Origin: a virus
IMG/VR virus record: IMGVR_UViG_3300032286_001377
Location: 1-64,000 of that record
Reading direction: 5' to 3' (one strand)
Length of the DNA stretch: 64,000 nt
How positions within the stretch are numbered: position 1 is the first letter of the stretch; the number at the start of each line of letters is the position of its first letter. Positions 1 through 64,000 of the stretch are shown here, in pieces. A model generated the notes under the pieces. It made no database searches. It had not been told where the DNA came from and saw only the letters and a list, made by a program, of their open reading frames with translations. The position numbers were made by a program, and so were the translations under genes.

Positions 1-144
1 AGTGCCGGTAGGTCCAGTAGCACCGGCTGCACCAGCAGTGCCGGTAGGGCCAGTAGCACCGGCTGCACCAGCAGTGCCGGTAGGGCCAGTAGCACCGGCT
101 GCACCAGCAGTGCCGGTAGGGCCGGTAGCACCAGCTGAACCGAC
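1..144 (-). repeat. 36-bp tandem repeat encoding collagen-like triplets
   Basis: Units at 1-36, 37-72 and 73-108 are nearly identical (one base differs at position 12 of the unit). A fourth at 109-144 is degenerate. Each unit encodes four Gly-X-Y triplets on the minus strand. Such DNA repeats can expand or contract by slippage or recombination, changing stalk length without a frameshift. Confidence 0.9.
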
Positions 145-1809
145 AGGGCCGGTAGCACCGGCTGCACCAGAAGCGCCGGTAGGTCCGGTAGGACCAGCCG
201 CTCCGGTAGGTCCAGCAAGTGTAGAATTGACCCAAGCTGTACCATTCCAAACTAAAGTTTGATTAGGTAATATACTAAATATAGATACATCACTAATATC
301 ATCTAAAATTACAGACCCCATTGCTGTACTATGATCCAAAAGATCATGTCTAGCATCTGTAAGATATTGAGTATGGTCATCATCAGAAAGGCCTGTAAGA
401 GATCCGTGATCAGATACAGCAGTAGACGGTATCGAAGATGAAATAGAGTCTGCTCGTCTTATGTCAATAACAGAAACAAATTTAGATTTTGGAACATTAG
501 TATAAGTATTAGCTGTTTTAATAACTATTTTATAAAGAGGCCTGAACTCAAAAATAGGAAGCCCAGATAAATTCATTGAAGACCAATCAATACCTTCAGC
601 TGCACCTTGTGTATTGTATTGATCTTGTCCAAGGATACAAATAATCGGTTCGTTAAGATTATTTGTTGCTACGATCCATGAAATAGCAAACTTGTTATTA
701 CCAACATCAGGAGTTGTCCATGTGCCAGCTGTATCAAGGTTATATGTTATATGTGAAGTTCCAAACTTCATTGGATATTGTGTTGCCGTATCTTTTATCC
801 ACGCAGTACCAGAAAGGTAGAATACTGGAATATAAGCGCCACCCTGAAGCCTTTGTTGCCAAGTATTTACTACAGGAGTAGCAGAATGGGTTACGGATAT
901 TTTATAATCTTCATCATAAAATATCCCATTGGCAATGTCGATTTTTGCATCTGCATTTGATGAGCCAGTACCGATAATTGTATATCCGTTAGCCCCAAAA
1001 CCACTCGCAATAGCCGCACCGCGAGTCATATGTAGATACTCATGAGTTTGCCAGTCCATGGTCACACCATGGCGTTCATCTCCAAAGAAAAACATTTTTG
1101 CGGTGGGACTATACCAGTAGATGTAGCAAACTGGAACTTGATTGGCTAAATCAAAAAATGTTGTACCATAATTTAATACACCATTAACATCATAGTATAT
1201 GTAATATAAACCAGTAGTATTCGGTATTGTTACAGTTTCGGTTCCAGTCTTAATATACTGCAACCCTTTTGCCCAAAATTCATAATAACCAATAGTTGGC
1301 GCAATAGAAAATGTTCTATTAACTTCATTAAATGAAATATTACTTGTTCCATATGAAACGAAACCCATAGGTTCATTAGATGGAAGTGTTGTATTAACCC
1401 ACTCTGCACCATCGTATTTAAGAATTTGTCCAGCTACAGCACTAGATATAGAAACATCTATTGCATCATTTAATGCAAATGATGCCGATAAAAACTTTGT
1501 TCCATCAAACTTTAAAACGTGATCTATTACCGCACCAGTAGTATCAATTTCAATGCCATTTACAAATATACTATCAACATATACAGAACTAGGGAGACTT
1601 ACAGTGTAAGCTCCCGAAGTTTCTGTAACATTTATTTGATTTACTGTACCAGATATACTGGTTATAAGCTTAGAGCCGACAATACTTCCAGATGCATTCT
1701 TGTAGAAGAGTTTGCCATCACTATAATTTAATGCTAACTCACCAAATGCTAGAGAAGCAGGTGCAACCGCAGCTGTGCCAGAACGTTTTAACTGAATTAC
1801 ATTAGCCAT
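1..1809 (-). CDS. collagen-like phage tail/receptor fibre, 3' end cut off by window edge
   Basis: A reading frame without stops runs from an ATG at 1809 (preceded by GAGGTG at good spacing) to base 1, at least 603 codons. The N-terminus contains [20 protein letters not shown], a sequence type common at the start of phage tail fibres and tropism proteins. Near residue 500 is [11 protein letters not shown], another frequent fibre motif. The last 75 or so visible codons are Gly-X-Y triplets ([12 protein letters not shown]), a collagen-like triple-helix stalk. It is probably a trimeric host-recognition fibre exposed on the virion. The true C-terminus lies left of the window, so the receptor-binding tip is not seen. 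It is the first gene downstream of the small cysteine-rich proteins and the glycan island. The fibre call is firm from motifs; attachment point and receptor are unknown. Confidence 0.85.
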
Positions 1810-1833
1810 TTACACCTCAGCGCATAAGATATA

Positions 1834-2208
1834 TCACTTCTTAATAGTAATTAAATCTTCTGGAATAATCCAAAGCTTGCAGATGGCATTTGGTTCAATA
1901 GTACCTTTAACTATTTCGCATCCATTACCACCTAAGTAGAAGACGCAATTACCACAAATCAATCCTTCTTTAATAAAAGGATTAACTTTCGCAGGTGCAT
2001 AGTGTGCGCCATTAGCTTTAGATGTTTGATCAAACATTCCGAATTCTTCAACAACACTTTCATAGTAATCATAAAGCGATTGCTGACGAGGGATCAATTT
2101 ATCTTTAGGCTCAGGATTATCTGAACTATCATCCATTGTATCTTCATCAGAAGAATCTTCTGGTGACTGAGGATTGCTATACTCACTAAGCCAATAATTA
2201 TTCATCAT
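1834..2208 (-). CDS. four-cysteine protein, paralogue of its upstream neighbour
   Basis: 124 residues. The N-terminal half is acidic and Ser/Asp-rich (EDSSDEDTMDDSSDN). The C-terminal half holds CGNCVFYLGGNGC followed by twelve residues and CKLW, spacing C-x2-C-x8-C-x12-C. The same spacing and a similar surrounding sequence occur in the next gene upstream, so the two are duplicates. Comparable four-Cys modules occur in phage proteins described as high-potential iron-sulfur-like or as small metal-binding modules. Whether it binds zinc or Fe-S cannot be decided here. Its start overlaps the end of the upstream paralogue by 11 bases, implying translational coupling. Function unknown. Confidence 0.75.
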   Translation of the reverse strand: MMNNYWLSEYSNPQSPEDSSDEDTMDDSSDNPEPKDKLIPRQQSLYDYYESVVEEFGMFDQTSKANGAHYAPAKVNPFIKEGLICGNCVFYLGGNGCEIVKGTIEPNAICKLWIIPEDLITIKK

Positions 2209-2521
2209 CTGTCTTCTTTCTAACTATTCCATCAGGGATTGCAGCTAATCTACAATACCCATTAGGTTCGATAGTGGTAGCTACTATCTTGCAAACATTA
2301 TTCGATTCAAAGAAATAACAATTAGAACATTTAATACCAATTTCTAAGTTATCATTTTCCTCTGGAGAAACATAGCCAACCCATATCCCCTTGCCATCAC
2401 CATTAGCAAGTTTTCCATGACGAGAAACAATGCCTAGCATCGCATCAGCATACTCTTGTTCAGGTTGTGGTAGTTTATTTTCTAATGCTACCAGAAATTC
2501 TGCTAACCAATAATTATCCAT
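2198..2521 (-). CDS. four-cysteine protein, paralogue of its downstream neighbour
   Basis: 107 residues starting at an ATG with a strong GGAGG upstream. The N-terminus MDNYWLAEFL resembles the paralogue's MMNNYWLSEYS. The C-terminal part has CSNCYFF, VCKIV and IEPNGYCRLAAIP with the identical C-x2-C-x8-C-x12-C spacing. The middle differs, so the pair has diverged everywhere except the Cys module and the N-terminal tag. It likely binds a metal or an Fe-S cluster. Both lie between the sugar-enzyme island and the receptor fibre, which suggests a structural or assembly role, but no function can be assigned from sequence. Confidence 0.75.
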   Translation of the reverse strand: MDNYWLAEFLVALENKLPQPEQEYADAMLGIVSRHGKLANGDGKGIWVGYVSPEENDNLEIGIKCSNCYFFESNNVCKIVATTIEPNGYCRLAAIPDGIVRKKTDDE

Positions 2522-2569
2522 AAAATTCCTCCGGAATCCTTGACTTCTGCACCTGTGTTAGGGGCTGAC

Positions 2570-2599
2570 ATATTATCTTCAAATCAAAAAAGATAATAT
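2570..2599. other. 10-bp perfect inverted repeat in the 90-bp gap
   Basis: Arms ATATTATCTT at 2570-2579 and AAGATAATAT at 2590-2599 with a 10-base A-rich loop. It lies between the zinc-finger gene and the four-Cys pair. There is no following T-run on either strand and the stem is AT-only, so it is a poor terminator. An operator or an mRNA processing site is equally possible. Confidence 0.45.
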
Positions 2600-2611
2600 T
2601 ATAGTAATAAA

Positions 2612-2809
2612 TTACTTAATACATCTTCTTGAACAAAACATAATTCCTTTTTCTTCATACACAATTCCTTTAGAAAAGGTTCTGTCACAAGATGGGCAAG
2701 AAAAAGTTTTACCACCCATACCTACATACATAATTGCTTTTCCAAGAAGAACTTTTACCTTAATAGGATCTTCTTTAACTGCTGTCTTACTTTGCTTCGG
2801 CTTACCCAT
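2612..2809 (-). CDS. small zinc-finger-like protein
   Basis: 65 residues. A lysine-rich N-terminus is followed by SCPSCDRTF and, 17 residues on, FCSRRCIK: a CxxC...CxxxC arrangement like treble-clef or TRASH-type zinc fingers. The start overlaps the end of the GT17 gene by 8 bases, so it is the last member of the glycan operon in transcription order. Likely a nucleic-acid- or protein-binding metal site; the target is unknown. Confidence 0.65.
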   Translation of the reverse strand: MGKPKQSKTAVKEDPIKVKVLLGKAIMYVGMGGKTFSCPSCDRTFSKGIVYEEKGIMFCSRRCIK

Positions 2810-3554
2810 TTAAATCTCCAATCATCTGCTGAACGAATCGTGGATACGTTTCGTCAATATCATAATATTTTAAAGGAAAACGATCAAAAGGATCTATTCC
2901 ATTATTAATTCTATACAAAATGTTCTCTATTGATTTGTATTCGTCACTATTATATTCTGTATGCGAAAAAGATTCTATCTTTTTAATAATCATCTCTAAA
3001 CTAGAAAAATAAGAGAAGTGCCAGCCTGCTTTAGGGATACGATTTAGATTAGCTTCACGCAACTGCTGTGGAGTACGAAACTTCAAATCTTTAACACGAA
3101 CGGCAACTGGTCTAGCACCCTCGTTACAATGATCGGGAACCTTCCAATTAAAACACCAAAAATACTGTGAGTTATCTAACTGAACAGGCATATCATACTC
3201 ATGAAGAGTAGCAACAACTGAGGGATTTATTATCTCATCAACATCAGAAATAATAACAATATCATTTTCATCAACAGACTTAAAATAATCAGACAAGGCG
3301 TTACGTTGAAATGCTTCCCTATCCCATGCTGACTCAAGACTATCAGGAAAAGTTATCTGCAATCTTATAATCTTAGGATAAAATTCATGCACCCACTCGT
3401 CGCAGTCATCTAAATAAAAAGGTTTAGAAATTCCTGTAAAAGTTTTTGCTGCCTCAACAATAACAAAAAAATCTACAACATCATTCATTTCATTTAAACG
3501 TATCTTTAGAATTTCTTTCTCATCAAAATAAGTGAAACAATCATATATTTTCAT
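2802..3554 (-). CDS. GT17-family glycosyltransferase
   Basis: 250 residues. The opening MKIYDCFTYFDEKEIL and the FVIVEAAKTFTG segment are typical of the GT17 family, whose founding member is beta-1,4-mannosyl-glycoprotein N-acetylglucosaminyltransferase and whose bacterial and phage members are common. The DVDE at residues 104-107 (SDVDEI) is the nucleotide-sugar/metal motif. The later FNWKVPDHC and WHFSYF segments also fit the family. It would transfer a sugar from a nucleotide donor to an unidentified acceptor, possibly a virion protein or a surface glycan. The start overlaps the upstream gene by 14 bases. Family confidence is high; donor and acceptor unknown. Confidence 0.8.
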   Translation of the reverse strand: MKIYDCFTYFDEKEILKIRLNEMNDVVDFFVIVEAAKTFTGISKPFYLDDCDEWVHEFYPKIIRLQITFPDSLESAWDREAFQRNALSDYFKSVDENDIVIISDVDEIINPSVVATLHEYDMPVQLDNSQYFWCFNWKVPDHCNEGARPVAVRVKDLKFRTPQQLREANLNRIPKAGWHFSYFSSLEMIIKKIESFSHTEYNSDEYKSIENILYRINNGIDPFDRFPLKYYDIDETYPRFVQQMIGDLNG

Positions 3555-4035
3555 AAACTAAAACCTTTTCATTTCTAAACATACTATATCTTTTCACTTC
3601 TTTAATAAGATCATAACGAACCACATTAAAGTTTTCAACTTCTGAAGCCCAACTGCCTGGATTAACTATGAATCCAATCGAATTAGGTTTCATAACTTTT
3701 TTGATATTACCTACAATCTTTAAAGGATCACCAATATCTTCGACTTGGTAGTTAATAGATATAAATAGATCACAAAAATTTGCACCAAAGAAAGAATCAT
3801 TTTCCTTAATATACCAACTCTTTATCGCATCCGTTGGAGCATATTTTAATCCATCATATAAATGCTTAGGCTTCCAATTATTAGATTGGTTAGTGTGCAA
3901 CATATATGCACCAATAGAATGAGCGGGAGAATAAAGACACTCAAGTAACTCGGGACATTCTCCAAAAACAATTGTATTGTCTCTATTTGTAAATATATCT
4001 CTTATAATATGTGCTATAAAATTTACATCATACAT
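3541..4035 (-). CDS. methyltransferase-fold-like protein, probably degenerate
   Basis: 164 residues with a TAGTAGG ribosome site before the ATG. The C-terminal half (DLFISINYQVEDIGDPLKIV, then KKVMKPNSIGFIVNPGSWA) resembles the second half of class I SAM-dependent methyltransferases, where a strand and a 'kPgG'-like loop follow. The N-terminus (TIVFGECPELLECL) could be a modified SAM-binding strand, but the usual GxGxG is absent. It may be an inactive relative or a sugar-modifying enzyme of the island. Weak call; treat as hypothetical. Confidence 0.5.
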   Translation of the reverse strand: MYDVNFIAHIIRDIFTNRDNTIVFGECPELLECLYSPAHSIGAYMLHTNQSNNWKPKHLYDGLKYAPTDAIKSWYIKENDSFFGANFCDLFISINYQVEDIGDPLKIVGNIKKVMKPNSIGFIVNPGSWASEVENFNVVRYDLIKEVKRYSMFRNEKVLVYENI

Positions 4036-4054
4036 TAATTAAACCTACTACTTG

Positions 4055-4594
4055 TCAGACTAAAGGCTTTCTAGCATCGACTTTCAACCATCCCCATTCA
4101 CTTCCACGTTTGACATCTTCTACAATAAAGTTCATTGATTCAAAATCATCAACTAACATTCTGTGAGTTAATCCAACGAAGTGGAAATCAAAAGGATTCA
4201 ACTGCTCTGCAAAGAAGATCTGTTGCATTCGTCTATCTCCTTCAAGGCAATCCCAAGATAGAATCTGCTGACATGCAAGAAGGAAATCTGGCACTTCGAT
4301 ACGAATAAGTCCACCAGGCTTAACAATTCTACACCACTCCTTTAAAACACTTTGATACTCTTTCCATGGAAAGTGCTCCAAGCATTCCGAATTATAAACT
4401 ATATCTGCGTAGTTATCAGGTAAATCAATTTTTCTAGCATCACATACTACATCAACTGGAACATGTCTCTTATTCACATGATCGTACAGTGGAGTTGGAT
4501 CAATATCTATATGAGTCCAATCCTCACCCAAATATGTTCTAGTTCCTATTACTACTTTAATTCCTTCACCCTGAGGTATTGTTTCTAATCTCAT
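4055..4594 (-). CDS. SAM-dependent methyltransferase (Methyltransf_11 type)
   Basis: 179 residues with AGGAAAAATA before the ATG. It shows IVYNSECLEHFPW, then LKEWCRIVKPGGLIRIEVPD, the motif IV and post-motif signature of class I methyltransferases found in sugar and glycolipid clusters. The N-terminal HIDIDPTPLYDHV and VDVVCDARKIDLP supply the acidic loops expected near SAM. The classic glycine-rich loop is partly replaced (VVIGTRTYLG). It likely methylates a sugar or a small acceptor within the glycan island. Confidence 0.75.
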   Translation of the reverse strand: MRLETIPQGEGIKVVIGTRTYLGEDWTHIDIDPTPLYDHVNKRHVPVDVVCDARKIDLPDNYADIVYNSECLEHFPWKEYQSVLKEWCRIVKPGGLIRIEVPDFLLACQQILSWDCLEGDRRMQQIFFAEQLNPFDFHFVGLTHRMLVDDFESMNFIVEDVKRGSEWGWLKVDARKPLV

Positions 4595-4602
4595 TATTTT
4601 TC

Positions 4603-5343
4603 CTATAGATCATCTTGTAATTGTAAAATTTTTCGTAATCTTTTATTATTTCTTAACATAGGAGCCGCTGTTGCGTGATTGCCTTGCTCAGGAAATAAAG
4701 TTACATTTTTAATACCAGACATTCTTCCTGAATGAAAGATGTCAACGGGTTCATCTTTTCCATAATATATTTCTATATTTGTTTTATCTGAAACCTGAAT
4801 AGCAGCAAGATCTGTATATCGCATTTCATTTTGATTGCACCATTTTAATTTATATAAATTCCCGTGTGCAAAACATTCTATTCCTTTAAGGAGTAAGGTT
4901 TGAGGATTAACTGCGACAACTAAATCAGCCTCACACAGTGTACCATAAAGAATGGCAGCAAAACCGCCAGAAGATACACCAAAAAAAAATGTTTTCTTAT
5001 GTTGAACTTTTGAAAGCAACTGCTTTATGCCAACTATTGTTGATTGAACATCAGTAGATAAACCTCTAACACCATTAAAATACCAAACATTACTTTGATC
5101 ACGAAGAAATATCGTACTAATGTTTTCTTTTTCCAGAGTTGAAACAAGTGCATATTTTGATTCGCCATCTAAATGTATTCCCATTCCACCAAAAGAAACT
5201 ATTACAGTATCTGTTCCTTTATCATCAATAATGTAATGTGGTATTTCTTGCTCAATGTTTTTACGAAAAGCCCAATCTTCAATTGGAAGATGTTCATTAA
5301 TGTCTCCAGAATATAACACTGGTTCAACTTTTCGTAATTCCAT
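4603..5343 (-). CDS. alpha/beta hydrolase
   Basis: 246 residues. The nucleophile elbow is GVSSG at 122-126 with Ser124. A candidate acid is Asp197 or Asp201 in YYGKDEPVD, and the candidate catalytic His is His223 in EQGNHATAAP, giving a full Ser-Asp-His triad in the right order. An early FGGMGIH may form the oxyanion hole. There is no signal peptide, so it is probably cytoplasmic. Placed among glycosyltransferases and methyltransferases, it could act as a sugar O-acyl esterase or acyltransferase. The substrate cannot be read from sequence. Confidence 0.7.
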   Translation of the reverse strand: MELRKVEPVLYSGDINEHLPIEDWAFRKNIEQEIPHYIIDDKGTDTVIVSFGGMGIHLDGESKYALVSTLEKENISTIFLRDQSNVWYFNGVRGLSTDVQSTIVGIKQLLSKVQHKKTFFFGVSSGGFAAILYGTLCEADLVVAVNPQTLLLKGIECFAHGNLYKLKWCNQNEMRYTDLAAIQVSDKTNIEIYYGKDEPVDIFHSGRMSGIKNVTLFPEQGNHATAAPMLRNNKRLRKILQLQDDL

Positions 5344-5358
5344 TTAGATCACTCTTTC

Positions 5359-5904
5359 TTAAGTTCTTAATGGCCACTTCGGCATATCAGTGAGCAGTAT
5401 GTTCTTAAGAGGCGGATTAGAACTATCCCTACTAGAGAGGACTGGGGCATCAAAACCCCAGTCCGCACCAATATGTTCATCGTCCCACGCTACACCAAGC
5501 TCATCTGCTTGATTATAGTAATTATCAACTAAATAAGTTAATATCACATCAGTCAAGGCAGAAAAACCGTGTGCAACACCGGGAGGAATATATACTCCAA
5601 TATTATTAGAAATATCTAAAGTCAAAGACGCATCGTAAGTCGGAGATCCTATTCTCATATCATAAAGATTAACTCTAGCTACACCCACTGGAACAAACCA
5701 GTAATCAGATTGATGTAAATGATAATGAAATCCAGCTAAAGAACCCTTTGATTTTCTTGAACAATTCATTTGAATTACTTCTCTAGCTCCTGGAATCCAT
5801 TCTCTACGATAAGACTCCATAAAAGAACCTCTATCATCACCGAAAGATGAAGGCTCAACTAAGAAACAATTCTCTATGTTAGTAGAGGAAACTTTTGCTC
5901 CCAT
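5359..5904 (-). CDS. dTDP-4-dehydrorhamnose 3,5-epimerase-like cupin (RmlC family)
   Basis: 181 residues, the normal length for RmlC. It starts FLVEPSSFGDDRGSFMESYR, matching the family opening. SLAGFHYHLHQSDYW occupies the place of the 'RGlHyq' strand with the catalytic His, followed by VGVARVNLYDMRIGSPTYD ('DlR.gSpTy'). ILTYLVDNYY supplies the late Tyr, and the C-terminal HIGADWG fits 'IaWp'. It would epimerise a 4-keto-6-deoxy sugar nucleotide. RmlA and RmlB are not in the window and would have to come from the host. The start codon overlaps the stop of the next gene in the operon by one base (TAATG). Confidence 0.82.
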   Translation of the reverse strand: MGAKVSSTNIENCFLVEPSSFGDDRGSFMESYRREWIPGAREVIQMNCSRKSKGSLAGFHYHLHQSDYWFVPVGVARVNLYDMRIGSPTYDASLTLDISNNIGVYIPPGVAHGFSALTDVILTYLVDNYYNQADELGVAWDDEHIGADWGFDAPVLSSRDSSNPPLKNILLTDMPKWPLRT

Positions 5905-6764
5905 TAAATGATTCGTCCTCTATACAAATGTTGCCAACGAGGAACTTTAATTAAATCAACTTCTCTACCTAATGCAGGGATAAAAATTGTTTCAGGATTA
6001 TCGTTAATTCCCTTAAGCTCTGGTTGTAACTGATACCACTCTTCCATGTAAATGGCTGACCAGTCTTCAAATCTTGTTACATTAGGACTATGATAAGTTA
6101 TTGAAGGTCCAACAAAATACTTGTTCCACTTGTTAACCCAGTTAACAACGCCTTGATTAATTCTTTCCTGCGATGCAGGATCGCGGCTACTTGTAGAATC
6201 ATGATGAACAACTACAGATGTATCTGCAACTATTCTCCATCCACCAAGTCTAATTCTAGTCTGGAAATCAACTTCCTCTTGATGACCTAAAGTAGTATCA
6301 AATCCACCAATTTCCTTATATCTTTGACGGTTTAAAATCCAACAAAAACCAACACCCCATAATATTTCTAGGTATCTAGGTCTTTCAATTGGATATGCCC
6401 CACCATTAGGAAATGCCATAGCTACTTCATGGTTAGATTCTAGATATGATGCCAATCTGGTGTCCCATCCATGGGTTGCAACATACGCATCATTATCTAA
6501 ATAGCCAACATTATTTGTTTCTGCCCATTCTAAAATTGTATTTACTGCACCAACGTATCCTAGATTTGTATCAAGGAACTTTGGAATAATTCTAGGATCT
6601 TCATTAGCATGACGATTGATAACGTCTTTAACTCCTGGATCAGTTGAGTTATTATCAACTACTAGAAAACGCCAATCAGATGTAGAATTAGCACGCATCT
6701 GAGTAAGCATTCTATCCAACTTAAGTGGATTATTATAACTTGCTGTACCCATATCTATTCTCAT
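5904..6764 (-). CDS. GT2-family glycosyltransferase
   Basis: 286 residues, GT-A fold. VVDNNSTD at 35-42 is the nucleotide-binding strand and DND at 90-92 (GYLDNDAYV) is the metal-binding DxD. The acceptor-side GFDTTLGHQEEVDFQTRIRLGGW matches the GT2 'E..D...R....G' segment. A long C-terminal extension follows (YHSPNVTRFEDWS). The ATGA overlap with the upstream methyltransferase indicates coupled translation. It probably adds a sugar to a phage-made glycan or a virion protein. No membrane segment is seen. Confidence 0.85.
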   Translation of the reverse strand: MRIDMGTASYNNPLKLDRMLTQMRANSTSDWRFLVVDNNSTDPGVKDVINRHANEDPRIIPKFLDTNLGYVGAVNTILEWAETNNVGYLDNDAYVATHGWDTRLASYLESNHEVAMAFPNGGAYPIERPRYLEILWGVGFCWILNRQRYKEIGGFDTTLGHQEEVDFQTRIRLGGWRIVADTSVVVHHDSTSSRDPASQERINQGVVNWVNKWNKYFVGPSITYHSPNVTRFEDWSAIYMEEWYQLQPELKGINDNPETIFIPALGREVDLIKVPRWQHLYRGRII

Positions 6765-7498
6765 GGCTTAATCCACCATCCACTAGCCGGATCCTGAATA
6801 AATCCAACACTAGTTAAAAGAGGAGCCCATTCTGTCTGGTACTTATTATTCTCAGGAAGATGCATCGGGATAGAGTTACCGTGCTCAATGTCGCCAATGC
6901 CAAATGCATTCTGCGCAATAAAAGCACCATTTGGCTTTAAGCACTTGAAGACAGCCTTAACCCACTCATCTACATTAACAAGATGCTCAAAGAAATCAAG
7001 AGCAACAACTCCATCAAACTTCTTAGAACCCAAAGAAGGCTTCCAATTATCAGTAAATAAAGTTTTAATACCTAACTCTGGACGCAAAGAGAATCTATAC
7101 CCGGCAAAACCAGCAGTCTTGCCATCTTTCAAATCATGATAAGTGGCATTAAGTCCTTCTTCTGCCATTCTAATTGATAGAGTACCAATCCCATCTCCTA
7201 AAGATAAAACATTTAATCTATCCGTACCTTTAAACCCAAGTGTAATTCCTTCGCACATTCCTAGATAATTAAATCCTTCAGTAAGGTGATAGGCAGAAAG
7301 TTCCCAAATGTAAGCATCAGTGTTTCTGTACCAGTTAAGTAAAGAGTCTGGATTCGAAATGTCTGTATTATTAGATTGGAAATCCTGGGCAACTAGTGCA
7401 TGATTGTGATGAAATCCATCCAGCAATCTGCTTTTTGCTTCATTAAAACTTACGCCTAAATATGCCGAAATATTCTCGGCCATTGTATCAATATTCAT
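6761..7498 (-). CDS. SAM-dependent methyltransferase
   Basis: 245 residues from the ATG at 7498. A TTG seven codons earlier is possible, but the ATG has GGAG in front of it. Motif I is VLSLGDGIGTLSIRMAEEG and motif II follows at ATYHDLKDG. FDGVVALDFFEHL is the motif IV region and KCLKPNGAFIAQN the post-motif. An N-terminal helical region of about 90 residues precedes the SAM domain. Overlapping both neighbours, it sits between the RmlD-like and GT2 genes, so a sugar methyltransferase is likely; the acceptor is unknown. Confidence 0.8.
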   Translation of the reverse strand: MNIDTMAENISAYLGVSFNEAKSRLLDGFHHNHALVAQDFQSNNTDISNPDSLLNWYRNTDAYIWELSAYHLTEGFNYLGMCEGITLGFKGTDRLNVLSLGDGIGTLSIRMAEEGLNATYHDLKDGKTAGFAGYRFSLRPELGIKTLFTDNWKPSLGSKKFDGVVALDFFEHLVNVDEWVKAVFKCLKPNGAFIAQNAFGIGDIEHGNSIPMHLPENNKYQTEWAPLLTSVGFIQDPASGWWIKP

Positions 7499-8369
7499 TT
7501 TTAATTTTACTCCATTCAATGTACGAATTAATTAATCCATCCTCATAAGAGGATTTATGTATAGCTGTATAATAATCCCAAGTGGTATCGTAAGGTCTTC
7601 TAGCTATGCCGGTAAAGTATTCATGAGAAACAGGTTGAATATTGACATTCAAAGACCCATATGAATAATACTTTGCATCAGCGGCTATTGAAAACCTAGA
7701 GCATCTAACTGGATTTCCTAAATGATTTATTTTAGATTTACTATTAGAACGCTCTCTCACTCGATCCCATAATATACTAGCACATTCTCCTGCAAAAATG
7801 GGCGAAAAGAATCTATCATTTACTTGAAGTTGATTATTCTTTTCAAAGATATCTTCTAAAGGATTCTTTCTACCAATTTCTTGAAAAGGTCTCACACCTA
7901 ATACAAAGGTAAGTCTATTTATTTCTGAATTTTCGATATCAAGTGCAATCAGCTCTGCACTTTTTTTATGTTTTCCATATTCAGTTATTGGATGAGGGGT
8001 ATCAAAAGGTTTGTATCTAGGATTATTGCCACTAAATACTCCTTGCGAACTGCATTGAATTAAATAGCTATCGTTTAAATCAACCCACCCAGCAAGATGA
8101 TTAACAAAATTGACATTAACATTCTCAAATAATTCAGGATTAGCTTCGACTATATCAACCCTATTTTCCCCAGCAAGATTGACAATAGCATCAGGTTTAA
8201 AATGATCAAGAAAATCTTTTGGATTATCAAAATCAACATCAAACCCAGTCCAACTACCAAAACTTTTTTTTCTAGTAAAAATAGGCTCAGCCCATTCTGG
8301 TGTAGATATTAACATGTGCTGACCAATAATTCCGCCAGCACCAAAGATAACAACTTTAATCTTACGCAT
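7488..8369 (-). CDS. NAD(P)-dependent sugar-nucleotide reductase (RmlD-like short-chain dehydrogenase)
   Basis: 293 residues from the ATG at 8369 (AAGGA, 7-base spacing). VVIFGAGGIIGQHML is the Rossmann GxxGxxG. PDAIVNLAGENRVD and ENVNVNFVNHLAGW match the extended SDR/RmlD pattern. IQCSSQGVFSG and YGKHK supply the catalytic Ser/Thr and YxxxK. It likely reduces the 4-keto sugar delivered by the RmlC-like protein, giving a rhamnose-like dTDP sugar. A longer open frame to 8498 exists, but its extra 43 codons lie across the tRNA-Ser gene and translate conserved tRNA sequence (SNPTLSA, SNPILSA), so it is not the true start. Confidence 0.8.
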   Translation of the reverse strand: MRKIKVVIFGAGGIIGQHMLISTPEWAEPIFTRKKSFGSWTGFDVDFDNPKDFLDHFKPDAIVNLAGENRVDIVEANPELFENVNVNFVNHLAGWVDLNDSYLIQCSSQGVFSGNNPRYKPFDTPHPITEYGKHKKSAELIALDIENSEINRLTFVLGVRPFQEIGRKNPLEDIFEKNNQLQVNDRFFSPIFAGECASILWDRVRERSNSKSKINHLGNPVRCSRFSIAADAKYYSYGSLNVNIQPVSHEYFTGIARRPYDTTWDYYTAIHKSSYEDGLINSYIEWSKIKNEY

Positions 8370-8386
8370 AAACCATCCTTTCTTAG

Positions 8387-8471
8387 CGGAAAGAATGGGA
8401 TTCGAACCCATGGAAGCTTTCACTTCACACGCTTTCCAGGCGTGCCGATTCGGCCACTCTCGCATCTTTCC
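8387..8471 (-). tRNA. tRNA-Ser(GGA)
   Basis: The acceptor stem GGAAAGA (5' end at 8471) pairs perfectly with TCTTTCC before discriminator G. The anticodon arm is CACGC-CTGGAAA-GCGTG with anticodon GGA, reading UCC/UCU. The variable arm is long, as expected for serine. The T-arm is ATGGG-TTCGAAT-CCCAT. No CCA is encoded. It lies two bases downstream of the other tRNA-Ser, and the reductase gene starts 18 bases after it, so the three probably share a transcript. Confidence 0.95.
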
Positions 8472-8473
8472 AG

Positions 8474-8565
8474 CGGAGAGAGTGGGATTTGAACCCACGG
8501 ATGATCTATTAAACCATCGACATCTTAGCAGGATGTTCCATTAAACCTAGCTCTGGCATCTCTCC
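8474..8565 (-). tRNA. tRNA-Ser(GCT)
   Basis: The acceptor GGAGAGA pairs with TCTCTCC over seven perfect base pairs. The anticodon arm is ACATC-CTGCTAA-GATGT with anticodon GCT, reading AGC/AGU. There is a long serine-type variable arm, and the T-arm is GTGGG-TTCAAAT-CCCAC. No encoded CCA. With tRNA-Ser(GGA) it covers two serine codon boxes; the phage structural proteins in this window are very rich in serine, so supplying serine tRNAs is plausible. Confidence 0.95.
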
Positions 8566-8572
8566 GTGGATA

Positions 8573-8602
8573 ATTATATCAAAAATATAACTAAAATGCC
8601 AA
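8573..8602 (-). promoter_or_regulatory. sigma70-like promoter for the tRNA-Ser pair
   Basis: On the minus strand, TTGGCA (8597-8602), an 18-base spacer and a perfect TATAAT (8573-8578). The predicted start is near 8566, at the first base of tRNA-Ser(GCT), so little or no 5' trimming would be needed. Confidence 0.7.
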
Positions 8603-8617
8603 ATAAACTAGGATATA

Positions 8618-9187
8618 TCAAAACTTAAATGACCAATAGGATAGTTTATGAATTTTTGGATTATAGTACTTTTTAGCATGAGGGACTTCAATAGGTTGAA
8701 AATGATGTGGATCACTTAAATCCCACCAAGTCATATAAAGACCAAACCATGGAGCGTAAGCTTGCATTAAATTACGATCAGATTGATATCCCATAAGATC
8801 TACAGCTAAACATTTACCTTGTGATGTAACCAAATCATGATAAGACATTCCAGGAGGAGCAATCGAAGTTTCCCCTGGATTTTTTTCCCAAAAAGAATAC
8901 GAGACACCTCTATTATCGGTGCCCTTCCATGCTACTGATTTCTTAGAAGGTCCTGAAACGCCATGATATCTTGACAAGAAGGTGCTTCTTTGGCTTTCGT
9001 ACGACCTATAGGTTGCCCCTAACCCAGCACTACCGCCAAAATCTATAAGAAGATTCAACATTGCAAAAATTCTTCTTGCAAACTCTGGATCTAGGTTTGT
9101 CCATTTATCAGAAGCAAAAAGTTCAGCACTAGTTACATTTTTCCATTTGCCACTATTTGTTCCAAGTTTATATATTCTTTCTGCCAT
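8618..9187 (-). CDS. M15-type peptidoglycan peptidase, lysin paralogue
   Basis: 189 residues. ATYRSYESQRSTFLSRY, then SYH at 115-117 and AVDL (Asp130) follow the VanY/M15 zinc-ligand pattern. The third ligand is His162 in DPHHFQP. The catalytic Glu of the paralogous neighbour (GEPWHLQP) is Asp159 here, a conservative but notable change. No signal peptide or cell-wall-binding domain is present. It would cleave peptide cross-bridges or D-Ala termini in host peptidoglycan at lysis. No clear ribosome-binding site precedes the ATG, so its expression may be low or coupled to the gene before it. Confidence 0.75.
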   Translation of the reverse strand: MAERIYKLGTNSGKWKNVTSAELFASDKWTNLDPEFARRIFAMLNLLIDFGGSAGLGATYRSYESQRSTFLSRYHGVSGPSKKSVAWKGTDNRGVSYSFWEKNPGETSIAPPGMSYHDLVTSQGKCLAVDLMGYQSDRNLMQAYAPWFGLYMTWWDLSDPHHFQPIEVPHAKKYYNPKIHKLSYWSFKF

Positions 9188-9200
9188 AATTATTATTTAA

Positions 9201-10019
9201 TTAATTAGCAATATTGGCCATCTGTTCAGCAAAAACTTTATATCTTGCTGCAGTCACGGGACCGTATATGCCATCAGCAGTAATCTTAAGAGTAAACTGC
9301 ATCCTAACGACAGCATCATGTGTCATAGGGCCAAACCATCCATCACACTTCGCTGTTTTAGGATACCATCCCCAAAACTGCATAATCTGCTGTAGTTTTG
9401 CAACCTCAGGACCAGTCATATTAATAGGCTTAACCAATCTCAACGTTGGCGCAGGAACTACAACAATAGGCTTCGGAGGCTTTGGAGTTGGTGTGATAGG
9501 AGTCCCGCCAAATACATGCAATGGGACCATATTCGCTTTAAAATTACGTCTACTATTAGGAATTTCTCCAGGCTGCAAGTGCCAAGGTTCACCATTAATG
9601 TCACCAAAATGACGAAGACCATATTTAGCTGCAAGCTTATCAGCATATAAGATATCACCAATCATATCAACAGCTAAGCAGTGCCCCTCAGGCGTGCATG
9701 GTTCGTGATAGCTAAGCCCTGGAGGTGCAGCATTAGCAACACCAGGTTTACGCTCCCAAAACTTTCCCTCCCAGAAAACATCACCAGTATAATCTGAATC
9801 ATCTTCTACAATATATCTACTCAGGAAAAGATTCCTTTGCGCATCGGTAGACCTCCAGCCACCACCAATACCAATATTTTTACCAGCAGCAATGCATTCA
9901 TCCATAAGTGCTAGAAGTCTACGTCTAAACTCTGGCTCAAATCTTAACCAAACACTCCAGCTCAAAAGCTGTTGACGAGTCATAGTTTTACCGGAATAAC
10001 CTGTCATATAAACGGACAT
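9201..10019 (-). CDS. endolysin: M15 peptidase with C-terminal peptidoglycan-binding domain
   Basis: 272 residues from the ATG at 10019 (TAGGAGA upstream), preferred over a longer frame lacking a ribosome site. Domain 1 (about 40-165) is an M15 D-Ala-D-Ala carboxypeptidase-like fold with SYH (His105), VDM (Asp118), and EPWHLQP (Glu144, His147). A proline-rich linker (TPTPKPPKP) leads to a PG_binding_1 domain (about 200-265: LQQIMQFWGW, DGWFGPMTHDAVVRMQ, DGIYGPVTAARY). This modular layout is that of a phage endolysin. There is no export signal, so release presumably needs the holin-like proteins elsewhere in the window. Confidence 0.88.
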   Translation of the reverse strand: MSVYMTGYSGKTMTRQQLLSWSVWLRFEPEFRRRLLALMDECIAAGKNIGIGGGWRSTDAQRNLFLSRYIVEDDSDYTGDVFWEGKFWERKPGVANAAPPGLSYHEPCTPEGHCLAVDMIGDILYADKLAAKYGLRHFGDINGEPWHLQPGEIPNSRRNFKANMVPLHVFGGTPITPTPKPPKPIVVVPAPTLRLVKPINMTGPEVAKLQQIMQFWGWYPKTAKCDGWFGPMTHDAVVRMQFTLKITADGIYGPVTAARYKVFAEQMANIAN

Positions 10020-10029
10020 CTTTTTTCTC

Positions 10030-10236
10030 CTACTTATTCTTTTTTTTCTTATTAATCTTAGATAATGTCTTAGCAAGATTCGCTTGCTTAACTGTCAACT
10101 TACTGTACTTAGAAGGGTTCGCAGTAACCTTAGAAGCCATAGCTGCAACAGAAACACCCTTCTTTTTTGCTTTTGCGGTGAAAGCACCAGGTCTTTTTAT
10201 AGCTCCCTGGATCCAATTCTTTTTTTTCTGAGCCAT
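10030..10236 (-). CDS. small lysine-rich phage protein (KRPGA motif)
   Basis: 68 residues, very basic. Contains WIQGAIKRPGAFTAKAKK, a motif I associate with small phage hypotheticals that carry a conserved 'KRPGA' box, and ends SKINKKKKNK. It has a good ribosome site (AAGGAAAG) and a TAATG overlap with the next gene in the operon. It may bind nucleic acid or be packaged in the virion. No established function. Confidence 0.7.
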   Translation of the reverse strand: MAQKKKNWIQGAIKRPGAFTAKAKKKGVSVAAMASKVTANPSKYSKLTVKQANLAKTLSKINKKKKNK

Positions 10237-10520
10237 TACTTCTTTCCTTTTCTATTGCTAAATGTTGAAACATTTTTTGGGGGTTGACCTTTAGTTCCTT
10301 TTCTCGGGGTACCAGAAGACCTTTTTCTTTGAACTGCAGACTTGCGCTGCGAACTACTCATAGAGTTAGCTTTCGCGACTGGCACACATTTTGCATATCC
10401 ACTACCATTAGCGCCAGATGTTCCACACGATTGCCACTTACCATTTTTTTTAGGAGCACCAATATTTACCCACTTCTGATTAAACCATTTGGTTAAACCA
10501 ACACCTTTAGGTCCAGCCAT
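10236..10520 (-). CDS. DUF5872-like small basic phage protein
   Basis: 94 residues. GLTKWFNQKWVNIGAPKK, GKWQSCG, GYAKCVPVAKAN and SAVQRKRSS fit the phage domain DUF5872, with its paired conserved cysteines and a basic tail. The C-terminus is strongly positive (GTPRKGTKGQPPKN, NRKGKK). It is in an uninterrupted minus-strand row of small basic genes. The function of the family is unknown; a virion-associated or nucleic-acid-binding role is a guess based on charge. Confidence 0.75.
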   Translation of the reverse strand: MAGPKGVGLTKWFNQKWVNIGAPKKNGKWQSCGTSGANGSGYAKCVPVAKANSMSSSQRKSAVQRKRSSGTPRKGTKGQPPKNVSTFSNRKGKK

Positions 10521-10522
10521 TA

Positions 10523-10699
10523 TTATTTCTTTCCAGACTTTTTAGTGCTTATAGTTTTCCACGTTCCTCCAGAAGCTTTATATTTTTTTGCTGCCCACGC
10601 ATTTGCATAGGCCGAAGGGTAAACATCAAACTTGGATTTAGCTTGCGACTTAACGCGAGACCAAAGAGCCGGATTTTTAGGAACATTTTTTTTAACCAT
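10523..10699 (-). CDS. small lysine-rich protein (58 aa)
   Basis: Begins MVKKNVPKNPALWSRVKSQ and continues with SAYANAWAAKKYKASGGTWK. The 'SAYANAWA..kYK..GG.W' pattern is familiar from small phage hypotheticals. AGGAG lies upstream of the ATG at 10699, and the TAA is at 10523-10525, just before the next gene. Very basic. Function unknown. Confidence 0.65.
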   Translation of the reverse strand: MVKKNVPKNPALWSRVKSQAKSKFDVYPSAYANAWAAKKYKASGGTWKTISTKKSGKK

Positions 10700-10744
10700 T
10701 TATCTCTTACTCCTAATTGAATATATTCTAATTAATAGAATTTA

Positions 10745-10852
10745 TCACATCATCTTCTTCTTTTTAGCTGATCCCATCTTCTTAGGGGCAGCCATCTTCT
10801 TTGCTGAACCCATCTTCTTATAGGATCCCATCTTCTTAGCCTTCTTCATCAT
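10745..10852 (-). CDS. 35-aa KKMG-repeat peptide
   Basis: Starts at tandem ATGs (10852/10849) behind a strong AGGAGGTG. The product is MMKKAKKMGSYKKMGSAKK followed by two more KKM units and ends KKKKMM, that is four or five copies of a Lys-Lys-Met-Gly/Ala-rich heptad. The low complexity could make this an unexpressed AT-rich stretch, but the ribosome site and its position in the row argue for a gene. It may be a DNA-condensing peptide. Confidence 0.5.
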   Translation of the reverse strand: MMKKAKKMGSYKKMGSAKKMAAPKKMGSAKKKKMM

Positions 10853-10864
10853 ATTAAACACCTC

Positions 10865-11152
10865 CTACCATTTCACTTTATTACTCCAATATGCTGCGGA
10901 CATTTTGCCCTTAGCAATATTATCGGCGTGTCGCGCCTTAAATGACTCCCTACGCTTACGATATGATTCCGACTCTCCCTCTTTTTTGGGAGAACCAGAA
11001 ACACCTTGTTGGCCAAATCTAATAGTCTTAACCTTATCTCCAGACTTCGCAACAACGATATGTGACTTAGTTGGATGATTAGGAGTGCGCTTTGGTTTAT
11101 TAAACCCGCTTACTCCCGCCCTTGCGAGTCTTGGATCTTTTCTTGCTGCCAT
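10865..11152 (-). CDS. small basic phage protein (FNKPKRTPNHP motif)
   Basis: 95 residues. FNKPKRTPNHPTKSHIVVAK, KVKTIRFGQQGVSG and SFKARHADNIAKGKMSAAYW make up a well-conserved small phage protein type that I recognise from many phage contigs but for which no function is established. Ribosome site AAAGGAAG. Net positive charge. Confidence 0.75.
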   Translation of the reverse strand: MAARKDPRLARAGVSGFNKPKRTPNHPTKSHIVVAKSGDKVKTIRFGQQGVSGSPKKEGESESYRKRRESFKARHADNIAKGKMSAAYWSNKVKW

Positions 11153-11243
11153 TAGATTTACTTCCTTTAATTTCTAAACCTTTTAAAAAATTATTAGTTC
11201 CCATTCTAGGACCTGGTACATAAGTATTCTTTTTAGAACTCAT
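11100..11243 (-). CDS. possible 47-aa basic protein overlapping the next gene
   Basis: From the ATG at 11243: MSSKKNTYVPGPRMGTNNFL, ending KKRSKTRKGGSKRV. Composition matches the neighbouring small basic proteins. Against it, no clear ribosome site is present and it overlaps the following gene by 53 bases. It is the only candidate for 11153-11243, which would otherwise be non-coding. Confidence 0.45.
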   Translation of the reverse strand: MSSKKNTYVPGPRMGTNNFLKGLEIKGSKSNGSKKRSKTRKGGSKRV

Positions 11244-11259
11244 ATTAAATTTTCTATGG

Positions 11260-11436
11260 TTACTTCTTTTTCTTTTTCTTAAGTCTTGCTGCAGAAGACA
11301 GTGCAATAGCGATAGCTTGCTTCTTAGACTTTACTACTGGTCCACCCTTACCTGAATGTAAGCCACCTTTTTTAAATTCGTCCATAACAGAAACAATTTT
11401 TTTCTGTCTAGCTGTTGCTTTCTTTTTAGCTGGCAC
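11260..11436 (-). CDS. small basic phage protein, GTG start
   Basis: 58 residues from a GTG at 11436; no ATG is possible because an in-frame stop lies just upstream at 11443-11445. Sequence includes IVSVMDEFKKGGLHSGKGG and KSKKQAIAIALSSAARLKK. The 'VM.EFk.G.L.SG' plus 'kQAiAIALS.A' pairing is a recurring signature in small phage proteins. The ribosome site is modest (AAGTGAG). Function unknown. Confidence 0.65.
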   Translation of the reverse strand: MPAKKKATARQKKIVSVMDEFKKGGLHSGKGGPVVKSKKQAIAIALSSAARLKKKKKK

Positions 11437-11442
11437 AACAAC

Positions 11443-11553
11443 TCACTTACCCTGTTGAGGTGGAGGAGTTTTTTTAAGATCCTGAACATTAATGAAAGAA
11501 TCTTTAATAGTTTTAAGATAATTGTTATCTTTCTTAGAACCTTTATCAGCCAT
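11443..11553 (-). CDS. 36-aa hypothetical protein
   Basis: MADKGSKKDNNYLKTIKDSF, ending KKTPPPQQGK. The ATG at 11553 has TAGGAG at ideal spacing. First gene of the small-basic-protein row, just downstream of a hairpin terminator. Unrecognised. Confidence 0.55.
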   Translation of the reverse strand: MADKGSKKDNNYLKTIKDSFINVQDLKKTPPPQQGK

Positions 11554-11596
11554 ATACACTCCTATACTTGAATATATATTTATAGTAACCCTCAAA

Positions 11597-11623
11597 TGCA
11601 AAAAGAGAGGCGTAAGCCTCTCT
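11597..11623 (-). terminator. rho-independent terminator
   Basis: The minus strand reads AGAGAGGC-TTAC-GCCTCTCT, an 8-bp perfect stem (11604-11623), followed by TTTTGCATTT. It sits 27 bases after the AT-hook protein's stop and separates it from the small-basic-protein row. Confidence 0.75.
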
Positions 11624-11650
11624 CAATGCTATATCTATATTTTTAAGAAA

Positions 11651-11974
11651 TCAATCTTTAACAGGAGGAGTTGCCTTCTTTGCTGGAGCTTTCTTAGTTG
11701 TAGCTTTCGGTCTGCCTGGCTTCTTTTTTGGCTCGTCAAACACCTCTTTAACTACAGGTGCCTCAGAAATTATTAACTCAACTGAATCTTTCTCAATCTT
11801 TACTTGTGAAGTCAAATCTTTTTCTGGCTCAATTATTACATTGATAACATTCTTATCATCAATATCGTGGCCACCAATTTTCTGTGCTTCATCAAGAGCA
11901 ATAGGATTATTAACAAATTTATCAACATATATTAAATATAATTTATTTTTAAGTTTTTTAATTGAATTAAACAT
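11651..11974 (-). CDS. AT-hook/lysine-rich C-terminal protein
   Basis: 107 residues from the ATG at 11974 (GAGGA upstream); an in-frame start seven codons earlier is less likely. The N-terminus is basic (MFNSIKKLKNKLYLIYV), the middle acidic. The C-terminus carries KKKPGRPK, an AT-hook core, followed by ATTKKAPAKK resembling histone H1-like tails. It probably binds the minor groove of AT-rich DNA. Start and upstream stop overlap by 8 bases, and a terminator follows. Confidence 0.65.
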   Translation of the reverse strand: MFNSIKKLKNKLYLIYVDKFVNNPIALDEAQKIGGHDIDDKNVINVIIEPEKDLTSQVKIEKDSVELIISEAPVVKEVFDEPKKKPGRPKATTKKAPAKKATPPVKD

Positions 11975-12503
11975 TTTTTTCCTCATTGTTTTCAATAGGC
12001 TTAATAAGCTTAAGTGTACTAGTTATATGATTTGATAATTTAGAATCTATACAACTAACTTTACTTTCTAAGCTATCAACTTTTTCGTCTATATGATTAT
12101 AGAGACTTAAAACTCTTGTGTCAAGTCTTTCACCCAAAGTATGAATTCTATCTTCAATAACATTAAATTGACTTAATATACCCTGCGGTTCCTGTAACTT
12201 CGTTGGCATAGAATCCCACTGTTCTTTCCATGTGACCAAACCCCTAACAGTGTCATAAGTAGATGCAACCATATCAAAAAGTCTATCTTGACCAGGTTTT
12301 CTGTGATTAACTGCATCATTGACTTCGGCAGAATGTTTAGCGCTAGATCTCGCATGCTTTTGTGCCATATAGCTAAAAAAACCAGTTAATATAACACCGC
12401 TTGCAGATATTAGAGCAAGTATAATAACAACAATAGGTGAATCAGAAGTGGTGGTAGCTTGACTAGTTGTGGTGGTTGCAAAAACTGCTAGAGAATTTAA
12501 CAT
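11967..12503 (-). CDS. membrane protein with coiled coil, DUF2746/holin-like
   Basis: 178 residues. A short Thr-rich N-terminus precedes one strong membrane segment (about 24-46: PIVVIILALISASGVILTGF). A cytoplasmic or periplasmic helical region follows with heptad-like ESLESKVSCIDSKLSNH. The architecture resembles DUF2746 proteins of actinobacteriophages, often annotated as putative holins but unproven. It lies 2 kb upstream of the lysins, so a lysis role is plausible. A separate r1t-like holin candidate is at 35017-35217. Confidence 0.6.
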   Translation of the reverse strand: MLNSLAVFATTTTSQATTTSDSPIVVIILALISASGVILTGFFSYMAQKHARSSAKHSAEVNDAVNHRKPGQDRLFDMVASTYDTVRGLVTWKEQWDSMPTKLQEPQGILSQFNVIEDRIHTLGERLDTRVLSLYNHIDEKVDSLESKVSCIDSKLSNHITSTLKLIKPIENNEEKNV

Positions 12504-12559
12504 AATTATATCGCCCAGATGTGTTAAATCGTGACAATATAGTAATGTTTTTTAAACAA

Positions 12560-12883
12560 TTAATTACCCTGCTGAGCTTCTTTAATTAAATTATATCTTT
12601 CACCAGTCTCTTTAGCCATTAGAGAAAAGGCATAGGTAGCTGCATCATGGATAGCCTCTTTTAATTCTCCTTTATCTTCGTATGAAAATCCATCTAAAGG
12701 CAAAGTTATACCTGCATACACGTCGATATTCTCATAATTTCCGATATTAATTTTTCTATTTACTCCACAAATAAAAATCGGAGCTGAAGAAGTTGACAAT
12801 ATTTCACTACTCAAATTTGTTACCACCTGATCTAAAGGAGAATCTAATGATTGTTCCATTGCTGTTTTACTTATCTTAGGCAT
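12560..12883 (-). CDS. conserved hypothetical protein
   Basis: 107 residues. Central IFICGVNRKINIGNYENIDV followed by YAGITLPLDG reads like one beta-rich strand pair; the C-terminus is helical (KEAIHDAATYAFSLMAKETG). The pattern 'R.IN.GNYE..dVy.G...P' recurs in phage proteins without a function. Overlaps the dNMP kinase gene end by 8 bases. Not recognised beyond that. Confidence 0.6.
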   Translation of the reverse strand: MPKISKTAMEQSLDSPLDQVVTNLSSEILSTSSAPIFICGVNRKINIGNYENIDVYAGITLPLDGFSYEDKGELKEAIHDAATYAFSLMAKETGERYNLIKEAQQGN

Positions 12884-13661
12884 AGATGCCCATCATTTCA
12901 TTAACTATATTAATAGTTTCCTTAGTTTGCTGAGCGATTGTTAAATTATCTGTATCAATAATAGCAGACGCCATTTCTTTAATCGTTTCAATTTGCTGCT
13001 CTGACTTGTGATTCTTTTGTTCAGCGGTCATATGTACTCCATCTCTATCAAGGATTCTAGAATCCCTAACTTCCTCAGAAGCATCGAAGCAAATCAGAAT
13101 TCCATTATCTTGATTTAAGATGAACTGAGCCTCATTTACAAATCTTACATCAGAGATTATAACACAAAAAGGATTTGACTCGTTATACATTGAGTCATTC
13201 CTAATGTATTCTCTATATAATTTATGTGACTTAGCAATAGCCCATCTAGCAAAACAATCTTCATCTACTTCTCTACAAACATCGCCAGCTTTCTGCAAGA
13301 AGGATCTAGGCTTAATATCTTCCGGATTAAATGGAAGAGAATAAATATCTTTCACAATATTAATTAATACATCATAGTCTGGAACATTCCCAATTGGGGA
13401 ACCGCCAAATAGATCATATATTACACTATGCAGGGAATATAATTGTCTTTCTCTTTCCCTAAGCCCACGTATATTCTTTTTAGCTGAAGCCATTTCATAC
13501 AATGGAAGAGCAAAGAATATATGATCCCAAGTAATACCATTTGAAATTGTATTGATCTGCGCTCTGGGTACAAGAGTTTCCGCTACAGATGTTTTACCTG
13601 TAGCTGCTGCTCCAGCTAAACCTAAAATAATTGGTTGATTTGGATCTATTATTTTCTTCAT
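12876..13661 (-). CDS. deoxynucleoside monophosphate kinase-like P-loop protein
   Basis: 261 residues. Walker A GAAATGKT at 17-24, a middle helical region and IISDVRFVNEAQFI as a Walker B-like strand, then ILDRDGVHMTAEQKNHKSE, which resembles the lid region of T4 gp1-type dNMP kinases. It would phosphorylate dNMPs (after dCMP deaminase, ThyX and host DNA breakdown) towards dNTPs. Adjacent to RNase H and the replication genes. A related nucleotide kinase fold with another substrate cannot be excluded. Confidence 0.72.
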   Translation of the reverse strand: MKKIIDPNQPIILGLAGAAATGKTSVAETLVPRAQINTISNGITWDHIFFALPLYEMASAKKNIRGLRERERQLYSLHSVIYDLFGGSPIGNVPDYDVLINIVKDIYSLPFNPEDIKPRSFLQKAGDVCREVDEDCFARWAIAKSHKLYREYIRNDSMYNESNPFCVIISDVRFVNEAQFILNQDNGILICFDASEEVRDSRILDRDGVHMTAEQKNHKSEQQIETIKEMASAIIDTDNLTIAQQTKETINIVNEMMGIYA

Positions 13662-13677
13662 ATTAATATTACACCAT

Positions 13678-14118
13678 TCATTGTTTGTTAATATTATCTT
13701 TACGTTGTTCTAATTCATCTAAAAATGTATTTGCTAAGAAATCTGCTTCCCAAACAAAACTTCTATTAACCTGAACTACTCTAAAATTAAATTCAGATCT
13801 TATTTCTTCGATTGTCATCAAAAGTGGTATTAAAGAATCATTCTTACATTTCCATTTACCACTAATATGATTTGCTACTACTGCAGAATCTGTATAAATA
13901 ATTGGATCATACAAATCGCCCATTGAACATATAAGTAGACCTGCAATTACAGCTTCATATTCTGCTTCATTATTTGTTCTAGGGCCTAGACCTCTAGCGA
14001 ATTGGGCTATCTTCTTTCTATTTTTATAGACCACTGTAGCACATGAAGCTTCGCCAAATTTCTTCTGGCCCTGACCCCTAGATGCTCCATCGCAAAAAAC
14101 TTCTATATTCATAGCCAT
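13678..14118 (-). CDS. ribonuclease HI
   Basis: 146 residues from the ATG at 14118, which overlaps the upstream stop (TGATG). FCDGASRG (Asp10), NNEAEYEAV (Glu), YTDSAVV (Asp) and the C-terminal EADFLAN (Asp) give the full DEDD set in the right order. It would remove RNA primers and R-loops, fitting the neighbouring replication genes. The His usually in the flexible loop is not obvious, as in other His-lacking bacterial and archaeal forms. Confidence 0.88.
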   Translation of the reverse strand: MAMNIEVFCDGASRGQGQKKFGEASCATVVYKNRKKIAQFARGLGPRTNNEAEYEAVIAGLLICSMGDLYDPIIYTDSAVVANHISGKWKCKNDSLIPLLMTIEEIRSEFNFRVVQVNRSFVWEADFLANTFLDELEQRKDNINKQ

Positions 14119-14327
14119 CAATCAATCTTCACGTTGTACTCAACGCCCTGATTCTCTACAGTAGATAATATTCTTTTAAATTGATTTTGCGAACTAACTT
14201 GTATAGTTCTATTTAAAAGATATCTTTCTCCCTTATAAACAACCTGTGTTGGAAAATTTAAATTATCTCTAGTGTCAGAATAAAATTCTTTTGAAGACTT
14301 AGTATTTTTATAGTGAGCAATAAACAT
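14118..14327 (-). CDS. small hypothetical protein
   Basis: 69 residues from the ATG at 14327 (TAAGGA at good spacing); a longer frame to 14369 would overlap the upstream gene. MFIAHYKNTKSSKEFYSD, then FPTQVVYKGERYLLNRTIQV suggests a small beta-barrel. Not recognised. Confidence 0.6.
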   Translation of the reverse strand: MFIAHYKNTKSSKEFYSDTRDNLNFPTQVVYKGERYLLNRTIQVSSQNQFKRILSTVENQGVEYNVKID

Positions 14328-14334
14328 AAAATCC

Positions 14335-14850
14335 TTAATATGTACTAAAATCAGATTCCATATATGCACCTTTTTCTTCTCTGAAAGAGGCTATTTGCAT
14401 AGACTGAATCTTATCCATAAGTTTTCTAGCTGACTCAGAAGCAATTCTGGCAGAAGTCTCAAGAGATTCAGCCAGACTGACAATAGCATCACATGTAACT
14501 AGAGCAGTATATTCTTCTTCTGCTGCAGAGATTGCTGAAGCTTCTCTTTCTGCTTCATTTTTTCCAACTCTATTAGCTTTATAAACTTTCTTATAATTAC
14601 CTTCGATTATTTTAAATTGTGCTCTAGCAATTCCAGCGAATCTTGCTGCACGCCCGTATACATTCGACGTACGAGCGACTAATGAGGCAATCTTATCAAG
14701 ACCAAGATCGATAACATCAGTCTCTGGTATCTCTACAAAGTAGTTACTTTGACTATCCATTCTACTATATGCATCAATAACTTCTCTAAGTTGTGGTCCT
14801 AGGAAATCTTTTAATAAGTCTTGCAATTTCTCCATTGATTGGAGGTTCAT
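14335..14850 (-). CDS. helical protein, possibly UvsY-like recombination mediator
   Basis: 171 residues, almost wholly helical by composition. ARFAGIARAQFKIIEGNYKK, a charged NEAEREAS region and EYTALVTCDAIVSLAESLET, then SARIASESARKLMDK. The order (helix with K/Y, acidic hinge, late helix rich in S/A/R) recalls T4 UvsY, a recombination mediator, and the gene sits among nucleases and RNase H. No diagnostic motif proves it, and no RecA/UvsX is in the window. Treat as hypothesis; a structural protein is the alternative. Confidence 0.5.
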   Translation of the reverse strand: MNLQSMEKLQDLLKDFLGPQLREVIDAYSRMDSQSNYFVEIPETDVIDLGLDKIASLVARTSNVYGRAARFAGIARAQFKIIEGNYKKVYKANRVGKNEAEREASAISAAEEEYTALVTCDAIVSLAESLETSARIASESARKLMDKIQSMQIASFREEKGAYMESDFSTY

Positions 14851-14851
14851 A

Positions 14852-15697
14852 TCATTTCTCCATCTTAATAAGTGAAGTAAATTCTATCATATCTAACTCT
14901 AGAATTGCATCTTTAATCTTGTTTTTAATTTTTGAAAGGTGTTCACGTACTGTATTTGGATGTTCATTTATTTTCTGCGATATTTCGCTAGACCTTTGCC
15001 CATCTACAAATCTCCATTTTAAAAGCTGTCGCTCTTGTACACTAAGTCTATCAAAAGGAATCATATTCTTTTCGCCAAGGACCCAAAACTCATCTATCTT
15101 TTCGGCAGCAAGTAGTTGCTCGATACTATACTCTACAGGATCTGCTTTAAATCCTATCACAAAATTCTCATCGCTTTCATCCATAGTTGCATCATCGGCT
15201 AATAATGGAAAAGTTTTTCTTCCAAGCTGATCAATTAAGAATACATCCACGTTCTTTTTTAACAGATAAAAGAAATAACTGTACAAGAAACCACTAAAAG
15301 GGATAGGACCCTTTCTCTCATATCTTGTTATACATTGAAAGAAGGTCATATGGACTGTCTGTCTAATATCTTCTTCATCACAATATCTTTTAGTCATATA
15401 ATGTATACCTCTCATGCATTCATTGATATGTTTCAATTGTGTATTATTCATTTTATTTTTCATTAACGCAAAACGTACAAATGGATCTTTTATAAAAAGA
15501 GAAATAAATCTTCTAATATCATAATCATTTAAATTAAACTTTCCATGATGCAATAATGAAACATACTTAGTTAAAAAATTATGGAAAACATTTAACAACT
15601 CTTCTTGAGATTTCTTCATTCCTCTTTTTGCGTCAGCTATAAGAGCCTGCATCTCTTCTTCTTCAAGAGAATAATATTGCTCCTTGAAACTACTCAT
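14852..15697 (-). CDS. sigma-70-family-like transcription factor
   Basis: 281 residues from the ATG at 15697 (AAGGGA upstream; the longer frame starts at a TTG). A region 2-like segment lies at about 107-147 (CDEEDIRQTVHMTFFQCITR then FSGFLYSYFFYLLKK, with the D.vQ.....f pattern). Region 4 lies at 216-262: FDRLSVQERQLLKWRF, then RSSEISQKINEHPNTVREHL, a helix-turn-helix that would read -35 DNA. Regions 1 and 3 look missing or divergent, as in ECF sigmas. It probably redirects host RNA polymerase to later phage promoters. It starts with an ATGA overlap behind the nuclease gene, downstream of a strong promoter. Confidence 0.75.
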   Translation of the reverse strand: MSSFKEQYYSLEEEEMQALIADAKRGMKKSQEELLNVFHNFLTKYVSLLHHGKFNLNDYDIRRFISLFIKDPFVRFALMKNKMNNTQLKHINECMRGIHYMTKRYCDEEDIRQTVHMTFFQCITRYERKGPIPFSGFLYSYFFYLLKKNVDVFLIDQLGRKTFPLLADDATMDESDENFVIGFKADPVEYSIEQLLAAEKIDEFWVLGEKNMIPFDRLSVQERQLLKWRFVDGQRSSEISQKINEHPNTVREHLSKIKNKIKDAILELDMIEFTSLIKMEK

Positions 15698-16260
15698 TTT
15701 TTCCCTTCCCAATTTATAAGATATTTACTGTACGAATCTCTTATATCTTCGTAGAAGACGATATTGGGAACTTCTAAATCAGCCATAAAATTTTTAGCTT
15801 CATTGGAATACTTACTTATCACACAAGTCATTGAACTAAATTCTTCTGGAAAATATCTCTTAAATCTTTTAAGTTTAATTTTACTTTTATCATCTAAATA
15901 ACCTTTTATTTCCAACCATTCATCATGAGCTGGAAAATAAAAATCAGGAGTGTAACCCTTTGTTCCTCTCTTTATCGGGAAAGGAAAAACTGTAGGTTCA
16001 AATTGATATTCTATTTTATATATATGTAATACTCTTACAAAATTAGCTTCCCAACTTGAACGAACATTTAAATCTATATCTTTTCTATATCCAGTTCTAG
16101 TATGCTGAAAAGCGTTACCTGCTTTTCTTTTAAGAATACCATCGTTCTCTTCTATGCCTTTGTCGATTTGTCGATTTAAAATGTTATTCAAATTAGGATG
16201 TTTTTTATAAGGAGATTTTTCCAAAAAAAAGTCCATAGAATTTGTTATATTGAGATCCAT
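15694..16260 (-). CDS. PD-(D/E)XK nuclease, resolvase-like
   Basis: 188 residues. NVRSSWEANFVRVLH gives the conserved N-terminal Glu helix. YTPDFYFPAHDEWLEIKGY carries the PD...EIK core catalytic signature, and ISKYSNEAKNFMADLEV follows. This resembles phage Holliday-junction resolvase or T7 endonuclease I-like nucleases and homologues of Tn7 TnsA. It likely acts in DNA debranching or recombination. First gene downstream of a consensus promoter and cotranscribed with the sigma-like factor. Confidence 0.75.
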   Translation of the reverse strand: MDLNITNSMDFFLEKSPYKKHPNLNNILNRQIDKGIEENDGILKRKAGNAFQHTRTGYRKDIDLNVRSSWEANFVRVLHIYKIEYQFEPTVFPFPIKRGTKGYTPDFYFPAHDEWLEIKGYLDDKSKIKLKRFKRYFPEEFSSMTCVISKYSNEAKNFMADLEVPNIVFYEDIRDSYSKYLINWEGKK

Positions 16261-16293
16261 TCTGGTATCCTGTCAAACTATAATGCTTCAAGT

Positions 16294-16322
16294 ATTATAC
16301 ACCAGTTAATAAAATTGTTCAA
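16294..16322 (-). promoter_or_regulatory. strong sigma70-like promoter, leftward
   Basis: Minus strand: TTGAAC (16317-16322), 17-base spacer, TATAAT (16294-16299). Expected start near 16287, giving a leader of about 25 bases before the nuclease ATG at 16260. It is back to back with the rightward promoter, the two -35 boxes being only 5 bp apart. Confidence 0.85.
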
Positions 16323-16327
16323 ATCAT

Positions 16328-16356
16328 TTGACAACATAACACGAAAGAGATAACAT
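16328..16356 (+). promoter_or_regulatory. strong sigma70-like promoter, rightward
   Basis: TTGACA (16328-16333, perfect), 17-base spacer, TAACAT (16351-16356, 4 of 6). Expected start at about 16363-16364, the same place as the ATG of the only plus-strand gene, so the transcript would be leaderless. Confidence 0.82.
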
Positions 16357-16363
16357 ACAAGCC

Positions 16364-16537
16364 ATGAACACACTTAACACCCTCACGAACAGCATCCTCC
16401 AGTCAATCAACGAAGAGATTATTGATGATCTTGTAAACCTTGGTTTTGATCACGAGGAAGCAGTAAAAGTTGTAACCGAGTATGATGGATTTGATTTCGT
16501 TACAGATGCGATGGACAATCCTTCAGATTTATTCTGA
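16364..16537 (+). CDS. 57-aa UBA-like protein, only plus-strand gene, leaderless
   Basis: MNTLNTLTNSILQSINEEII, then DDLVNLGFDHEEAVKVVTEY and DGFDFVTDAMDNPSDLF. The 'LvnLGFdheeAvkvv..y.Gf' pattern matches the consensus of ubiquitin-associated (UBA) and EF-Ts-type three-helix domains ('L..MGF....A..AL....G'). Acidic. Codons end in G or C far more often than in neighbouring genes. It has its own consensus promoter with the start at the ATG, and a textbook terminator 25 bases after the stop. No ribosome-binding site is present, consistent with leaderless translation. The function is unknown; a host-directed or transferred small gene is the best inference. Confidence 0.8.
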   Translation: MNTLNTLTNSILQSINEEIIDDLVNLGFDHEEAVKVVTEYDGFDFVTDAMDNPSDLF

Positions 16538-16561
16538 TTTAATATAAATACCTAACAAAGG

Positions 16562-16587
16562 GCCGGGGGTTAATCCCCCGGCTTTTT
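16562..16587 (+). terminator. strong rho-independent terminator
   Basis: GCCGGGGG (16562-16569), loop TTAAT, CCCCCGGC (16575-16582), then TTTTT. An 8-bp all-GC stem plus T5 on the plus strand, ending the UBA-like gene. It also lies 2 bases beyond the end of the convergent Cas4-like gene, but the minus-strand flank lacks a T-run. Confidence 0.92.
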
Positions 16588-16588
16588 G

Positions 16589-17383
16589 CTATCTATTCCT
16601 ATTCCTGTTTCTAAAAGCTCCAATCCCACATGCGCCAGAGCTTGCATGATCGCAGTAAGAACAAATTCTTCCATTAGAAGTTGGAGTAAAGTTAGTGTCA
16701 TTAATAATTTTATTAATATTATCAATTACTTTTTGTTTAACTAATTCAATTTCATCTGGAGAAAATGTGTGACCTTTTCTTTTTCCAGATCGAAGGTAAT
16801 AAAGTTCTGCATGAACTTCTTTATCCTTAAAAAGATTTGCAGCTGCAAGGGCGTATATACCGAGCTGTAAATTATTTGGAACCTCTTTAAGAGAGACTTC
16901 CCACTTACCGGTTTTATAGTCGATGATATTTACCCTATTTCCAATAATATCAACTCGATCAATAAAACCTCTTATTCTATAGGAGCCAATAACTAAATCA
17001 AATGACATTTCTTTATCAAAGATATTAAATGATTTATCACTATGCTCATCGTAAAATTCATCAAGAATAGCCCTACCGACTTGTATAAGATCGTTAGGAA
17101 TCCTATTATCAGGATCCCATTCTGGAATTATTTTTTCATACTCATCTTTTAGTTCATCTAAAAGAAGTTCTTTATCATTATCTAAAATATTTTCCAATAC
17201 TTCATGAACAATATTTCCCAAAACGGCGGGCGGATTGAACTGCCTAGGTTCTTTTAACACATAAGAATAAAAGTACTTCGCAGCACAAGAGTTATATGTA
17301 TCTATTCTTGAATAAGAAAAATCAACTAGTGCTAACTTTTCTAAATCAGATAGATGTTCAAAATTTTTAACATCAATACTCAA
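16589..17383 (-). CDS. Cas4/RecB-like PD-(D/E)XK exonuclease with Fe-S cysteines, TTG start
   Basis: 264 residues. FSYSRIDTYNSCAAKYFY contains Cys33 and the RecB-type N-terminal helix. His60 and Asp142 (FIDRVD), then IIDYKTG (Asp155, Lys157) and the QLGIYALA motif, make the complete nuclease site. C241, C244 and C252 near the C-terminus complete a four-Cys cluster like that of Cas4, AddB and Dna2. It likely resects DNA during recombination or host DNA degradation. The TTG at 17383 is the only good start (GGAG just upstream; no in-frame ATG). There is no CRISPR array nearby. The C-terminus is an odd Arg-Asn repeat (RNRNRNR). Confidence 0.85.
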   Translation of the reverse strand: MSIDVKNFEHLSDLEKLALVDFSYSRIDTYNSCAAKYFYSYVLKEPRQFNPPAVLGNIVHEVLENILDNDKELLLDELKDEYEKIIPEWDPDNRIPNDLIQVGRAILDEFYDEHSDKSFNIFDKEMSFDLVIGSYRIRGFIDRVDIIGNRVNIIDYKTGKWEVSLKEVPNNLQLGIYALAAANLFKDKEVHAELYYLRSGKRKGHTFSPDEIELVKQKVIDNINKIINDTNFTPTSNGRICSYCDHASSGACGIGAFRNRNRNR

Positions 17384-17394
17384 AACATCTCCAG

Positions 17395-17556
17395 TTACTC
17401 ATTTGGATCGAAAATTAAATCTCCATTTTCGTCATATTCTCTACCAAGTTCATCCATTGAATGACGATTGTATTTATTAAAAAACCATCCTTCAGCAATG
17501 GGTGTCCATCCTGTATCTCCTAACTCCATAAAATCATCTTGATTATTAGGCGACAT
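17395..17556 (-). CDS. 53-aa acidic hypothetical protein
   Basis: ATG at 17556 with TGGAGG upstream. MSPNNQDDFMELGDTGWTPI then AEGWFFNKYNRHSMDELGRE and an acidic tail. Aromatic and acidic. The stop is 11 bases upstream of the Cas4-like start. Unrecognised. Confidence 0.65.
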   Translation of the reverse strand: MSPNNQDDFMELGDTGWTPIAEGWFFNKYNRHSMDELGREYDENGDLIFDPNE

Positions 17557-17773
17557 ATTTACCTCCAATAGATATTTTTACTTCATCATATTTTTCTATA
17601 TTCAAATAAAAATCAATGACTGTTTTAATATCTTCAAGTTCTTCTTTTGTTGCATAAAAACCTACACATCCAGACTGAATAAAAATTTTATCATTATAAG
17701 TAAAAGTTCCATCTGAATATTCAGTTAGTTTAATGTTGTTCTTTTCAACAGTTCCATTAATATAGTTATACAT
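17546..17773 (-). CDS. small hypothetical protein
   Basis: 75 residues from the ATG at 17773 (TTAGGAGATAAA), preferred over an upstream frame that overlaps the previous gene. MYNYINGTVEKNNIKLTEYS, FIQSGCVGFYATKEELEDIK. Short beta-rich start, helical end. Overlaps the next gene by 11 bases. Unrecognised. Confidence 0.6.
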   Translation of the reverse strand: MYNYINGTVEKNNIKLTEYSDGTFTYNDKIFIQSGCVGFYATKEELEDIKTVIDFYLNIEKYDEVKISIGGKYVA

Positions 17774-17781
17774 TTTATCTC

Positions 17782-18141
17782 CTAATAAAAAGTAATAGGA
17801 TCCCAATTAGGATCATCCATTTTTTCACGCATATCTGCCACATACGAATCCCAATCTCTTTCATCTTCTGAGACTTTTTCGTATTTAACTTCACCCTTAT
17901 ATGGATTCGATCTAAACTTGGTAATAATTAATCTTCCTTCTTGCGTTCTCCACCTAAGAGTTCCATTCTTGCAATCGCAGAAGTCATCATCATCAGATTG
18001 AATAACTAATTTAGGGTCGAATCTTCCACTGCAACCCTGACATTTAGAATATCTTCCTTTATCCTGACATCTATTGCAGGACCAACAGAAGGACCAGCAG
18101 GGCTTTTCTGCGGGATTGACTGTAGGATATTGACCAGACAT
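17782..18141 (-). CDS. cysteine-rich zinc-ribbon-like protein
   Basis: 119 residues. The N-terminal half has nine cysteines: CWSFCWSCNRCQ, YSKCQGC and FCDCKNG, spacing typical of two zinc ribbons. The C-terminal half is acidic and aromatic (SEDERDWDSYVADMREKMDD). It starts one base inside the polymerase stop codon (TAATG), so it is translationally coupled to DnaE. May be a replication accessory protein, but nothing proves it. Confidence 0.65.
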   Translation of the reverse strand: MSGQYPTVNPAEKPCWSFCWSCNRCQDKGRYSKCQGCSGRFDPKLVIQSDDDDFCDCKNGTLRWRTQEGRLIITKFRSNPYKGEVKYEKVSEDERDWDSYVADMREKMDDPNWDPITFY

Positions 18142-21100
18142 TACATCTCCAATTCTATTAATTCTCTTATTGTTGCCTCTATTTTTGAAGAGGCGCTTAC
18201 GTTAAACTTATAAATAATTTTATGTTTACCAGCTTTAGATTGAAGTAAAACCGGTTTATCACCTTTTGAATTATTAATTATATCATATATTTTTTCCAAA
18301 GTTTTAAAACTTGTATTATCTTTAATATCAATGATTATTGCCTTACCTGCAGAAAATAGATGGGCATCGATTTTTTCATAATCATTAAGAAATATTTTAG
18401 GTACGGAGTTTTCTTCATCACCGTCTTTAGTTAAGACTCCAGATATAACAACTGCACTACCAGGAGATAGATCTTCTTCAGGTATATTTTGAGCTGACTT
18501 TGGAAACACAATTACCTCTACGTCAGATCCAATATCTTCTACAGTAAACTTATACATTTTCTGACCCTTTTTGGTCATCATTGACTTAAAGGAAGTAATG
18601 ATTCCTCCAACTTTTACATTAATCCCTGTCTGCATTTCGTTAAGATCAAGCATCTCTGCAGAAATCTTCTTAGATATAACATCCCAAATGCCCATTACTG
18701 GGTGATTGGTAACATATATGCCAAGCTCTTCTTTTTCTTTCTCTAGAATATTCAATTCTTCTAGGCGAGTGAAGGATTCAGAATTATCAGGAATCAATTC
18801 GTCAAAAGCTCCTGCATAAGCCAAGTGTTCAATAGTTGTTTTCTTAAGAATTACAGGATCACATCTTCTAAAGAAATCATTGATGCCTATATACGGATCA
18901 GCTTTATCTCTACCATTGACAATTGCATCAGCGATAGAAGATCCAATGCCGCTAATTGCGGATAACCCAAAGATAATTGAGTTATTATTATATACTTCGA
19001 AATCTATTCCAGAATAATTGATTGAAGGCGGAAGAACATTAATGTTCAACTTTCTACAATCATATAAATACAGTGACTGCTTTTCCTTGTTCCCCACAAC
19101 AGAAGACATAAGTGCAGCCATATATTCTATAGTATAATTCGTTTTCAAGTATGCCGTTATATAACTGACCATTGCATAACTGGCTGCGTGTGCTCTGTTG
19201 AATCCATATCCACCAAAGTATTCAATCTCTGAGAATATTTTATTAGCCAAAGTCTCAGTGATATTAGAATTCTTAATGCATCCATCAACAAACATTGAAC
19301 GCATTTTGGGGATTTTCTCCATCTGTTTTTTACCAATGACCTTACGTAGATCATCTGCTTCAGCCGATGTAAATCCAGCCAATTCTCTAGCAACACCTAA
19401 AACGTCTTCCTGATAAAGCATAATGCCCAGCGAAGGTGCTAGAACTTTTTCTAACTTCGGATGCTCGTATTTTACTTTACTCTTACCATTTTTTCTATCA
19501 ATATATTGTTTATCCATTCCTGAACCCATTGGACCTGGACGATATAGAGAGATCAAAGCCATGATATCTTCGATAGTTCTAGGCTGGATTGCCAACATCA
19601 TGTTTCGCATACCAGAAGATTCCAACTGAAAAACACCAACACTATTCCCTTTGCATAACTCATCAAATGTTTTTGAATCATCCAGGGGGACTTTGTCAAT
19701 GTCAATAGTTATGCCTCTGTGCTTTTCAATCAACGCTAAACACGAATCAATAACACCCAAGTTTCTTAAGCCTAAAAAGTCAATCTTCAATAGACCACAC
19801 TGCTCAACGCGACCCATATCCCACTGAGTCACAATTGGATTATCCGCACCTTTTTTCATGACTGGCAAATAGTTAATGAGTTCTTCTCGCGAAATTACTA
19901 CACCAGCAGCGTGTATCCCTGTCTGACGTACAATTCCTTCCAATCCAAAGGCCGCATCAATAATCTCTTTGCCTTTATCACTATCTTTATAGGCCGATTG
20001 AAACTCCTCAACCTGCATGCATTCAGCAAGATCTTTAGATACACCAAGAACAGGGGGAGGAACCAGTTTAGCTATCGAGTCACCATCAATAAAATCATAT
20101 CCAAGCGCTCTAGCCGCATCACGAATAGACTGTCTCGCACCAGTTCGATTAAAGGTACAAATATGGGCTACATGATCTTCACCATATTTGGTACGAGCAT
20201 AGTTGATAACTTCATCCCTATATCTATCATCAAAGTCCAAGTCAATATCAGGCATGGACTTTCTGCCTTCAACTAAGAATCTTTCAAACATCAATCCAAA
20301 TTTAATTGGATCTAGGTTAGTGATCTTAAAAGCATACGACAGAATGCTGCCAGCAGCAGACCCTCTACCCCATCCGACTCTAATACTATTATTTTTAGCC
20401 CACTGAACCAGATCAGATACCACTAGGAAGTACTCTGGAAAACCCATATCTTTCACAACACGTAGCTCATAGTTAGCACGATCTACAATATGTTCAGGTA
20501 ACGGATTTCCATATCTTTCTTTGAGACCCTCCCAAGCTAGTCGCTCAAAATAATCTATTGAATTTTCATTCGTTGGTATTGGAAAGTTTGGAAAATAGTG
20601 ATCACCAAAGTTAAGATCGACATCTATCATGTCACAAATAGACATACTATTTCTAAGCCATTGTTCATCAAATATTTTTGCCATCTCGTCATATGATTGA
20701 AGATAAAAATTATCTCCACTAAACGAAAATCTATTCTCGGTATGAATATTGCAGTTCGTTGCAACACAGAGCATTATGTCATGCGCACGGGCGTCTGCCT
20801 GGTGCACATAATGACAATCACCGGTAGGAACAACTGGGGCTCCAATAATTGAAGCTATTTTCACAAGATCATTGAACACCTTATTTTGTTCGGCTAAGCC
20901 ATGATTCTGCACTTCGATAAAGTAATTATCTTTGCCGACGATATCTTGCATAGTCTTAGCTGACTTGAGAGCAAAGTCGAAATCATTTCTTAAAAGAGCC
21001 TGAGATATCTCCCCATTAAGGCATCCAGATAAAACTATGATTCCATCACTATGTTCTGAAATTAACTGGTGATCAATTCTAGGCTTCACGTAGTAGCCTT

Positions 21101-21464
21101 CTAGGTATGATCTAGAAGACATTTTAATAATGTTTTTATAGCCAACATTGTTTTTAGCTAGAATAGTTAAATGATATGGACCACGTTGTTCCCATTCGTT
21201 CTTAGCTGGACCTGATCTTTCTTCTTCATCTCTATCAAATCTAGATTTTCTAGCTTGATAAAACTCTGAGCCAAGGATTGGCTTAACACCAGTAGCTTTA
21301 CCTGCGTCATAGAAATCGAGCCAAGAATGAATATTGCCATGATCAGTAGACGCCAAACCTTTCATCCCAAGTTTAGCTGCTCTTTCTAGATACTGTTCAA
21401 TGTCTCCATGCCCATCAAGCATGGAGAACACTGTATGGTTATGTAGGTTAGTCCAGTTTTTCAT
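18141..21464 (-). CDS. dnaE: DNA polymerase III alpha subunit (DnaE type)
   Basis: 1107 residues, normal for bacterial DnaE. An N-terminal PHP domain (1-280) keeps its metal ligands: HNH at 8-10, STDHG (Asp41-His42), GSE (Glu67), His98, Cys148, Glu184, His188 and TGDCH (Asp216, His218). The polymerase core shows MPDIDLDF with Asp406 and Asp408 and KIDFLGL with Asp562. Downstream comes the tandem HhH and OB-fold region (SAISGIGSSIADAIV, then VGGIITSFKSM). It copies the phage genome with the DnaB-like helicase and primase beside it. No separate DnaQ proofreader is in the window, so the intact PHP may supply 3'-5' exonuclease, as known for mycobacterial DnaE1. Confidence 0.95.
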   Translation of the reverse strand: MKNWTNLHNHTVFSMLDGHGDIEQYLERAAKLGMKGLASTDHGNIHSWLDFYDAGKATGVKPILGSEFYQARKSRFDRDEEERSGPAKNEWEQRGPYHLTILAKNNVGYKNIIKMSSRSYLEGYYVKPRIDHQLISEHSDGIIVLSGCLNGEISQALLRNDFDFALKSAKTMQDIVGKDNYFIEVQNHGLAEQNKVFNDLVKIASIIGAPVVPTGDCHYVHQADARAHDIMLCVATNCNIHTENRFSFSGDNFYLQSYDEMAKIFDEQWLRNSMSICDMIDVDLNFGDHYFPNFPIPTNENSIDYFERLAWEGLKERYGNPLPEHIVDRANYELRVVKDMGFPEYFLVVSDLVQWAKNNSIRVGWGRGSAAGSILSYAFKITNLDPIKFGLMFERFLVEGRKSMPDIDLDFDDRYRDEVINYARTKYGEDHVAHICTFNRTGARQSIRDAARALGYDFIDGDSIAKLVPPPVLGVSKDLAECMQVEEFQSAYKDSDKGKEIIDAAFGLEGIVRQTGIHAAGVVISREELINYLPVMKKGADNPIVTQWDMGRVEQCGLLKIDFLGLRNLGVIDSCLALIEKHRGITIDIDKVPLDDSKTFDELCKGNSVGVFQLESSGMRNMMLAIQPRTIEDIMALISLYRPGPMGSGMDKQYIDRKNGKSKVKYEHPKLEKVLAPSLGIMLYQEDVLGVARELAGFTSAEADDLRKVIGKKQMEKIPKMRSMFVDGCIKNSNITETLANKIFSEIEYFGGYGFNRAHAASYAMVSYITAYLKTNYTIEYMAALMSSVVGNKEKQSLYLYDCRKLNINVLPPSINYSGIDFEVYNNNSIIFGLSAISGIGSSIADAIVNGRDKADPYIGINDFFRRCDPVILKKTTIEHLAYAGAFDELIPDNSESFTRLEELNILEKEKEELGIYVTNHPVMGIWDVISKKISAEMLDLNEMQTGINVKVGGIITSFKSMMTKKGQKMYKFTVEDIGSDVEVIVFPKSAQNIPEEDLSPGSAVVISGVLTKDGDEENSVPKIFLNDYEKIDAHLFSAGKAIIIDIKDNTSFKTLEKIYDIINNSKGDKPVLLQSKAGKHKIIYKFNVSASSKIEATIRELIELEM

Positions 21465-21664
21465 CCAATGCCTCTAGAACGATCTGAGCCATCCAATGCC
21501 TCATTGCGAATTTCTCTATATGCAATAATGACTACGCCACCACAATACTTGCACGGCACTGGTTTGCCAGCTTGCGCAAAAGGACTATTCATCATATATC
21601 TTTCTGGTTGATCTGACTTACACTCAGAACAAACCCCTACAACATCATCTGTATTTTCAATCAT
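21461..21664 (-). CDS. small zinc-ribbon protein
   Basis: 67 residues. VCSECKSDQPERYM and PCKYCGGVVIIAYRE form a CxxC...CxxC ribbon. It overlaps both neighbours (primase by 8 bases, polymerase by ATGA), so it lies inside the replisome operon. The ribosome site is strong (GGGGGTG). It may bind DNA or RNA or mediate polymerase-primase contacts. Confidence 0.65.
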   Translation of the reverse strand: MIENTDDVVGVCSECKSDQPERYMMNSPFAQAGKPVPCKYCGGVVIIAYREIRNEALDGSDRSRGIG

Positions 21665-22862
21665 TTTTCACCCCCTTAGTTATACTCTTGTATGCAAAAC
21701 GGATTGGCGAAGGAGATGACTCTTCTTCTGATTCAACATATTTATTTCCTATCTTAATCCATTTTTTCTTTTTATCTAAATGACACTGACCACAACCAAC
21801 ACCTGCTACATTAGCTCTTTCGCAAGTGTATGGTCTTCCGCCAATACCAAGTTGGCGACGACGAATCCAATCATTAATGTGGCTATTACTTTTTTCAACA
21901 TTATAATCTTCACAATTAGATAATATCTTATGAAGCAACTGAATTGATTCGTCTGTATACGTTAAGATCGAACATAGGAAAAGTCTAGCTTCATGATCTA
22001 ACCATTTCTTTTCTATTGCCTGCTTCCACAAACCCTTGATTGCTGGACAACTTTCTAGCAATCTTTCTTCTGTAAATTCCTTATCCTTGTCTTCGATATC
22101 TTTAAATACAGAAGATCCATGTTTATTGAAATAGGCTAAAAAATCTTTGGACTTTTCTTTTTCAATCTCAAGATTATATGTGAACTCCCTAAACCATTGA
22201 TTTGCATTAGGGTTAAAAATCTGGTCTTCAACAACATTCTCGCGTCGAATCTCACAGTACTCCTGAATAGAAGAACAATCATTAACAAGCATATCTTTTG
22301 GAATAAGATTTTTGTATAGTCCAGTAGATTGATGCCTACTTCCCTCAAGTCTCCACATCCTACGTGCATCATAAACGCTAAAATCTAAAGAAGTTAGATT
22401 AAGATCATCCTTAATAGTATTTGCAATAAAGCGAAAAATGTTAGGAAGATTATTAGAAGGATTAATTCCTAACGCTATCGGTTCACACTCAACATGAAAT
22501 CCTTTTTTACCTGTAAAATAAATAAGGATAGCAGAATCGGGAATGAATTTGGATAAATAAAAATATAGTTTTGTACATTCGTAATATGATACTTCTATGT
22601 TTTCATTATCAATGTCAAAGTATAAAGGTCCAAGTCTGACTGCCTCATTAATATCTTCATCTACATTGTAATTCCACACTGAAGTATATAGACCTGTATT
22701 GTTATTTTCATTTCTAAATTTTTCAATATCATTAACATCCATAAGATATGGCATATCGCCATTCTTAATTCGGACCACCTTGTCAAACTTTGATACATAC
22801 TTGGCGACTTCTACATACTTCCATGAAGAAAGATATTTACTTTTTTCGGTGGGTGGTTTCAT
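21657..22862 (-). CDS. archaeo-eukaryotic-type primase
   Basis: 401 residues. The AEP motifs are present: YFDID (Asp83, Asp85), TGKKGFHVE (residues 117-125, with His123), and LDFSVYDARRMWRLEGSRHQ (Asp160, then Arg and His), followed by STGLYKNLIP. A C-terminal Cys set (TCERANVAGVGCGQC) forms a likely zinc site. This is a small-subunit-like primase, not a bacterial DnaG. It would lay primers for DnaE, and the DnaB-like helicase gene follows two genes upstream. Some family members also polymerise DNA (PrimPol), which cannot be ruled out. Confidence 0.82.
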   Translation of the reverse strand: MKPPTEKSKYLSSWKYVEVAKYVSKFDKVVRIKNGDMPYLMDVNDIEKFRNENNNTGLYTSVWNYNVDEDINEAVRLGPLYFDIDNENIEVSYYECTKLYFYLSKFIPDSAILIYFTGKKGFHVECEPIALGINPSNNLPNIFRFIANTIKDDLNLTSLDFSVYDARRMWRLEGSRHQSTGLYKNLIPKDMLVNDCSSIQEYCEIRRENVVEDQIFNPNANQWFREFTYNLEIEKEKSKDFLAYFNKHGSSVFKDIEDKDKEFTEERLLESCPAIKGLWKQAIEKKWLDHEARLFLCSILTYTDESIQLLHKILSNCEDYNVEKSNSHINDWIRRRQLGIGGRPYTCERANVAGVGCGQCHLDKKKKWIKIGNKYVESEEESSPSPIRFAYKSITKGVKND

Positions 22863-23047
22863 AATATTTTCTTTTTGGTGTCTTTATCTTCTAGGCTACA
22901 AATACTTATCTTACTTGAAAGATTGAAGTCTTCTGCATGAGTTCTATAATAGATTGATTCTTTTATGATCTGCTCTAGATTAGAGATGATATGGATTCTT
23001 TTAGCAATCTTTAGATCAGTATTTAGATCAATCTCGCCATTTGTCAT
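22859..23047 (-). CDS. small hypothetical protein linked to the primase
   Basis: 62 residues from an internal ATG at 23047: MTNGEIDLNTDLKIAKRIHI, then ISNLEQIIKESIYYRTHAED and a lysine-rich tail. Amphipathic helix-like. The ATGA overlap with the primase start and the 20-base overlap with the HD gene end support coupled expression. The ribosome site is weak. Unrecognised. Confidence 0.5.
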   Translation of the reverse strand: MTNGEIDLNTDLKIAKRIHIISNLEQIIKESIYYRTHAEDFNLSSKISICSLEDKDTKKKIL

Positions 23048-23696
23048 TGATAAGTTCGCTATCTTCGATGTATGAATGTATTTTACTGGCAATATTATCC
23101 GCAATATGGACAATATAATCCATATAGGTAATTGGATAAGTCTCTGGAACTGGCGACCATGGACCAAGATGGCATCGAATTAATCTTAGAATAGTCTGCA
23201 TTGTATCTTCTGATATAAAAAGAGAAGATGACATACTATCTGATCCAAATTCTTTATCATATCTTTGACAGTCTACTACAAATTGATTTACTGTATAGGG
23301 ATGCATGGGATCATAATGGAAAGACCCTACATCTTCAGACGCTATACCTTTTGTTATATCATGCAGCAGGCATGCTGCAAGGATTATATCACGTTCGTCA
23401 GCAGAGAGAGTATAAGAATCTACCATAGTATTAGCTACACGAGTAACTCTTTTTGTATGAAGAACATTACCACCTTCACCATGTTCGTCTTTAGGGTGAT
23501 ACTTGCCAGAAAAACTTGATGGAATAATCCAAAAGAGATCTGCTTTTAATAAAATTGAACGAACAAAAGATTTAATAGTATCATCTGAGATCAATTCAAT
23601 TTCTGGCAAAAGTGGTTGAAGGATTTCATTTTCTTGATCAAGAATATCTTTTTTATTTTCTACAAGAATTTGATCTAAAAGATTTTTTTTAGTCAT
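23028..23696 (-). CDS. HD-domain phosphohydrolase
   Basis: 222 residues. EGGNVLHTKRVTRVA (first His), ACLLHDITKG (His-Asp pair) and SFHYDPMHPYTVNQF match the metal ligands of the HD superfamily. It may hydrolyse nucleotides or cyclic nucleotides such as (p)ppGpp, or act as a dNTPase adjusting pools; the sequence does not decide. In the replisome operon between the primase and the degenerate Cas4-like gene. Start set at 23696 ATG rather than a TTG three codons upstream. Confidence 0.8.
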   Translation of the reverse strand: MTKKNLLDQILVENKKDILDQENEILQPLLPEIELISDDTIKSFVRSILLKADLFWIIPSSFSGKYHPKDEHGEGGNVLHTKRVTRVANTMVDSYTLSADERDIILAACLLHDITKGIASEDVGSFHYDPMHPYTVNQFVVDCQRYDKEFGSDSMSSSLFISEDTMQTILRLIRCHLGPWSPVPETYPITYMDYIVHIADNIASKIHSYIEDSELINDKWRD

Positions 23697-23705
23697 TTTT
23701 ACCAA

Positions 23706-24485
23706 TCACTTAGGTTGATATTTCCAATTTTTACACTGATCATCAAAAGGACATTTCTTACAATAAGAAGTCAATCCTCTTCGGGGCATATATGTTTCTT
23801 TAGTATATATTGTATCACACCAATATTCTAATGAATCTATGTCTTCTGAAGAAATGTCATACTCAATAAAATCTAATTTATTAGATAACAGATCTATATA
23901 TCCAAACTTTGTTTCAGCCAACCTAGCTGGATGGCGATGCTTGAAACCTGCATACATTACAGAAAAATCTGTTTGATATAAATAACTATAATTTGATTTA
24001 TAGTTAAATAAAAATTTGACAACATAATTATTGTTATCTTTTCTATATATTAAATCAAACTTTTCTTCTATTTTAATATTCTTATTAAGCACCGCAACAA
24101 AGTCATCACTTATAGCCAAAGGGATAAGCTCAATATCAGAATACATTTCGTAAAAATTTAGCAGGATATTCGCAGCCTTAGTTGTGAGGCTAGACATATT
24201 TCCGTACGCACTTTCATGCTGTTCTGTGATGATGTCATAGTGGTCAGTGTTTTTAGGAAACCATATCTTCTCCCATCTATTTAAAAGAGAAGAATAAGAC
24301 GGCGTTATACCAGCCTGCTTTTTATACCAAAAGAAATATAAAATACTTTTAATACTTGATTCAAATTTAATTGTATATATATCTCTTGAATATATTTTCT
24401 CAGGAAGCTTATCATTATACCTATAATCGTACAATCTTTCGCATGTTTGGAAATCTTTAATTCCATTTACTGTTAAACTTAACAT
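23706..24485 (-). CDS. Cas4-like protein with an apparently dead nuclease site
   Basis: 259 residues. Four cysteines in Cas4 order: Cys16 (FQTCERLYDYRYND), C242, C245 and C251 (YCKKCPFDDQCKNW). The RecB-family layout is preserved, but where the active neighbour at 16589 has IIDYKTG this protein has FLFNYKSN, so the key Asp is gone. It is a second, probably non-catalytic, Fe-S paralogue kept in the replisome operon next to the helicase. It may load or sense DNA. The TAATG overlap couples it to the helicase. Confidence 0.7.
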   Translation of the reverse strand: MLSLTVNGIKDFQTCERLYDYRYNDKLPEKIYSRDIYTIKFESSIKSILYFFWYKKQAGITPSYSSLLNRWEKIWFPKNTDHYDIITEQHESAYGNMSSLTTKAANILLNFYEMYSDIELIPLAISDDFVAVLNKNIKIEEKFDLIYRKDNNNYVVKFLFNYKSNYSYLYQTDFSVMYAGFKHRHPARLAETKFGYIDLLSNKLDFIEYDISSEDIDSLEYWCDTIYTKETYMPRRGLTSYCKKCPFDDQCKNWKYQPK

Positions 24486-25945
24486 TAATCAAATCCTTCA
24501 CCATTTAAAAGTTGGGTGAGATCTGAAATCTCACTATACGACGAAGATGATACCACTTCATAATCTTCGTATATCTTTTTAGAATCCACATATCTCACCA
24601 GCGGAGGGTCATATACAAATGCAGATCCGGTTATTCTATTCTTAGGTATCTGAAGCTGCATTATATTTTCATCTTCAGTCTCATCGTTAGATGCTAATCT
24701 TTTCTCTGTAATAAAAATGGTCACAGCACACTTCTGCTGAATAGCCAAAGAGCCACCAGTATCAGACTGCTGTACTACTTCACGTTTTTCTTTCATTCTA
24801 TTTGAGTTCTCTTGCGCAGTAATAATTAATACACAGTTCATATCTCTTGCAAGTTTTTCCAACTTGACCATCATCTCTTCAAATTCGCCCCATCGTGGTT
24901 TACCTTTACCACTACCACGAGTAAACATTGATTGGATGGTATCTATAATCACAATATCAGGCATCTTGCTGCTATCGCCAATGAGGTCTCTTAGCCAAAA
25001 TTCAAGATCTTCAAAGTATGGCGTCTCAGGATCGTGACGAATCATCAATCGATCACCCCACTCTTCTAACTTAGACTTAAAAATACCAAGATAATAATCT
25101 TTCTGCTCTTTGGACCAATTATCAGACTCCGCATAAACGTTATGCCCAATAATCTGTGTCATTAAAATTCTTTCCCAATGCCCAAGGGCCTCTTCGAAAT
25201 TTACATAAAGAACTCTAAATCCAGTATCCAACCAATGATTGGCTAGACACTTGGCGAACGTGCTCTTACCTTTACCAGATGGGGCTATAATTGCGTGTAC
25301 AGCGCCACGGAAGAAGCCACCATCCTCAGTATAGCCCATCGCCTTGTTGAGTGCTTTAAACTGCGTAGGAACGAAATCAGGGATGTCTAGTAGGCTAGAC
25401 GCTCTAGAAATAATATCTAGACCTGTAGTTAACTTACTAAATGGGTCATACTTTAATTGATTCTCAAGATCTTTAATTTGAGAAGTTAAAATATTTATTC
25501 TATCTACATCATCTTGAGATTTAAGGCCTTTCTTATTTACAAGAATCTGTAACTCTTGCAAATAATTCAGCTGCTTTCTCTTATTAGCTTTATGTTTAAC
25601 TAACTCTAGTACTGACTCTTTATTTGAAGTCTCTACCTTAATTATGATATCCAACATGATAGAAACACCAGCTGCACCACCTAATGCATCATAAATGTCA
25701 GTCTCAGAAGAAAGCCATGACTTAAATGCTATAGGATCAACTTGCGGTAAGTTAGTAGACCTATAAAAGGATAAGAGAGCCCCGTAGAATTCATGTATAC
25801 CTTTTTCTCCATGGATGATTCCAACAATCTCTTGAGAAAGATTTTGATTAAAAAACTCTATCGCTCCAGGTTCATTCATGCATAGTGAAAAGATCTGATA
25901 CTCTAAAGGTATCTCATGTGTTTCTTTTACATCATCAAGAATCAT
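24485..25945 (-). CDS. DnaB-like replicative helicase
   Basis: 486 residues. N-terminal helical domain (about 1-160). RecA-like core begins with AIIAPSGKGKSTFAKCLANH (Walker A around residue 222-229), RVLYVNFEEALG (the H1a Glu region), DIVIIDTIQSMFT (Walker B), TAQENSNRMK and GGSLAIQQKCAVTIFITEKR (H4/arginine-finger segment). It unwinds the template ahead of DnaE. The start is the ATG at 25945 with AAGGA; a TTG one codon upstream is also possible. Confidence 0.85.
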   Translation of the reverse strand: MILDDVKETHEIPLEYQIFSLCMNEPGAIEFFNQNLSQEIVGIIHGEKGIHEFYGALLSFYRSTNLPQVDPIAFKSWLSSETDIYDALGGAAGVSIMLDIIIKVETSNKESVLELVKHKANKRKQLNYLQELQILVNKKGLKSQDDVDRINILTSQIKDLENQLKYDPFSKLTTGLDIISRASSLLDIPDFVPTQFKALNKAMGYTEDGGFFRGAVHAIIAPSGKGKSTFAKCLANHWLDTGFRVLYVNFEEALGHWERILMTQIIGHNVYAESDNWSKEQKDYYLGIFKSKLEEWGDRLMIRHDPETPYFEDLEFWLRDLIGDSSKMPDIVIIDTIQSMFTRGSGKGKPRWGEFEEMMVKLEKLARDMNCVLIITAQENSNRMKEKREVVQQSDTGGSLAIQQKCAVTIFITEKRLASNDETEDENIMQLQIPKNRITGSAFVYDPPLVRYVDSKKIYEDYEVVSSSSYSEISDLTQLLNGEGFD

Positions 25946-26576
25946 CAAACTTATTTCCTTTTATTCTCTTGTAGAGACTTCTTTTATATTCAGAATTACG
26001 TTTCTTCATACTCTGATAATACTCAGATGAAGTAACGCTTTTCTTAGGGACCTTAAGTTGCTCAGGTGGAGAGCTTTTAATTCCATCCAAGATTCTATCA
26101 CAAACACTATTCTCATTCAGAGCATCATTGTATCGAAATACAATCAATACAATATCATTATCCTTACACCACTGTGCTTTTTTAACATCTCGTTTTTGCG
26201 CTTCTTCAAATTCATATTTTGAATCAAAAAATCTGCCAGTATAAAAGAAATGTTGACGCCCATGGAACTCAATAGCAAGCTTGTAAGCTGGACAATAGAT
26301 ATCTAGCTTAAGCTTATCTCCAATGTGATACTCATTGATTATCTCTTCGCCAGGGATCAACTTCTTTAAAAGAAGAGTTAAAGCTGTTTGACCTCTAGAC
26401 ATTTTACGTCTAGAGGTCTTAAGCCAATTCAATCCCATTGAATTAATTTTCTTATTCACTTCATTGATATCAACATTTAATTCTTTTGCGATATCTGAAA
26501 TTGAAAGATTTGTATCAAATAAAAGATCTATTAAGAATTCGGTGTCGTCATCTTCTAGTCTTTTATGTTTTTTCAT
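25935..26576 (-). CDS. HTH plus PD-(D/E)XK endonuclease (DUF559/Vsr-like)
   Basis: 213 residues. N-terminal helix-turn-helix (about 15-55: SISDIAKELNVDINEVNKKI), then KLDIYCPAYKLAIEFHGRQH with the Asp/Glu/His of the DUF559/Vsr-like fold, then FEEAQKRDVKKAQWCKDND and IVLIVFRYND. A lysine-rich tail follows. Vsr-type and homing-like nucleases share this core, so it may be a mobile or repair endonuclease beside the helicase. No flanking repeats mark it as mobile. Confidence 0.72.
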   Translation of the reverse strand: MKKHKRLEDDDTEFLIDLLFDTNLSISDIAKELNVDINEVNKKINSMGLNWLKTSRRKMSRGQTALTLLLKKLIPGEEIINEYHIGDKLKLDIYCPAYKLAIEFHGRQHFFYTGRFFDSKYEFEEAQKRDVKKAQWCKDNDIVLIVFRYNDALNENSVCDRILDGIKSSPPEQLKVPKKSVTSSEYYQSMKKRNSEYKRSLYKRIKGNKFDDS

Positions 26577-26577
26577 A

Positions 26578-27204
26578 TCAAAGCGAACTCTTATAAAGGT
26601 TTAAAGTTTTACCAAAATCTACAACTGACATATTTAGATTTTCCCATATCTTAGGTAGGAGTGCAAGACCGAAAATTCCACAATCAAGAATACAATAGTC
26701 TACACCACCATCAAACTCTGTCAACTGAGAATATACTGAATCAAGTCTATCGTAATGATTCGAATAGGGAACATTGATGACATGAGTATTATAACCTAAA
26801 TGTTTTTGAACTAGTTTCTTATCATGAAATGAAATAGTTACTGTCTTACTTTCCTTAAAGAAAAAGTCTAATACAGTGTTGTACACTTCTCTATTATTCA
26901 TGTAATAATATTCAAAAATATTTGAATAATAATACTCTACATTTTTATTTAAACCAATTTTAAAATGTTTCCCAGCATCAATGTCAGACATTAAGGTATG
27001 AGAAATAGCTTTCATTACTCTTTTATCTGAATTCTTTAAAGAAGAAATAACATTCTTCGCAAAGAAATTTGGAAAAGAATTTTCACTATTCTTACTTAAA
27101 CCAACTATTGATGATTTGGGAACATTAATATAGCTAAACTTTTCATGACCTTGAAGAGCCTTTGTTACATTAATTAGTGATTGAGTTGGATTTAAAAATG
27201 ACAT
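26578..27204 (-). CDS. hypothetical protein, possibly GT-D glycosyltransferase-like
   Basis: 208 residues. Ends DYCILDCGIFGLALLPKIWE, then NMSVVDFGKTLNLYK, resembling the C-terminal 'a.vLa..L...g.qalDiGh' of GT-D (DUF1792/SP_1767-like) enzymes. The middle is Tyr-rich (YYYSNIFEYYYMNN). No clear DxD is seen. Directly adjacent to the GT2 gene, so a paired glycosyl-transfer role is plausible. Family call is tentative. Confidence 0.5.
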   Translation of the reverse strand: MSFLNPTQSLINVTKALQGHEKFSYINVPKSSIVGLSKNSENSFPNFFAKNVISSLKNSDKRVMKAISHTLMSDIDAGKHFKIGLNKNVEYYYSNIFEYYYMNNREVYNTVLDFFFKESKTVTISFHDKKLVQKHLGYNTHVINVPYSNHYDRLDSVYSQLTEFDGGVDYCILDCGIFGLALLPKIWENLNMSVVDFGKTLNLYKSSL

Positions 27205-27897
27205 TTAGACTCCAAATACTCCCCAGTCAATTAAGACTGGATTAGGATCCATTATTGAATTGATATGTTCCAACTGATGGAATTCTCCACCATCTAGATT
27301 TGAATAACGCTCAAATTTAGAACGCTTATCTTCATCTCTAGTGTAGCCAAGATGCTGCATTACTAAACCGGAATTTTCCCAATAGTTTCTAGCACGGATC
27401 CAATCACCAACATAAGTTGGCTCTGAGCCACATGCAAGTTTTCTATTAGCAAAACCGCCATTATCAATGTATCTAAATATTCTAGAACTATTATTTGGAG
27501 TCCATAACTTATCTACACGATATTGAGTTTCATTCCACATATGATAAAAACGAACATTCACAACGTCGAACGGTGAACTCTCAAGAACTTTTCTAATCGG
27601 TTCTTCACCTGTATGAAAAAGCTTTTCATCGCAGTCAATTGCAATAATCCAGTCTCCTGTTTTAGCAAATTTCTGCAAATTGCTCCAAGCAAATGCTCTA
27701 AGTTGACCTTCGTGTTCAGTAAACATTGGTCTAGAAGTCTGAAATACTTCTGCATACTTAGAAGCTATTTCTAAAGTATCATCTTCTGATCCATCATCCG
27801 TAAAAATTACTTTATCAACTTGAGTTGATATTCTTTGCAACACATCTTCTAAAAATCTAGAAGATTCATTTCTTCCAATCATCTGAGCGTAAATCAT
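27205..27897 (-). CDS. GT2-family glycosyltransferase
   Basis: 230 residues. FTDDGSEDD at 32-40 is the nucleotide-binding motif and IAIDCDEKLF (Asp88, Asp90) the DxD. The C-terminal ENSGLVMQHLGYTRD, with its HLGY, is a common GT2 feature. It lies in the nucleotide-metabolism region, away from the glycan island, so DNA-base or virion glycosylation are both possible. An internal hairpin terminator precedes it, and its own ribosome site (AAGGAGAAG) lies in the terminator tail. Confidence 0.82.
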   Translation of the reverse strand: MIYAQMIGRNESSRFLEDVLQRISTQVDKVIFTDDGSEDDTLEIASKYAEVFQTSRPMFTEHEGQLRAFAWSNLQKFAKTGDWIIAIDCDEKLFHTGEEPIRKVLESSPFDVVNVRFYHMWNETQYRVDKLWTPNNSSRIFRYIDNGGFANRKLACGSEPTYVGDWIRARNYWENSGLVMQHLGYTRDEDKRSKFERYSNLDGGEFHQLEHINSIMDPNPVLIDWGVFGV

Positions 27898-27909
27898 TTA
27901 CTTCTCCTT

Positions 27910-27950
27910 AAAAAGGGAGGCGTGAGGGGAGCAAATTTCCCCTCACGCCT
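27910..27950 (-). terminator. strong hairpin, probable terminator/attenuator inside the operon
   Basis: A perfect 13-bp stem: AGGCGTGAGGGGA (27918-27930) with TCCCCTCACGCCT (27938-27950). On the minus strand it is followed by CCC and TTTTT. It sits between the 63-aa gene and the GT2 gene, and would cut transcripts after the former. Confidence 0.8.
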
Positions 27951-27971
27951 TATATACCAATAGTACTAATT

Positions 27972-28163
27972 TCAGCCAATAAGCTGTTCACGAGCCTGCG
28001 AAGCAGAAATGCGCTCTACTTCTACATCCTTGAAAACGACTTCTCCAGGCACATTTGCATTACGACGATTACTCATAGCAATCTTCTCAGCATCAGCCTT
28101 ATTGTTAGCCTTTACAATGGTGGTGCTGGTTACTGCAAAATACTTGAACTTGTTGTCTGACAT
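27972..28163 (-). CDS. small conserved phage protein
   Basis: 63 residues. FKYFAVTSTTIVKANNKADA and ISASQAREQLIG. The 'FAVT.t..vkAnnkaeAe.iAmsnRR' pattern occurs in small actinophage-type proteins of unknown role. GAGG ribosome site. A strong terminator lies directly behind, suggesting separately tuned, possibly high, expression. Confidence 0.7.
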   Translation of the reverse strand: MSDNKFKYFAVTSTTIVKANNKADAEKIAMSNRRNANVPGEVVFKDVEVERISASQAREQLIG

Positions 28164-28178
28164 TTTTGACCTCTCTTG

Positions 28179-28583
28179 TCAATTTGATGGATAATTTGTC
28201 GATAGATATTCTATAGCATCTTGCATAGAGGATGCAAGTTTAGTTGCCATATATTGTAGATAAACTCTGGTTTTATTTTTGTCACAGCAAAAAACAACAG
28301 CTGGTTGCCCATTCATCTTTGCCCAAGCTAATTCAAAATCAGTTCCAACATATGCCCTATCAGGAAGCATATATTCGACTAAAAGTAAATCAGCTCTTCT
28401 TTGTAAGAAAAGATTTTTTTCAACTATCTCTTCAGGAGTTTCATAACCTGTATCAACAATAGTTGTAGGATCTAATACATCATATCCAGCTAAGTGTAAA
28501 CTATGGGTTGCTACTTTACGCCAAGCTATTCCGTATTCCTCTACACCTTCAATGGCTCCAGATAAAAAAACTTTAAGAGACAT
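28179..28583 (-). CDS. nucleoside 2-deoxyribosyltransferase-like protein
   Basis: 134 residues from the ATG at 28583. VFLSGAIEGVEEYGIAWRKV matches the 'fLaGpi' opening. GYDVLDPTT and the RRADLLLVEYML strand follow, then YVGTDFELAWAKMNGQPAVV with the conserved Glu-containing 'G...E...A' nucleophile helix. It would swap deoxyribose between bases (salvage), or hydrolyse deoxynucleotides. It fits the surrounding nucleotide genes. A DUF4406-type relative is the alternative. Confidence 0.72.
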   Translation of the reverse strand: MSLKVFLSGAIEGVEEYGIAWRKVATHSLHLAGYDVLDPTTIVDTGYETPEEIVEKNLFLQRRADLLLVEYMLPDRAYVGTDFELAWAKMNGQPAVVFCCDKNKTRVYLQYMATKLASSMQDAIEYLSTNYPSN

Positions 28584-28587
28584 CTTC

Positions 28588-28950
28588 TTATCTTTTCTCT
28601 CCAAAATATGGTTTAGCCATATTAGATTCAATCATGTCCATATTAAGACAATCTAAACCTTTAAGATCATATACTTCAGCTAATACTCTGCCATACTTTT
28701 CTGTTTTATCTTTAAAAGTTTTAATTTTAATCTCATAACCTCGCTTATCAAACCAGGATTTAACATACTCTTTAGCTTCAAGCCCAAGTTTCTTTTCTTC
28801 TAAGTTAGAAGTCCTAGACTCAGCAGCATTGATTCCATTTAGTCTGACTCGCATACAATGCCATACATCAAAACCTAAATCGACATCAATATCTAGAGTG
28901 TCACCATCAATAACTTTTACTACTTTAGCCTTATACCAATAAAGTTCCAT
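28588..28950 (-). CDS. staphylococcal nuclease (SNase) homologue
   Basis: 120 residues, a single SNase domain. Catalytic trio in position: Arg36 (MRVRL), Glu44 (NAAESRT), Arg88 (KYGRVL), with metal Asp in DGDTLDI. No signal peptide, so it would act inside the cell, plausibly breaking host nucleic acids to supply deoxynucleotides to ThyX/dNMP kinase. Starts with GAGATT ribosome site and lies in the nucleotide-metabolism operon. Confidence 0.85.
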   Translation of the reverse strand: MELYWYKAKVVKVIDGDTLDIDVDLGFDVWHCMRVRLNGINAAESRTSNLEEKKLGLEAKEYVKSWFDKRGYEIKIKTFKDKTEKYGRVLAEVYDLKGLDCLNMDMIESNMAKPYFGEKR

Positions 28951-28953
28951 TAT

Positions 28954-29757
28954 TTAATCTCTTTCAATCCCCATGTAATCGCATGCTTTTCTAAAAATCT
29001 CTCTACTTATAGGAAAGTATGAATCGGCTTCACTAAAACCTTCTCCAGGCTTTGGGGACGAAGCGTGCCAGCTATGGCCAATAGACACAGAGCCATCATA
29101 TACAATATTATACCCCAAATGACGAGCAAAATATGAACACCAAGTCTCTTCGTAATAATGGGGAGTTGGCAGAAATGCTCCTGTAGCATCTGGATAAAGC
29201 TCTCTATACTTTTCGTTATTCATAAGAGCATTCCAGACATCTCTTCTAATAAAGTAGGCTGATCCAGATACAGTAACACAATCTACTCTATCTCTATACA
29301 TTACATCTGATGGATCATATTCTCTCCACCCTCTATGTCTTGGCTCAAGATTAGTTCCTATAATTCCAGCGTGAGTAATAAAACCGTTTTCATCACGTTG
29401 CTTTGGCCCTAGAATATGAATATCTGGATTCTCTTCAAAAATCCTATTTATCTTAAAAAGATCTGAACTTGTCATCCATACATCTGCATTGAGTAATGCA
29501 ATTACATCGCCATTAGAATGTGCTGCAAGCTGATTGCATGCCGCTGAATATCCAATATTTTCATTTTTAAACGCCGCAGCTATCTGGTATTTGAAACCCT
29601 CATCCTGCAACCACTCTAAAGTATCGTCAGTAGAACCATTGTCAGAAATATAAAGATTCCAAGACTTAGGAACTTGATGAATATCACTATGAAGTGTATC
29701 TAAAAATCTAGACAGTAATGGTCTAGTATTGTAGTTGATTATACATAAATCTATCAT
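28954..29757 (-). CDS. GT2-family glycosyltransferase
   Basis: 267 residues. SDNGSTDD (38-45) and NAD at 90-92 (ALLNADVWM) replace the usual DxD. GSAYFIRRDVWN and HYYEETWCSYFARHLGYNI fit the GT2 acceptor half with the conserved E..W. The C-terminus is HSWHASSPKPGEG. Together with the gene at 27205 and the GT-D-like protein it makes a glycosyltransferase group among nucleotide genes. Confidence 0.85.
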   Translation of the reverse strand: MIDLCIINYNTRPLLSRFLDTLHSDIHQVPKSWNLYISDNGSTDDTLEWLQDEGFKYQIAAAFKNENIGYSAACNQLAAHSNGDVIALLNADVWMTSSDLFKINRIFEENPDIHILGPKQRDENGFITHAGIIGTNLEPRHRGWREYDPSDVMYRDRVDCVTVSGSAYFIRRDVWNALMNNEKYRELYPDATGAFLPTPHYYEETWCSYFARHLGYNIVYDGSVSIGHSWHASSPKPGEGFSEADSYFPISREIFRKACDYMGIERD

Positions 29758-30002
29758 TTATTAACCTTTGAAATAAGTAAATTAAATGCTTCATCGGCAT
29801 CTAATCCATGATCAACGAGCATAATAAACTTTCTATTAACCTCTAATAAACTATCAGTATCAAAGAACTCAATAAATCTATTAAGGTATTGATCTAAGTT
29901 TTGATTATACTCAAATTTTTCTAACATCTTAATATAATGCTTTCTTAATAGGAGAAAACATACGAAAGCAGATCCTGCTATAACAAACTTACCAGTCTTC
30001 AT
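29754..30002 (-). CDS. small membrane-anchored hypothetical protein
   Basis: 82 residues from the ATG at 30002. The N-terminal segment KFVIAGSAFVCFLLL is hydrophobic enough for a membrane anchor, followed by a helical, charged region (YNQNLDQYLNRFIEFFD). ATGA overlap with the GT2 gene. Unrecognised. Confidence 0.55.
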   Translation of the reverse strand: MKTGKFVIAGSAFVCFLLLRKHYIKMLEKFEYNQNLDQYLNRFIEFFDTDSLLEVNRKFIMLVDHGLDADEAFNLLISKVNK

Positions 30003-30222
30003 ACTCGTCATCACTAAGGAAGTTATTCTCTTCGGACTGATATCTGATAGAATCAGCTATATCTCTAAATGCTTGTGCGTCAGATTCATTATCTTGCTCT
30101 GTTGACAAAAAATCATACGTAGCTGCTATGTGCATAAAAATATCATAGCTCATAGCTACTGCTGTCTCACCTGGAACAAGCTTGATATTAAGCTTTTTTC
30201 TATTCAATTGTTTCTTGCTCAT
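29989..30222 (-). CDS. hypothetical protein
   Basis: 77 residues. Basic N-terminus MSKKQLNRKKLNIKLVPGET, then an acidic helical half (STEQDNESDAQAFRDIADS, ending DDEYEDW). Overlaps both neighbours. Unrecognised. Confidence 0.55.
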   Translation of the reverse strand: MSKKQLNRKKLNIKLVPGETAVAMSYDIFMHIAATYDFLSTEQDNESDAQAFRDIADSIRYQSEENNFLSDDEYEDW

Positions 30223-30418
30223 TGTTTTCTTTCTCTTCTATCTTATGTAAACAAATATTATCATTTTCTGGTTCAAATGTTATAAAGAAGATATTTTTAT
30301 CTTCAGCGGTAAGACCCTCAGGAGGTGGGCTATCAACTGCTATCTTCTTAGTTGAGGAACCATATATCTGACTGTGATTTTTATATACCACAATATAATT
30401 AAGCTTTGAGGCTGGCAC
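30200..30418 (-). CDS. hypothetical protein, GTG start
   Basis: 72 residues from a GTG at 30418 with AAGG at good spacing; no ATG fits. LNYIVVYKNHSQIYGS and FFITFEPENDNICLHKIEE, acidic end. It overlaps the dCMP deaminase end by 20 bases. Unrecognised. Confidence 0.5.
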   Translation of the reverse strand: MPASKLNYIVVYKNHSQIYGSSTKKIAVDSPPPEGLTAEDKNIFFITFEPENDNICLHKIEEKENNEQETIE

Positions 30419-30875
30419 TTGATACCTTATACGTTCTTATATTAGATGCGGATAAAAAGCTTTCAACTTCATTCCAATTAGAATATGCTGAGTCTTCAAT
30501 GTAATAAACATGCTTAACAGTTGAATTAGCTATTAGTTTAGCACATGAGAAACATGGTGGTCCATTAACATATAACTTTGTAGGACGAGCAGAGTAATCG
30601 GAATGCAACAAGGCATTGGCTTCTGCGTGGATTGCAATACAGTTATCATAGTTACTGCCATTTGGAGAGCCCTGAATAGCCCTAGGACAGCCTCCATCAT
30701 TACAATGGACAGAACCTCTAGGTCCACCATTATAACCAAAACCAACAACATGCCCTAAATCATCTATTAAGATAGAGCCATATTGGCGCTTGGAACACGT
30801 AGCAAAAATTTCAGATATACTTAAACATAGTTTCATATATTGAACATCTTTTGATGTTATTGTATAGATATTCAT
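30399..30875 (-). CDS. dCMP deaminase
   Basis: 158 residues. Zinc-binding IHAEANAL (His83, Glu85) and PPCFSCAK (Cys108, Cys111) are the cytidine/dCMP deaminase signatures. The inserted HCNDGGCPRA (about 57-66) suits the second zinc site seen in T4 and bacterial dCMP deaminases. It turns dCMP into dUMP, the ThyX substrate. Its ATG overlaps the stop of the small membrane gene upstream (ATGA). Confidence 0.9.
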   Translation of the reverse strand: MNIYTITSKDVQYMKLCLSISEIFATCSKRQYGSILIDDLGHVVGFGYNGGPRGSVHCNDGGCPRAIQGSPNGSNYDNCIAIHAEANALLHSDYSARPTKLYVNGPPCFSCAKLIANSTVKHVYYIEDSAYSNWNEVESFLSASNIRTYKVSSASLKA

Positions 30876-31030
30876 AGCACTATTAAACCAGCTATTGCCG
30901 ATGAAAGAATAGCAACTAGGACTGATATATATCTAATAGATTTAGTTTTATTATTAATATTTAAAACATGCATAGCGCATGTCCAATTAATTAATATTAC
31001 AAATATAAAAATCTTTAATGCATTGTCCAT
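30872..31030 (-). CDS. 52-aa two-helix membrane protein
   Basis: From the ATG at 31030: MDNALKIFIFVILINWTCAM and, after NNKTKSIRY, ISVLVAILSSAIAGLIVL. Two strong hydrophobic segments separated by a short basic loop. One base from the ThyX stop and ATGA-coupled to the deaminase. A small holin- or inhibitor-like membrane protein is possible; unknown. Confidence 0.6.
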   Translation of the reverse strand: MDNALKIFIFVILINWTCAMHVLNINNKTKSIRYISVLVAILSSAIAGLIVL

Positions 31031-31031
31031 A

Positions 31032-31712
31032 TCAACCTACTAAAAGTTCCATTGAAATAGGGAATTTATCTTTAACTAGTTCTTTTACTGCTTTAGCATA
31101 TTCTTGAATTTCAACTTGAGAATCTTCAGCGAGTCTCTGATTCAAGAACAGCATTACAGACTGAAGACTAGCTGACCATCTATAATTCACATACATCCCA
31201 TATGCCGGAAGAAATAGTCTCGCCTGCTCTGCAGCAACGCCGTCAGCCATAGCTTGCTCGTATAATGTTACTCCTTCAGAATAATAGCGAATAAGATCTT
31301 CACTTAAACTAAACTGAAGTGAATCACTTACTGGAGCACCAGATCCCTGCTTTTTATGTTCAGGAGCAGAACGCCAAATATCAGGAGTATAGAACTCTGG
31401 ATCCTGAGTTACATAACGACGACTTGACTCATTCCAGCCATCCATTGCGTGGTCACTACCTACAATATACTTCCAATGCTGACGAGCAACCATAAGTGGA
31501 GCTTTGAATTCAAAACTCATAAACGCATGACGAAATGGTGACATGTGATTTTCTCTAACCAAAAACTTGATAAGTCTCTCATCTGCTTCAGTGAGTTCAT
31601 CTGACTCCTTAGCAAAGGATGCTCTTGCGGCATTAACTACACTTAAATCAGACCCCATCACATCTACTAGTCGAACATATCCATTATCTAATACTTCAAT
31701 CATTTCACTCAT
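31032..31712 (-). CDS. thyX: flavin-dependent thymidylate synthase (ThyX), divergent motif
   Basis: 226 residues from the ATG at 31712 (AAGGAG upstream). NHMSPFRHAFMSFEFKAPLM, ARQHWKYIVGSDHAMDGWN and ESSRRYVTQ match ThyX. The usual RHRx7S signature is altered: HWKYIVG stands where WFRHRTG is expected, and about six residues are inserted before NESSRRY. VAAEQARLFLPAYGMYVNY and the SLQSVMLFLNQRL segment complete the fold. It would make dTMP from dUMP with FADH2 and methylene-THF, downstream of dCMP deaminase. Confidence 0.88.
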   Translation of the reverse strand: MSEMIEVLDNGYVRLVDVMGSDLSVVNAARASFAKESDELTEADERLIKFLVRENHMSPFRHAFMSFEFKAPLMVARQHWKYIVGSDHAMDGWNESSRRYVTQDPEFYTPDIWRSAPEHKKQGSGAPVSDSLQFSLSEDLIRYYSEGVTLYEQAMADGVAAEQARLFLPAYGMYVNYRWSASLQSVMLFLNQRLAEDSQVEIQEYAKAVKELVKDKFPISMELLVG

Positions 31713-32055
31713 CTTCTTCTCCTTCAAGATCATCTTCATCATCATCAAATCCTTCAACATAGTATTCTACCATGCATTCGTTGAAGTCTTCTGAAATCTT
31801 ATAAATTGACGTAAGAAGATTATGATAGATTGAGTCATTTTCAAAAATGAAATCTTCTCCCATGAGTTGACCCATCATTATTTCTGATATATTAGAAATA
31901 ACATCTGTCAAAGACTGCTGGATAAGCAGAAGTTCTTTAGCATTTATACGAACTTTAGCTTCAAAATTTTCACTAATATCTTTTAACTCTTCGGAGCTAA
32001 CCATTTCAGTAAAAATCTTTTCAAAGTCTTTATTTTCATTATTTTCGTTTGACAT
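31705..32055 (-). CDS. acidic hypothetical protein
   Basis: 116 residues. Helical with a highly acidic C-terminus (DDDEDDLEGEEDE). AGGAAAAA ribosome site. Overlaps ThyX by 8 bases, six bases downstream of the RNR stop. Could regulate or mimic DNA; no known family. Confidence 0.55.
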   Translation of the reverse strand: MSNENNENKDFEKIFTEMVSSEELKDISENFEAKVRINAKELLLIQQSLTDVISNISEIMMGQLMGEDFIFENDSIYHNLLTSIYKISEDFNECMVEYYVEGFDDDEDDLEGEEDE

Positions 32056-32061
32056 TTTTTC

Positions 32062-34176
32062 CTATTGTTTAGCGTTTTCTTTCACAAACTTTATTTCGCA
32101 ACTATCTGTTGTACAGTAGTTTTCGCCAATTGCATCGGCTGCCAACCCAGCATACACTCCAGTAAGATCAATTGGAAGTATATTTAGAGAAATTTGATTA
32201 TATTCTTCTTCTGAGATCTGAGTATACGGCATTTGGGGATATGTAAAGTTTCCCTGAGGTAAGAATGATACAGTCTTGAGTTGTCCATCATACATATGAA
32301 GAACAGTTCCGACATGATCTTTTTCTGTTTCTGAATCAAACGAAATTGTTACAGACACCGAATTATCTGACCAGTATCTTTGTGCTGCAGCGGCTAAAGC
32401 CATTTTCTCAAAGATTGTCACATCTTTCTCTGATCTAAGTGCATCAGATTTTATCGGAAAGAACACAACAGATGTTGTAGCAGGAGACTCTGATGCGGGC
32501 TCCACTCTATAATTTGCCATTCTAAAGAGCGGTAACATTGGATCATCATTAGAGAATCTAATTGCTCTCATGAAGTATTGGCCACCAGGAGTCCAGTGAA
32601 CACCAGGAGATTCTCCTGCAAGGATAGAAACGGTACCAGAAGGCTTTACCGTAGTTGTTTTAATTGACTCACGAATACCAAGCCATTCGGAATAGATATT
32701 ATCATATCTTTGAACAGTTAAATAACCTTGATCTAGCCACTCTCTTAAAGTTGGCATGCCGACTCGATCTGCAAAGTTTGCGACACCAGAAACTGAAGTT
32801 CCAATTCTTCTATTTCTTTGCATAATTGCATTTGTCTCCTCCCAGTGAGTAGGAAGAAGTGTCACAGTCTTAGCATATAAATAGGCAAACTTTAAAGTTC
32901 TCTTAAAGTCATCTAAAGAATCATGTCTATTAAGATAAGTCTCCACTAGTGTGCAGCATTCGTAAGATTCTAGAGACTGCTCTGCGCAAGGATTATATCC
33001 AGCTACACGCCAATCTTTATTGTTTGGAGCATCAGCCAATCTTCCATACTTACGCGACATGTCCATCCAGATAACACCTGGTTCACCATTTCTAGCAATA
33101 CCATCAACTATCTCAGAAAGATCTGAACCAACAGAAACCTCTACTGAGTTATTTGACATCCAGCCCCAACCAGGAGAATTTGGATCGTATGAATTTCTCT
33201 CAGGAAAACGGTCAGCATTCTTAAGATTCAGGAAATTATCATCGTCCAATCTTCCAATAAGTAACTCTGCAGATCTGCGCACATTACCAGATACAACACA
33301 TACTCCAATCGTATTGCCAATATCTGCAATATCTACTCTAGTGAGCTTTTCTCCCGCTCTCCCATCAAACATCTTTCTAATATGATCATGAAGTTTAATC
33401 AGAGGATCTGCACCAGCGGCTGTGCCTCCAAAAGTTTTAATCGGAGTTCCAGCTGGACGAATTTCAGAATAGTCAAAAACAACTGGATTTTGATCAGGCT
33501 TCAAATATGAATTTATTAACTGAACAGTTGAGTTAACCCAGCCCTCACGAGAATCTTCTATATTCTCAACAATTGTGGGCCTACTTGATTCGTAGATGAC
33601 AAAATCTTTATCAGCACCTTTGTCATCAAACCCAACGCCAACACCCAACATCGATGCTTCCATAAGGAAACCAAATGGCTTAGCTGGATTATTTTTTGTC
33701 ATTTCAGCTGTACTTACAAAAGCACAATTCTGAAGTGCTGCAGAGTTCTTCTGAACCATAACAATTGGAGTTCCCATTACCCACAGTCCACGGCCAGGAG
33801 GAGTCCACTTAAGATTAAATAGACGATCAAAAGCCTCTCTTGCTGATGACTGAGCCTTGATATCATTCCAAGGTAATCTACTCTTTTTGCAATGCTCTTT
33901 TTGCAGAGAGTACATTCCGTTAATCACTCTCTCACAAACATCGACCCAAGTTTCTTTTGTGCCATCATCTTTTAATCTAGAATAGGTACGCAAAAATGTT
34001 ATTTCACCTACAGAGTTACCAGCTGCGTCAGCATAACCGAAGGGGCTTTTTTTGGTTCTATAAGAATCAACAAAGTCTTCATTCAATTTGAATACTGTTG
34101 CAGATGTTATCTTAAAATAGTTTGTACTCACTTTATCTGCAGAAATTGAAATACTACCGACATTGTTGTCATCCAT
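32062..34176 (-). CDS. class II (adenosylcobalamin-dependent) ribonucleotide reductase, monomeric type
   Basis: 704 residues, as in Lactobacillus leichmannii-type RTPR. NCAF (Cys151), NPCAEQSLESYECC (thiyl Cys397, Glu399, Cys408, the 11-residue spacing matching RTPR), PGVIWMDMS and PSGTVSILAGESPGVHW (substrate-phosphate loop) are all present. The C-terminal swinging pair is C688 and C693 (CTTDSC). It reduces NTPs to dNTPs using B12, so the host or environment must supply cobalamin. No allosteric ATP-cone is seen. Strong AGGAG ribosome site. Confidence 0.93.
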   Translation of the reverse strand: MDDNNVGSISISADKVSTNYFKITSATVFKLNEDFVDSYRTKKSPFGYADAAGNSVGEITFLRTYSRLKDDGTKETWVDVCERVINGMYSLQKEHCKKSRLPWNDIKAQSSAREAFDRLFNLKWTPPGRGLWVMGTPIVMVQKNSAALQNCAFVSTAEMTKNNPAKPFGFLMEASMLGVGVGFDDKGADKDFVIYESSRPTIVENIEDSREGWVNSTVQLINSYLKPDQNPVVFDYSEIRPAGTPIKTFGGTAAGADPLIKLHDHIRKMFDGRAGEKLTRVDIADIGNTIGVCVVSGNVRRSAELLIGRLDDDNFLNLKNADRFPERNSYDPNSPGWGWMSNNSVEVSVGSDLSEIVDGIARNGEPGVIWMDMSRKYGRLADAPNNKDWRVAGYNPCAEQSLESYECCTLVETYLNRHDSLDDFKRTLKFAYLYAKTVTLLPTHWEETNAIMQRNRRIGTSVSGVANFADRVGMPTLREWLDQGYLTVQRYDNIYSEWLGIRESIKTTTVKPSGTVSILAGESPGVHWTPGGQYFMRAIRFSNDDPMLPLFRMANYRVEPASESPATTSVVFFPIKSDALRSEKDVTIFEKMALAAAAQRYWSDNSVSVTISFDSETEKDHVGTVLHMYDGQLKTVSFLPQGNFTYPQMPYTQISEEEYNQISLNILPIDLTGVYAGLAADAIGENYCTTDSCEIKFVKENAKQ

Positions 34177-34870
34177 TACTAGCTCCTAGTTTTCTAATAT
34201 ACTTTTGATTTGTTTTATTTAGTTCCGCTGTTTTAATTTTAACTATTTGATCCATCGAATAAACTTTATGAACCTGCTTCTCAAAGAAGTATCCACTTCT
34301 CCAATTCAATACCTTATCTATATTTAATTTATGATTGATAAACATATTACAGATAACCGCACCACCGTACGCTCTAACAAGGTTTATCAATTTTTTCTCA
34401 AGTGATTCATCTATTCCATCAATCTGACTGCTGTTAGCTTTATCGTGAAGCCAGTTATATGCTTGACGAGTTATCGGTGAAACATCAATAGGATCAATAA
34501 CTCCAATGCTGAGTATGTTATTCCGACTTTCTGAAATAATTATATCTTCTTTAATTACCGTTAACAACATGTCGAACCAATCGTTTTCATGAAACTCTTT
34601 CCAACCAGTACACCAAAATAAAAGATTGCTTACTGGATCTGGTATCGAAGTTTTTTTCACTAACGGAAGGAGCACTGCACAAGAGATTGCTCTCTTGACA
34701 TGCTCTACTGCCAGGTTCTTATCTTTAAACTTGTTCATTGCATTGGAGAACAAGTCATCAATATGTTTAGCCCAATTACTTTCTCCAACATATAGATCTA
34801 AATATTTCTTAGAAACAGTTCCAGGAAGAGATCCTGATGTAACTGCAGTTTTCATATCTTCGGCTAACAC
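34169..34870 (-). CDS. helical hypothetical protein before the RNR, GTG start
   Basis: 233 residues from a GTG at 34870 (AAAGGA at good spacing), better placed than the ATG at 34855. Mostly helical; NWAKHIDDLFSNAMNKFKD, LLFWCTGWKEFHENDWFD, YGGAVICNMFINHKLNID. First gene downstream of the operator/promoter at 34973-35008. Overlaps RNR by 8 bases. No family recognised. Confidence 0.65.
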   Translation of the reverse strand: MLAEDMKTAVTSGSLPGTVSKKYLDLYVGESNWAKHIDDLFSNAMNKFKDKNLAVEHVKRAISCAVLLPLVKKTSIPDPVSNLLFWCTGWKEFHENDWFDMLLTVIKEDIIISESRNNILSIGVIDPIDVSPITRQAYNWLHDKANSSQIDGIDESLEKKLINLVRAYGGAVICNMFINHKLNIDKVLNWRSGYFFEKQVHKVYSMDQIVKIKTAELNKTNQKYIRKLGASNG

Positions 34871-34933
34871 ACTTAATCCTTTAAAATGATTTATAAATCT
34901 GATAAAAGGTATATACTTACCCCTAGAATAGAT

Positions 34934-34954
34934 AAACCCCGCCCTAAGGCGGGG
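34934..34954 (-). terminator. GC-rich hairpin in the leader of the RNR operon
   Basis: CCCCGCC (34937-34943), loop CTAA, GGCGGGG (34948-34954); minus strand then reads TTTATC. Only about 20 bases past the predicted start of the promoter at 34980. Short T-run, so either a weak terminator/attenuator or a 5' stabilising stem. Confidence 0.65.
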
Positions 34955-34972
34955 CCATCTACTGCTGGCCTA

Positions 34973-34992
34973 TACGTGTATTATACCACGTA
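34973..34992. promoter_or_regulatory. candidate operator: palindrome over the -10 box
   Basis: TACGTG (34973-34978) and CACGTA (34987-34992) form a perfect 6-bp inverted repeat with an 8-base centre that covers the TATAAT. A bound dimeric regulator would block the promoter. Confidence 0.55.
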
Positions 34993-35008
34993 CTGGTCAA
35001 GCTGTCAG
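34980..35008 (-). promoter_or_regulatory. consensus sigma70-like promoter for the RNR/nucleotide operon
   Basis: Minus strand: CTGACA (35003-35008), 17-base spacer, TATAAT (34980-34985). Start expected near 34973. Drives the 34870 gene, RNR, ThyX and following genes. Confidence 0.82.
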
Positions 35009-35016
35009 ATTATTAT

Positions 35017-35217
35017 TCAACTCTTTAAAAAGGCAGCACTTTCTGGATCTCCAACCTTGGAAGCGGCGATTCCTTTAATCGCAGCGATAACCGCTGCGGC
35101 TGCGGCAACACCTGCAGACTTTAAAGATGACACATCAGTAATAACAAAAACGGCAAGGAAAGCCTGTACAGCTGTCCAAAAAGTTCTTTCAATTATATCT
35201 TTAGTCAATTTACTCAT
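35017..35217 (-). CDS. holin-like membrane protein (phage r1t type)
   Basis: 66 residues. IIERTFWTAVQAFLAVFVIT and KSAGVAAAAAVIAAIKGIAA give two hydrophobic segments, with a short charged tail (GDPESAAF). The 'ER...T.vQAflAv' and 'a..aa.aA..saik' pattern resembles the r1t holin family. It would open the membrane at lysis, letting the lysins at 8618-10019 reach the wall, although it lies 25 kb from them. Good ribosome site (AAAAGGA). Confidence 0.75.
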   Translation of the reverse strand: MSKLTKDIIERTFWTAVQAFLAVFVITDVSSLKSAGVAAAAAVIAAIKGIAASKVGDPESAAFLKS

Positions 35218-35229
35218 ATATTTTTCCTT

Positions 35230-35517
35230 TTAGTTTTGAAATAATTTTCTAAGCGACTTCTCTATAAGAAGATGAAAGGTTAAACCTAACCACACTCCGA
35301 CTGTAATACTTCCAATAATAGGTTTTTCTGTTGTTCTCCAAAAGAATTTTGTTAATGTTTCAATTCTTTTGGTTTTTATAGCATACGCATCGTATGCCAC
35401 TACCCCTACAACAATCGCCAACCAACCTAAAAATCCACTCAAAGATGTTTTCTCAAGGATGAGCGGTTCATCAATTAGGTCAGAGAGCGCGCGCCGAAGG
35501 GAGACCTCTGTACTCAT
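35230..35517 (-). CDS. two-helix membrane protein
   Basis: 95 residues. Hydrophobic segments at about 27-45 (LSGFLGWLAIVVGVVAYDAY) and 66-84 (PIIGSITVGVWLGLTFHLL), with a basic loop between. Next to the r1t-like holin, it may be a holin partner or antiholin. Its first 13 codons overlap the end of the previous gene by 38 bases. Confidence 0.65.
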   Translation of the reverse strand: MSTEVSLRRALSDLIDEPLILEKTSLSGFLGWLAIVVGVVAYDAYAIKTKRIETLTKFFWRTTEKPIIGSITVGVWLGLTFHLLIEKSLRKLFQN

Positions 35518-36103
35518 TTACTTTATTTTTTCCATAAGCGTTATTGTATCCAACAGGTAGGCCCTGTCCGTATCCACTAGTAAATACTGTAGTGCTTGTT
35601 ACACCATGGAATTCTTCGGGAATAAAATATCCAAATGAGCTAGCAACACCAGCTGAACCATATGCTCTAACTCCATGGCCAACATTAGTCATAACATCAG
35701 CAGATGGGACACCATCAAACTTAAAGTTACTGTATAGCGAATAACGACTTACAGCATTTGCGTCATGACCATATCCACTGGTGAAAGCTGCAGCTCCAGC
35801 AAGTCCTTTGTATTCAAGGGGGCGATATCTTGAACCGGTATACTTAGAGCCATTTTGGAATGTCCCAGAAAGAGGGTGAACATAAAGAACTGTACCGTTA
35901 AAGATTTGCGAAAGCAGTCTGTTACCAGGATACTTTCCAGTACCTGGGATGTAGTTATTGTCAGGCGCACCATCTAATACGTGAGATGTGCTCCAGTTCT
36001 CCCAAAAAGAATACTTACCAACAGTCCCCTTATAGGGGTGAACCATTCCGGCGGTAGTCCGTCCCTTCAGAACTGGTCTAGGCCCTACATAAAAAGTTGC
36101 CAT
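35480..36103 (-). CDS. repeat-containing putative virion protein
   Basis: 207 residues, Gly/Tyr/Ser-rich. It holds three roughly 33-residue repeats: EYKGLAGAAAFTSGYG, KFDGVPSADVMTNVGHG and EFHGVTSTTVFTSGYG. A fourth begins with EYRGLPSARAL and is cut by the stop. This low-charge beta-repeat style suits a surface or fibre protein. No signal peptide. The following gene starts within its last 38 bases. Ribosome site AAGGAG. Confidence 0.6.
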   Translation of the reverse strand: MATFYVGPRPVLKGRTTAGMVHPYKGTVGKYSFWENWSTSHVLDGAPDNNYIPGTGKYPGNRLLSQIFNGTVLYVHPLSGTFQNGSKYTGSRYRPLEYKGLAGAAAFTSGYGHDANAVSRYSLYSNFKFDGVPSADVMTNVGHGVRAYGSAGVASSFGYFIPEEFHGVTSTTVFTSGYGQGLPVGYNNAYGKNKVNEYRGLPSARAL

Positions 36104-36131
36104 CTTATTTCTCCTTATTAGAAATCATATG

Positions 36132-36160
36132 AATATAGTAATTTTAATTTATGGTTTTAA
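36132..36160 (-). promoter_or_regulatory. weak promoter candidate before the lysis/repeat genes
   Basis: Minus strand: TTAAAA (36155-36160), 17 bases, TATATT (36132-36137). In the 58-base gap before the repeat protein. Background AT-richness makes it uncertain. Confidence 0.35.
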
Positions 36161-36161
36161 C

Positions 36162-37415
36162 TTAAATATATTCAATAATTAAATCACTCAAAACCGGAGG
36201 AGTTTTATCATCTAGCATATTTAAAGTAATTTCAATCCAAACAGCGTTTGATGCACCAGGGTTAGAAGTAGTATAAACACCAGCATCACTGTAAATCACC
36301 CTATAAGAAAATGCGGTTGACAAAAGACTCTGAGGAACATTGTAAATTTTTGGTGTAACATTAGTAATCTGAGAAATAACATCACCATTCGTTGGTGAAA
36401 ATTTAATAATAGTTTTACCAGAAGTCAAATATTTATCATATCTAATATCAAGATCAGATAGACCATAAGTATAAACATATTTGCTTAGCTCTTGGAAATA
36501 ATTTCTCTGTATAAATTTTATTCTGATAGCTGTTATATCTAACTCAGAAAAAACGAAAGCCAATGGAGGAGAATTTCTTATAGCATCTGCCGCAACAACA
36601 TCCCAGCCACCAGGGGGAACCTTTCCTATTGCAGATAATTCACCATCATAATATCCAAATCTGTTTAATGGAAGCCATCCATCGCCGGAGTTAAGACCAG
36701 GATTCTGCTTAGTGGTATATTCAACAGATAAAATATCGGTACCAAAAGTAGGGTATGGATTAAATTTAATCATATTAGTTTTTGCCGAACCGGATGACTC
36801 ATTCGGCACTTTTATATAAAGCCACATTTGAGCCCCTGCTGGAGAACTACTAGAGGAAATAATATTTCTTTTCCATATCTTCTCTGGTGAGTCCAATATC
36901 GCATTATAAATTGGAGTAGTATCAATTACTGCACCAGATGTGTCAACACCAGGAAGATTATTTTCAACCTTAGCTTTAAAGAAGTCAGGTATTATCTGTC
37001 CCGCATTGGCGCTAGAAAACTTTAATTTACTAAAAGAACTACTAGCAACTTTTGGTAAAGTAATAATATTATAAATAGGATCAAAACTTAAAAGATCTGT
37101 TGTAGAAACAGCAAAAGATGTATTCACAAAAGAAGAATAGTCTAACTGACTAAAAGAATGAATAGATATTACATTTGAAGCGGACTCTAAAGCTTGAATT
37201 CTGTCATCTAAATCTTTGATAGCTGCAGCAAGAAATTGGTGATCTTTTAATACTCTTTCAAAAGCTTGAGAAAGCTTATTATCAATGATATCACTCTTGT
37301 TATATAGATATACTAAATCTTTATAATTCTCTTCGATACGCGCATTGTAATCTGAGCTTTCTACTGGACCATTATATTGATAGTCTCGTTTTTTAGTATT
37401 TAAAATTTCACTCAT
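36162..37415 (-). CDS. tail/baseplate protein, coiled-coil plus discoidin-like beta region
   Basis: 417 residues. Helical N-terminus (YNARIEENYKDLVYLYNK, then KDHQFLAAAIKDLDDRIQAL). A beta-rich body follows with NIITLPKVASSSF, and KYVYTYGLSDLDIRYDKY about 90 residues from the end. The same landmarks (HVTIPKV, PYVYTFGFRELSIGADYY) recur in the 713-aa protein at 43695, so they are paralogues, with the C-terminal 'tP.lsDl..' strand. Likely a baseplate or fibre-attachment protein. Confidence 0.7.
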   Translation of the reverse strand: MSEILNTKKRDYQYNGPVESSDYNARIEENYKDLVYLYNKSDIIDNKLSQAFERVLKDHQFLAAAIKDLDDRIQALESASNVISIHSFSQLDYSSFVNTSFAVSTTDLLSFDPIYNIITLPKVASSSFSKLKFSSANAGQIIPDFFKAKVENNLPGVDTSGAVIDTTPIYNAILDSPEKIWKRNIISSSSSPAGAQMWLYIKVPNESSGSAKTNMIKFNPYPTFGTDILSVEYTTKQNPGLNSGDGWLPLNRFGYYDGELSAIGKVPPGGWDVVAADAIRNSPPLAFVFSELDITAIRIKFIQRNYFQELSKYVYTYGLSDLDIRYDKYLTSGKTIIKFSPTNGDVISQITNVTPKIYNVPQSLLSTAFSYRVIYSDAGVYTTSNPGASNAVWIEITLNMLDDKTPPVLSDLIIEYI

Positions 37416-40400
37416 TTACAATCCACTCTCTAGTCTTTGTACTGTTTTAAGTATTCTAGCAAGTTGAGCACTCAATTTATTCATTGTATCAACTTTAACA
37501 ATAGTACCATTCAATTGGTAGTAATTAGCAATTTCCTGTATTTCATCTTGAGTTAAAGCTCTTCTCCAAATAGCAGCACCGAAGAACTCAAAATCAACTC
37601 CAGATGTAACATCAGATCTTGCCCCAACCCTTAAAGGATAAGAGTTGGCTAAAGATCCTACGGAAACATCGGTAGCTTTATTATCAAAAGTTCCATTAAC
37701 ATACACACTAAATGAATCAGAAGTTACATCATGAACAAAAATATAATTAGTCGCATTCTCGATAAAAGTTTTACTTGGAGTAGTAGTAGATCCGCCAACT
37801 TGACCTGAAAGGTTACCTTTAACATTCAACATAACAGAATTATCTGACGCATTAGTCATTATTTCATATCCGGGATTAGTTTGATTATCACCTTTACTGA
37901 GAAGTCTTGAGTATCCCGCTATATTATTCCAAAATCTAGCTGAAAAGAAAATTGTATAAGAATCTTTTATACCGAAATCTAGAAGAGAATTATCTGGAGT
38001 TTCTAACCAAGTGGTTCCACCACCCATCAATAGTGTTGGACGAGTAACAGCAACTGTTTTCTTATTAGTATTAGATCTAACAATAGCTCCTGCTTGAGTT
38101 GGATTAGCTGCATCTAAATAAAATACTGCCTCCTTCAAAAGTGCAGTAGAAGCGGCCGTTATTGTGCCAGAATAGTGAGCATTGATTAATGCTACCTCTG
38201 CTGTCGATAAAGCTTTTCTAAAAATAAGACCTGCATAGAATTCAAAGTCTTGATAGTTAGAAAGCGAAGCTCCACCATTCACGCCAATTCGGACAGTATT
38301 CCCATTGGACAAGTTTCCAATAGTTGTTGTAGGTGAAGTGGCGCTAAACGTATTGTTAGAAAATGTTTTAATTGTGTTATTAGATCTATTAACTATTCCA
38401 CCAAACACACTAAAGGCTCCAGCAGTTACTGCAGGTCCCGTCTGGTTAGCTGCATTAGTTCCATCTCCAATAAAAAATCCAGGACTTACAGATGTAGTAT
38501 CATTAGAAAGGCTCCATCCCTGAGCTGCTGCACCTCCGCCCTTGCAAATATATCTACCATAACTTGCAGCAGTCCCCCACTGCCTCACCACTGCTACAAC
38601 AGAAACAGATTCAGTGTAGCTGAAATCTAGATTAGCATTATCTGCTATTTCCATATAGCTATTAGAACCAAAGAGCCAACATGGACGGCAAACAGCTACT
38701 GTCTTTTTACCACTAGTTCCTCTAGTAATTGTTACCGTAATATTATTTGCTGACTCAGTAAAAGTAGATTGAACAGTAGAGGATAAACTGGTAGCAAAGT
38801 TAATATCAAAAACTTTTGTTCCGCCTATACCATTTCGCCAAATAGCTCTATAAAATTTACCTGCGGCTACAGTATTTGCATTTCCACCAATAACCACACC
38901 TGGAGATGATGCTAAAACCGGAAATGCAGTAACACCAAGCTGAGAAACAGTTGAACCTAATTGAACCCAAGAAGTCGGCTCTGTAGTCTGATCCTCTGCA
39001 TAATAAAACTTTAAATCATGTCCACCTAAACCATTATCGACATCTATAGTGACTTTAAGCCAATAAGCTTTGCCGTCAACAAAGTTTCCAGGGACAGTAG
39101 ATTCTCTTGCCATCAAAGTAGAGTTTGACCCAGTTGGAAACCATTTTAAAAGAAGCTTTCCAACACCTGTTACCATAAATGTAAAACCACGGTTAGGGTC
39201 AGTGGATTCTCTTTCTATCAAAGTATGATTTAAACCACTAGTCCAATCATCTATCGCAACCCTACAAACTAATTCCATATCACCAGTAACATTAAATGCG
39301 GCATTAAAAGCTACATCCGCACGATTACCTGAAACTCCTGGAATATATAAATAATTCTCACCCGTATGAGCCAACCATTTCGGATCCGTAGTTGATGTTG
39401 AATTTGCAGTAATAGCGGCAGTATTATCTGGACCAAAAGTTGCTCCTGGACGAGCATTTAAAACCGCTCCTCCAGAACCTAGATTTTGCAAGTATAATGG
39501 TTTATCAACGCTATTCTTTGTGACTGTAGGTAAATCTATTATTTTTTGAGATCCACTAGAAATTGCTTTAGTAAAATTAACATCAGAAACTGTAGCTCCA
39601 CCAATACCATTTCTGACAATAGTTCTAAATACTTTTCCAGCAAAAGGTCCAGTATTAGAGTTTACGTTTCCTATTCCATAGATTCCACCTATTTCGAGGA
39701 AACTTGTATTAGGAGAAATTGAAGTAATGTTTGCGGTAGTTACAGGACCACCTATTTGAGTCCAAACTGTTGGCTCATCAACTTGATCTTCAGCATAATA
39801 AAAGCATACATCATTTCCACCAGTGCCATTATCTACATCTACAGTAACTTTAATCCAATATGTAGTCTTATCCACAAATGGAGGTATAGATGGACTAGAT
39901 TTAGAAAGAAGTGAACCACCAGCACCATCGGGAGCAATTCTAACATTTAGTCTTCCTGTATCAAGAATAGATAACGCAAAAGATCTCTGATTAGCATAAG
40001 GTCCAGTTGCATGTGTATTATACTTACCAAAAAAATACTGCTCAGTTGCTGGCGTCCAATCATCCGCGGCAACCCTGCAAACAAATTCAATATCTCTATT
40101 TCTTTCAATGCGAGCATTATTTAAAATACCAACTGAATACGCATTAAAAGAAGACTCCATGAATGAAGAGCAGAATTGTAGCTGTCTAGTAAAGTTAACA
40201 TTTACTACTTCAGATCCACCTATCCCATTTTTAATAATAACATTAAAAATCTTACCGCTAAAGGCATCAGCTGCGCCGCTATAATATGCGCCTATCGCCA
40301 ACTGCTCAGAGTTTACACCAAGACTAATATTACCAGTGCTATTTCCTGATCCTGAAATAGTAGAACCTATTTGAATCCATGTAGTTGGCTCAGAAGGTTG

Positions 40401-43400
40401 ATCTGGTGCCCAATAGAACTTAGCATTGCAACCAGTAGTTAAATCTACAGTATCGATTGCAGCCCTAACCCAACAAGGCTTACCTAGTAAAACTCCAGCT
40501 GCAGCATATGTAACGTCTCCAGTTAGAGACGAAACAAGTGATCCATCAGAAAATCTAAAAACTGGAAAACCAGAATTATTTACGAATAACTGATAACCAC
40601 CCATAACAGATGAACCAGATCCTTTACTTACAAAAGCCTGGGAAGCAGCAAACGTATTAAATTGCACCCGTGCGCAAATATCAATATTTCTTTCTCTCTC
40701 AATTCTAGAACCAGAACCAACCATTGTTACAGTCATAGCATTAGATGAAGACTCTACAAAAGAGCTAGAGAACTGTATTAGTCTAGTAAAATCTACATCA
40801 AGTACTTTAGTTCCGTTTATGCCGTTTCTAACTATTGCTCTAAAATATCTCCCGCCCATAGGGGAATATAGTGATGGGGCACCATTTGTTCCAATACCAA
40901 TACCAAAGGGTTGTACACTGGTATTTAAATTTCCAGTAGTATTTCCAAAAGATGTACCAATAGTTATCCATTGTGCTGCTGTTGGCTCAGCTTCTTGATC
41001 TGGGCAATAATAGAATATAACATCACCAGAAGTTGCGTTTCTTGTCGCTTTTAACCAGAGTGGAGTACCACCAACTGTTGGCCTACCAGTAGTCCAGTTT
41101 ACTGATGCGAAAAAGTTTGTAAGACTCGTTGGCGTCAATCCAAGTGCTAATGCATTAGACGTAATATACCAGTAATATTGCTGTCCATATCCCTTACCCA
41201 TAAGAATAACCGGTGAAGATGGTGACCAAACTTTTGGCGCTATCTTACAAACAAGTTCTAAATCTCCAGTAATATTTAACGCAGCATTGTCTGGCAACGT
41301 GGCGTAATTATCATAACGGAAAGTCACAGTGGTAGCAGACATAGCTGCAAGTGTTCCATTATTAATTGTTACTGTTGTTCCAGAAAGATTAGTGATAAAA
41401 GTATTTTCTGCAATAAAACCAGTAGCCATAACGCGCTGGCCTATAAAAAGATTAGAACTGCTGGCTACAACAATTGTAGTAGCGCCTACTGTAGCCTGTG
41501 TAGCTGTAGTAGTGATGGTAGTCGCATCTTGATACATATATGTAGTTCCATCAACAATCCTTGCTGCAGAACCAGTAACTGAAACTACTTTACCAGTTGA
41601 TTCTGTGAAAGATGTGGTCCCAATTCCCACTGAACCAAAGTTTGCATTAAAAACTGTTGTTCCATTAATTCCATCTTTAACTATAGCGTTATAAAATTTT
41701 CCTGCAGACATTTGAGTACCGCCATTTACGCCACTGCCAATATAAAGATTAGCACTTGTAGGGTCTATCGTTGAAGCCGCACCAGGAGGACTTGTATTTA
41801 TAAGTGTCCATTGTGCAAGAGTTGGCTCTGCTGTTTGCGTTGAATAATAAAAGGATGCTTGGCTCGTAGCGACCGAAACTGCACATCTTAACCAACCAGC
41901 TTGACCATTCGTAAAAGGTGGTGCACCTGTAGCAGTGATCACTGTTTGTCCACCAGTAGTCCACCAAACAAATTCTGGAAATCCGCTCCCTGTATTGTTA
42001 ATACGGAAAGAGTAAGCTGCGCTACTAAGGCTCCTTTTTGCTACAAGACCTTGATAGTCTAATGAAGATTTCCAGTTATCTAATGCTACCCTAACAATAA
42101 TATCGATATCACCAGCAATATTTAATGTCGATACACTTGGCGTAGATGCATAATTTCCAGAAGTACCAGGAAGGCTCAAAAATTTACTACCCTCGGTACC
42201 TAAAATATCTAACTCGCAACTAGTTCCAATACCTTCATTACGAAAGTACATAGTCGTAGATGTGAAAGCGGCAATCGTGGGATTGCTAATTGTTATAGTC
42301 GTTCCAGAAACATTAGTGACAAAAGTATTATCAGGAATAGACCCACTCAATATCGCTCGTTGCCCGACGACAATTCCGGTTGCACTAGTTACAACAATTG
42401 TAGAAGAACCAACCGTAGCCTGAGTTCCTGTAGCTTGAATCAAACCATTAAATACGTCAGTTACATAAGCATAACTATTTGGACTAGTTAATCCAGATCC
42501 AAACATATAAGTTGATCCATCAACTATTTGAGCTGATTGAGAACTAAGAATTACAGAATGTCCAGTAGAGCTAGTAAAAGATCTAGCTCCAATAGCGGCT
42601 TTAGTAAAATCAACATCTAAAACTGTTGGTCCATCAATTCCATTTTTCAATATTCCACGATAGATTTTTCCAGCCATTCTTTCGCCACCGGAGTACCCTG
42701 CGCTTTGTGTACCTGCGCCGAAACCAACGATAAATCCAGATGCCGTTGCCGCACCAATGTATCCAACAGAAGATCCAATTGAAATCCAATTAGAAGGATA
42801 AGATGTACTATCTGGTGCATAATAAAATCTCACAATACCCGTACTAGCTTCACGTGTTACTCTTAACCAAACAGTTTGACCATCACTTGGCCTTCCTGCA
42901 GCTGTAGTCCAAGTTATACCAATAGACCTTAATGTGCCACCACCCATAAAGTAAAATCCAACATTAGACGAAGAGGCAGAAAGCCAAAATTCTCCAGCAT
43001 ATCCTTTGCTCATTATGATCTGATTAGCTGGATAAGAGTTCCAGTTATCTAATGCTACACGACAAATTACTTCAATATTACCAGTAATTTTTAGCTCTGG
43101 AGAATCTGGAACATAAGCATAAGAGAATCCTGGACCTCTTGCTACTGAGAGAAAATGTTCGCTTTCAACACCTAAAATATTTAGACTATCATCAAAAGGA
43201 ACAGAAGCGTAGTTACCAGAAATTCCTGGAGTATACAAATAGTTTTCGCCAGAATGACCTAATAATACTGGCGAACCATTATATGTTGCATTTAAAGCCG
43301 CACCTCCCCACCCCTTATTTTGCATAACCGTTTCTCCAACGGTAGATTTATCTACATCCAACCAATACACAGCGTCACTAAATACAGAAAGATCATCACG

Positions 43401-43685
43401 CATAAAAAGACTGACATCACTAACATCATAACTTAAACCATCATTCAATAATGATGCCGCAGTAATGTCATCTATGTCACCAATAAAAAGCTTGACATCT
43501 TCAAGGATAGAAGAATCAATAGAATCAAGTTGATTTTTAATTCTAGTCAAATCCAACTTTAAAAAATTTGTTTCAGCGTTCTCTAATTCACTACTTCTTG
43601 GTCCGCGATATTTCATTCTATTTACTTGGAAAAGTGGTTCTTTAAATCTTTCCACTTTATCTTGATTTGTAAATGTTTTTGACAT
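37416..43685 (-). CDS. giant tail adhesin with eight LamG-like modules
   Basis: 2089 residues. A short coiled-coil start (LENAETNFLKLDLTRIKNQL) is followed by eight concanavalin/LamG-like units, each opening with a 'lnitGdieivcrVa.ddW' strand (for example VICRVALDNWNS near 43050, FVCRVAADDWTP near 40060). Most also have 'fyya.d.tepT.W..iG' and 'G..vfdvdFt'. Two copies of a linker (ATQATVG...GTTVTI) lie between early modules. Such modules bind glycans; on a phage baseplate they would dock on host-surface sugars. The last two modules are more diverged. No signal peptide. Confidence 0.75.
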   Translation of the reverse strand: MSKTFTNQDKVERFKEPLFQVNRMKYRGPRSSELENAETNFLKLDLTRIKNQLDSIDSSILEDVKLFIGDIDDITAASLLNDGLSYDVSDVSLFMRDDLSVFSDAVYWLDVDKSTVGETVMQNKGWGGAALNATYNGSPVLLGHSGENYLYTPGISGNYASVPFDDSLNILGVESEHFLSVARGPGFSYAYVPDSPELKITGNIEVICRVALDNWNSYPANQIIMSKGYAGEFWLSASSSNVGFYFMGGGTLRSIGITWTTAAGRPSDGQTVWLRVTREASTGIVRFYYAPDSTSYPSNWISIGSSVGYIGAATASGFIVGFGAGTQSAGYSGGERMAGKIYRGILKNGIDGPTVLDVDFTKAAIGARSFTSSTGHSVILSSQSAQIVDGSTYMFGSGLTSPNSYAYVTDVFNGLIQATGTQATVGSSTIVVTSATGIVVGQRAILSGSIPDNTFVTNVSGTTITISNPTIAAFTSTTMYFRNEGIGTSCELDILGTEGSKFLSLPGTSGNYASTPSVSTLNIAGDIDIIVRVALDNWKSSLDYQGLVAKRSLSSAAYSFRINNTGSGFPEFVWWTTGGQTVITATGAPPFTNGQAGWLRCAVSVATSQASFYYSTQTAEPTLAQWTLINTSPPGAASTIDPTSANLYIGSGVNGGTQMSAGKFYNAIVKDGINGTTVFNANFGSVGIGTTSFTESTGKVVSVTGSAARIVDGTTYMYQDATTITTTATQATVGATTIVVASSSNLFIGQRVMATGFIAENTFITNLSGTTVTINNGTLAAMSATTVTFRYDNYATLPDNAALNITGDLELVCKIAPKVWSPSSPVILMGKGYGQQYYWYITSNALALGLTPTSLTNFFASVNWTTGRPTVGGTPLWLKATRNATSGDVIFYYCPDQEAEPTAAQWITIGTSFGNTTGNLNTSVQPFGIGIGTNGAPSLYSPMGGRYFRAIVRNGINGTKVLDVDFTRLIQFSSSFVESSSNAMTVTMVGSGSRIERERNIDICARVQFNTFAASQAFVSKGSGSSVMGGYQLFVNNSGFPVFRFSDGSLVSSLTGDVTYAAAGVLLGKPCWVRAAIDTVDLTTGCNAKFYWAPDQPSEPTTWIQIGSTISGSGNSTGNISLGVNSEQLAIGAYYSGAADAFSGKIFNVIIKNGIGGSEVVNVNFTRQLQFCSSFMESSFNAYSVGILNNARIERNRDIEFVCRVAADDWTPATEQYFFGKYNTHATGPYANQRSFALSILDTGRLNVRIAPDGAGGSLLSKSSPSIPPFVDKTTYWIKVTVDVDNGTGGNDVCFYYAEDQVDEPTVWTQIGGPVTTANITSISPNTSFLEIGGIYGIGNVNSNTGPFAGKVFRTIVRNGIGGATVSDVNFTKAISSGSQKIIDLPTVTKNSVDKPLYLQNLGSGGAVLNARPGATFGPDNTAAITANSTSTTDPKWLAHTGENYLYIPGVSGNRADVAFNAAFNVTGDMELVCRVAIDDWTSGLNHTLIERESTDPNRGFTFMVTGVGKLLLKWFPTGSNSTLMARESTVPGNFVDGKAYWLKVTIDVDNGLGGHDLKFYYAEDQTTEPTSWVQLGSTVSQLGVTAFPVLASSPGVVIGGNANTVAAGKFYRAIWRNGIGGTKVFDINFATSLSSTVQSTFTESANNITVTITRGTSGKKTVAVCRPCWLFGSNSYMEIADNANLDFSYTESVSVVAVVRQWGTAASYGRYICKGGGAAAQGWSLSNDTTSVSPGFFIGDGTNAANQTGPAVTAGAFSVFGGIVNRSNNTIKTFSNNTFSATSPTTTIGNLSNGNTVRIGVNGGASLSNYQDFEFYAGLIFRKALSTAEVALINAHYSGTITAASTALLKEAVFYLDAANPTQAGAIVRSNTNKKTVAVTRPTLLMGGGTTWLETPDNSLLDFGIKDSYTIFFSARFWNNIAGYSRLLSKGDNQTNPGYEIMTNASDNSVMLNVKGNLSGQVGGSTTTPSKTFIENATNYIFVHDVTSDSFSVYVNGTFDNKATDVSVGSLANSYPLRVGARSDVTSGVDFEFFGAAIWRRALTQDEIQEIANYYQLNGTIVKVDTMNKLSAQLARILKTVQRLESGL
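41315..41511 (-). repeat. linker repeat copy A inside the LamG adhesin
   Basis: About 65 codons: ATQATVGATTIVVASSSNLF, GQRVMATGF, NTFITNLSGTTVTI, ending near ATTVTFRYD. Copy B at 42240-42436 has the same layout. Coordinates approximate. Confidence 0.65.
42240..42436 (-). repeat. linker repeat copy B inside the LamG adhesin
   Basis: About 65 codons: ATQATVGSSTIVVTSATGIV, GQRAILSGS, NTFVTNVSGTTITI, ending near STTMYFRNE. Homologous to copy A, pointing to a duplication of module plus linker. Coordinates approximate. Confidence 0.65.
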
Positions 43686-43694
43686 TCTACCTCT

Positions 43695-45836
43695 TTACGA
43701 TACATCGTTATGTTTAAATTTAATTCTTATTGCGTCCAAGATAGGAGTTTGAAGTGGATTAGAGTATCTATTAAAATCTACACGATATCTAACAGCACTA
43801 ACTTCCTGAGACTTATCTGAATAGTACTTCAAAATACTTCTTTTAGAAATTTCTTTTGAAGCCAAAAGATATTTAGAACCATAAAATGAATCTATAGTGA
43901 AAACATTTAAACTTGAATCAACTTTATTTCTAAATTCAATAGGATCTAAATATGAAAAATATTCCATAAATACTGTACCATAATCAAACAAGTTTGCTCC
44001 AACCATTAGATCTAGACTTACTCGGTCATTAGAACTATTATCATAAGCAAAAGTTATAGTATTAATACCTTTAACAAATTTCCATTCTAATCTAGAAACC
44101 GTTTGTCCAGATGGAAGCTCGCCAATAATTGTACCATTTAAATATATAGAAAGATTAAAAGTACCAATTTTAGTAATAGTATGAGATACAGTTCTTTCCT
44201 CACTTGATAAAAGCTTAGTTTCAATTAATTCAGAACAAGGGCCAGAAAAAGCTGAAGTAAAAGATGACGAATAATTTGTAAAAATAGTTTTTCTTAATTC
44301 TAAATATGTTGAATCATTAATAATCTCAGCCCAACCCTGTAAAGAATTTGACAAATTCGAACTAACACTACTAAGCGATGGAATTGAATAAGATTGAAAA
44401 TTATTCAGACCAGAAATAACATAAGGTTGCAAATATGTAGTCGTATCACTCAAAGACGCCACACGATATGCCTCCCTATCCGAAAAAGGTAAAGTAATAG
44501 GATTTAATTCGTTTGCATTAGGTGAGGTATTATTAAGTGGAATCAAAACATAATCAACATCGAGGGTATCATCAGCTATATCTATATATTCAGAAACTGC
44601 ACTAGAACCAACTAGTGAAACTACATTTGGGATTGCTCCCGCATCAGAACTACTAGGCTCAATTGGTATCCAACTAAAATCATACACCCCGACAGCTGAC
44701 TCTGAGTCGACTGCAACATAATAAGATAAACTTGTACCTGAAACAGTTTGCTGCTTAGCGTCAAGTGCAACTGAACTAATAGATAGTAAACTATTATCGG
44801 AAATCGGAATAGATATAGGCTTGGATATTAACGTAGCTCTTTCATCGTAGTAATCTGCACCGATAGAAAGCTCTCTAAAACCAAACGTATAAACATATGG
44901 TGCAGTAGTGCTTTGCACTACTTTGTCTGGTTCTTCTTTATATAAAGTCAAATAGATTGCACTATATGAATCATTAGGTAACAAAAATGCAAATCTATTA
45001 TAATCTTCCTTAGAAGTTTTGCTACGTATAACTTCTGGTTTATCAGCAGAAACTGGAACAGCTTTCATAAAAATAGAACAAGGGGATTGGCTTAAAATTG
45101 AACCCTGTATTTTAGATATACTAAATCCAGTATTAATTGGAATATTAAAAGTAATAGAAGCTATACCTGGAGCATCAGAAGTGTGATCGTGAGACCAATA
45201 GGTGTCATTTAGCCCATCAAAAACGGCATCAAAGTTAGATACAGTAGTTGGACCATATACGATTGAATTATTAAACGTTACAGTAGCTTTCACATTAGAT
45301 AAAATCATTGATTTAGTTGTTATCTGATTAGATATTTCCGAAGTAACTTTTGGAATAGTCACATGATTATTAATAATATCAACAAACGCAGAAGTTTTTT
45401 CTAGATCAATAAAAGTTGTATTAGAAAAATTTTCTAAATAAGAATAGAAAAATCCGTCAGAGTTTGCATTGGCGAAAAGAAGTTGATCTATTTTAGATTC
45501 AATTTCTTTTCTTTTAGCTCTTAAATTATCAAGCTTCATATTCAAAGCATTAACGACAGAAAAAATTTGTTCATTATTTTCCATTACACAATCATACAAT
45601 GTTTCTAAATTCAATAAAGTATTTATCATCACCTCATTTAAAGCATGATGGCTAACAGTATTAGTGGACTGTATCCTATCTACATCAATTGAAACTGGTT
45701 CGCCTAATTTGTTATAAGAAAAATATTGATTATAAAGTTTTTTAATTTCATGATCAGATGGCTTATTTCCCGTAGAATAAAATAACTTATAAATATTATA
45801 GAGAAATTTTCTTTTTTGAACTGTTGAAATATTCAT
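43695..45836 (-). CDS. baseplate protein, paralogue of the 36162 gene
   Basis: 713 residues. Helical N-terminus (KRKFLYNIYKLFYSTGNKPS, later a long coiled coil IFSVVNALNMKLDNLRAKRK). Beta-rich remainder with NHVTIPKV, then PYVYTFGFRELSIGADYYDE, matching KYVYTYGLSDLDI in the 417-aa protein. C-terminal NPLQTPILDAIRIKFKHND fits the paralogue's end. Discoidin-like folds are suspected. Starts with AAAAGAG ribosome site and ends 10 bases before the giant adhesin. Confidence 0.7.
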   Translation of the reverse strand: MNISTVQKRKFLYNIYKLFYSTGNKPSDHEIKKLYNQYFSYNKLGEPVSIDVDRIQSTNTVSHHALNEVMINTLLNLETLYDCVMENNEQIFSVVNALNMKLDNLRAKRKEIESKIDQLLFANANSDGFFYSYLENFSNTTFIDLEKTSAFVDIINNHVTIPKVTSEISNQITTKSMILSNVKATVTFNNSIVYGPTTVSNFDAVFDGLNDTYWSHDHTSDAPGIASITFNIPINTGFSISKIQGSILSQSPCSIFMKAVPVSADKPEVIRSKTSKEDYNRFAFLLPNDSYSAIYLTLYKEEPDKVVQSTTAPYVYTFGFRELSIGADYYDERATLISKPISIPISDNSLLSISSVALDAKQQTVSGTSLSYYVAVDSESAVGVYDFSWIPIEPSSSDAGAIPNVVSLVGSSAVSEYIDIADDTLDVDYVLIPLNNTSPNANELNPITLPFSDREAYRVASLSDTTTYLQPYVISGLNNFQSYSIPSLSSVSSNLSNSLQGWAEIINDSTYLELRKTIFTNYSSSFTSAFSGPCSELIETKLLSSEERTVSHTITKIGTFNLSIYLNGTIIGELPSGQTVSRLEWKFVKGINTITFAYDNSSNDRVSLDLMVGANLFDYGTVFMEYFSYLDPIEFRNKVDSSLNVFTIDSFYGSKYLLASKEISKRSILKYYSDKSQEVSAVRYRVDFNRYSNPLQTPILDAIRIKFKHNDVS

Positions 45837-48037
45837 CTCTTTTTTACCTTTGCTATCAATTTATAAGAATAAACTACAGGAGTAATATTATAATTTCTAT
45901 CTTTAAACATTTGTATCTTAACTTTTACCGAGTTTATTTCAGTTGGAACTTCTGGATAATTGATATACGCAACACCTGGTATTTGATAGTTTATCGGGAT
46001 ATTTTTATTAAAAACCAAAACTTCAGCTATACCATTAGCTGATAGCTGAACAGGAGAAATTTGAATCCAGCTAGAATCATTAACTGATATAAAATAATTT
46101 AAAATTACTTTATCACTATATGAATTATCTACATTAGTTTCAGAAGAAATCATCAAAGATTCAATAGGAGTATCAAAATTATAAGAAGTAGAAACAACTT
46201 CTGCAGCATCTGCGTATGTTTCGTATGTAAAAGAAATATCTCTAATACCAATAGATTTCCTTTTTGCTTTATATAGCTCCTTTTCTAATGTGATTGGAAC
46301 AGAATAGCCAAGCACTTGAGTGACAGCAGTGTAAGTTACAGGCTCTATAACAATATCGCTAAATCTATATGTATTATACCCTGTAGTTGCCGTTCCATTA
46401 GGAAGACTGGCAAGATAGCTATTTACTGAAGCTAAATCATCAACAAGTTCTGCGGAACTAGGCGCATACTTTGCCGAACCAGCTAACTGAACATCGCCTG
46501 CAGATGGCTCAAACAAAGAGGCTGTATCAGGAACCCAAACAAATGATCTATTACTTCCACTTCCAATAAAATTATAAAAGTAAACTTTTGTTGAATTAGG
46601 CGAACCATTAACATAAGTTTTCATACTGATAGCATAAGCATCATATCTGACTGGCTTTTTCTTTAATCTAACTCTAACAACTTTAGAAATTCTATCTTTA
46701 TCTTTAAACTCATTAGGATTAGTTATCTGCGGAACAAGCGAATATTTATCATACTCAATTAACTCATAAACATCCGAACTAAACGCGCTCGGATTAAATC
46801 TAGATAAACCATAAAATGGAGAATCAATGCCTTGATTTGTTTGATAATTAGGCTTCCAATACGCATGAAGAATATCTACATCTTGATAAGCGTCTTGCTC
46901 AATGCTGACTTCAAACTTCAAAACTCTTAATTCAGAAAATCTAATTGTTGCTTTATTATAAAAATAATTATTTGCTATTTGCAAATTAAGCGGAGAAAAA
47001 GAAGAACCGACATATATCGTACCATTAAGAACTTCAGTAACATCACCATTTTGAAGAGTAGCTTTAACTGAAGTAACCTTGATTAAGCCCGTTGATCCAA
47101 AATAAGGTAAAATTGTAAAAGTATTAGCTAAGGTTGGTGCACCACATTCAAAGATCAAACTAAGCTTAACAGGATTAGACATATCAAAAGAGGACCAATC
47201 AATAAGTTCTCCTTCCGTTTTTCCAGCTACAACTTTTCTATTAGAAAGATAACCAAACTCATCATTTGATATGACAGCGCTATTAACAGCAGCGTTGCTT
47301 GACCTGTCAACATTAATTGCATCATACTCGAAATAAGTTAAAGGATTCTCATCACCTATTCCAGAAAGAGAAGCCAAAGTTCTGTTTGATTTATATATAT
47401 ATTCATAAACTTCTGTCTGATCTGAATTGACAGACTTAACTACCTGATGATTATTTCCAAGAAACCCATTAGATACAGACTGATTAATCTTTATAGACCT
47501 AGGAGACCAAGGTCTAATTCTTGATATCGGTAGTGTAAAAGATCCATTCTCAATATTGGGATTCATCCCAACAGGAATCAAACTTACATTTACTTGATCC
47601 TGATTATCAAAAGAATCACCCAAATAAACCAGATCATCAGCTGGTGCTTGAGAATACATTTGCAAAATTTTAGCTTTAGAAGAAATTCTTTCTAAATAAT
47701 TTTTCTCAGCTTCTATTTCTTGTACAAAAAGATTATACGCATTAACAGTCTTAGCATTCAAATAGTCTAACTGCTTAGATACAAGCGCAAAATCATTTCC
47801 AACAGATGCAGAAAAGGAATTATATTTACTAGATGTAGGAGGCTCTCCCTTTATATAAGGGACAAATTGAGTAACAGGACCTCCTACTGTCTCATATATA
47901 TCTGAGACAAGTTTTTTATATTCTTCAATTTTTTGTTGATTAGTTGCAAATTGATTTCTAACTTCTTTTGAAAAATAGTCTCTTACCTTTAAGTAAACTT
48001 GATCATAGGTTAAAGTATTGGAAGATATTTGAGTCAT
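45833..48037 (-). CDS. baseplate protein with coiled-coil N-terminus
   Basis: 734 residues. N-terminal region (LKVRDYFSKEVRNQFATNQQ, VFVQEIEAEKNYLERISSKA-like coil). Beta-rich body; RKSIGIRDISFTYETYADAA takes the place of the 'YGLrdLsi' block of the two paralogues. C-terminal EINSVKVKIQMFKDRNYNI, VVYSYKLIAKVKK. ATGA overlap with the 713-aa gene. Structural role inferred from position and architecture. Confidence 0.68.
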   Translation of the reverse strand: MTQISSNTLTYDQVYLKVRDYFSKEVRNQFATNQQKIEEYKKLVSDIYETVGGPVTQFVPYIKGEPPTSSKYNSFSASVGNDFALVSKQLDYLNAKTVNAYNLFVQEIEAEKNYLERISSKAKILQMYSQAPADDLVYLGDSFDNQDQVNVSLIPVGMNPNIENGSFTLPISRIRPWSPRSIKINQSVSNGFLGNNHQVVKSVNSDQTEVYEYIYKSNRTLASLSGIGDENPLTYFEYDAINVDRSSNAAVNSAVISNDEFGYLSNRKVVAGKTEGELIDWSSFDMSNPVKLSLIFECGAPTLANTFTILPYFGSTGLIKVTSVKATLQNGDVTEVLNGTIYVGSSFSPLNLQIANNYFYNKATIRFSELRVLKFEVSIEQDAYQDVDILHAYWKPNYQTNQGIDSPFYGLSRFNPSAFSSDVYELIEYDKYSLVPQITNPNEFKDKDRISKVVRVRLKKKPVRYDAYAISMKTYVNGSPNSTKVYFYNFIGSGSNRSFVWVPDTASLFEPSAGDVQLAGSAKYAPSSAELVDDLASVNSYLASLPNGTATTGYNTYRFSDIVIEPVTYTAVTQVLGYSVPITLEKELYKAKRKSIGIRDISFTYETYADAAEVVSTSYNFDTPIESLMISSETNVDNSYSDKVILNYFISVNDSSWIQISPVQLSANGIAEVLVFNKNIPINYQIPGVAYINYPEVPTEINSVKVKIQMFKDRNYNITPVVYSYKLIAKVKKR

Positions 48038-48053
48038 TGAATTCCTATCCTAA

Positions 48054-50666
48054 TCAAACTTTTGAAATATAATTAAGTTTATCATAATATGGATCAAAGT
48101 AAGTTGTTTTCATTTTTAACAAAACTGAATCAGCTCTACCAGGTATGTCTAAATTAAGTATATTTTTTCTCATAATAAATCTAAATCTTAAACTATATGG
48201 AACATACTCATAATATACTGTAAAAGATGAATTTAAAGCTTTGTTAAAAGTAATGTTTTTTCCATTTTGAAAGAATTGAACCACATTAGAAGAAGTAGAA
48301 AATCCTGTATCTTGAGCAGAATTTGTATAATTTGTTAAATTTGTAGCAAAACTTCCATCAGACAATTTGATTTTAATTGGGCTATATCCAGATGCGTTAT
48401 CCGATTGGAATATAGTACCAAAATATTTATCGTATCTAGAGTTCTCTGCAAACGTTTTATTAATATACGGTGTAAAATCTAACGCAATCGTAGCATCAGA
48501 ATTTGTTCTACTAAAAATTTGTCCTAGTCCATTATTATTTCTATATTGCTTAATTGATTCATTGTAAAGATTTCTTTTAACAAAATCTAATTCATAAGGA
48601 TTATATATTGACGAATCAATTTCATAATAAACGCAAAATATGCTGTTCCCAGAATAAACTGACTCTTCGGTGAGTTTTAATTTTCCATTTGAAACACTAT
48701 AAGAATATTTAGATGGATTAACAATCATTCCATCTTTATACAACAATATAGAATCAGGCCTTGGAGGAAATCTTAATGCTGAAGTAAGATCTGTTATATC
48801 AAAAAAAATAATTTCTGAATCTATTATTGTCTGATTATTAAAAGCTAAAGGAATCCAATCTGACTCTAAGCTAGGAAAATCACTATTGGAAACTGATAAT
48901 TCATATGATGTTAAATTTTTTAAATCATAATTAGTATCAGTAGATAGATTGGAATTTGCTAATTCAACTTTTGCCTTAACACCTAAGATCTGTCCATCTG
49001 TAGGAATTTTTTTACTTATAAAACAAGCCTTATATGTATTAGATGCATTAGTATTAATAAAATCAATAGACTTCAACGAGAAAGAATATTCATAAGAATC
49101 AGATGGTTCATTGACCAACAAGTTCTTAATAGCATTAACAACTGTACCACTTCCGATATTGCCACTATAAAACTGGTGACGTGGATCATCAATTGAAGTA
49201 GTCTCTCTGTTAGCCAAAAACCCTGGATGATCCATAAAGATTGAACGCATACTAGTTGAATTAGAATTAATAAAAAAGTTAGAATTAAATATTCTAGTAT
49301 CTGCACCAACTGCAGACATCATATTTTTAATAAGATCTATAAAAATAGGAGAATTTATAAAAAGTGGATTATCTTCTTTTGAAAAAGAGGAAGATTTAAA
49401 TAACTCATTTTTAACTTTTGTAGCATAGGCGTGAAGTTCCTGAGGAAACCTGTATGAATAATATTCTATATCTTTTGTTTTATTCTGCTTGATTCCATCA
49501 ATAGAAAAGTTTCTATTAAAATACCAATATGACATATCTTGTATCTTACTAAAAGATTCTCTTCTTTCTTTCAATCTCTGCCCAACAAAAGAGTTTAAAA
49601 CCTTAGAATTTAATTCTGATACTACAGCATCTTTCTTAGCACGCGAGTAAGTTGATTGATTAAATATAAAAATAATCTTATTAACAACACTTTTCTCAAA
49701 ACTGAACTCAATAGAACTAGATAAAACTTTACTAGAATTTAAAAGAAGCTTATAAGATGCTGAAGAATTAGCTCCAGCTGCGTAATTCGTTACTGGATTA
49801 AAAACAACTACCTGCAAAAGCTGAAAATCATTACCAAGATTAGGATTAAATTTTATTGTATCCATCTCAATAGATGAGTTAAATTCAACTTCAACTGCTG
49901 TCTGCGCTCCTTTGATTGACGAAACATCGTAATTAAAATATTCAGAATACTTACTCAATAAGGCATCAAGGACTATAGGACTCTTTACTGTCACGCTCCA
50001 AGAATCGAACAGGTTGTCATTAAAAAGATTTTTAAAATCACTATCATTTGTTATGTATGATGAATAATTATTTTCAATTTTAATTGATTTAATTGCCCTA
50101 ATAACATTAATGTCAGACTGTGCCGATCCTATCTTAAGTGTTCCGCTCTTAGAGTCAATGAAGGCTCCGCCGTTAGCTGGAAAGTTAACACTATCTCTAT
50201 CTACTAAAGGTAGATCATATCCATCATATTTGTAATCACTAGAATTATTATCAAATTTCTCTAAATAGTTTGCATTATATAAATCATCTTTGCCTGATAT
50301 AAATTCATAATTATCAATAAATAATTGAAGATTTTGAATATCATTTTCAACTTTTTCAATCTCTGAACCCAATATAGATACCATTGAATCTAAAACTATA
50401 CTATTGGCATTTGCAGCATTATATAGCTGTTTCATCCTTGCAGAAGAATCTCGAAAAAGATCAACAATCGCTTCCTTACGAAGAGGTCCATCTGCAATAA
50501 CTTGAGAAGTAGAAAAATCATTGAATCTAGAACTACCAGCTAACTTTGACATTAAAGAAGTAAAGTCAGCTTTATCTACTTTCATCTCATTGATAAGTTG
50601 TGAAACTTTTACTCTACTTGATCCGAAAAATGTGTTAATTGAATTGTTCAATGTGGTGTTCAGCAT
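48054..50666 (-). CDS. large baseplate/tail structural protein
   Basis: 870 residues from the ATG at 50666 (GGAA ribosome site at good spacing); an ATG at 50687 is in frame but lacks a site and overlaps the previous gene. N-terminal helices (LMSKLAGSSRFNDFSTSQVI, EIEKVENDIQNLQLFIDNYE), then a beta-rich body with ITDLTSALRFPPRPDSILLY and repeated ...YYEIDSSIY/YYEYVPYSLR strands. No enzyme motif. Follows the 1835-aa gene in the structural operon. Confidence 0.65.
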   Translation of the reverse strand: MLNTTLNNSINTFFGSSRVKVSQLINEMKVDKADFTSLMSKLAGSSRFNDFSTSQVIADGPLRKEAIVDLFRDSSARMKQLYNAANANSIVLDSMVSILGSEIEKVENDIQNLQLFIDNYEFISGKDDLYNANYLEKFDNNSSDYKYDGYDLPLVDRDSVNFPANGGAFIDSKSGTLKIGSAQSDINVIRAIKSIKIENNYSSYITNDSDFKNLFNDNLFDSWSVTVKSPIVLDALLSKYSEYFNYDVSSIKGAQTAVEVEFNSSIEMDTIKFNPNLGNDFQLLQVVVFNPVTNYAAGANSSASYKLLLNSSKVLSSSIEFSFEKSVVNKIIFIFNQSTYSRAKKDAVVSELNSKVLNSFVGQRLKERRESFSKIQDMSYWYFNRNFSIDGIKQNKTKDIEYYSYRFPQELHAYATKVKNELFKSSSFSKEDNPLFINSPIFIDLIKNMMSAVGADTRIFNSNFFINSNSTSMRSIFMDHPGFLANRETTSIDDPRHQFYSGNIGSGTVVNAIKNLLVNEPSDSYEYSFSLKSIDFINTNASNTYKACFISKKIPTDGQILGVKAKVELANSNLSTDTNYDLKNLTSYELSVSNSDFPSLESDWIPLAFNNQTIIDSEIIFFDITDLTSALRFPPRPDSILLYKDGMIVNPSKYSYSVSNGKLKLTEESVYSGNSIFCVYYEIDSSIYNPYELDFVKRNLYNESIKQYRNNNGLGQIFSRTNSDATIALDFTPYINKTFAENSRYDKYFGTIFQSDNASGYSPIKIKLSDGSFATNLTNYTNSAQDTGFSTSSNVVQFFQNGKNITFNKALNSSFTVYYEYVPYSLRFRFIMRKNILNLDIPGRADSVLLKMKTTYFDPYYDKLNYISKV

Positions 50667-50667
50667 A

Positions 50668-53600
50668 TCAGTTCCAACTATTTCCATCCATATCTTGGAG
50701 TTCGTAAGCTATACCAGCAGTAAGGTTATTAGAAATTATTTGATAAATTTCTTTTTCATCCAAGAAATTATCTTTAACTTCTTTAGGAATCCTAATTATC
50801 ACATAGCCTCCCTTAGTATAAGCCTCACCAGATGGTGGATAAACATCCCAATGTGATAGTACCCCACTTATTGAGTCTTGCAACTCACTATTTGGACGGT
50901 CACCAGTAACCCCGCCTCCTCTTAACCTTACATCGGTTAAGTCTGGGACCTGCTTATACGGATTGCTTGTAACATATACAATAGCTATCGGTAACGCAAA
51001 AGGATCAAAAATAGAAGATCTACTATCAAAGATCCTTTCATCATAAGTAAAATTCAAAACAGATGTATAAATATAATCTGAAACACGAAGTTTATCAGAT
51101 GATACACTATAGTTATTTGATCCAGAATTAGAAGTATTATTTTTATAAATAACTTTCGGCATGAGGTAAACATACAGTGGCTGATCAAAATCTATAATAT
51201 CAGAATTCAATAAAGGATTAAGGGGGATAGGATTTCCATTTACCTGTTTAACTAAATTATATTTAGAAGCGCTAACATAAGAGACTTTAATTAAAGAAGA
51301 ACCAGAAGGAACAATAGGTGTTCTAAATTGAATAATTCCAGTTTCTGAATCAATATCTTTAATATTGTACTTACTTACCTCAACCCAAGGAGAAATGGAA
51401 GATTCTCTAGTATATACATTAATTTCCTGCCTAATGACACCAGCTGTGTTGTCAAAGTTATCAGTAGGATACCAAGCGTTCATTAGTGGAGTTCTTCTCA
51501 GGCGAATTGATCTTTCATCCAGAATAACTGGAGTCTCATCGCTCACATCATAAAATCCATTACCATAAATATTGGACCAAGAAGACCTTAGATCTGATTC
51601 AGTTGTATACAATGCTGTCAAATCTTGACCCATATATTCTTTCTTCCAATCAAACCAGCTACGCTTATTTGAAATATTAATAGTTTTCCAGAAGCTGCCA
51701 CTTGAAACCGGTAATTCCCATACATCAAACTTTGAAATATCTGGATCTAAATTACCAACTCTAATTGAAGTAGAGTTATTCATCTTTACAGAAAAAATTG
51801 GATATATAGCTTTAAGAGGTAAATTAACTGGCTTAAAAAGCGTAGAAGTTTTAGGGCCTATAAAATCATTACTGTTTTTAGTGTTTCCATCAGCATCGAT
51901 AGCACACACGGAAATAAATATATTGCTAGGACCACGATCTATATATTCTAGATATAACATTGTTTTACCTAAAATCTCTTTTTTAGAAACATCGTAAAAT
52001 CCGTATATTAAACCTTCTTTTTCCAATTTATTAGATACACTTAAAGTTCCATACCTAGCATCAATTTCTGATCTAAATTTTATATTAATTGAATCTATAG
52101 AATTTAATATATCAGAAGAAGTTGGAAATCCAAAATGCGCACCACTAGAATCACATAAAAGAAGTATACCATCAGTAATATCAACTGTATTAGTATTACT
52201 TGGATATAGTCTATTAGCAAGATTCTTTAATCTAAATCCAGAACTAAGTTTGTTAACTTTAACATGCGCACCAGTTGTAGCATAATAAGAAACTGATGTA
52301 TTAGCACTAATAATGAGACCATTATTACTTAAAGAAATAGTTGAAGTAGACAAAGATTTGCCCGCATCATTCACCAATACAACTGATCCAGAAGTATATG
52401 TTAACTTTACTCTTTTATTTCTATTTGTGAAATCAAAAGATGAATCATATTTAAAAGATAACTCGTATGAACCATTACTATAGTCTGCCTTATCAAGAGA
52501 TATAGGAGAACTTAAAGTTGGACGCAAAACCTGTCCATTAGGAAATGGAGACCCTCTATCTATATTCCCCTGATAATCACAACCTATATATAGATCGGTA
52601 ATATATGAACTTGTTGATGGTAAGTTGCTAGTAGAATATTCTTTTGTAAATGGAGTAGAAACATTTATTCCTCTAAACGTATCCGTAACAGTCACCTTAG
52701 CTAAAGCCCATATATCATATGTGTCAACAACAGTAGTCGGAACATTAGATCCTGGAGTAGTAACAGTTTCCAATAGTTCACCATCAACTTGAATAGATGC
52801 AATAGAAAAACCTTCGGCATAACCGTAACCAGGTAAGCCTTTACCTCTAATCTCTATCCACATATAGCGAGCTTTGTCGGCATTTATTCCATTTAGAGAA
52901 AGCTCCACCTGACCATTAACAGCCTCTCTGTTTGGTGCAAAGTTAGTTGTTTTAAAAATATCTTGATAATTTAAATCAGAATATCCATATTGATTAATAG
53001 AAAAGTCTTTCCAAGCGACAGCACTACTTGCTTTGATGATTATTTTATGAACTTTTTTAATCTTAGAAGGAACTTTAAAGAAAATAAAATCTTCAGCTTG
53101 ATTAGGGCCGTTAAATCCAGAAAAACTTATTTTCTTATAAGTCTTAGTTCCTATCTCCGACACTAATCCAATAGTATCAGTTGCATTAATGTACTTAACT
53201 ACACTTGCAGTGCTTGGATTTCCGGCAGCCCATGCTTTAAGATCATTATATCTACTAAGATTAGAAATCTTTAATTTTTTCCAAAAGAATGCCAAAAATG
53301 ATTTAGTTTCGCTATCGACTGTTCCATCCAAATATCTTTGATTACCACTTACCTGAAACTGTTTAACTGCAGCTGCAGTCTTCGCTCCATATAAGCCATC
53401 AATTTTCACACTAATACCCAACGCTGCAGCTACAGTATACTGAATATATTTAACATACTCGTGAGACATTCCAGACTTCCAAAGTCTTGCATCTTTGTGT
53501 ATATCAATATCTCCAGAATACAAATACGCATTAAAAGAGCTCTTAGAAGAGGTTGCTTTCAACTTCAAATCATCAATTGTTGAAATAAAATCTTCACAAT

Positions 53601-56175
53601 TAATTGTCGTTCTTACATAGTGAGTACTAGAAGTTGGAGGAGTCGTAACATAGGTGACCGTTTTCCTTTTAGCTGTACCCTTCACTACCATATCAAAGTT
53701 TAAGTTAACCTTCGCATCAAGGAATGGGCTTTCCTCACTACCTACAGAGTATGAATAACTGCTATATAAATCAAAAGGATATGATTTAAAAGAACTTAAA
53801 ATGTTTAATTTATCATTTAAAACTTTTGTATTAGAAGAACTTATCGTCTTATCAATAATAGCATACGGACCAATCCCATCAGGAATAGTTAAAGTAGGTG
53901 ACTCCTTCGTTGTATATGCGAATGGTTTAATGTTATTATCATCAATTTTGAAAAGATAATAAGAACTAGCAATATTATCATTCTCACTAGAAAAATTAGA
54001 AGTGTCAATTTTAGTAGCATTAGATATCTCTACATCTGGATTAGTGACTTCAATAAAAAATTCTACCTTAGAAGTATTGAACCCAAAAACTTTATCTTTA
54101 TGATGCTCTGGAAGTACAGACGACAATCCATTTTTATAAAAAGAATCTAAAGAATTAACAGATATCAAGTCTATACCAAGTTGATCCATATTAGGAATAT
54201 CTTTAAAATATTTAGATTTTTCATCTGCAAGAAGTACATCTTGACTCATAACCCAAGATGAATTCCAATCAGAAACATAATTAAAAAGAGAACTTTTAAT
54301 ATCTTTAACTCTACTCGCACTTATTCTACAGTAAGCTGCATAAGAAGCTATATTATACAATAGCTTAAATGGACCTTCAACTATGCCTGGATAAATGTTT
54401 GCTCCAAAAGTAATACTAGAATCAGTAGACCCAACATTCTCGTCAACAACAATATCAGTTCCATCTATATTGTATATATCATTACAATAAGATAAAAGAG
54501 GAAAAGTTATAGCAATTATATTGCCCTTTACAAGCTCAGAGGCATTAGGTGACATAACAGGAATTATCAATCCAAGACTGGATGTCGAACTAGAACTAGT
54601 TCCACCTTTTATAAAAGAGTTACCGGCAGGATATCCAGTAAATTTCATATAACTTTTATATGTATTTGAACTAATAAATTTATTAGATCCAAAAATTCCA
54701 TAATAATCTTTTTCAAATAAATCAGGATCCGATCTAAGATCCCATCCACCATTTTTATTCGGATCAATTAAAACACTTGAGTCATTAATTTCCGTATAAG
54801 AACAGCGAGTAAGTGTTTTATTCAAATTTATATTAACACCGAGCAGCCCGGGATCAGCCCCATTCGATAGATCTAATAGTATTGTGCCATTATTTTTAGT
54901 GAATTCATGAATCTTTCTAGCTTGGGCAGATGTTATATTTGAAATAGGTGACCAAACAACAAAATCAAATTCATTTAAATTTAAATCATCAGAGTCTATA
55001 TCCAATTTCCAATAGCTTGCTTTTTTCTTATCCGGATTGGGACCAGATTCATTGATTGGATTTATAAATCTATATTGTGTTAAATTAAATGGAGAATTAT
55101 TTAATCTGTTAAAAACATATGGATTACAAGTAACATTCGTTTCGCCTGATTTTGAACTATATAAAACAGCAACCTTGAAAGTTTTGGCAATTATATTATG
55201 AATAGAATCGTATTCTGAACTATTATTTATTTCATTTAAATTAATAGAATTCTTAGTTCTAGCAATAAGTCTCCAGTTAAAAACCTCAAAATTTCGATTA
55301 TCATCTAAACCTTTTGCTGGAGTAACTATTTGATACCCATTTTCTACTCTTTGACCAGAGATTAAATCAGAATATTTTTGATTAATTTTTTTAACAGCAA
55401 ACTTGTTATCATTTCTATAATTAGGATCTATAACAAAAGCTTCTTCTGGAACATCCTGAAATAATTGAACAGAATTAATTGACTCCTGATAATTTATTTG
55501 CATATTAAAAGAGTTACCCCTAGCATCGCATTCAACCTTATCGTAGATAAGTTTTAATCCACTAGGAGCAGTGCCATCTAAAAGAACAATTATCCTACAT
55601 GGGAGTTCAGGTCTATTATAATTGATGCTAGTTTTAAATGGTTCTAAAAGTATTCTATATTTCCTTCTACCAGTATTAGAATCAACATAGTCGTTACCAT
55701 TTCTATCTACAACTTTTATCTTAATATTATTAAACTTTTCAGGAGTTTCATATTGCTTTAAAGAAGTAAAGGTAAACGCATAGGATACTACGGTGAAAAA
55801 TCTACTTATATAATAATTATGAACAAAATCGTTTGGATTTACAGAACCAATATCTACTGCTCCAGTTGTAGTTGCTTTACTCATAAAAATATTTGAAATA
55901 CTAACATTATCACTATTAAAAGTATAGCTACCATCAAGCGTTCTAAGAAATCCAAGCTCGTCCGCATAAGCCAAAAATGCTTCATTGTCAGACTGAACAA
56001 ATGTACTTCTATTTTCTAAAATAGTTTCTGATAAATCAACCATAACAACATTATTGGATGGAGAAATTTCTTTAGTAGAAAACCAAGATAAACCGATAGA
56101 TCCACTTGGTACCGTATTACCAATTTTAAAAGCTTTTTCTTTTAAACCTGATGTTATGTTTACAAATTTTTCCAT
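50668..56175 (-). CDS. giant tail protein with internal peptidoglycan-binding domain
   Basis: 1835 residues. Near residues 895-970 it carries a PG_binding_1-like domain (KYIQYTVAAALGISVKIDGL, then YGAKTAAAVKQFQVSGN). Around 400-430 is a Rossmann/GATase-like strand set (LNEFDFVVWSPISNITSAQA, NNGTILLDLSNGADPGLLG) of unknown role. The rest is beta-rich. A wall-binding domain inside a tail protein fits a baseplate that touches peptidoglycan during entry. No lytic catalytic site was recognised. Good ribosome site (GGGGAAG). Confidence 0.7.
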   Translation of the reverse strand: MEKFVNITSGLKEKAFKIGNTVPSGSIGLSWFSTKEISPSNNVVMVDLSETILENRSTFVQSDNEAFLAYADELGFLRTLDGSYTFNSDNVSISNIFMSKATTTGAVDIGSVNPNDFVHNYYISRFFTVVSYAFTFTSLKQYETPEKFNNIKIKVVDRNGNDYVDSNTGRRKYRILLEPFKTSINYNRPELPCRIIVLLDGTAPSGLKLIYDKVECDARGNSFNMQINYQESINSVQLFQDVPEEAFVIDPNYRNDNKFAVKKINQKYSDLISGQRVENGYQIVTPAKGLDDNRNFEVFNWRLIARTKNSINLNEINNSSEYDSIHNIIAKTFKVAVLYSSKSGETNVTCNPYVFNRLNNSPFNLTQYRFINPINESGPNPDKKKASYWKLDIDSDDLNLNEFDFVVWSPISNITSAQARKIHEFTKNNGTILLDLSNGADPGLLGVNINLNKTLTRCSYTEINDSSVLIDPNKNGGWDLRSDPDLFEKDYYGIFGSNKFISSNTYKSYMKFTGYPAGNSFIKGGTSSSSTSSLGLIIPVMSPNASELVKGNIIAITFPLLSYCNDIYNIDGTDIVVDENVGSTDSSITFGANIYPGIVEGPFKLLYNIASYAAYCRISASRVKDIKSSLFNYVSDWNSSWVMSQDVLLADEKSKYFKDIPNMDQLGIDLISVNSLDSFYKNGLSSVLPEHHKDKVFGFNTSKVEFFIEVTNPDVEISNATKIDTSNFSSENDNIASSYYLFKIDDNNIKPFAYTTKESPTLTIPDGIGPYAIIDKTISSSNTKVLNDKLNILSSFKSYPFDLYSSYSYSVGSEESPFLDAKVNLNFDMVVKGTAKRKTVTYVTTPPTSSTHYVRTTINCEDFISTIDDLKLKATSSKSSFNAYLYSGDIDIHKDARLWKSGMSHEYVKYIQYTVAAALGISVKIDGLYGAKTAAAVKQFQVSGNQRYLDGTVDSETKSFLAFFWKKLKISNLSRYNDLKAWAAGNPSTASVVKYINATDTIGLVSEIGTKTYKKISFSGFNGPNQAEDFIFFKVPSKIKKVHKIIIKASSAVAWKDFSINQYGYSDLNYQDIFKTTNFAPNREAVNGQVELSLNGINADKARYMWIEIRGKGLPGYGYAEGFSIASIQVDGELLETVTTPGSNVPTTVVDTYDIWALAKVTVTDTFRGINVSTPFTKEYSTSNLPSTSSYITDLYIGCDYQGNIDRGSPFPNGQVLRPTLSSPISLDKADYSNGSYELSFKYDSSFDFTNRNKRVKLTYTSGSVVLVNDAGKSLSTSTISLSNNGLIISANTSVSYYATTGAHVKVNKLSSGFRLKNLANRLYPSNTNTVDITDGILLLCDSSGAHFGFPTSSDILNSIDSINIKFRSEIDARYGTLSVSNKLEKEGLIYGFYDVSKKEILGKTMLYLEYIDRGPSNIFISVCAIDADGNTKNSNDFIGPKTSTLFKPVNLPLKAIYPIFSVKMNNSTSIRVGNLDPDISKFDVWELPVSSGSFWKTINISNKRSWFDWKKEYMGQDLTALYTTESDLRSSWSNIYGNGFYDVSDETPVILDERSIRLRRTPLMNAWYPTDNFDNTAGVIRQEINVYTRESSISPWVEVSKYNIKDIDSETGIIQFRTPIVPSGSSLIKVSYVSASKYNLVKQVNGNPIPLNPLLNSDIIDFDQPLYVYLMPKVIYKNNTSNSGSNNYSVSSDKLRVSDYIYTSVLNFTYDERIFDSRSSIFDPFALPIAIVYVTSNPYKQVPDLTDVRLRGGGVTGDRPNSELQDSISGVLSHWDVYPPSGEAYTKGGYVIIRIPKEVKDNFLDEKEIYQIISNNLTAGIAYELQDMDGNSWN

Positions 56176-56176
56176 T

Positions 56177-59100
56177 TTATTCTTCCCCAGAATCTGGACG
56201 TATATTGCTGTAATTAACTATATAATTTGGAGTAGTTCCAAAGAGTCCCATCTGATACTGTTGTAGTCTATTTAAAGGAACCCAAGATGGAGGAATCCAA
56301 TTTGGAGTACTGTTAACCGAGTAAACATCAATGCTATTATAATGCTTAACAACAAAATTTGGAGTAGCAATAGGATTAGAATTCAACTGCGTTGCTGGCA
56401 TAAAAGCCGAAGGCAATGCTGAAGCTTCGTTCGCATAGTGTATATTGTCATATTTTTCATTCCAATAAGCTATATCACCAGTTATAGTAATGTTAGAAGC
56501 CAAAACAGTTTCCCCTAATGCAGCCAGTTTTGTCTGTATCTGGTTTGCTGTTTCATTTATTTCAACGGAAACAAACCATATTCCTGGATCACTTGCATCG
56601 CTATAGCTATTTATAGTTTCAAAAATATTAAAATATCCATTTGAGTCAGTTTGAGTATACGAGTAGCTTGCAGTGTTGAAAAGGTCATAGAGAGTTCTAG
56701 CTTTTCTATATTTGATAGCAACAGAAGCCAATAGTGGATTATCTTTCCAATAAATTTTTCCAACTATTGCAAGCTTGCTAATTCCATCTGTATCTACAGT
56801 AAATCTAAGTGGAGCCGCTTTAACTTTAAGATCAAAGGTTTTATCACGTATAATCTTATATGTTAACTGCTGAGAATAGCCTTGAGTCATACTATTGGCC
56901 GAGCTATTAGGAGTGCTGTTGGATAGCCCATTGGGTGTAGCAGAGCCGATTCCAGAAATATTAATTGTTCCACTAGAAGTTGTTGACAATATAGAACCAT
57001 TATATCTAACAGTTGTTTTAGCAAAACCATTATCATTAGTTGTCACATAAGGATCTGCTACCAAAATATCATTGCCACTAATATAGAAAGTTTGACCTGG
57101 TTTTAAGTTTCCATTTGTATCATAAGAGATAATAGATAGGTACATTAAATCATTAGAGGAATCAGTAATAAAATTGGGAGACAGATAAGCGGAGATTGAA
57201 CTGAAATTGAACTCATCTTTGGTAAGATAAACATATCCTTCACTAATTGGTGAGTCAATCTGACTTAAATTCAATCCACTATCAATAAAGTTATCCTTAT
57301 ATGAATTCTCATAAGTCACATAATAATATGAATTAGTTGAAGGCGTTGTACTAAAGTACGCTTTGGACTGGTAGTCATCTATTGAACTATTATAAACATC
57401 ATTCTCAACGTAGAATGCATCATTCACATAATAAACAACTTCATATTCTCTATCTACAACAGATGGAGTTGCCTGACTAAAAGGCGAAATAACATTCGTA
57501 CTGGAAGATAAGTTGCTAAATAACCGCTTACCAGTATATACATCAGTGACTGAAGCATTCTTGATATTTTGGTAAGACAGATAAAGAGAATTACTCTTTC
57601 GACCCAAAACTGTTTCCGTATTATAGAATGATCCATTACCTGGAGTAGATGAGTCCTCGAATACAAGATTTCTATACTCCTTACCTCCAACATTAGCGAT
57701 AATGGGTGCACCTTTTCTTGGAGAATTTGGTAGAGTTAAATCAAAGAATCTTCCATTATATGTTGCTGTCTCAGGATTAACATAAATGTATTGATCTTTT
57801 TCCTTAATATAAATCCAACCAGCATTAACGCCTAATCTATAATCATTTCGTCTAACTTCATCTGCTTCTGAATATATATCAACTTCAACATTATTTAAGT
57901 CACTATCACCCAAACTAGGAACTATACCATCTACCAGATATTCTTTAACTATTTTAATTTCTTGATCAGTTAAAACTCTTCTCCATATTGCCACGGCAGC
58001 CAATTCCATATCAGCATATCCTGAGTTGTTATAATACTGAGAGCCAATAGTCAGAGGAGTGTTACTGCTTAAAGTCCCTATAGTTGAGTCTGTAGCAGGG
58101 ACGCCCATTGTTGTATTAGCGTAAACATAGGTAGTGTCTTTTGAAACATTTCTTATACCAGTATGTGCCATTAGTGACCCAGCAACATAACCTGGGTTAG
58201 ATGCCCCTCCAGAACCACCTGCGCCTGATACGAAGTTTAGAGCAGCTACGCCAGTGTTTGCTTTAGAGAGGTAGTATCCACCAGTCGGATCCCACTTCAT
58301 AATAAAGCGTTGATCTGTTGCAGGCACTGACCAAGATCTTGCTACAGCCATAAGTGTAAATGAATCATTTAAACCGAAGTTCACAAGGTCATTATTGGGA
58401 ATAATAAAATAATCTGCCGCACCAGCGTCTGCGCCAAAAATCCAAACAGATCTACCACCATTAGCCTTAGATGGCATAACTACCATTCTACGACCAGTAG
58501 TTCCTCTATTCATAGTTACTAATTGGCCGGTATTGCAAGTAAAACTAACCTGTGCCGGATAAGTGATTGAATCAAAGTCAACATCTAAAACTGGATTACC
58601 AGCAAAAGAATCTGTATTCCAAATTTTTGCCCGATAATACTTTCCCTCAGGTCCAGCTAAGCCCGTATTAGAAGCTGCTATATAATTAAACGCAGCGTTC
58701 GAACGCAAAGACAATGCCGTACCACCAGGGTTAGCTGTTACAACAGTATCAAAAAGTGTCCAGTTTACGCCATCTAATGAAGTATAAAATTTCACGGTAT
58801 GCTGGAAAGTTGTATTGTTTATTGTGAGGGTAGCGCCAAACCACGCCTTAGTTCCAATTGGAATATTATGACCCTTAGTGGCGTAAACTAAACGAGAAGT
58901 TGTATCCGCACTAGAGGTGTAAGAGAAAAACATATTAGGACCAGGGGGTGTGCCTCCATTAAATCCTATTGAGTAGTTAGTAACCGAACTATCTACGCCC
59001 GATTGTCTCTTTCCTATAAGAGCTTTAGGACTAGCTACATATGTCTCAAAAGGTCTAATCTGCACGGCTAATGCAATATTGCCAGTAATATCAGTAGACG

Positions 59101-62100
59101 ACCCCACTGCTGATGGTATTGTGGCACCATTAGTGCCAGCTGAGATACTAGGTTGATAGAAATACCCTTTGTCCTCAACATCCAATAAGGTTGGATCAGT
59201 GTTAATCACATTGGTGCCATTAATCGTTACGACACTCTTATATATTGAATCTTCATTGAACTCAATTGTCCAATCTTTTTGCTTAGAAAAATCTGCATCA
59301 AAGACGGTAGGACCACCAATTCCGCCACGAATAATGACTCTATACAAAGAGCCATTAATTACACCGGCACCGCTGTCACGAGATCCAATTTCCAAATTAC
59401 CCGTTGATGCAGGTAACGAAACTGTTGGATTTAAAGTTGTTGTTCCAACTAATATCCAAGAATTCGGCTCTAAATCTTGACTTGAATAATTAGCATAAAA
59501 ATTAACAATACCTGTACTTCTAACTCTAGTAATTTTTATCCACTGAGTTTTTCCAGCGATGATAGCTCCACTATATGTATCTATCTCTGACCAAAAACTT
59601 CCAGTCCAATATCCAAATTTAACCTTACTAGGATCTGGATTAGCAAGAAGGACCCTATATGCTCCACTCTTTGAGAGAATGCTAACATCTGAAGTTAATG
59701 TATTTAAGTTTAATTTGAAAACTATTTCAATATCACCAGTAACATCAAGTCCATTATGATCATAAACACCTGCATAGTTGGATGTAATTCCAGGAAGATT
59801 AAGTGCACCATTTCGAATATGTGCTGAGCCAACATAAGACATAGAGCCAACCTGTGCGTCTAATACTGTGCCACCAGTACCAAGGTTGCTTATCATCTGA
59901 GCATTAAATGAAGCCGACTTAGCGTCTAGGTAGAGGACCGCATCTTTAAGTGGCGTAACCTTATGGCTCAATGAATTAGGATCTGCGGCAAAAGCTGTAT
60001 TCAAATCAGAAACAATTGCATCATTGCTATAGGTAAAAGAATCTATATAGTTAGGTGTAGTATTGAATTTAACCGAATCTACAATATAAGGAGTTGCAGC
60101 AGCTAGACCAAATGAGTTTCTATTTAAAGTAACTGTTTCTAAAAATTTATCTTCCAACAAGAATGAATTATTATATTCTTCCTCGTTCTTAAATACTCTA
60201 TTATTTTCGTCCAAGAAACCATAGAAGGTATTAGGTGCGGTTTCTGCTTCAAAATGTTCATAATTAGTTCTAACAAAAGGATATAAAACGCTATCTTTTG
60301 TATAGACATCAATATAATAAGGAGTAGATGAGAAGTTGATAGTAGCTTGATCAAAATAATCAGGACTTGCACTAACAGCTCCAGATAGATTACGAGGCTG
60401 CCATAAAATATTTGGAGAAGAAGGCACCAAATAGGTATCATCACTAATCGGATCTGTCGAATAGCCACCAGTAGCCTCAACATTTGAAGAGCTACCATAT
60501 GTAGGATATGATTTAATTTTATTAGGAGAAATAAATAAATACTGCGGAGTCGCCTTTTGATGCTTTAAAACTGTTTGCTTAACAAGTTCTTCTATTTGAA
60601 TAAGCGCATTAGAAACTCCGCCAACATTTAAAGTATTTGGAGTATTTAAAGCAATAGTGCCTTTATAAGTGTCAGAATTAAAAGACGCCTGCTTAGTTAC
60701 GTAAACATTTGAACCTAAATACAGACCCGCATTATATCTATCCAGATTAGGGGTAGACAAAGTCATCGTTGTACCAATTGTTGGATTAGATTTCCATATA
60801 GGTGTAGAACGACTAAAGTCTATCTTATAATTACCAACTGAAAGATTAGTATATGTTGGACTAACGCCTGTTGTAGTTAATGACCTTCCAAAAATAACAT
60901 TAATTGAAGCGGCCTCTGCAATATTAATGCTATTCTGCTTAGAAGTCCTTGTTGAATTGTAGTATCTCTGATTGAAAACCTTATCCCTGAATTCTAATTC
61001 AGCCAAAGTCATCCCTTGCTGATCAAATATTGGGATATAAGTGTACTCAGGGCTTGTTGGACTATTGGAAAGAAATTGATTACCTACAATAAAATCACTT
61101 CTATTATTATAGTTTAAATTTGCATAGAATGTAGATGGTGTAGCATAGTTGCCGTGGTTAGGCATGCTGATCTCATACACGACACCTGCTTGAACCTTTG
61201 ACGAATCATAATCTGCAACTGTAGCAAGATAATTGAAATACCAAGTATAATCTACTACTACTGGAGCATAAATTGTATTCGTGCTAATTGCTTTAAATCC
61301 AGAAATTTTAATGTTTCCAGAAAAAGAAACGGTTGAAGCTTCAGCTGGATATATGTCCACCATCGCATCATCAAAGTCTCCAACTCCAGGCTGATAAAAT
61401 GAACCCAATGGACTTGAAGCCTCATCATATACAGCTGGAATTCGAGAAACGCCCTCGCCATTTAACCCGGCATAATCCCAAAGTCCTTCATCCCACTTTA
61501 CATAGCCAATGTTAGATGGATATTTAAAGTTGAGATCTTCAACTAACTGTCTGAACTGCTGGGTGGGTTGTCCTGCATCAGTGAAATATGGTGTAGAGTT
61601 TTCAATATCTGATATCTCTAATATTTCTGGAGTCGCACCTGAGTAATCTGAATTTGGAGTAGCGCCATATGCTCTCCAAATGTCTAACTCTCGCCGCAGA
61701 GTACGCTTAAGAGCCTCATTTGATACCCCCGGCATATTTTTAGTTACATCTAAAATCCTTTTCTTATAATTAGAGTTAGATTCTAAATAAAGTCTTGGCA
61801 AGCTGACTCTTGCGCCAAACTCGTCAAAGTCATTAAAAATATTAATTGCTTCTTGGGTATATGAAATATCATTGACTTTAAGAGATGAAAACTGACGAAG
61901 AGTAAAAAGCTGTCTATCAACAGGACTATAATAGAAAGAATAATCGGTTGATCTACCATCCATTAGATCTGCGAAAGATCCAACCCTGGCAAGCTGGACA
62001 CTATCTCCTGATATTAAATTTATATTTTGAGGCACATTATATGCAACAAACATCCACGCAGTCATATCTTCATCTGCGCTAGCTATAAAAGAATCAATTG

Positions 62101-62851
62101 AATTTAATTCAACATCTGACTGATAATCGTCAAGACTTTCTTGTAGAATTGCAGTCAAAAACTTTCCACCAACAGACTGTGGAATAGCTAAAGAAGGAGT
62201 AGCAGGTTCGACAGAATCTTCAAAGATAGAAGTCCAGCTCGGAAATCTTTTTAATACGCTTCTAACAGAAGAGGAAATAACAGGTGAAACTGGATCATAA
62301 ATTCCAACTTCTAAATAGAACAATAAACCAACTGAACTTAAATCAACATCTTGAGTAAAAATCTCTAGTTCAATCTTAACAAACGGTTTTGCATTCTTGA
62401 TAAAAACAATATTAGAATCTGAAGAAACAGAAGATCTTAACCAGGGTCCAGCACTTGAATCGGATTCATAAAAGCTTATAGTAAAAGAAGGAACAATCAC
62501 ACCTGGAAGATTAGTGAAAGTATGACGATATGTAAGAATATCTATCCTGGAAGTAGTGTCAATAAATCTTCTCAATGAAGGAGTAGCTGGTTCGTAAATA
62601 ACCTCACCAACATCTGTCTTATGAGTAACATTAGAACTATACGGAGTTGCATGAATTCCAGTGTAAGACGGTGAAGTTACTTCAGTCCCAACATATGTTC
62701 TATCCCCTATAAGATTAAGACCATAAGCTGATCTGCTATAGGAATAGTTTTTAAATTGTGAATTTGAATATAGGTTAATAGGATTACTAGTCCAAATATT
62801 ATTTGATTTACTAAAATCTGAACTTTTAAGCAGTAATAAATATTGCTTCAT
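56177..62851 (-). CDS. giant baseplate/fibre protein with LamG-like and Ig-like domains
   Basis: 2224 residues. N-terminal half has a tail-like beginning and, at about 360-400, SLPRLYLESNSNYKKRILDV/NEALKRTLRRELDIWRAYG. Three LamG-like modules occur near 59710, 59060 and 58340 (VTGDIEIVFKLNL, ITGNIALAVQIRPF, DSFTLMAVARSWS). Later, TTNDNGFAKTTVRYNGS is a bacterial Ig/invasin-like strand set and YTQTDSNGYFNIFETIN a carboxypeptidase-regulatory-like fold. Thr-Pro-Asn/Tyr is repeated many times (TTPNYID, SATPNGLS). It is probably the distal adhesin of the baseplate, with a cascade of sugar-binding domains. Confidence 0.72.
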   Translation of the reverse strand: MKQYLLLLKSSDFSKSNNIWTSNPINLYSNSQFKNYSYSRSAYGLNLIGDRTYVGTEVTSPSYTGIHATPYSSNVTHKTDVGEVIYEPATPSLRRFIDTTSRIDILTYRHTFTNLPGVIVPSFTISFYESDSSAGPWLRSSVSSDSNIVFIKNAKPFVKIELEIFTQDVDLSSVGLLFYLEVGIYDPVSPVISSSVRSVLKRFPSWTSIFEDSVEPATPSLAIPQSVGGKFLTAILQESLDDYQSDVELNSIDSFIASADEDMTAWMFVAYNVPQNINLISGDSVQLARVGSFADLMDGRSTDYSFYYSPVDRQLFTLRQFSSLKVNDISYTQEAINIFNDFDEFGARVSLPRLYLESNSNYKKRILDVTKNMPGVSNEALKRTLRRELDIWRAYGATPNSDYSGATPEILEISDIENSTPYFTDAGQPTQQFRQLVEDLNFKYPSNIGYVKWDEGLWDYAGLNGEGVSRIPAVYDEASSPLGSFYQPGVGDFDDAMVDIYPAEASTVSFSGNIKISGFKAISTNTIYAPVVVDYTWYFNYLATVADYDSSKVQAGVVYEISMPNHGNYATPSTFYANLNYNNRSDFIVGNQFLSNSPTSPEYTYIPIFDQQGMTLAELEFRDKVFNQRYYNSTRTSKQNSINIAEAASINVIFGRSLTTTGVSPTYTNLSVGNYKIDFSRSTPIWKSNPTIGTTMTLSTPNLDRYNAGLYLGSNVYVTKQASFNSDTYKGTIALNTPNTLNVGGVSNALIQIEELVKQTVLKHQKATPQYLFISPNKIKSYPTYGSSSNVEATGGYSTDPISDDTYLVPSSPNILWQPRNLSGAVSASPDYFDQATINFSSTPYYIDVYTKDSVLYPFVRTNYEHFEAETAPNTFYGFLDENNRVFKNEEEYNNSFLLEDKFLETVTLNRNSFGLAAATPYIVDSVKFNTTPNYIDSFTYSNDAIVSDLNTAFAADPNSLSHKVTPLKDAVLYLDAKSASFNAQMISNLGTGGTVLDAQVGSMSYVGSAHIRNGALNLPGITSNYAGVYDHNGLDVTGDIEIVFKLNLNTLTSDVSILSKSGAYRVLLANPDPSKVKFGYWTGSFWSEIDTYSGAIIAGKTQWIKITRVRSTGIVNFYANYSSQDLEPNSWILVGTTTLNPTVSLPASTGNLEIGSRDSGAGVINGSLYRVIIRGGIGGPTVFDADFSKQKDWTIEFNEDSIYKSVVTINGTNVINTDPTLLDVEDKGYFYQPSISAGTNGATIPSAVGSSTDITGNIALAVQIRPFETYVASPKALIGKRQSGVDSSVTNYSIGFNGGTPPGPNMFFSYTSSADTTSRLVYATKGHNIPIGTKAWFGATLTINNTTFQHTVKFYTSLDGVNWTLFDTVVTANPGGTALSLRSNAAFNYIAASNTGLAGPEGKYYRAKIWNTDSFAGNPVLDVDFDSITYPAQVSFTCNTGQLVTMNRGTTGRRMVVMPSKANGGRSVWIFGADAGAADYFIIPNNDLVNFGLNDSFTLMAVARSWSVPATDQRFIMKWDPTGGYYLSKANTGVAALNFVSGAGGSGGASNPGYVAGSLMAHTGIRNVSKDTTYVYANTTMGVPATDSTIGTLSSNTPLTIGSQYYNNSGYADMELAAVAIWRRVLTDQEIKIVKEYLVDGIVPSLGDSDLNNVEVDIYSEADEVRRNDYRLGVNAGWIYIKEKDQYIYVNPETATYNGRFFDLTLPNSPRKGAPIIANVGGKEYRNLVFEDSSTPGNGSFYNTETVLGRKSNSLYLSYQNIKNASVTDVYTGKRLFSNLSSSTNVISPFSQATPSVVDREYEVVYYVNDAFYVENDVYNSSIDDYQSKAYFSTTPSTNSYYYVTYENSYKDNFIDSGLNLSQIDSPISEGYVYLTKDEFNFSSISAYLSPNFITDSSNDLMYLSIISYDTNGNLKPGQTFYISGNDILVADPYVTTNDNGFAKTTVRYNGSILSTTSSGTINISGIGSATPNGLSNSTPNSSANSMTQGYSQQLTYKIIRDKTFDLKVKAAPLRFTVDTDGISKLAIVGKIYWKDNPLLASVAIKYRKARTLYDLFNTASYSYTQTDSNGYFNIFETINSYSDASDPGIWFVSVEINETANQIQTKLAALGETVLASNITITGDIAYWNEKYDNIHYANEASALPSAFMPATQLNSNPIATPNFVVKHYNSIDVYSVNSTPNWIPPSWVPLNRLQQYQMGLFGTTPNYIVNYSNIRPDSGEE

Positions 62852-62866
62852 CTATAATCCTTTAAA

Positions 62867-64000
62867 TTAATCTAACCAAATTGAATACTCTGAAGTAACA
62901 CCTTGCTCAGGGTGAATGTACATTAAATGTTGAGATGGACGACTCATTGAATTAAAATACTCTTGAGCATACGTATTATAACTTTCTGGGGACCCAGAAA
63001 CTCTCAAAACAGTAGTACCAATAGACATTTTAAAACTCTGATGATAGTGACCCATGAAAACATCATCAAAATGCTCGGGGATGGCACCATCTTTCCATCC
63101 AAAGATTCTTTTATAGTAACCACTGACAGAGCTAGGATGAGGTAATTGATCCCCATGGATTAAAAGTGTTTTATAATTACCTATCGCATCCACTGCATAC
63201 CAATTTCTTTCTCCTCTTCCATCAGGAATGTTGAAAGTTATTCTAGGTTCTTTTGTGAAAATTAAATTGACAATCTTATATAAGAGCCTATCCATATTAG
63301 TTTCAGGATCATACTGTCGCCTATTTCTTCCACCTACTGAACCATGGTTGCCAATCACCCCAGTAACATGAACATGTTCGAAGTTCTCTAACGCAGTACT
63401 TAAAAAGTTGCCTAATATTTCAGGACCATTAACACCAACTTGACGATACAAGCCAGAATCAATAAGATGACTCTGACCAGGAAAAATTTCTTCACCCTCA
63501 ACAATATCGCCTAACAGCCAAACATGTAAATCATTTACAGGATGATGAGCTCTTTGAATCTCAGTGATCTCTAATAATTTTTCAGTATATTGCTCAATTC
63601 TCTGGGCAGCTACTTCAGAATTGTAATCAGGAGTAACTTTCCCCAGTTGCCAATCAGCAAAAACTGCAACAGCTGTCTCTGAAGCTTTTGAACTTTTTGG
63701 AAAAGAAGGTCTTTTAATCTTAGGCAGATCAAAATTACTAAACGCATCAAACGCTGCACGATACACTGCAAAAGAAGCTTCTGTATTTACGTTCTTATAA
63801 CGATCTGCCAATCTGCCAAGTCTTTTATTCTCTGCTCTAAGAAAATCAACAGTAGAAACTTCTTTAATATCCGCTTCAACTAGATCTTCTTGATCAATTT
63901 CATCAGCCCACTTTTCTAGAACATAGGCCCTATCTTCGTTAGACGCACCTTCTTCAATTGAGGAAAGTGAATCTAATAAATCACCAACACCATCTAAACC
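62867..64000 (-). CDS. calcineurin-like metallophosphoesterase, 5' end beyond the window
   Basis: At least 377 residues; the frame is open to base 64000. A TTG at 63811 (MADRY...) is not needed as start because the upstream codons (SSIEEGASNEDRAYVLEKW, VDFLRAENKRLGRLADRYK) read as normal coiled-coil protein. Metal ligands: FADWQLG, LLGDIVEGEE, VIGNHGSVGG, LIHGDQ, FMGHYHQSF, the complete MPE set. The long N-terminal helix is typical of phage MPEs. The likely substrate is a nucleotide, nucleic acid or phosphoprotein; not determined. Confidence 0.85.
   Translation of the reverse strand, partial: GLDGVGDLLDSLSSIEEGASNEDRAYVLEKWADEIDQEDLVEADIKEVSTVDFLRAENKRLGRLADRYKNVNTEASFAVYRAAFDAFSNFDLPKIKRPSFPKSSKASETAVAVFADWQLGKVTPDYNSEVAAQRIEQYTEKLLEITEIQRAHHPVNDLHVWLLGDIVEGEEIFPGQSHLIDSGLYRQVGVNGPEILGNFLSTALENFEHVHVTGVIGNHGSVGGRNRRQYDPETNMDRLLYKIVNLIFTKEPRITFNIPDGRGERNWYAVDAIGNYKTLLIHGDQLPHPSSVSGYYKRIFGWKDGAIPEHFDDVFMGHYHQSFKMSIGTTVLRVSGSPESYNTYAQEYFNSMSRPSQHLMYIHPEQGVTSEYSIWLD

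What the first reader, a model, noticed from the sequence alone, without database searches (positions are those of the whole stretch)
16260..16590. Lone plus-strand UBA-like gene with face-to-face promoters and a textbook terminator
In 64 kb of otherwise minus-strand genes one small gene points the other way. It has a perfect TTGACA-17-TAACAT promoter, a GC-only hairpin with T5 after its stop, C/G-ending codons unlike its neighbours, and a UBA/EF-Ts-like helical motif (LVNLGFDHEEAVKVV). It looks like a moron: an independently transcribed cargo gene, possibly binding ubiquitin-fold-like or translation partners of the host.
Basis: partly seen in the sequence, partly recalled or inferred. Interest (0 to 1): 0.75.

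Follow-up and report, generated by a model that had tools for sequence, protein, structure and literature searches.

The report
Conserved leaderless UBA-like actinophage microprotein gene
This is a real gene, kept in one place by a whole family of large uncultured viruses of lake actinobacteria; it makes a tiny acidic helical protein from its own promoter, probably from an mRNA that begins at the start codon itself, and is more likely a core viral tool that grips a partner protein than recently picked-up cargo.

Summary
The 57-codon plus-strand ORF (16364-16537) is a genuine gene. At least 119 IMG/VR loci encode it, and 79 of 80 loci chosen only by a neighbouring gene carry it at the same spot, opposite to its neighbours. 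It is therefore a core gene, not a moron. The protein is under strong purifying selection (pairwise dN/dS mostly 0.01-0.13). The promoters are back-to-back, not face-to-face. In 24 of 39 distinct upstream regions TTGNNN-17-TANNNT ends 6-7 nt before the ATG, with C at -1 in 23 of 24 and usually no Shine-Dalgarno; 14 others have a Shine-Dalgarno and no such promoter. I infer a leaderless mRNA, which fits an actinobacterial host (WhiB in 6 of 9 large relatives). Terminator hairpins are kept in 37 of 40. GC-ending codons are enriched here and in relatives. A UBA-like three-helix fold is likely but unproven: Pfam UBA E=1.4e-4, just under cut-off; AlphaFold pLDDT 75; best specific relative RuvA domain III; no EF-Ts signal. 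The C-terminal Phe is invariant, as in the phage's own SSB. Best explanation: an early, well-expressed adaptor protein, perhaps acting in replication or recombination. The partner is unknown. In passing: a conserved +1 frame change at a CGG codon in the adjacent sigma-like gene of 83 related loci.

The parts
16364..16537 (+). 57-aa acidic (net charge -12) UBA-like gene with invariant C-terminal Phe
   Evidence: ORF; at least 119 relatives; purifying selection; alignments A3/A5
16328..16333 (+). -35 TTGACA of the gene's own promoter
   Evidence: TTG conserved at -36 to -34 in relatives
16351..16356 (+). -10 TAACAT (TANNNT), ending 7 nt before the ATG
   Evidence: conserved position in 24 of 39 distinct upstream regions
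16363..16364 (+). inferred transcription start: C at -1, A of the ATG as +1 (leaderless)
   Evidence: C at -1 in 23/24 leaderless against 1/14 leadered relatives; inference, no RNA data
16406..16468 (+). stretch matching the first 21 of 37 positions of Pfam UBA
16532..16534 (+). codon of the invariant C-terminal phenylalanine
   Evidence: Phe is last in 40/40 representative members
16556..16588 (+). intrinsic terminator, shared with the convergent nuclease gene in position
   Evidence: a hairpin plus T run found in 37/40 representatives with diverged sequence
16294..16322 (-). divergent promoter TTGAAC-17-TATAAT of the resolvase operon, back-to-back with the gene's promoter
   Evidence: TTGNNN-17-TATAAT-like arrangement in most representatives
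15694..16260 (-). endonuclease / Holliday-junction resolvase-like gene, divergent neighbour
   Evidence: PHROG 9019 E=1.8e-16
16589..17383 (-). PD-(D/E)XK Cas4/AddB-like nuclease, convergent neighbour
   Evidence: Pfam PDDEXK_1 2.5e-36
14852..15712 (-). sigma-70-like factor downstream of the resolvase
   Evidence: TIGR02937 4.2e-9, below cut-off; PHROG 1740
14335..14850 (-). lineage marker gene used as an independent probe for the locus
   Evidence: 397 relatives in IMG/VR; none among phage isolate records

Best explanation
A conserved one-gene transcription unit of a lineage of large phages of freshwater actinobacteria. Host-type RNA polymerase reads it from a housekeeping-type promoter whose start point is inferred to be the A of the ATG, so the mRNA is leaderless in this lineage; other clades use a Shine-Dalgarno leader instead. 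A strong terminator, shared in position with the convergent nuclease gene, ends it. GC-enriched codons suggest high expression, probably early. The product is a small, very acidic, probably UBA-like three-helix protein that works as a protein-protein adaptor, gripping a partner through its helical patch and/or its C-terminal Phe tip. The most likely partners are replication or recombination proteins, because the nearest specific relative is RuvA domain III, the tip resembles the phage SSB tail, and the neighbours are resolvase, nuclease, sigma-like and polymerase genes. Shown by sequence: gene reality, core status, selection, promoter/ATG geometry, terminator. Inferred: leaderless start, timing, level, fold, partner.
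For: 79 of 80 neighbour-selected loci carry it in constant synteny. Pairwise dN/dS mostly 0.01-0.13, one 0.26; pooled pN/pS 0.15. TTGNNN-17-TANNNT-6/7-ATG in 24 of 39 upstream regions under 80% identical, a tree of 40 loci showing at least 4 switches between the two modes. -1 C in 23/24 against 1/14 (p=3.5e-8); SD in 14/14 leadered against 4/24 leaderless (p=3e-7), two of the four inside the -10. In M. tuberculosis leaderless starts are common and TSSs have TANNNT upstream, C at -1, A at +1, T at +2 (PMC3898074). WhiB in 6/9 large relatives, control only Corynebacterium. Terminator in 37/40. Pfam UBA in 23/57 members, UBA_7 12, RuvA_C 6 at E<=1. AF2 pLDDT 74.7, helices 2-25, 30-39, 45-51. RuvA domain III is the top Foldseek hit and scores 20.7 in hhalign against at most 11.9 in controls. 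Terminal Phe 40/40; SSB ends SVPDEF or SIPSSF.
Against: No RNA or protein data. No fold match is significant (Foldseek best E=1.1); the Pfam hit covers 21 of 37 positions and stays below cut-off; pTM is 0.48. The hhalign match spans 20 columns at 28% probability. No phage RuvB above cut-off was found, so a RuvB partner would have to be the host's. SSB-tail resemblance is loose, and 5-7% of ORFs in these phages end in Phe. WhiB was not found in the window's own record, which may be a fragment.
Confidence: 0.5

Rival explanations
1. Early host-takeover protein: the acidic microprotein binds a host machine such as RNA polymerase, a nuclease or a defence protein, possibly as a nucleic-acid mimic like T7 gp5.9, independent of the phage replisome.
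For: Housekeeping-type promoter, gene oriented away from its neighbours, small size, net charge -6 to -13 in the members tabulated. Small phage proteins that block host enzymes are known: gp5.9 on RecBCD (PMC9836394, abstract seen; its DNA mimicry is from my own knowledge).
Against: No PADLOC match; very strong conservation over a broad lineage is unusual for arms-race proteins; RuvA/UBA-type helical motifs suggest a docking domain rather than a DNA mimic; expression timing unknown.
Confidence: 0.28
2. Recently acquired, independently transcribed moron cargo gene.
For: Own promoter and terminator, unusual codon usage, opposite strand.
Against: Present in 79 of 80 neighbour-selected loci with conserved synteny and conserved codon bias in relatives; no homologue found in the bacterial genome collection (only a chance-like hit in an unrelated protein) or in phage isolates.
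Confidence: 0.04
3. The functional product is a small or antisense RNA with a terminator, and the ORF is incidental.
For: Short unit of about 225 nt with a strong terminator; synonymous rate somewhat lower in codons 2-18 (pS 0.45 against 0.63).
Against: Low dN/dS throughout and length changes in multiples of three; no Rfam match.
Confidence: 0.04
4. The gene is translated from a longer leader, and the promoter at -36/-8 is a coincidence of common descent.
For: 14 of 39 upstream regions do carry a Shine-Dalgarno leader; related sequences are not independent; no RNA data.
Against: Hexamers and -1 C stay fixed while the spacer varies among upstream regions under 80% identical; the arrangement is mutually exclusive with the Shine-Dalgarno state; only one plausible gene start in the window has the exact geometry.
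Confidence: 0.12

Closest known systems
UBA / UBA-like domains (Pfam PF00627, PF22562)
   Same: Three predicted helices, LG[FY] turn between helices 1 and 2, several UBA-type models hit members independently
   Different: Below curated cut-offs; only 21 of 37 positions align; free-standing, highly acidic, in a phage; no evidence of ubiquitin-like binding
RuvA domain III (RuvA_C, PF07499)
   Same: Best specific match: Foldseek rank 1, RuvA_C in 6 members with best E 1e-3, hhalign above controls
   Different: Free-standing 57 aa with no RuvA domains I/II; longer first helix; none of the matches is significant alone
EF-Ts N-terminal domain (TS-N)
   Same: UBA-type topology; shares the Pfam UBA/TS-N family name
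   Different: No profile similarity (hhalign E=0.62), though the test is insensitive at fold level
SSB C-terminal tip (E. coli DDDIPF; phage SSBs)
   Same: Acidic tail and invariant C-terminal Phe; the phage's own SSB also ends in Phe
   Different: Usual tip here is NPVxxF or SDSDF, not DDDIPF; binding untested
Leaderless genes of actinobacteria (PMC3898074, PMC3160421)
   Same: TANNNT ending just before the ATG, C at -1, A at +1, no Shine-Dalgarno
   Different: A phage gene; has a conserved TTG -35 with a fixed 17-nt spacer; some clades of the same gene are leadered

Membership tests
UBA/TS-N domain (PF00627) | Score above Pfam gathering cut-off | tested here: not met
   22.1 bits against 22.4; no record over cut-off
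UBA/TS-N domain (PF00627) | Compact three-helix bundle | tested here: inconclusive
   Three helices predicted, pLDDT 74.7, pTM 0.48; no Foldseek match below E=1
UBA/TS-N domain (PF00627) | Binds ubiquitin or ubiquitin-like partner | not testable with these tools
   needs a binding assay
EF-Ts N-terminal domain | Profile similarity to TS-N | tested here: not met
   hhalign E=0.62, score in the range of controls
RuvA domain III | Profile and fold similarity to RuvA_C | tested here: inconclusive
   hhalign E=6.5e-4, probability 28%, 20 columns; Foldseek E=1.1
RuvA domain III | Part of a RuvA protein with domains I and II | tested here: not met
   protein is 54-68 aa in all complete members
SSB C-terminal tip proteins | C-terminal Phe on an acidic tail | tested here: met
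   Phe last in 40/40 representatives, tails mostly acidic
SSB C-terminal tip proteins | Binds an SSB-interacting protein through the tip | not testable with these tools
   needs a peptide-binding assay
Leaderless mRNA | -10 element placed so that transcription starts at the ATG | tested here: met
   6-7 nt from TANNNT to ATG, C at -1 in 23/24
Leaderless mRNA | Mapped 5' end at the start codon | not testable with these tools
   no RNA data for these phages
Phage moron | Variable presence between close relatives at a fixed site | tested here: not met
   79 of 80 neighbour-selected loci have it
Phage moron | Own promoter and terminator | tested here: met
   (sequence signals only)

The most novel reading that the evidence does not exclude
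A free-standing RuvA-domain-III-like docking module with an SSB-like C-terminal Phe tip, made from a leaderless mRNA early in infection, which captures host RuvB or SSB-tip-binding proteins and redirects Holliday-junction processing to the phage's own divergently transcribed resolvase.
Probability: 0.12. Interest if true: 0.7.

Novelty: new variant of a known kind. Interest (0 to 1): 0.5.

Why it matters
The gene appears to be a core component, present in nearly every locus examined, of an uncultured lineage of large actinobacterial phages, yet it scores below threshold in Pfam and PHROGs and was not found in phage isolate records. It is a natural case in which one orthologous phage gene is leaderless in some clades and Shine-Dalgarno-led in others (at least 4 switches), useful for asking when phages favour leaderless translation. 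If the UBA-like fold and Phe tip are confirmed, it would be a very small docking module and a lead to how these lake viruses handle host or phage DNA machinery.

Tried and rejected
Phage isolate search with two members: nothing meaningful. Bacterial genome scan: one hit, L089, an internal match in a long unrelated protein. PDB sequence searches: only repeat-protein or marginal matches. First AlphaFold job with a 21-row alignment: pLDDT 59, replaced by the 57-row job. PADLOC: none. Rfam: only two tRNAs. SSB-tail covariation with the small protein's tail: not testable, since no SSB was found in 17 further records, probably because they are fragments. Phage RuvB: none above cut-off. Stop-codon reassignment as the cause of split neighbour genes: rejected, the splits are frame changes, not one reused stop codon. 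Plus promoter of the Shine-Dalgarno clades: not identified.

Full report
Observation. The 57-codon ORF at 16364-16537 (+) exists. Upstream, TTGACA-17-TAACAT ends 7 nt before the ATG; downstream is a GC-rich hairpin with a T run. A single-site promoter scan is no better than chance (10 found, 14.6 expected), so conservation had to decide. The promoters are back-to-back: the minus promoter TTGAAC-17-TATAAT lies at 16322-16294, its -35 five bases from the plus -35. The two could hardly be occupied at once (inference).

Relatives. A first scan gave 5 relatives, an alignment scan 86 and a wider alignment 119. To avoid choosing loci by the gene itself, I scanned with the neighbouring family 14335-14850 only: 79 of the 80 loci returned carry the small gene at the same place. 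Synteny with resolvase, sigma-like, nuclease and DnaE genes is constant in the loci inspected. The gene is core, not a moron. Pairwise dN/dS is mostly 0.01-0.13, with one pair at 0.26 and some saturated, and pooled pN/pS is 0.15.

Expression signals. Of 39 upstream regions under 80% identical, 24 have TTGNNN-17-TANNNT ending 6-7 nt before the ATG (one with an 18-nt spacer), 14 are Shine-Dalgarno-led and one is ambiguous (window and L002 counted once). The automatic pattern search itself listed 23; L161 was reassigned by hand to a start at ATT. Base -1 is C in 23/24 leaderless and 1/14 leadered members (Fisher p=3.5e-8; related sequences are not fully independent). A Shine-Dalgarno core lies 4-12 nt upstream in 14/14 leadered and 4/24 leaderless, two of these four inside the -10. 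A tree from four neighbouring proteins needs at least 4 switches. In M. tuberculosis TANNNT lies upstream of most TSSs, C is common at -1 and T at +2, and 26% of genes with a primary TSS are leaderless (PMC3898074). WhiB, a marker of actinobacteria and their phages, is above cut-off in 6 of 9 large relatives and in the controls only in Corynebacterium; whiB-encoding freshwater actinophages are known (PMC10914622). The window's record itself showed no WhiB; it may be a fragment. Hairpins with diverged sequence are found in 37/40 representatives. GC3 is 0.42 here against 0.23 (1.2% of chunks reach it), and 0.54 and 0.60 in two relatives against 0.27 and 0.28. I read this as codon adaptation; that is inference.

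Protein. Complete members are 54-68 aa and those tabulated carry net charge -6 to -13. Pfam UBA is the most frequent match (23 of 57 members at E<=1), followed by UBA_7 (12), mTERF (7) and RuvA_C (6); the window protein scores 22.1 bits against a 22.4 cut-off over 21 of 37 positions. AlphaFold with 57 sequences gives three helices at pLDDT 74.7, pTM 0.48. Foldseek has nothing significant; RuvA domain III ranks first at E=1.1. In hhalign the family scores 20.7 against a RuvA domain III profile, with 28% probability over 20 columns; column shuffles and unrelated segments reach at most 11.9. EF-Ts TS-N gives E=0.62, but RuvA domain III against TS-N also fails (E=0.32), so that test cannot exclude a shared fold. 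The last residue is Phe in 40/40 representatives although tail length varies. The phage SSB also ends in Phe, as SVPDEF or SIPSSF. Since 5-7% of ORFs end in Phe, the parallel is a lead, not proof.

Mechanism. I favour an early, abundant adaptor acting on replication or recombination proteins; overall 0.5, with the leaderless unit near 0.85, the UBA-like fold near 0.6 and a RuvB or SSB-tip partner near 0.25. No phage RuvB exceeded the cut-off, so a RuvB partner would be the host's. The main rival is a host-takeover inhibitor.

Side finding. In 83 related loci (24 distinct junctions) the adjacent sigma-like gene changes frame by +1 at an invariant CGG codon, while 137 loci read it in one frame, as the window does (some loci are overlapping pieces of the same contig). 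This looks like programmed +1 frameshifting; it was not pursued further.

Noticed in passing
sigma-like gene, window 14852-15712 (one frame here); L014, L031, L067, L056, L210, L220 and others: In 83 loci (24 distinct junction sequences) of relatives the gene changes frame by +1 at NNN-CGG-N, CGG invariant, P-site codon mostly CGA; the +1 frame restores the Gly-Ile motif. Looks like programmed +1 frameshifting in a phage sigma factor.
   Followed up: partly
L161-L166: In this clade the small gene's conserved start appears to be ATT after TATAATGTCCACC, unless the ATG overlapping the -10 is used.
   Followed up: no
G002 and G003 proteins, e.g. L232:716-1735, L254:9471-9944: Several unannotated proteins end in acidic tails with PF or F (GSDPDPF, DDSDDPF), resembling SSB tips.
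   Followed up: partly
window 1-1809 (-): Open-ended collagen-like (Gly-X-Y repeat) gene, probably a tail fibre.
   Followed up: no
window 8386-8565 (-): Two adjacent tRNA-Ser genes (anticodons gga and gct).
   Followed up: no
upstream of the small gene in representatives: A purine-rich GAAAG tract sits just before the -10 in leaderless members, similar to the Shine-Dalgarno of leadered ones; a short deletion could switch modes (speculation).
   Followed up: no
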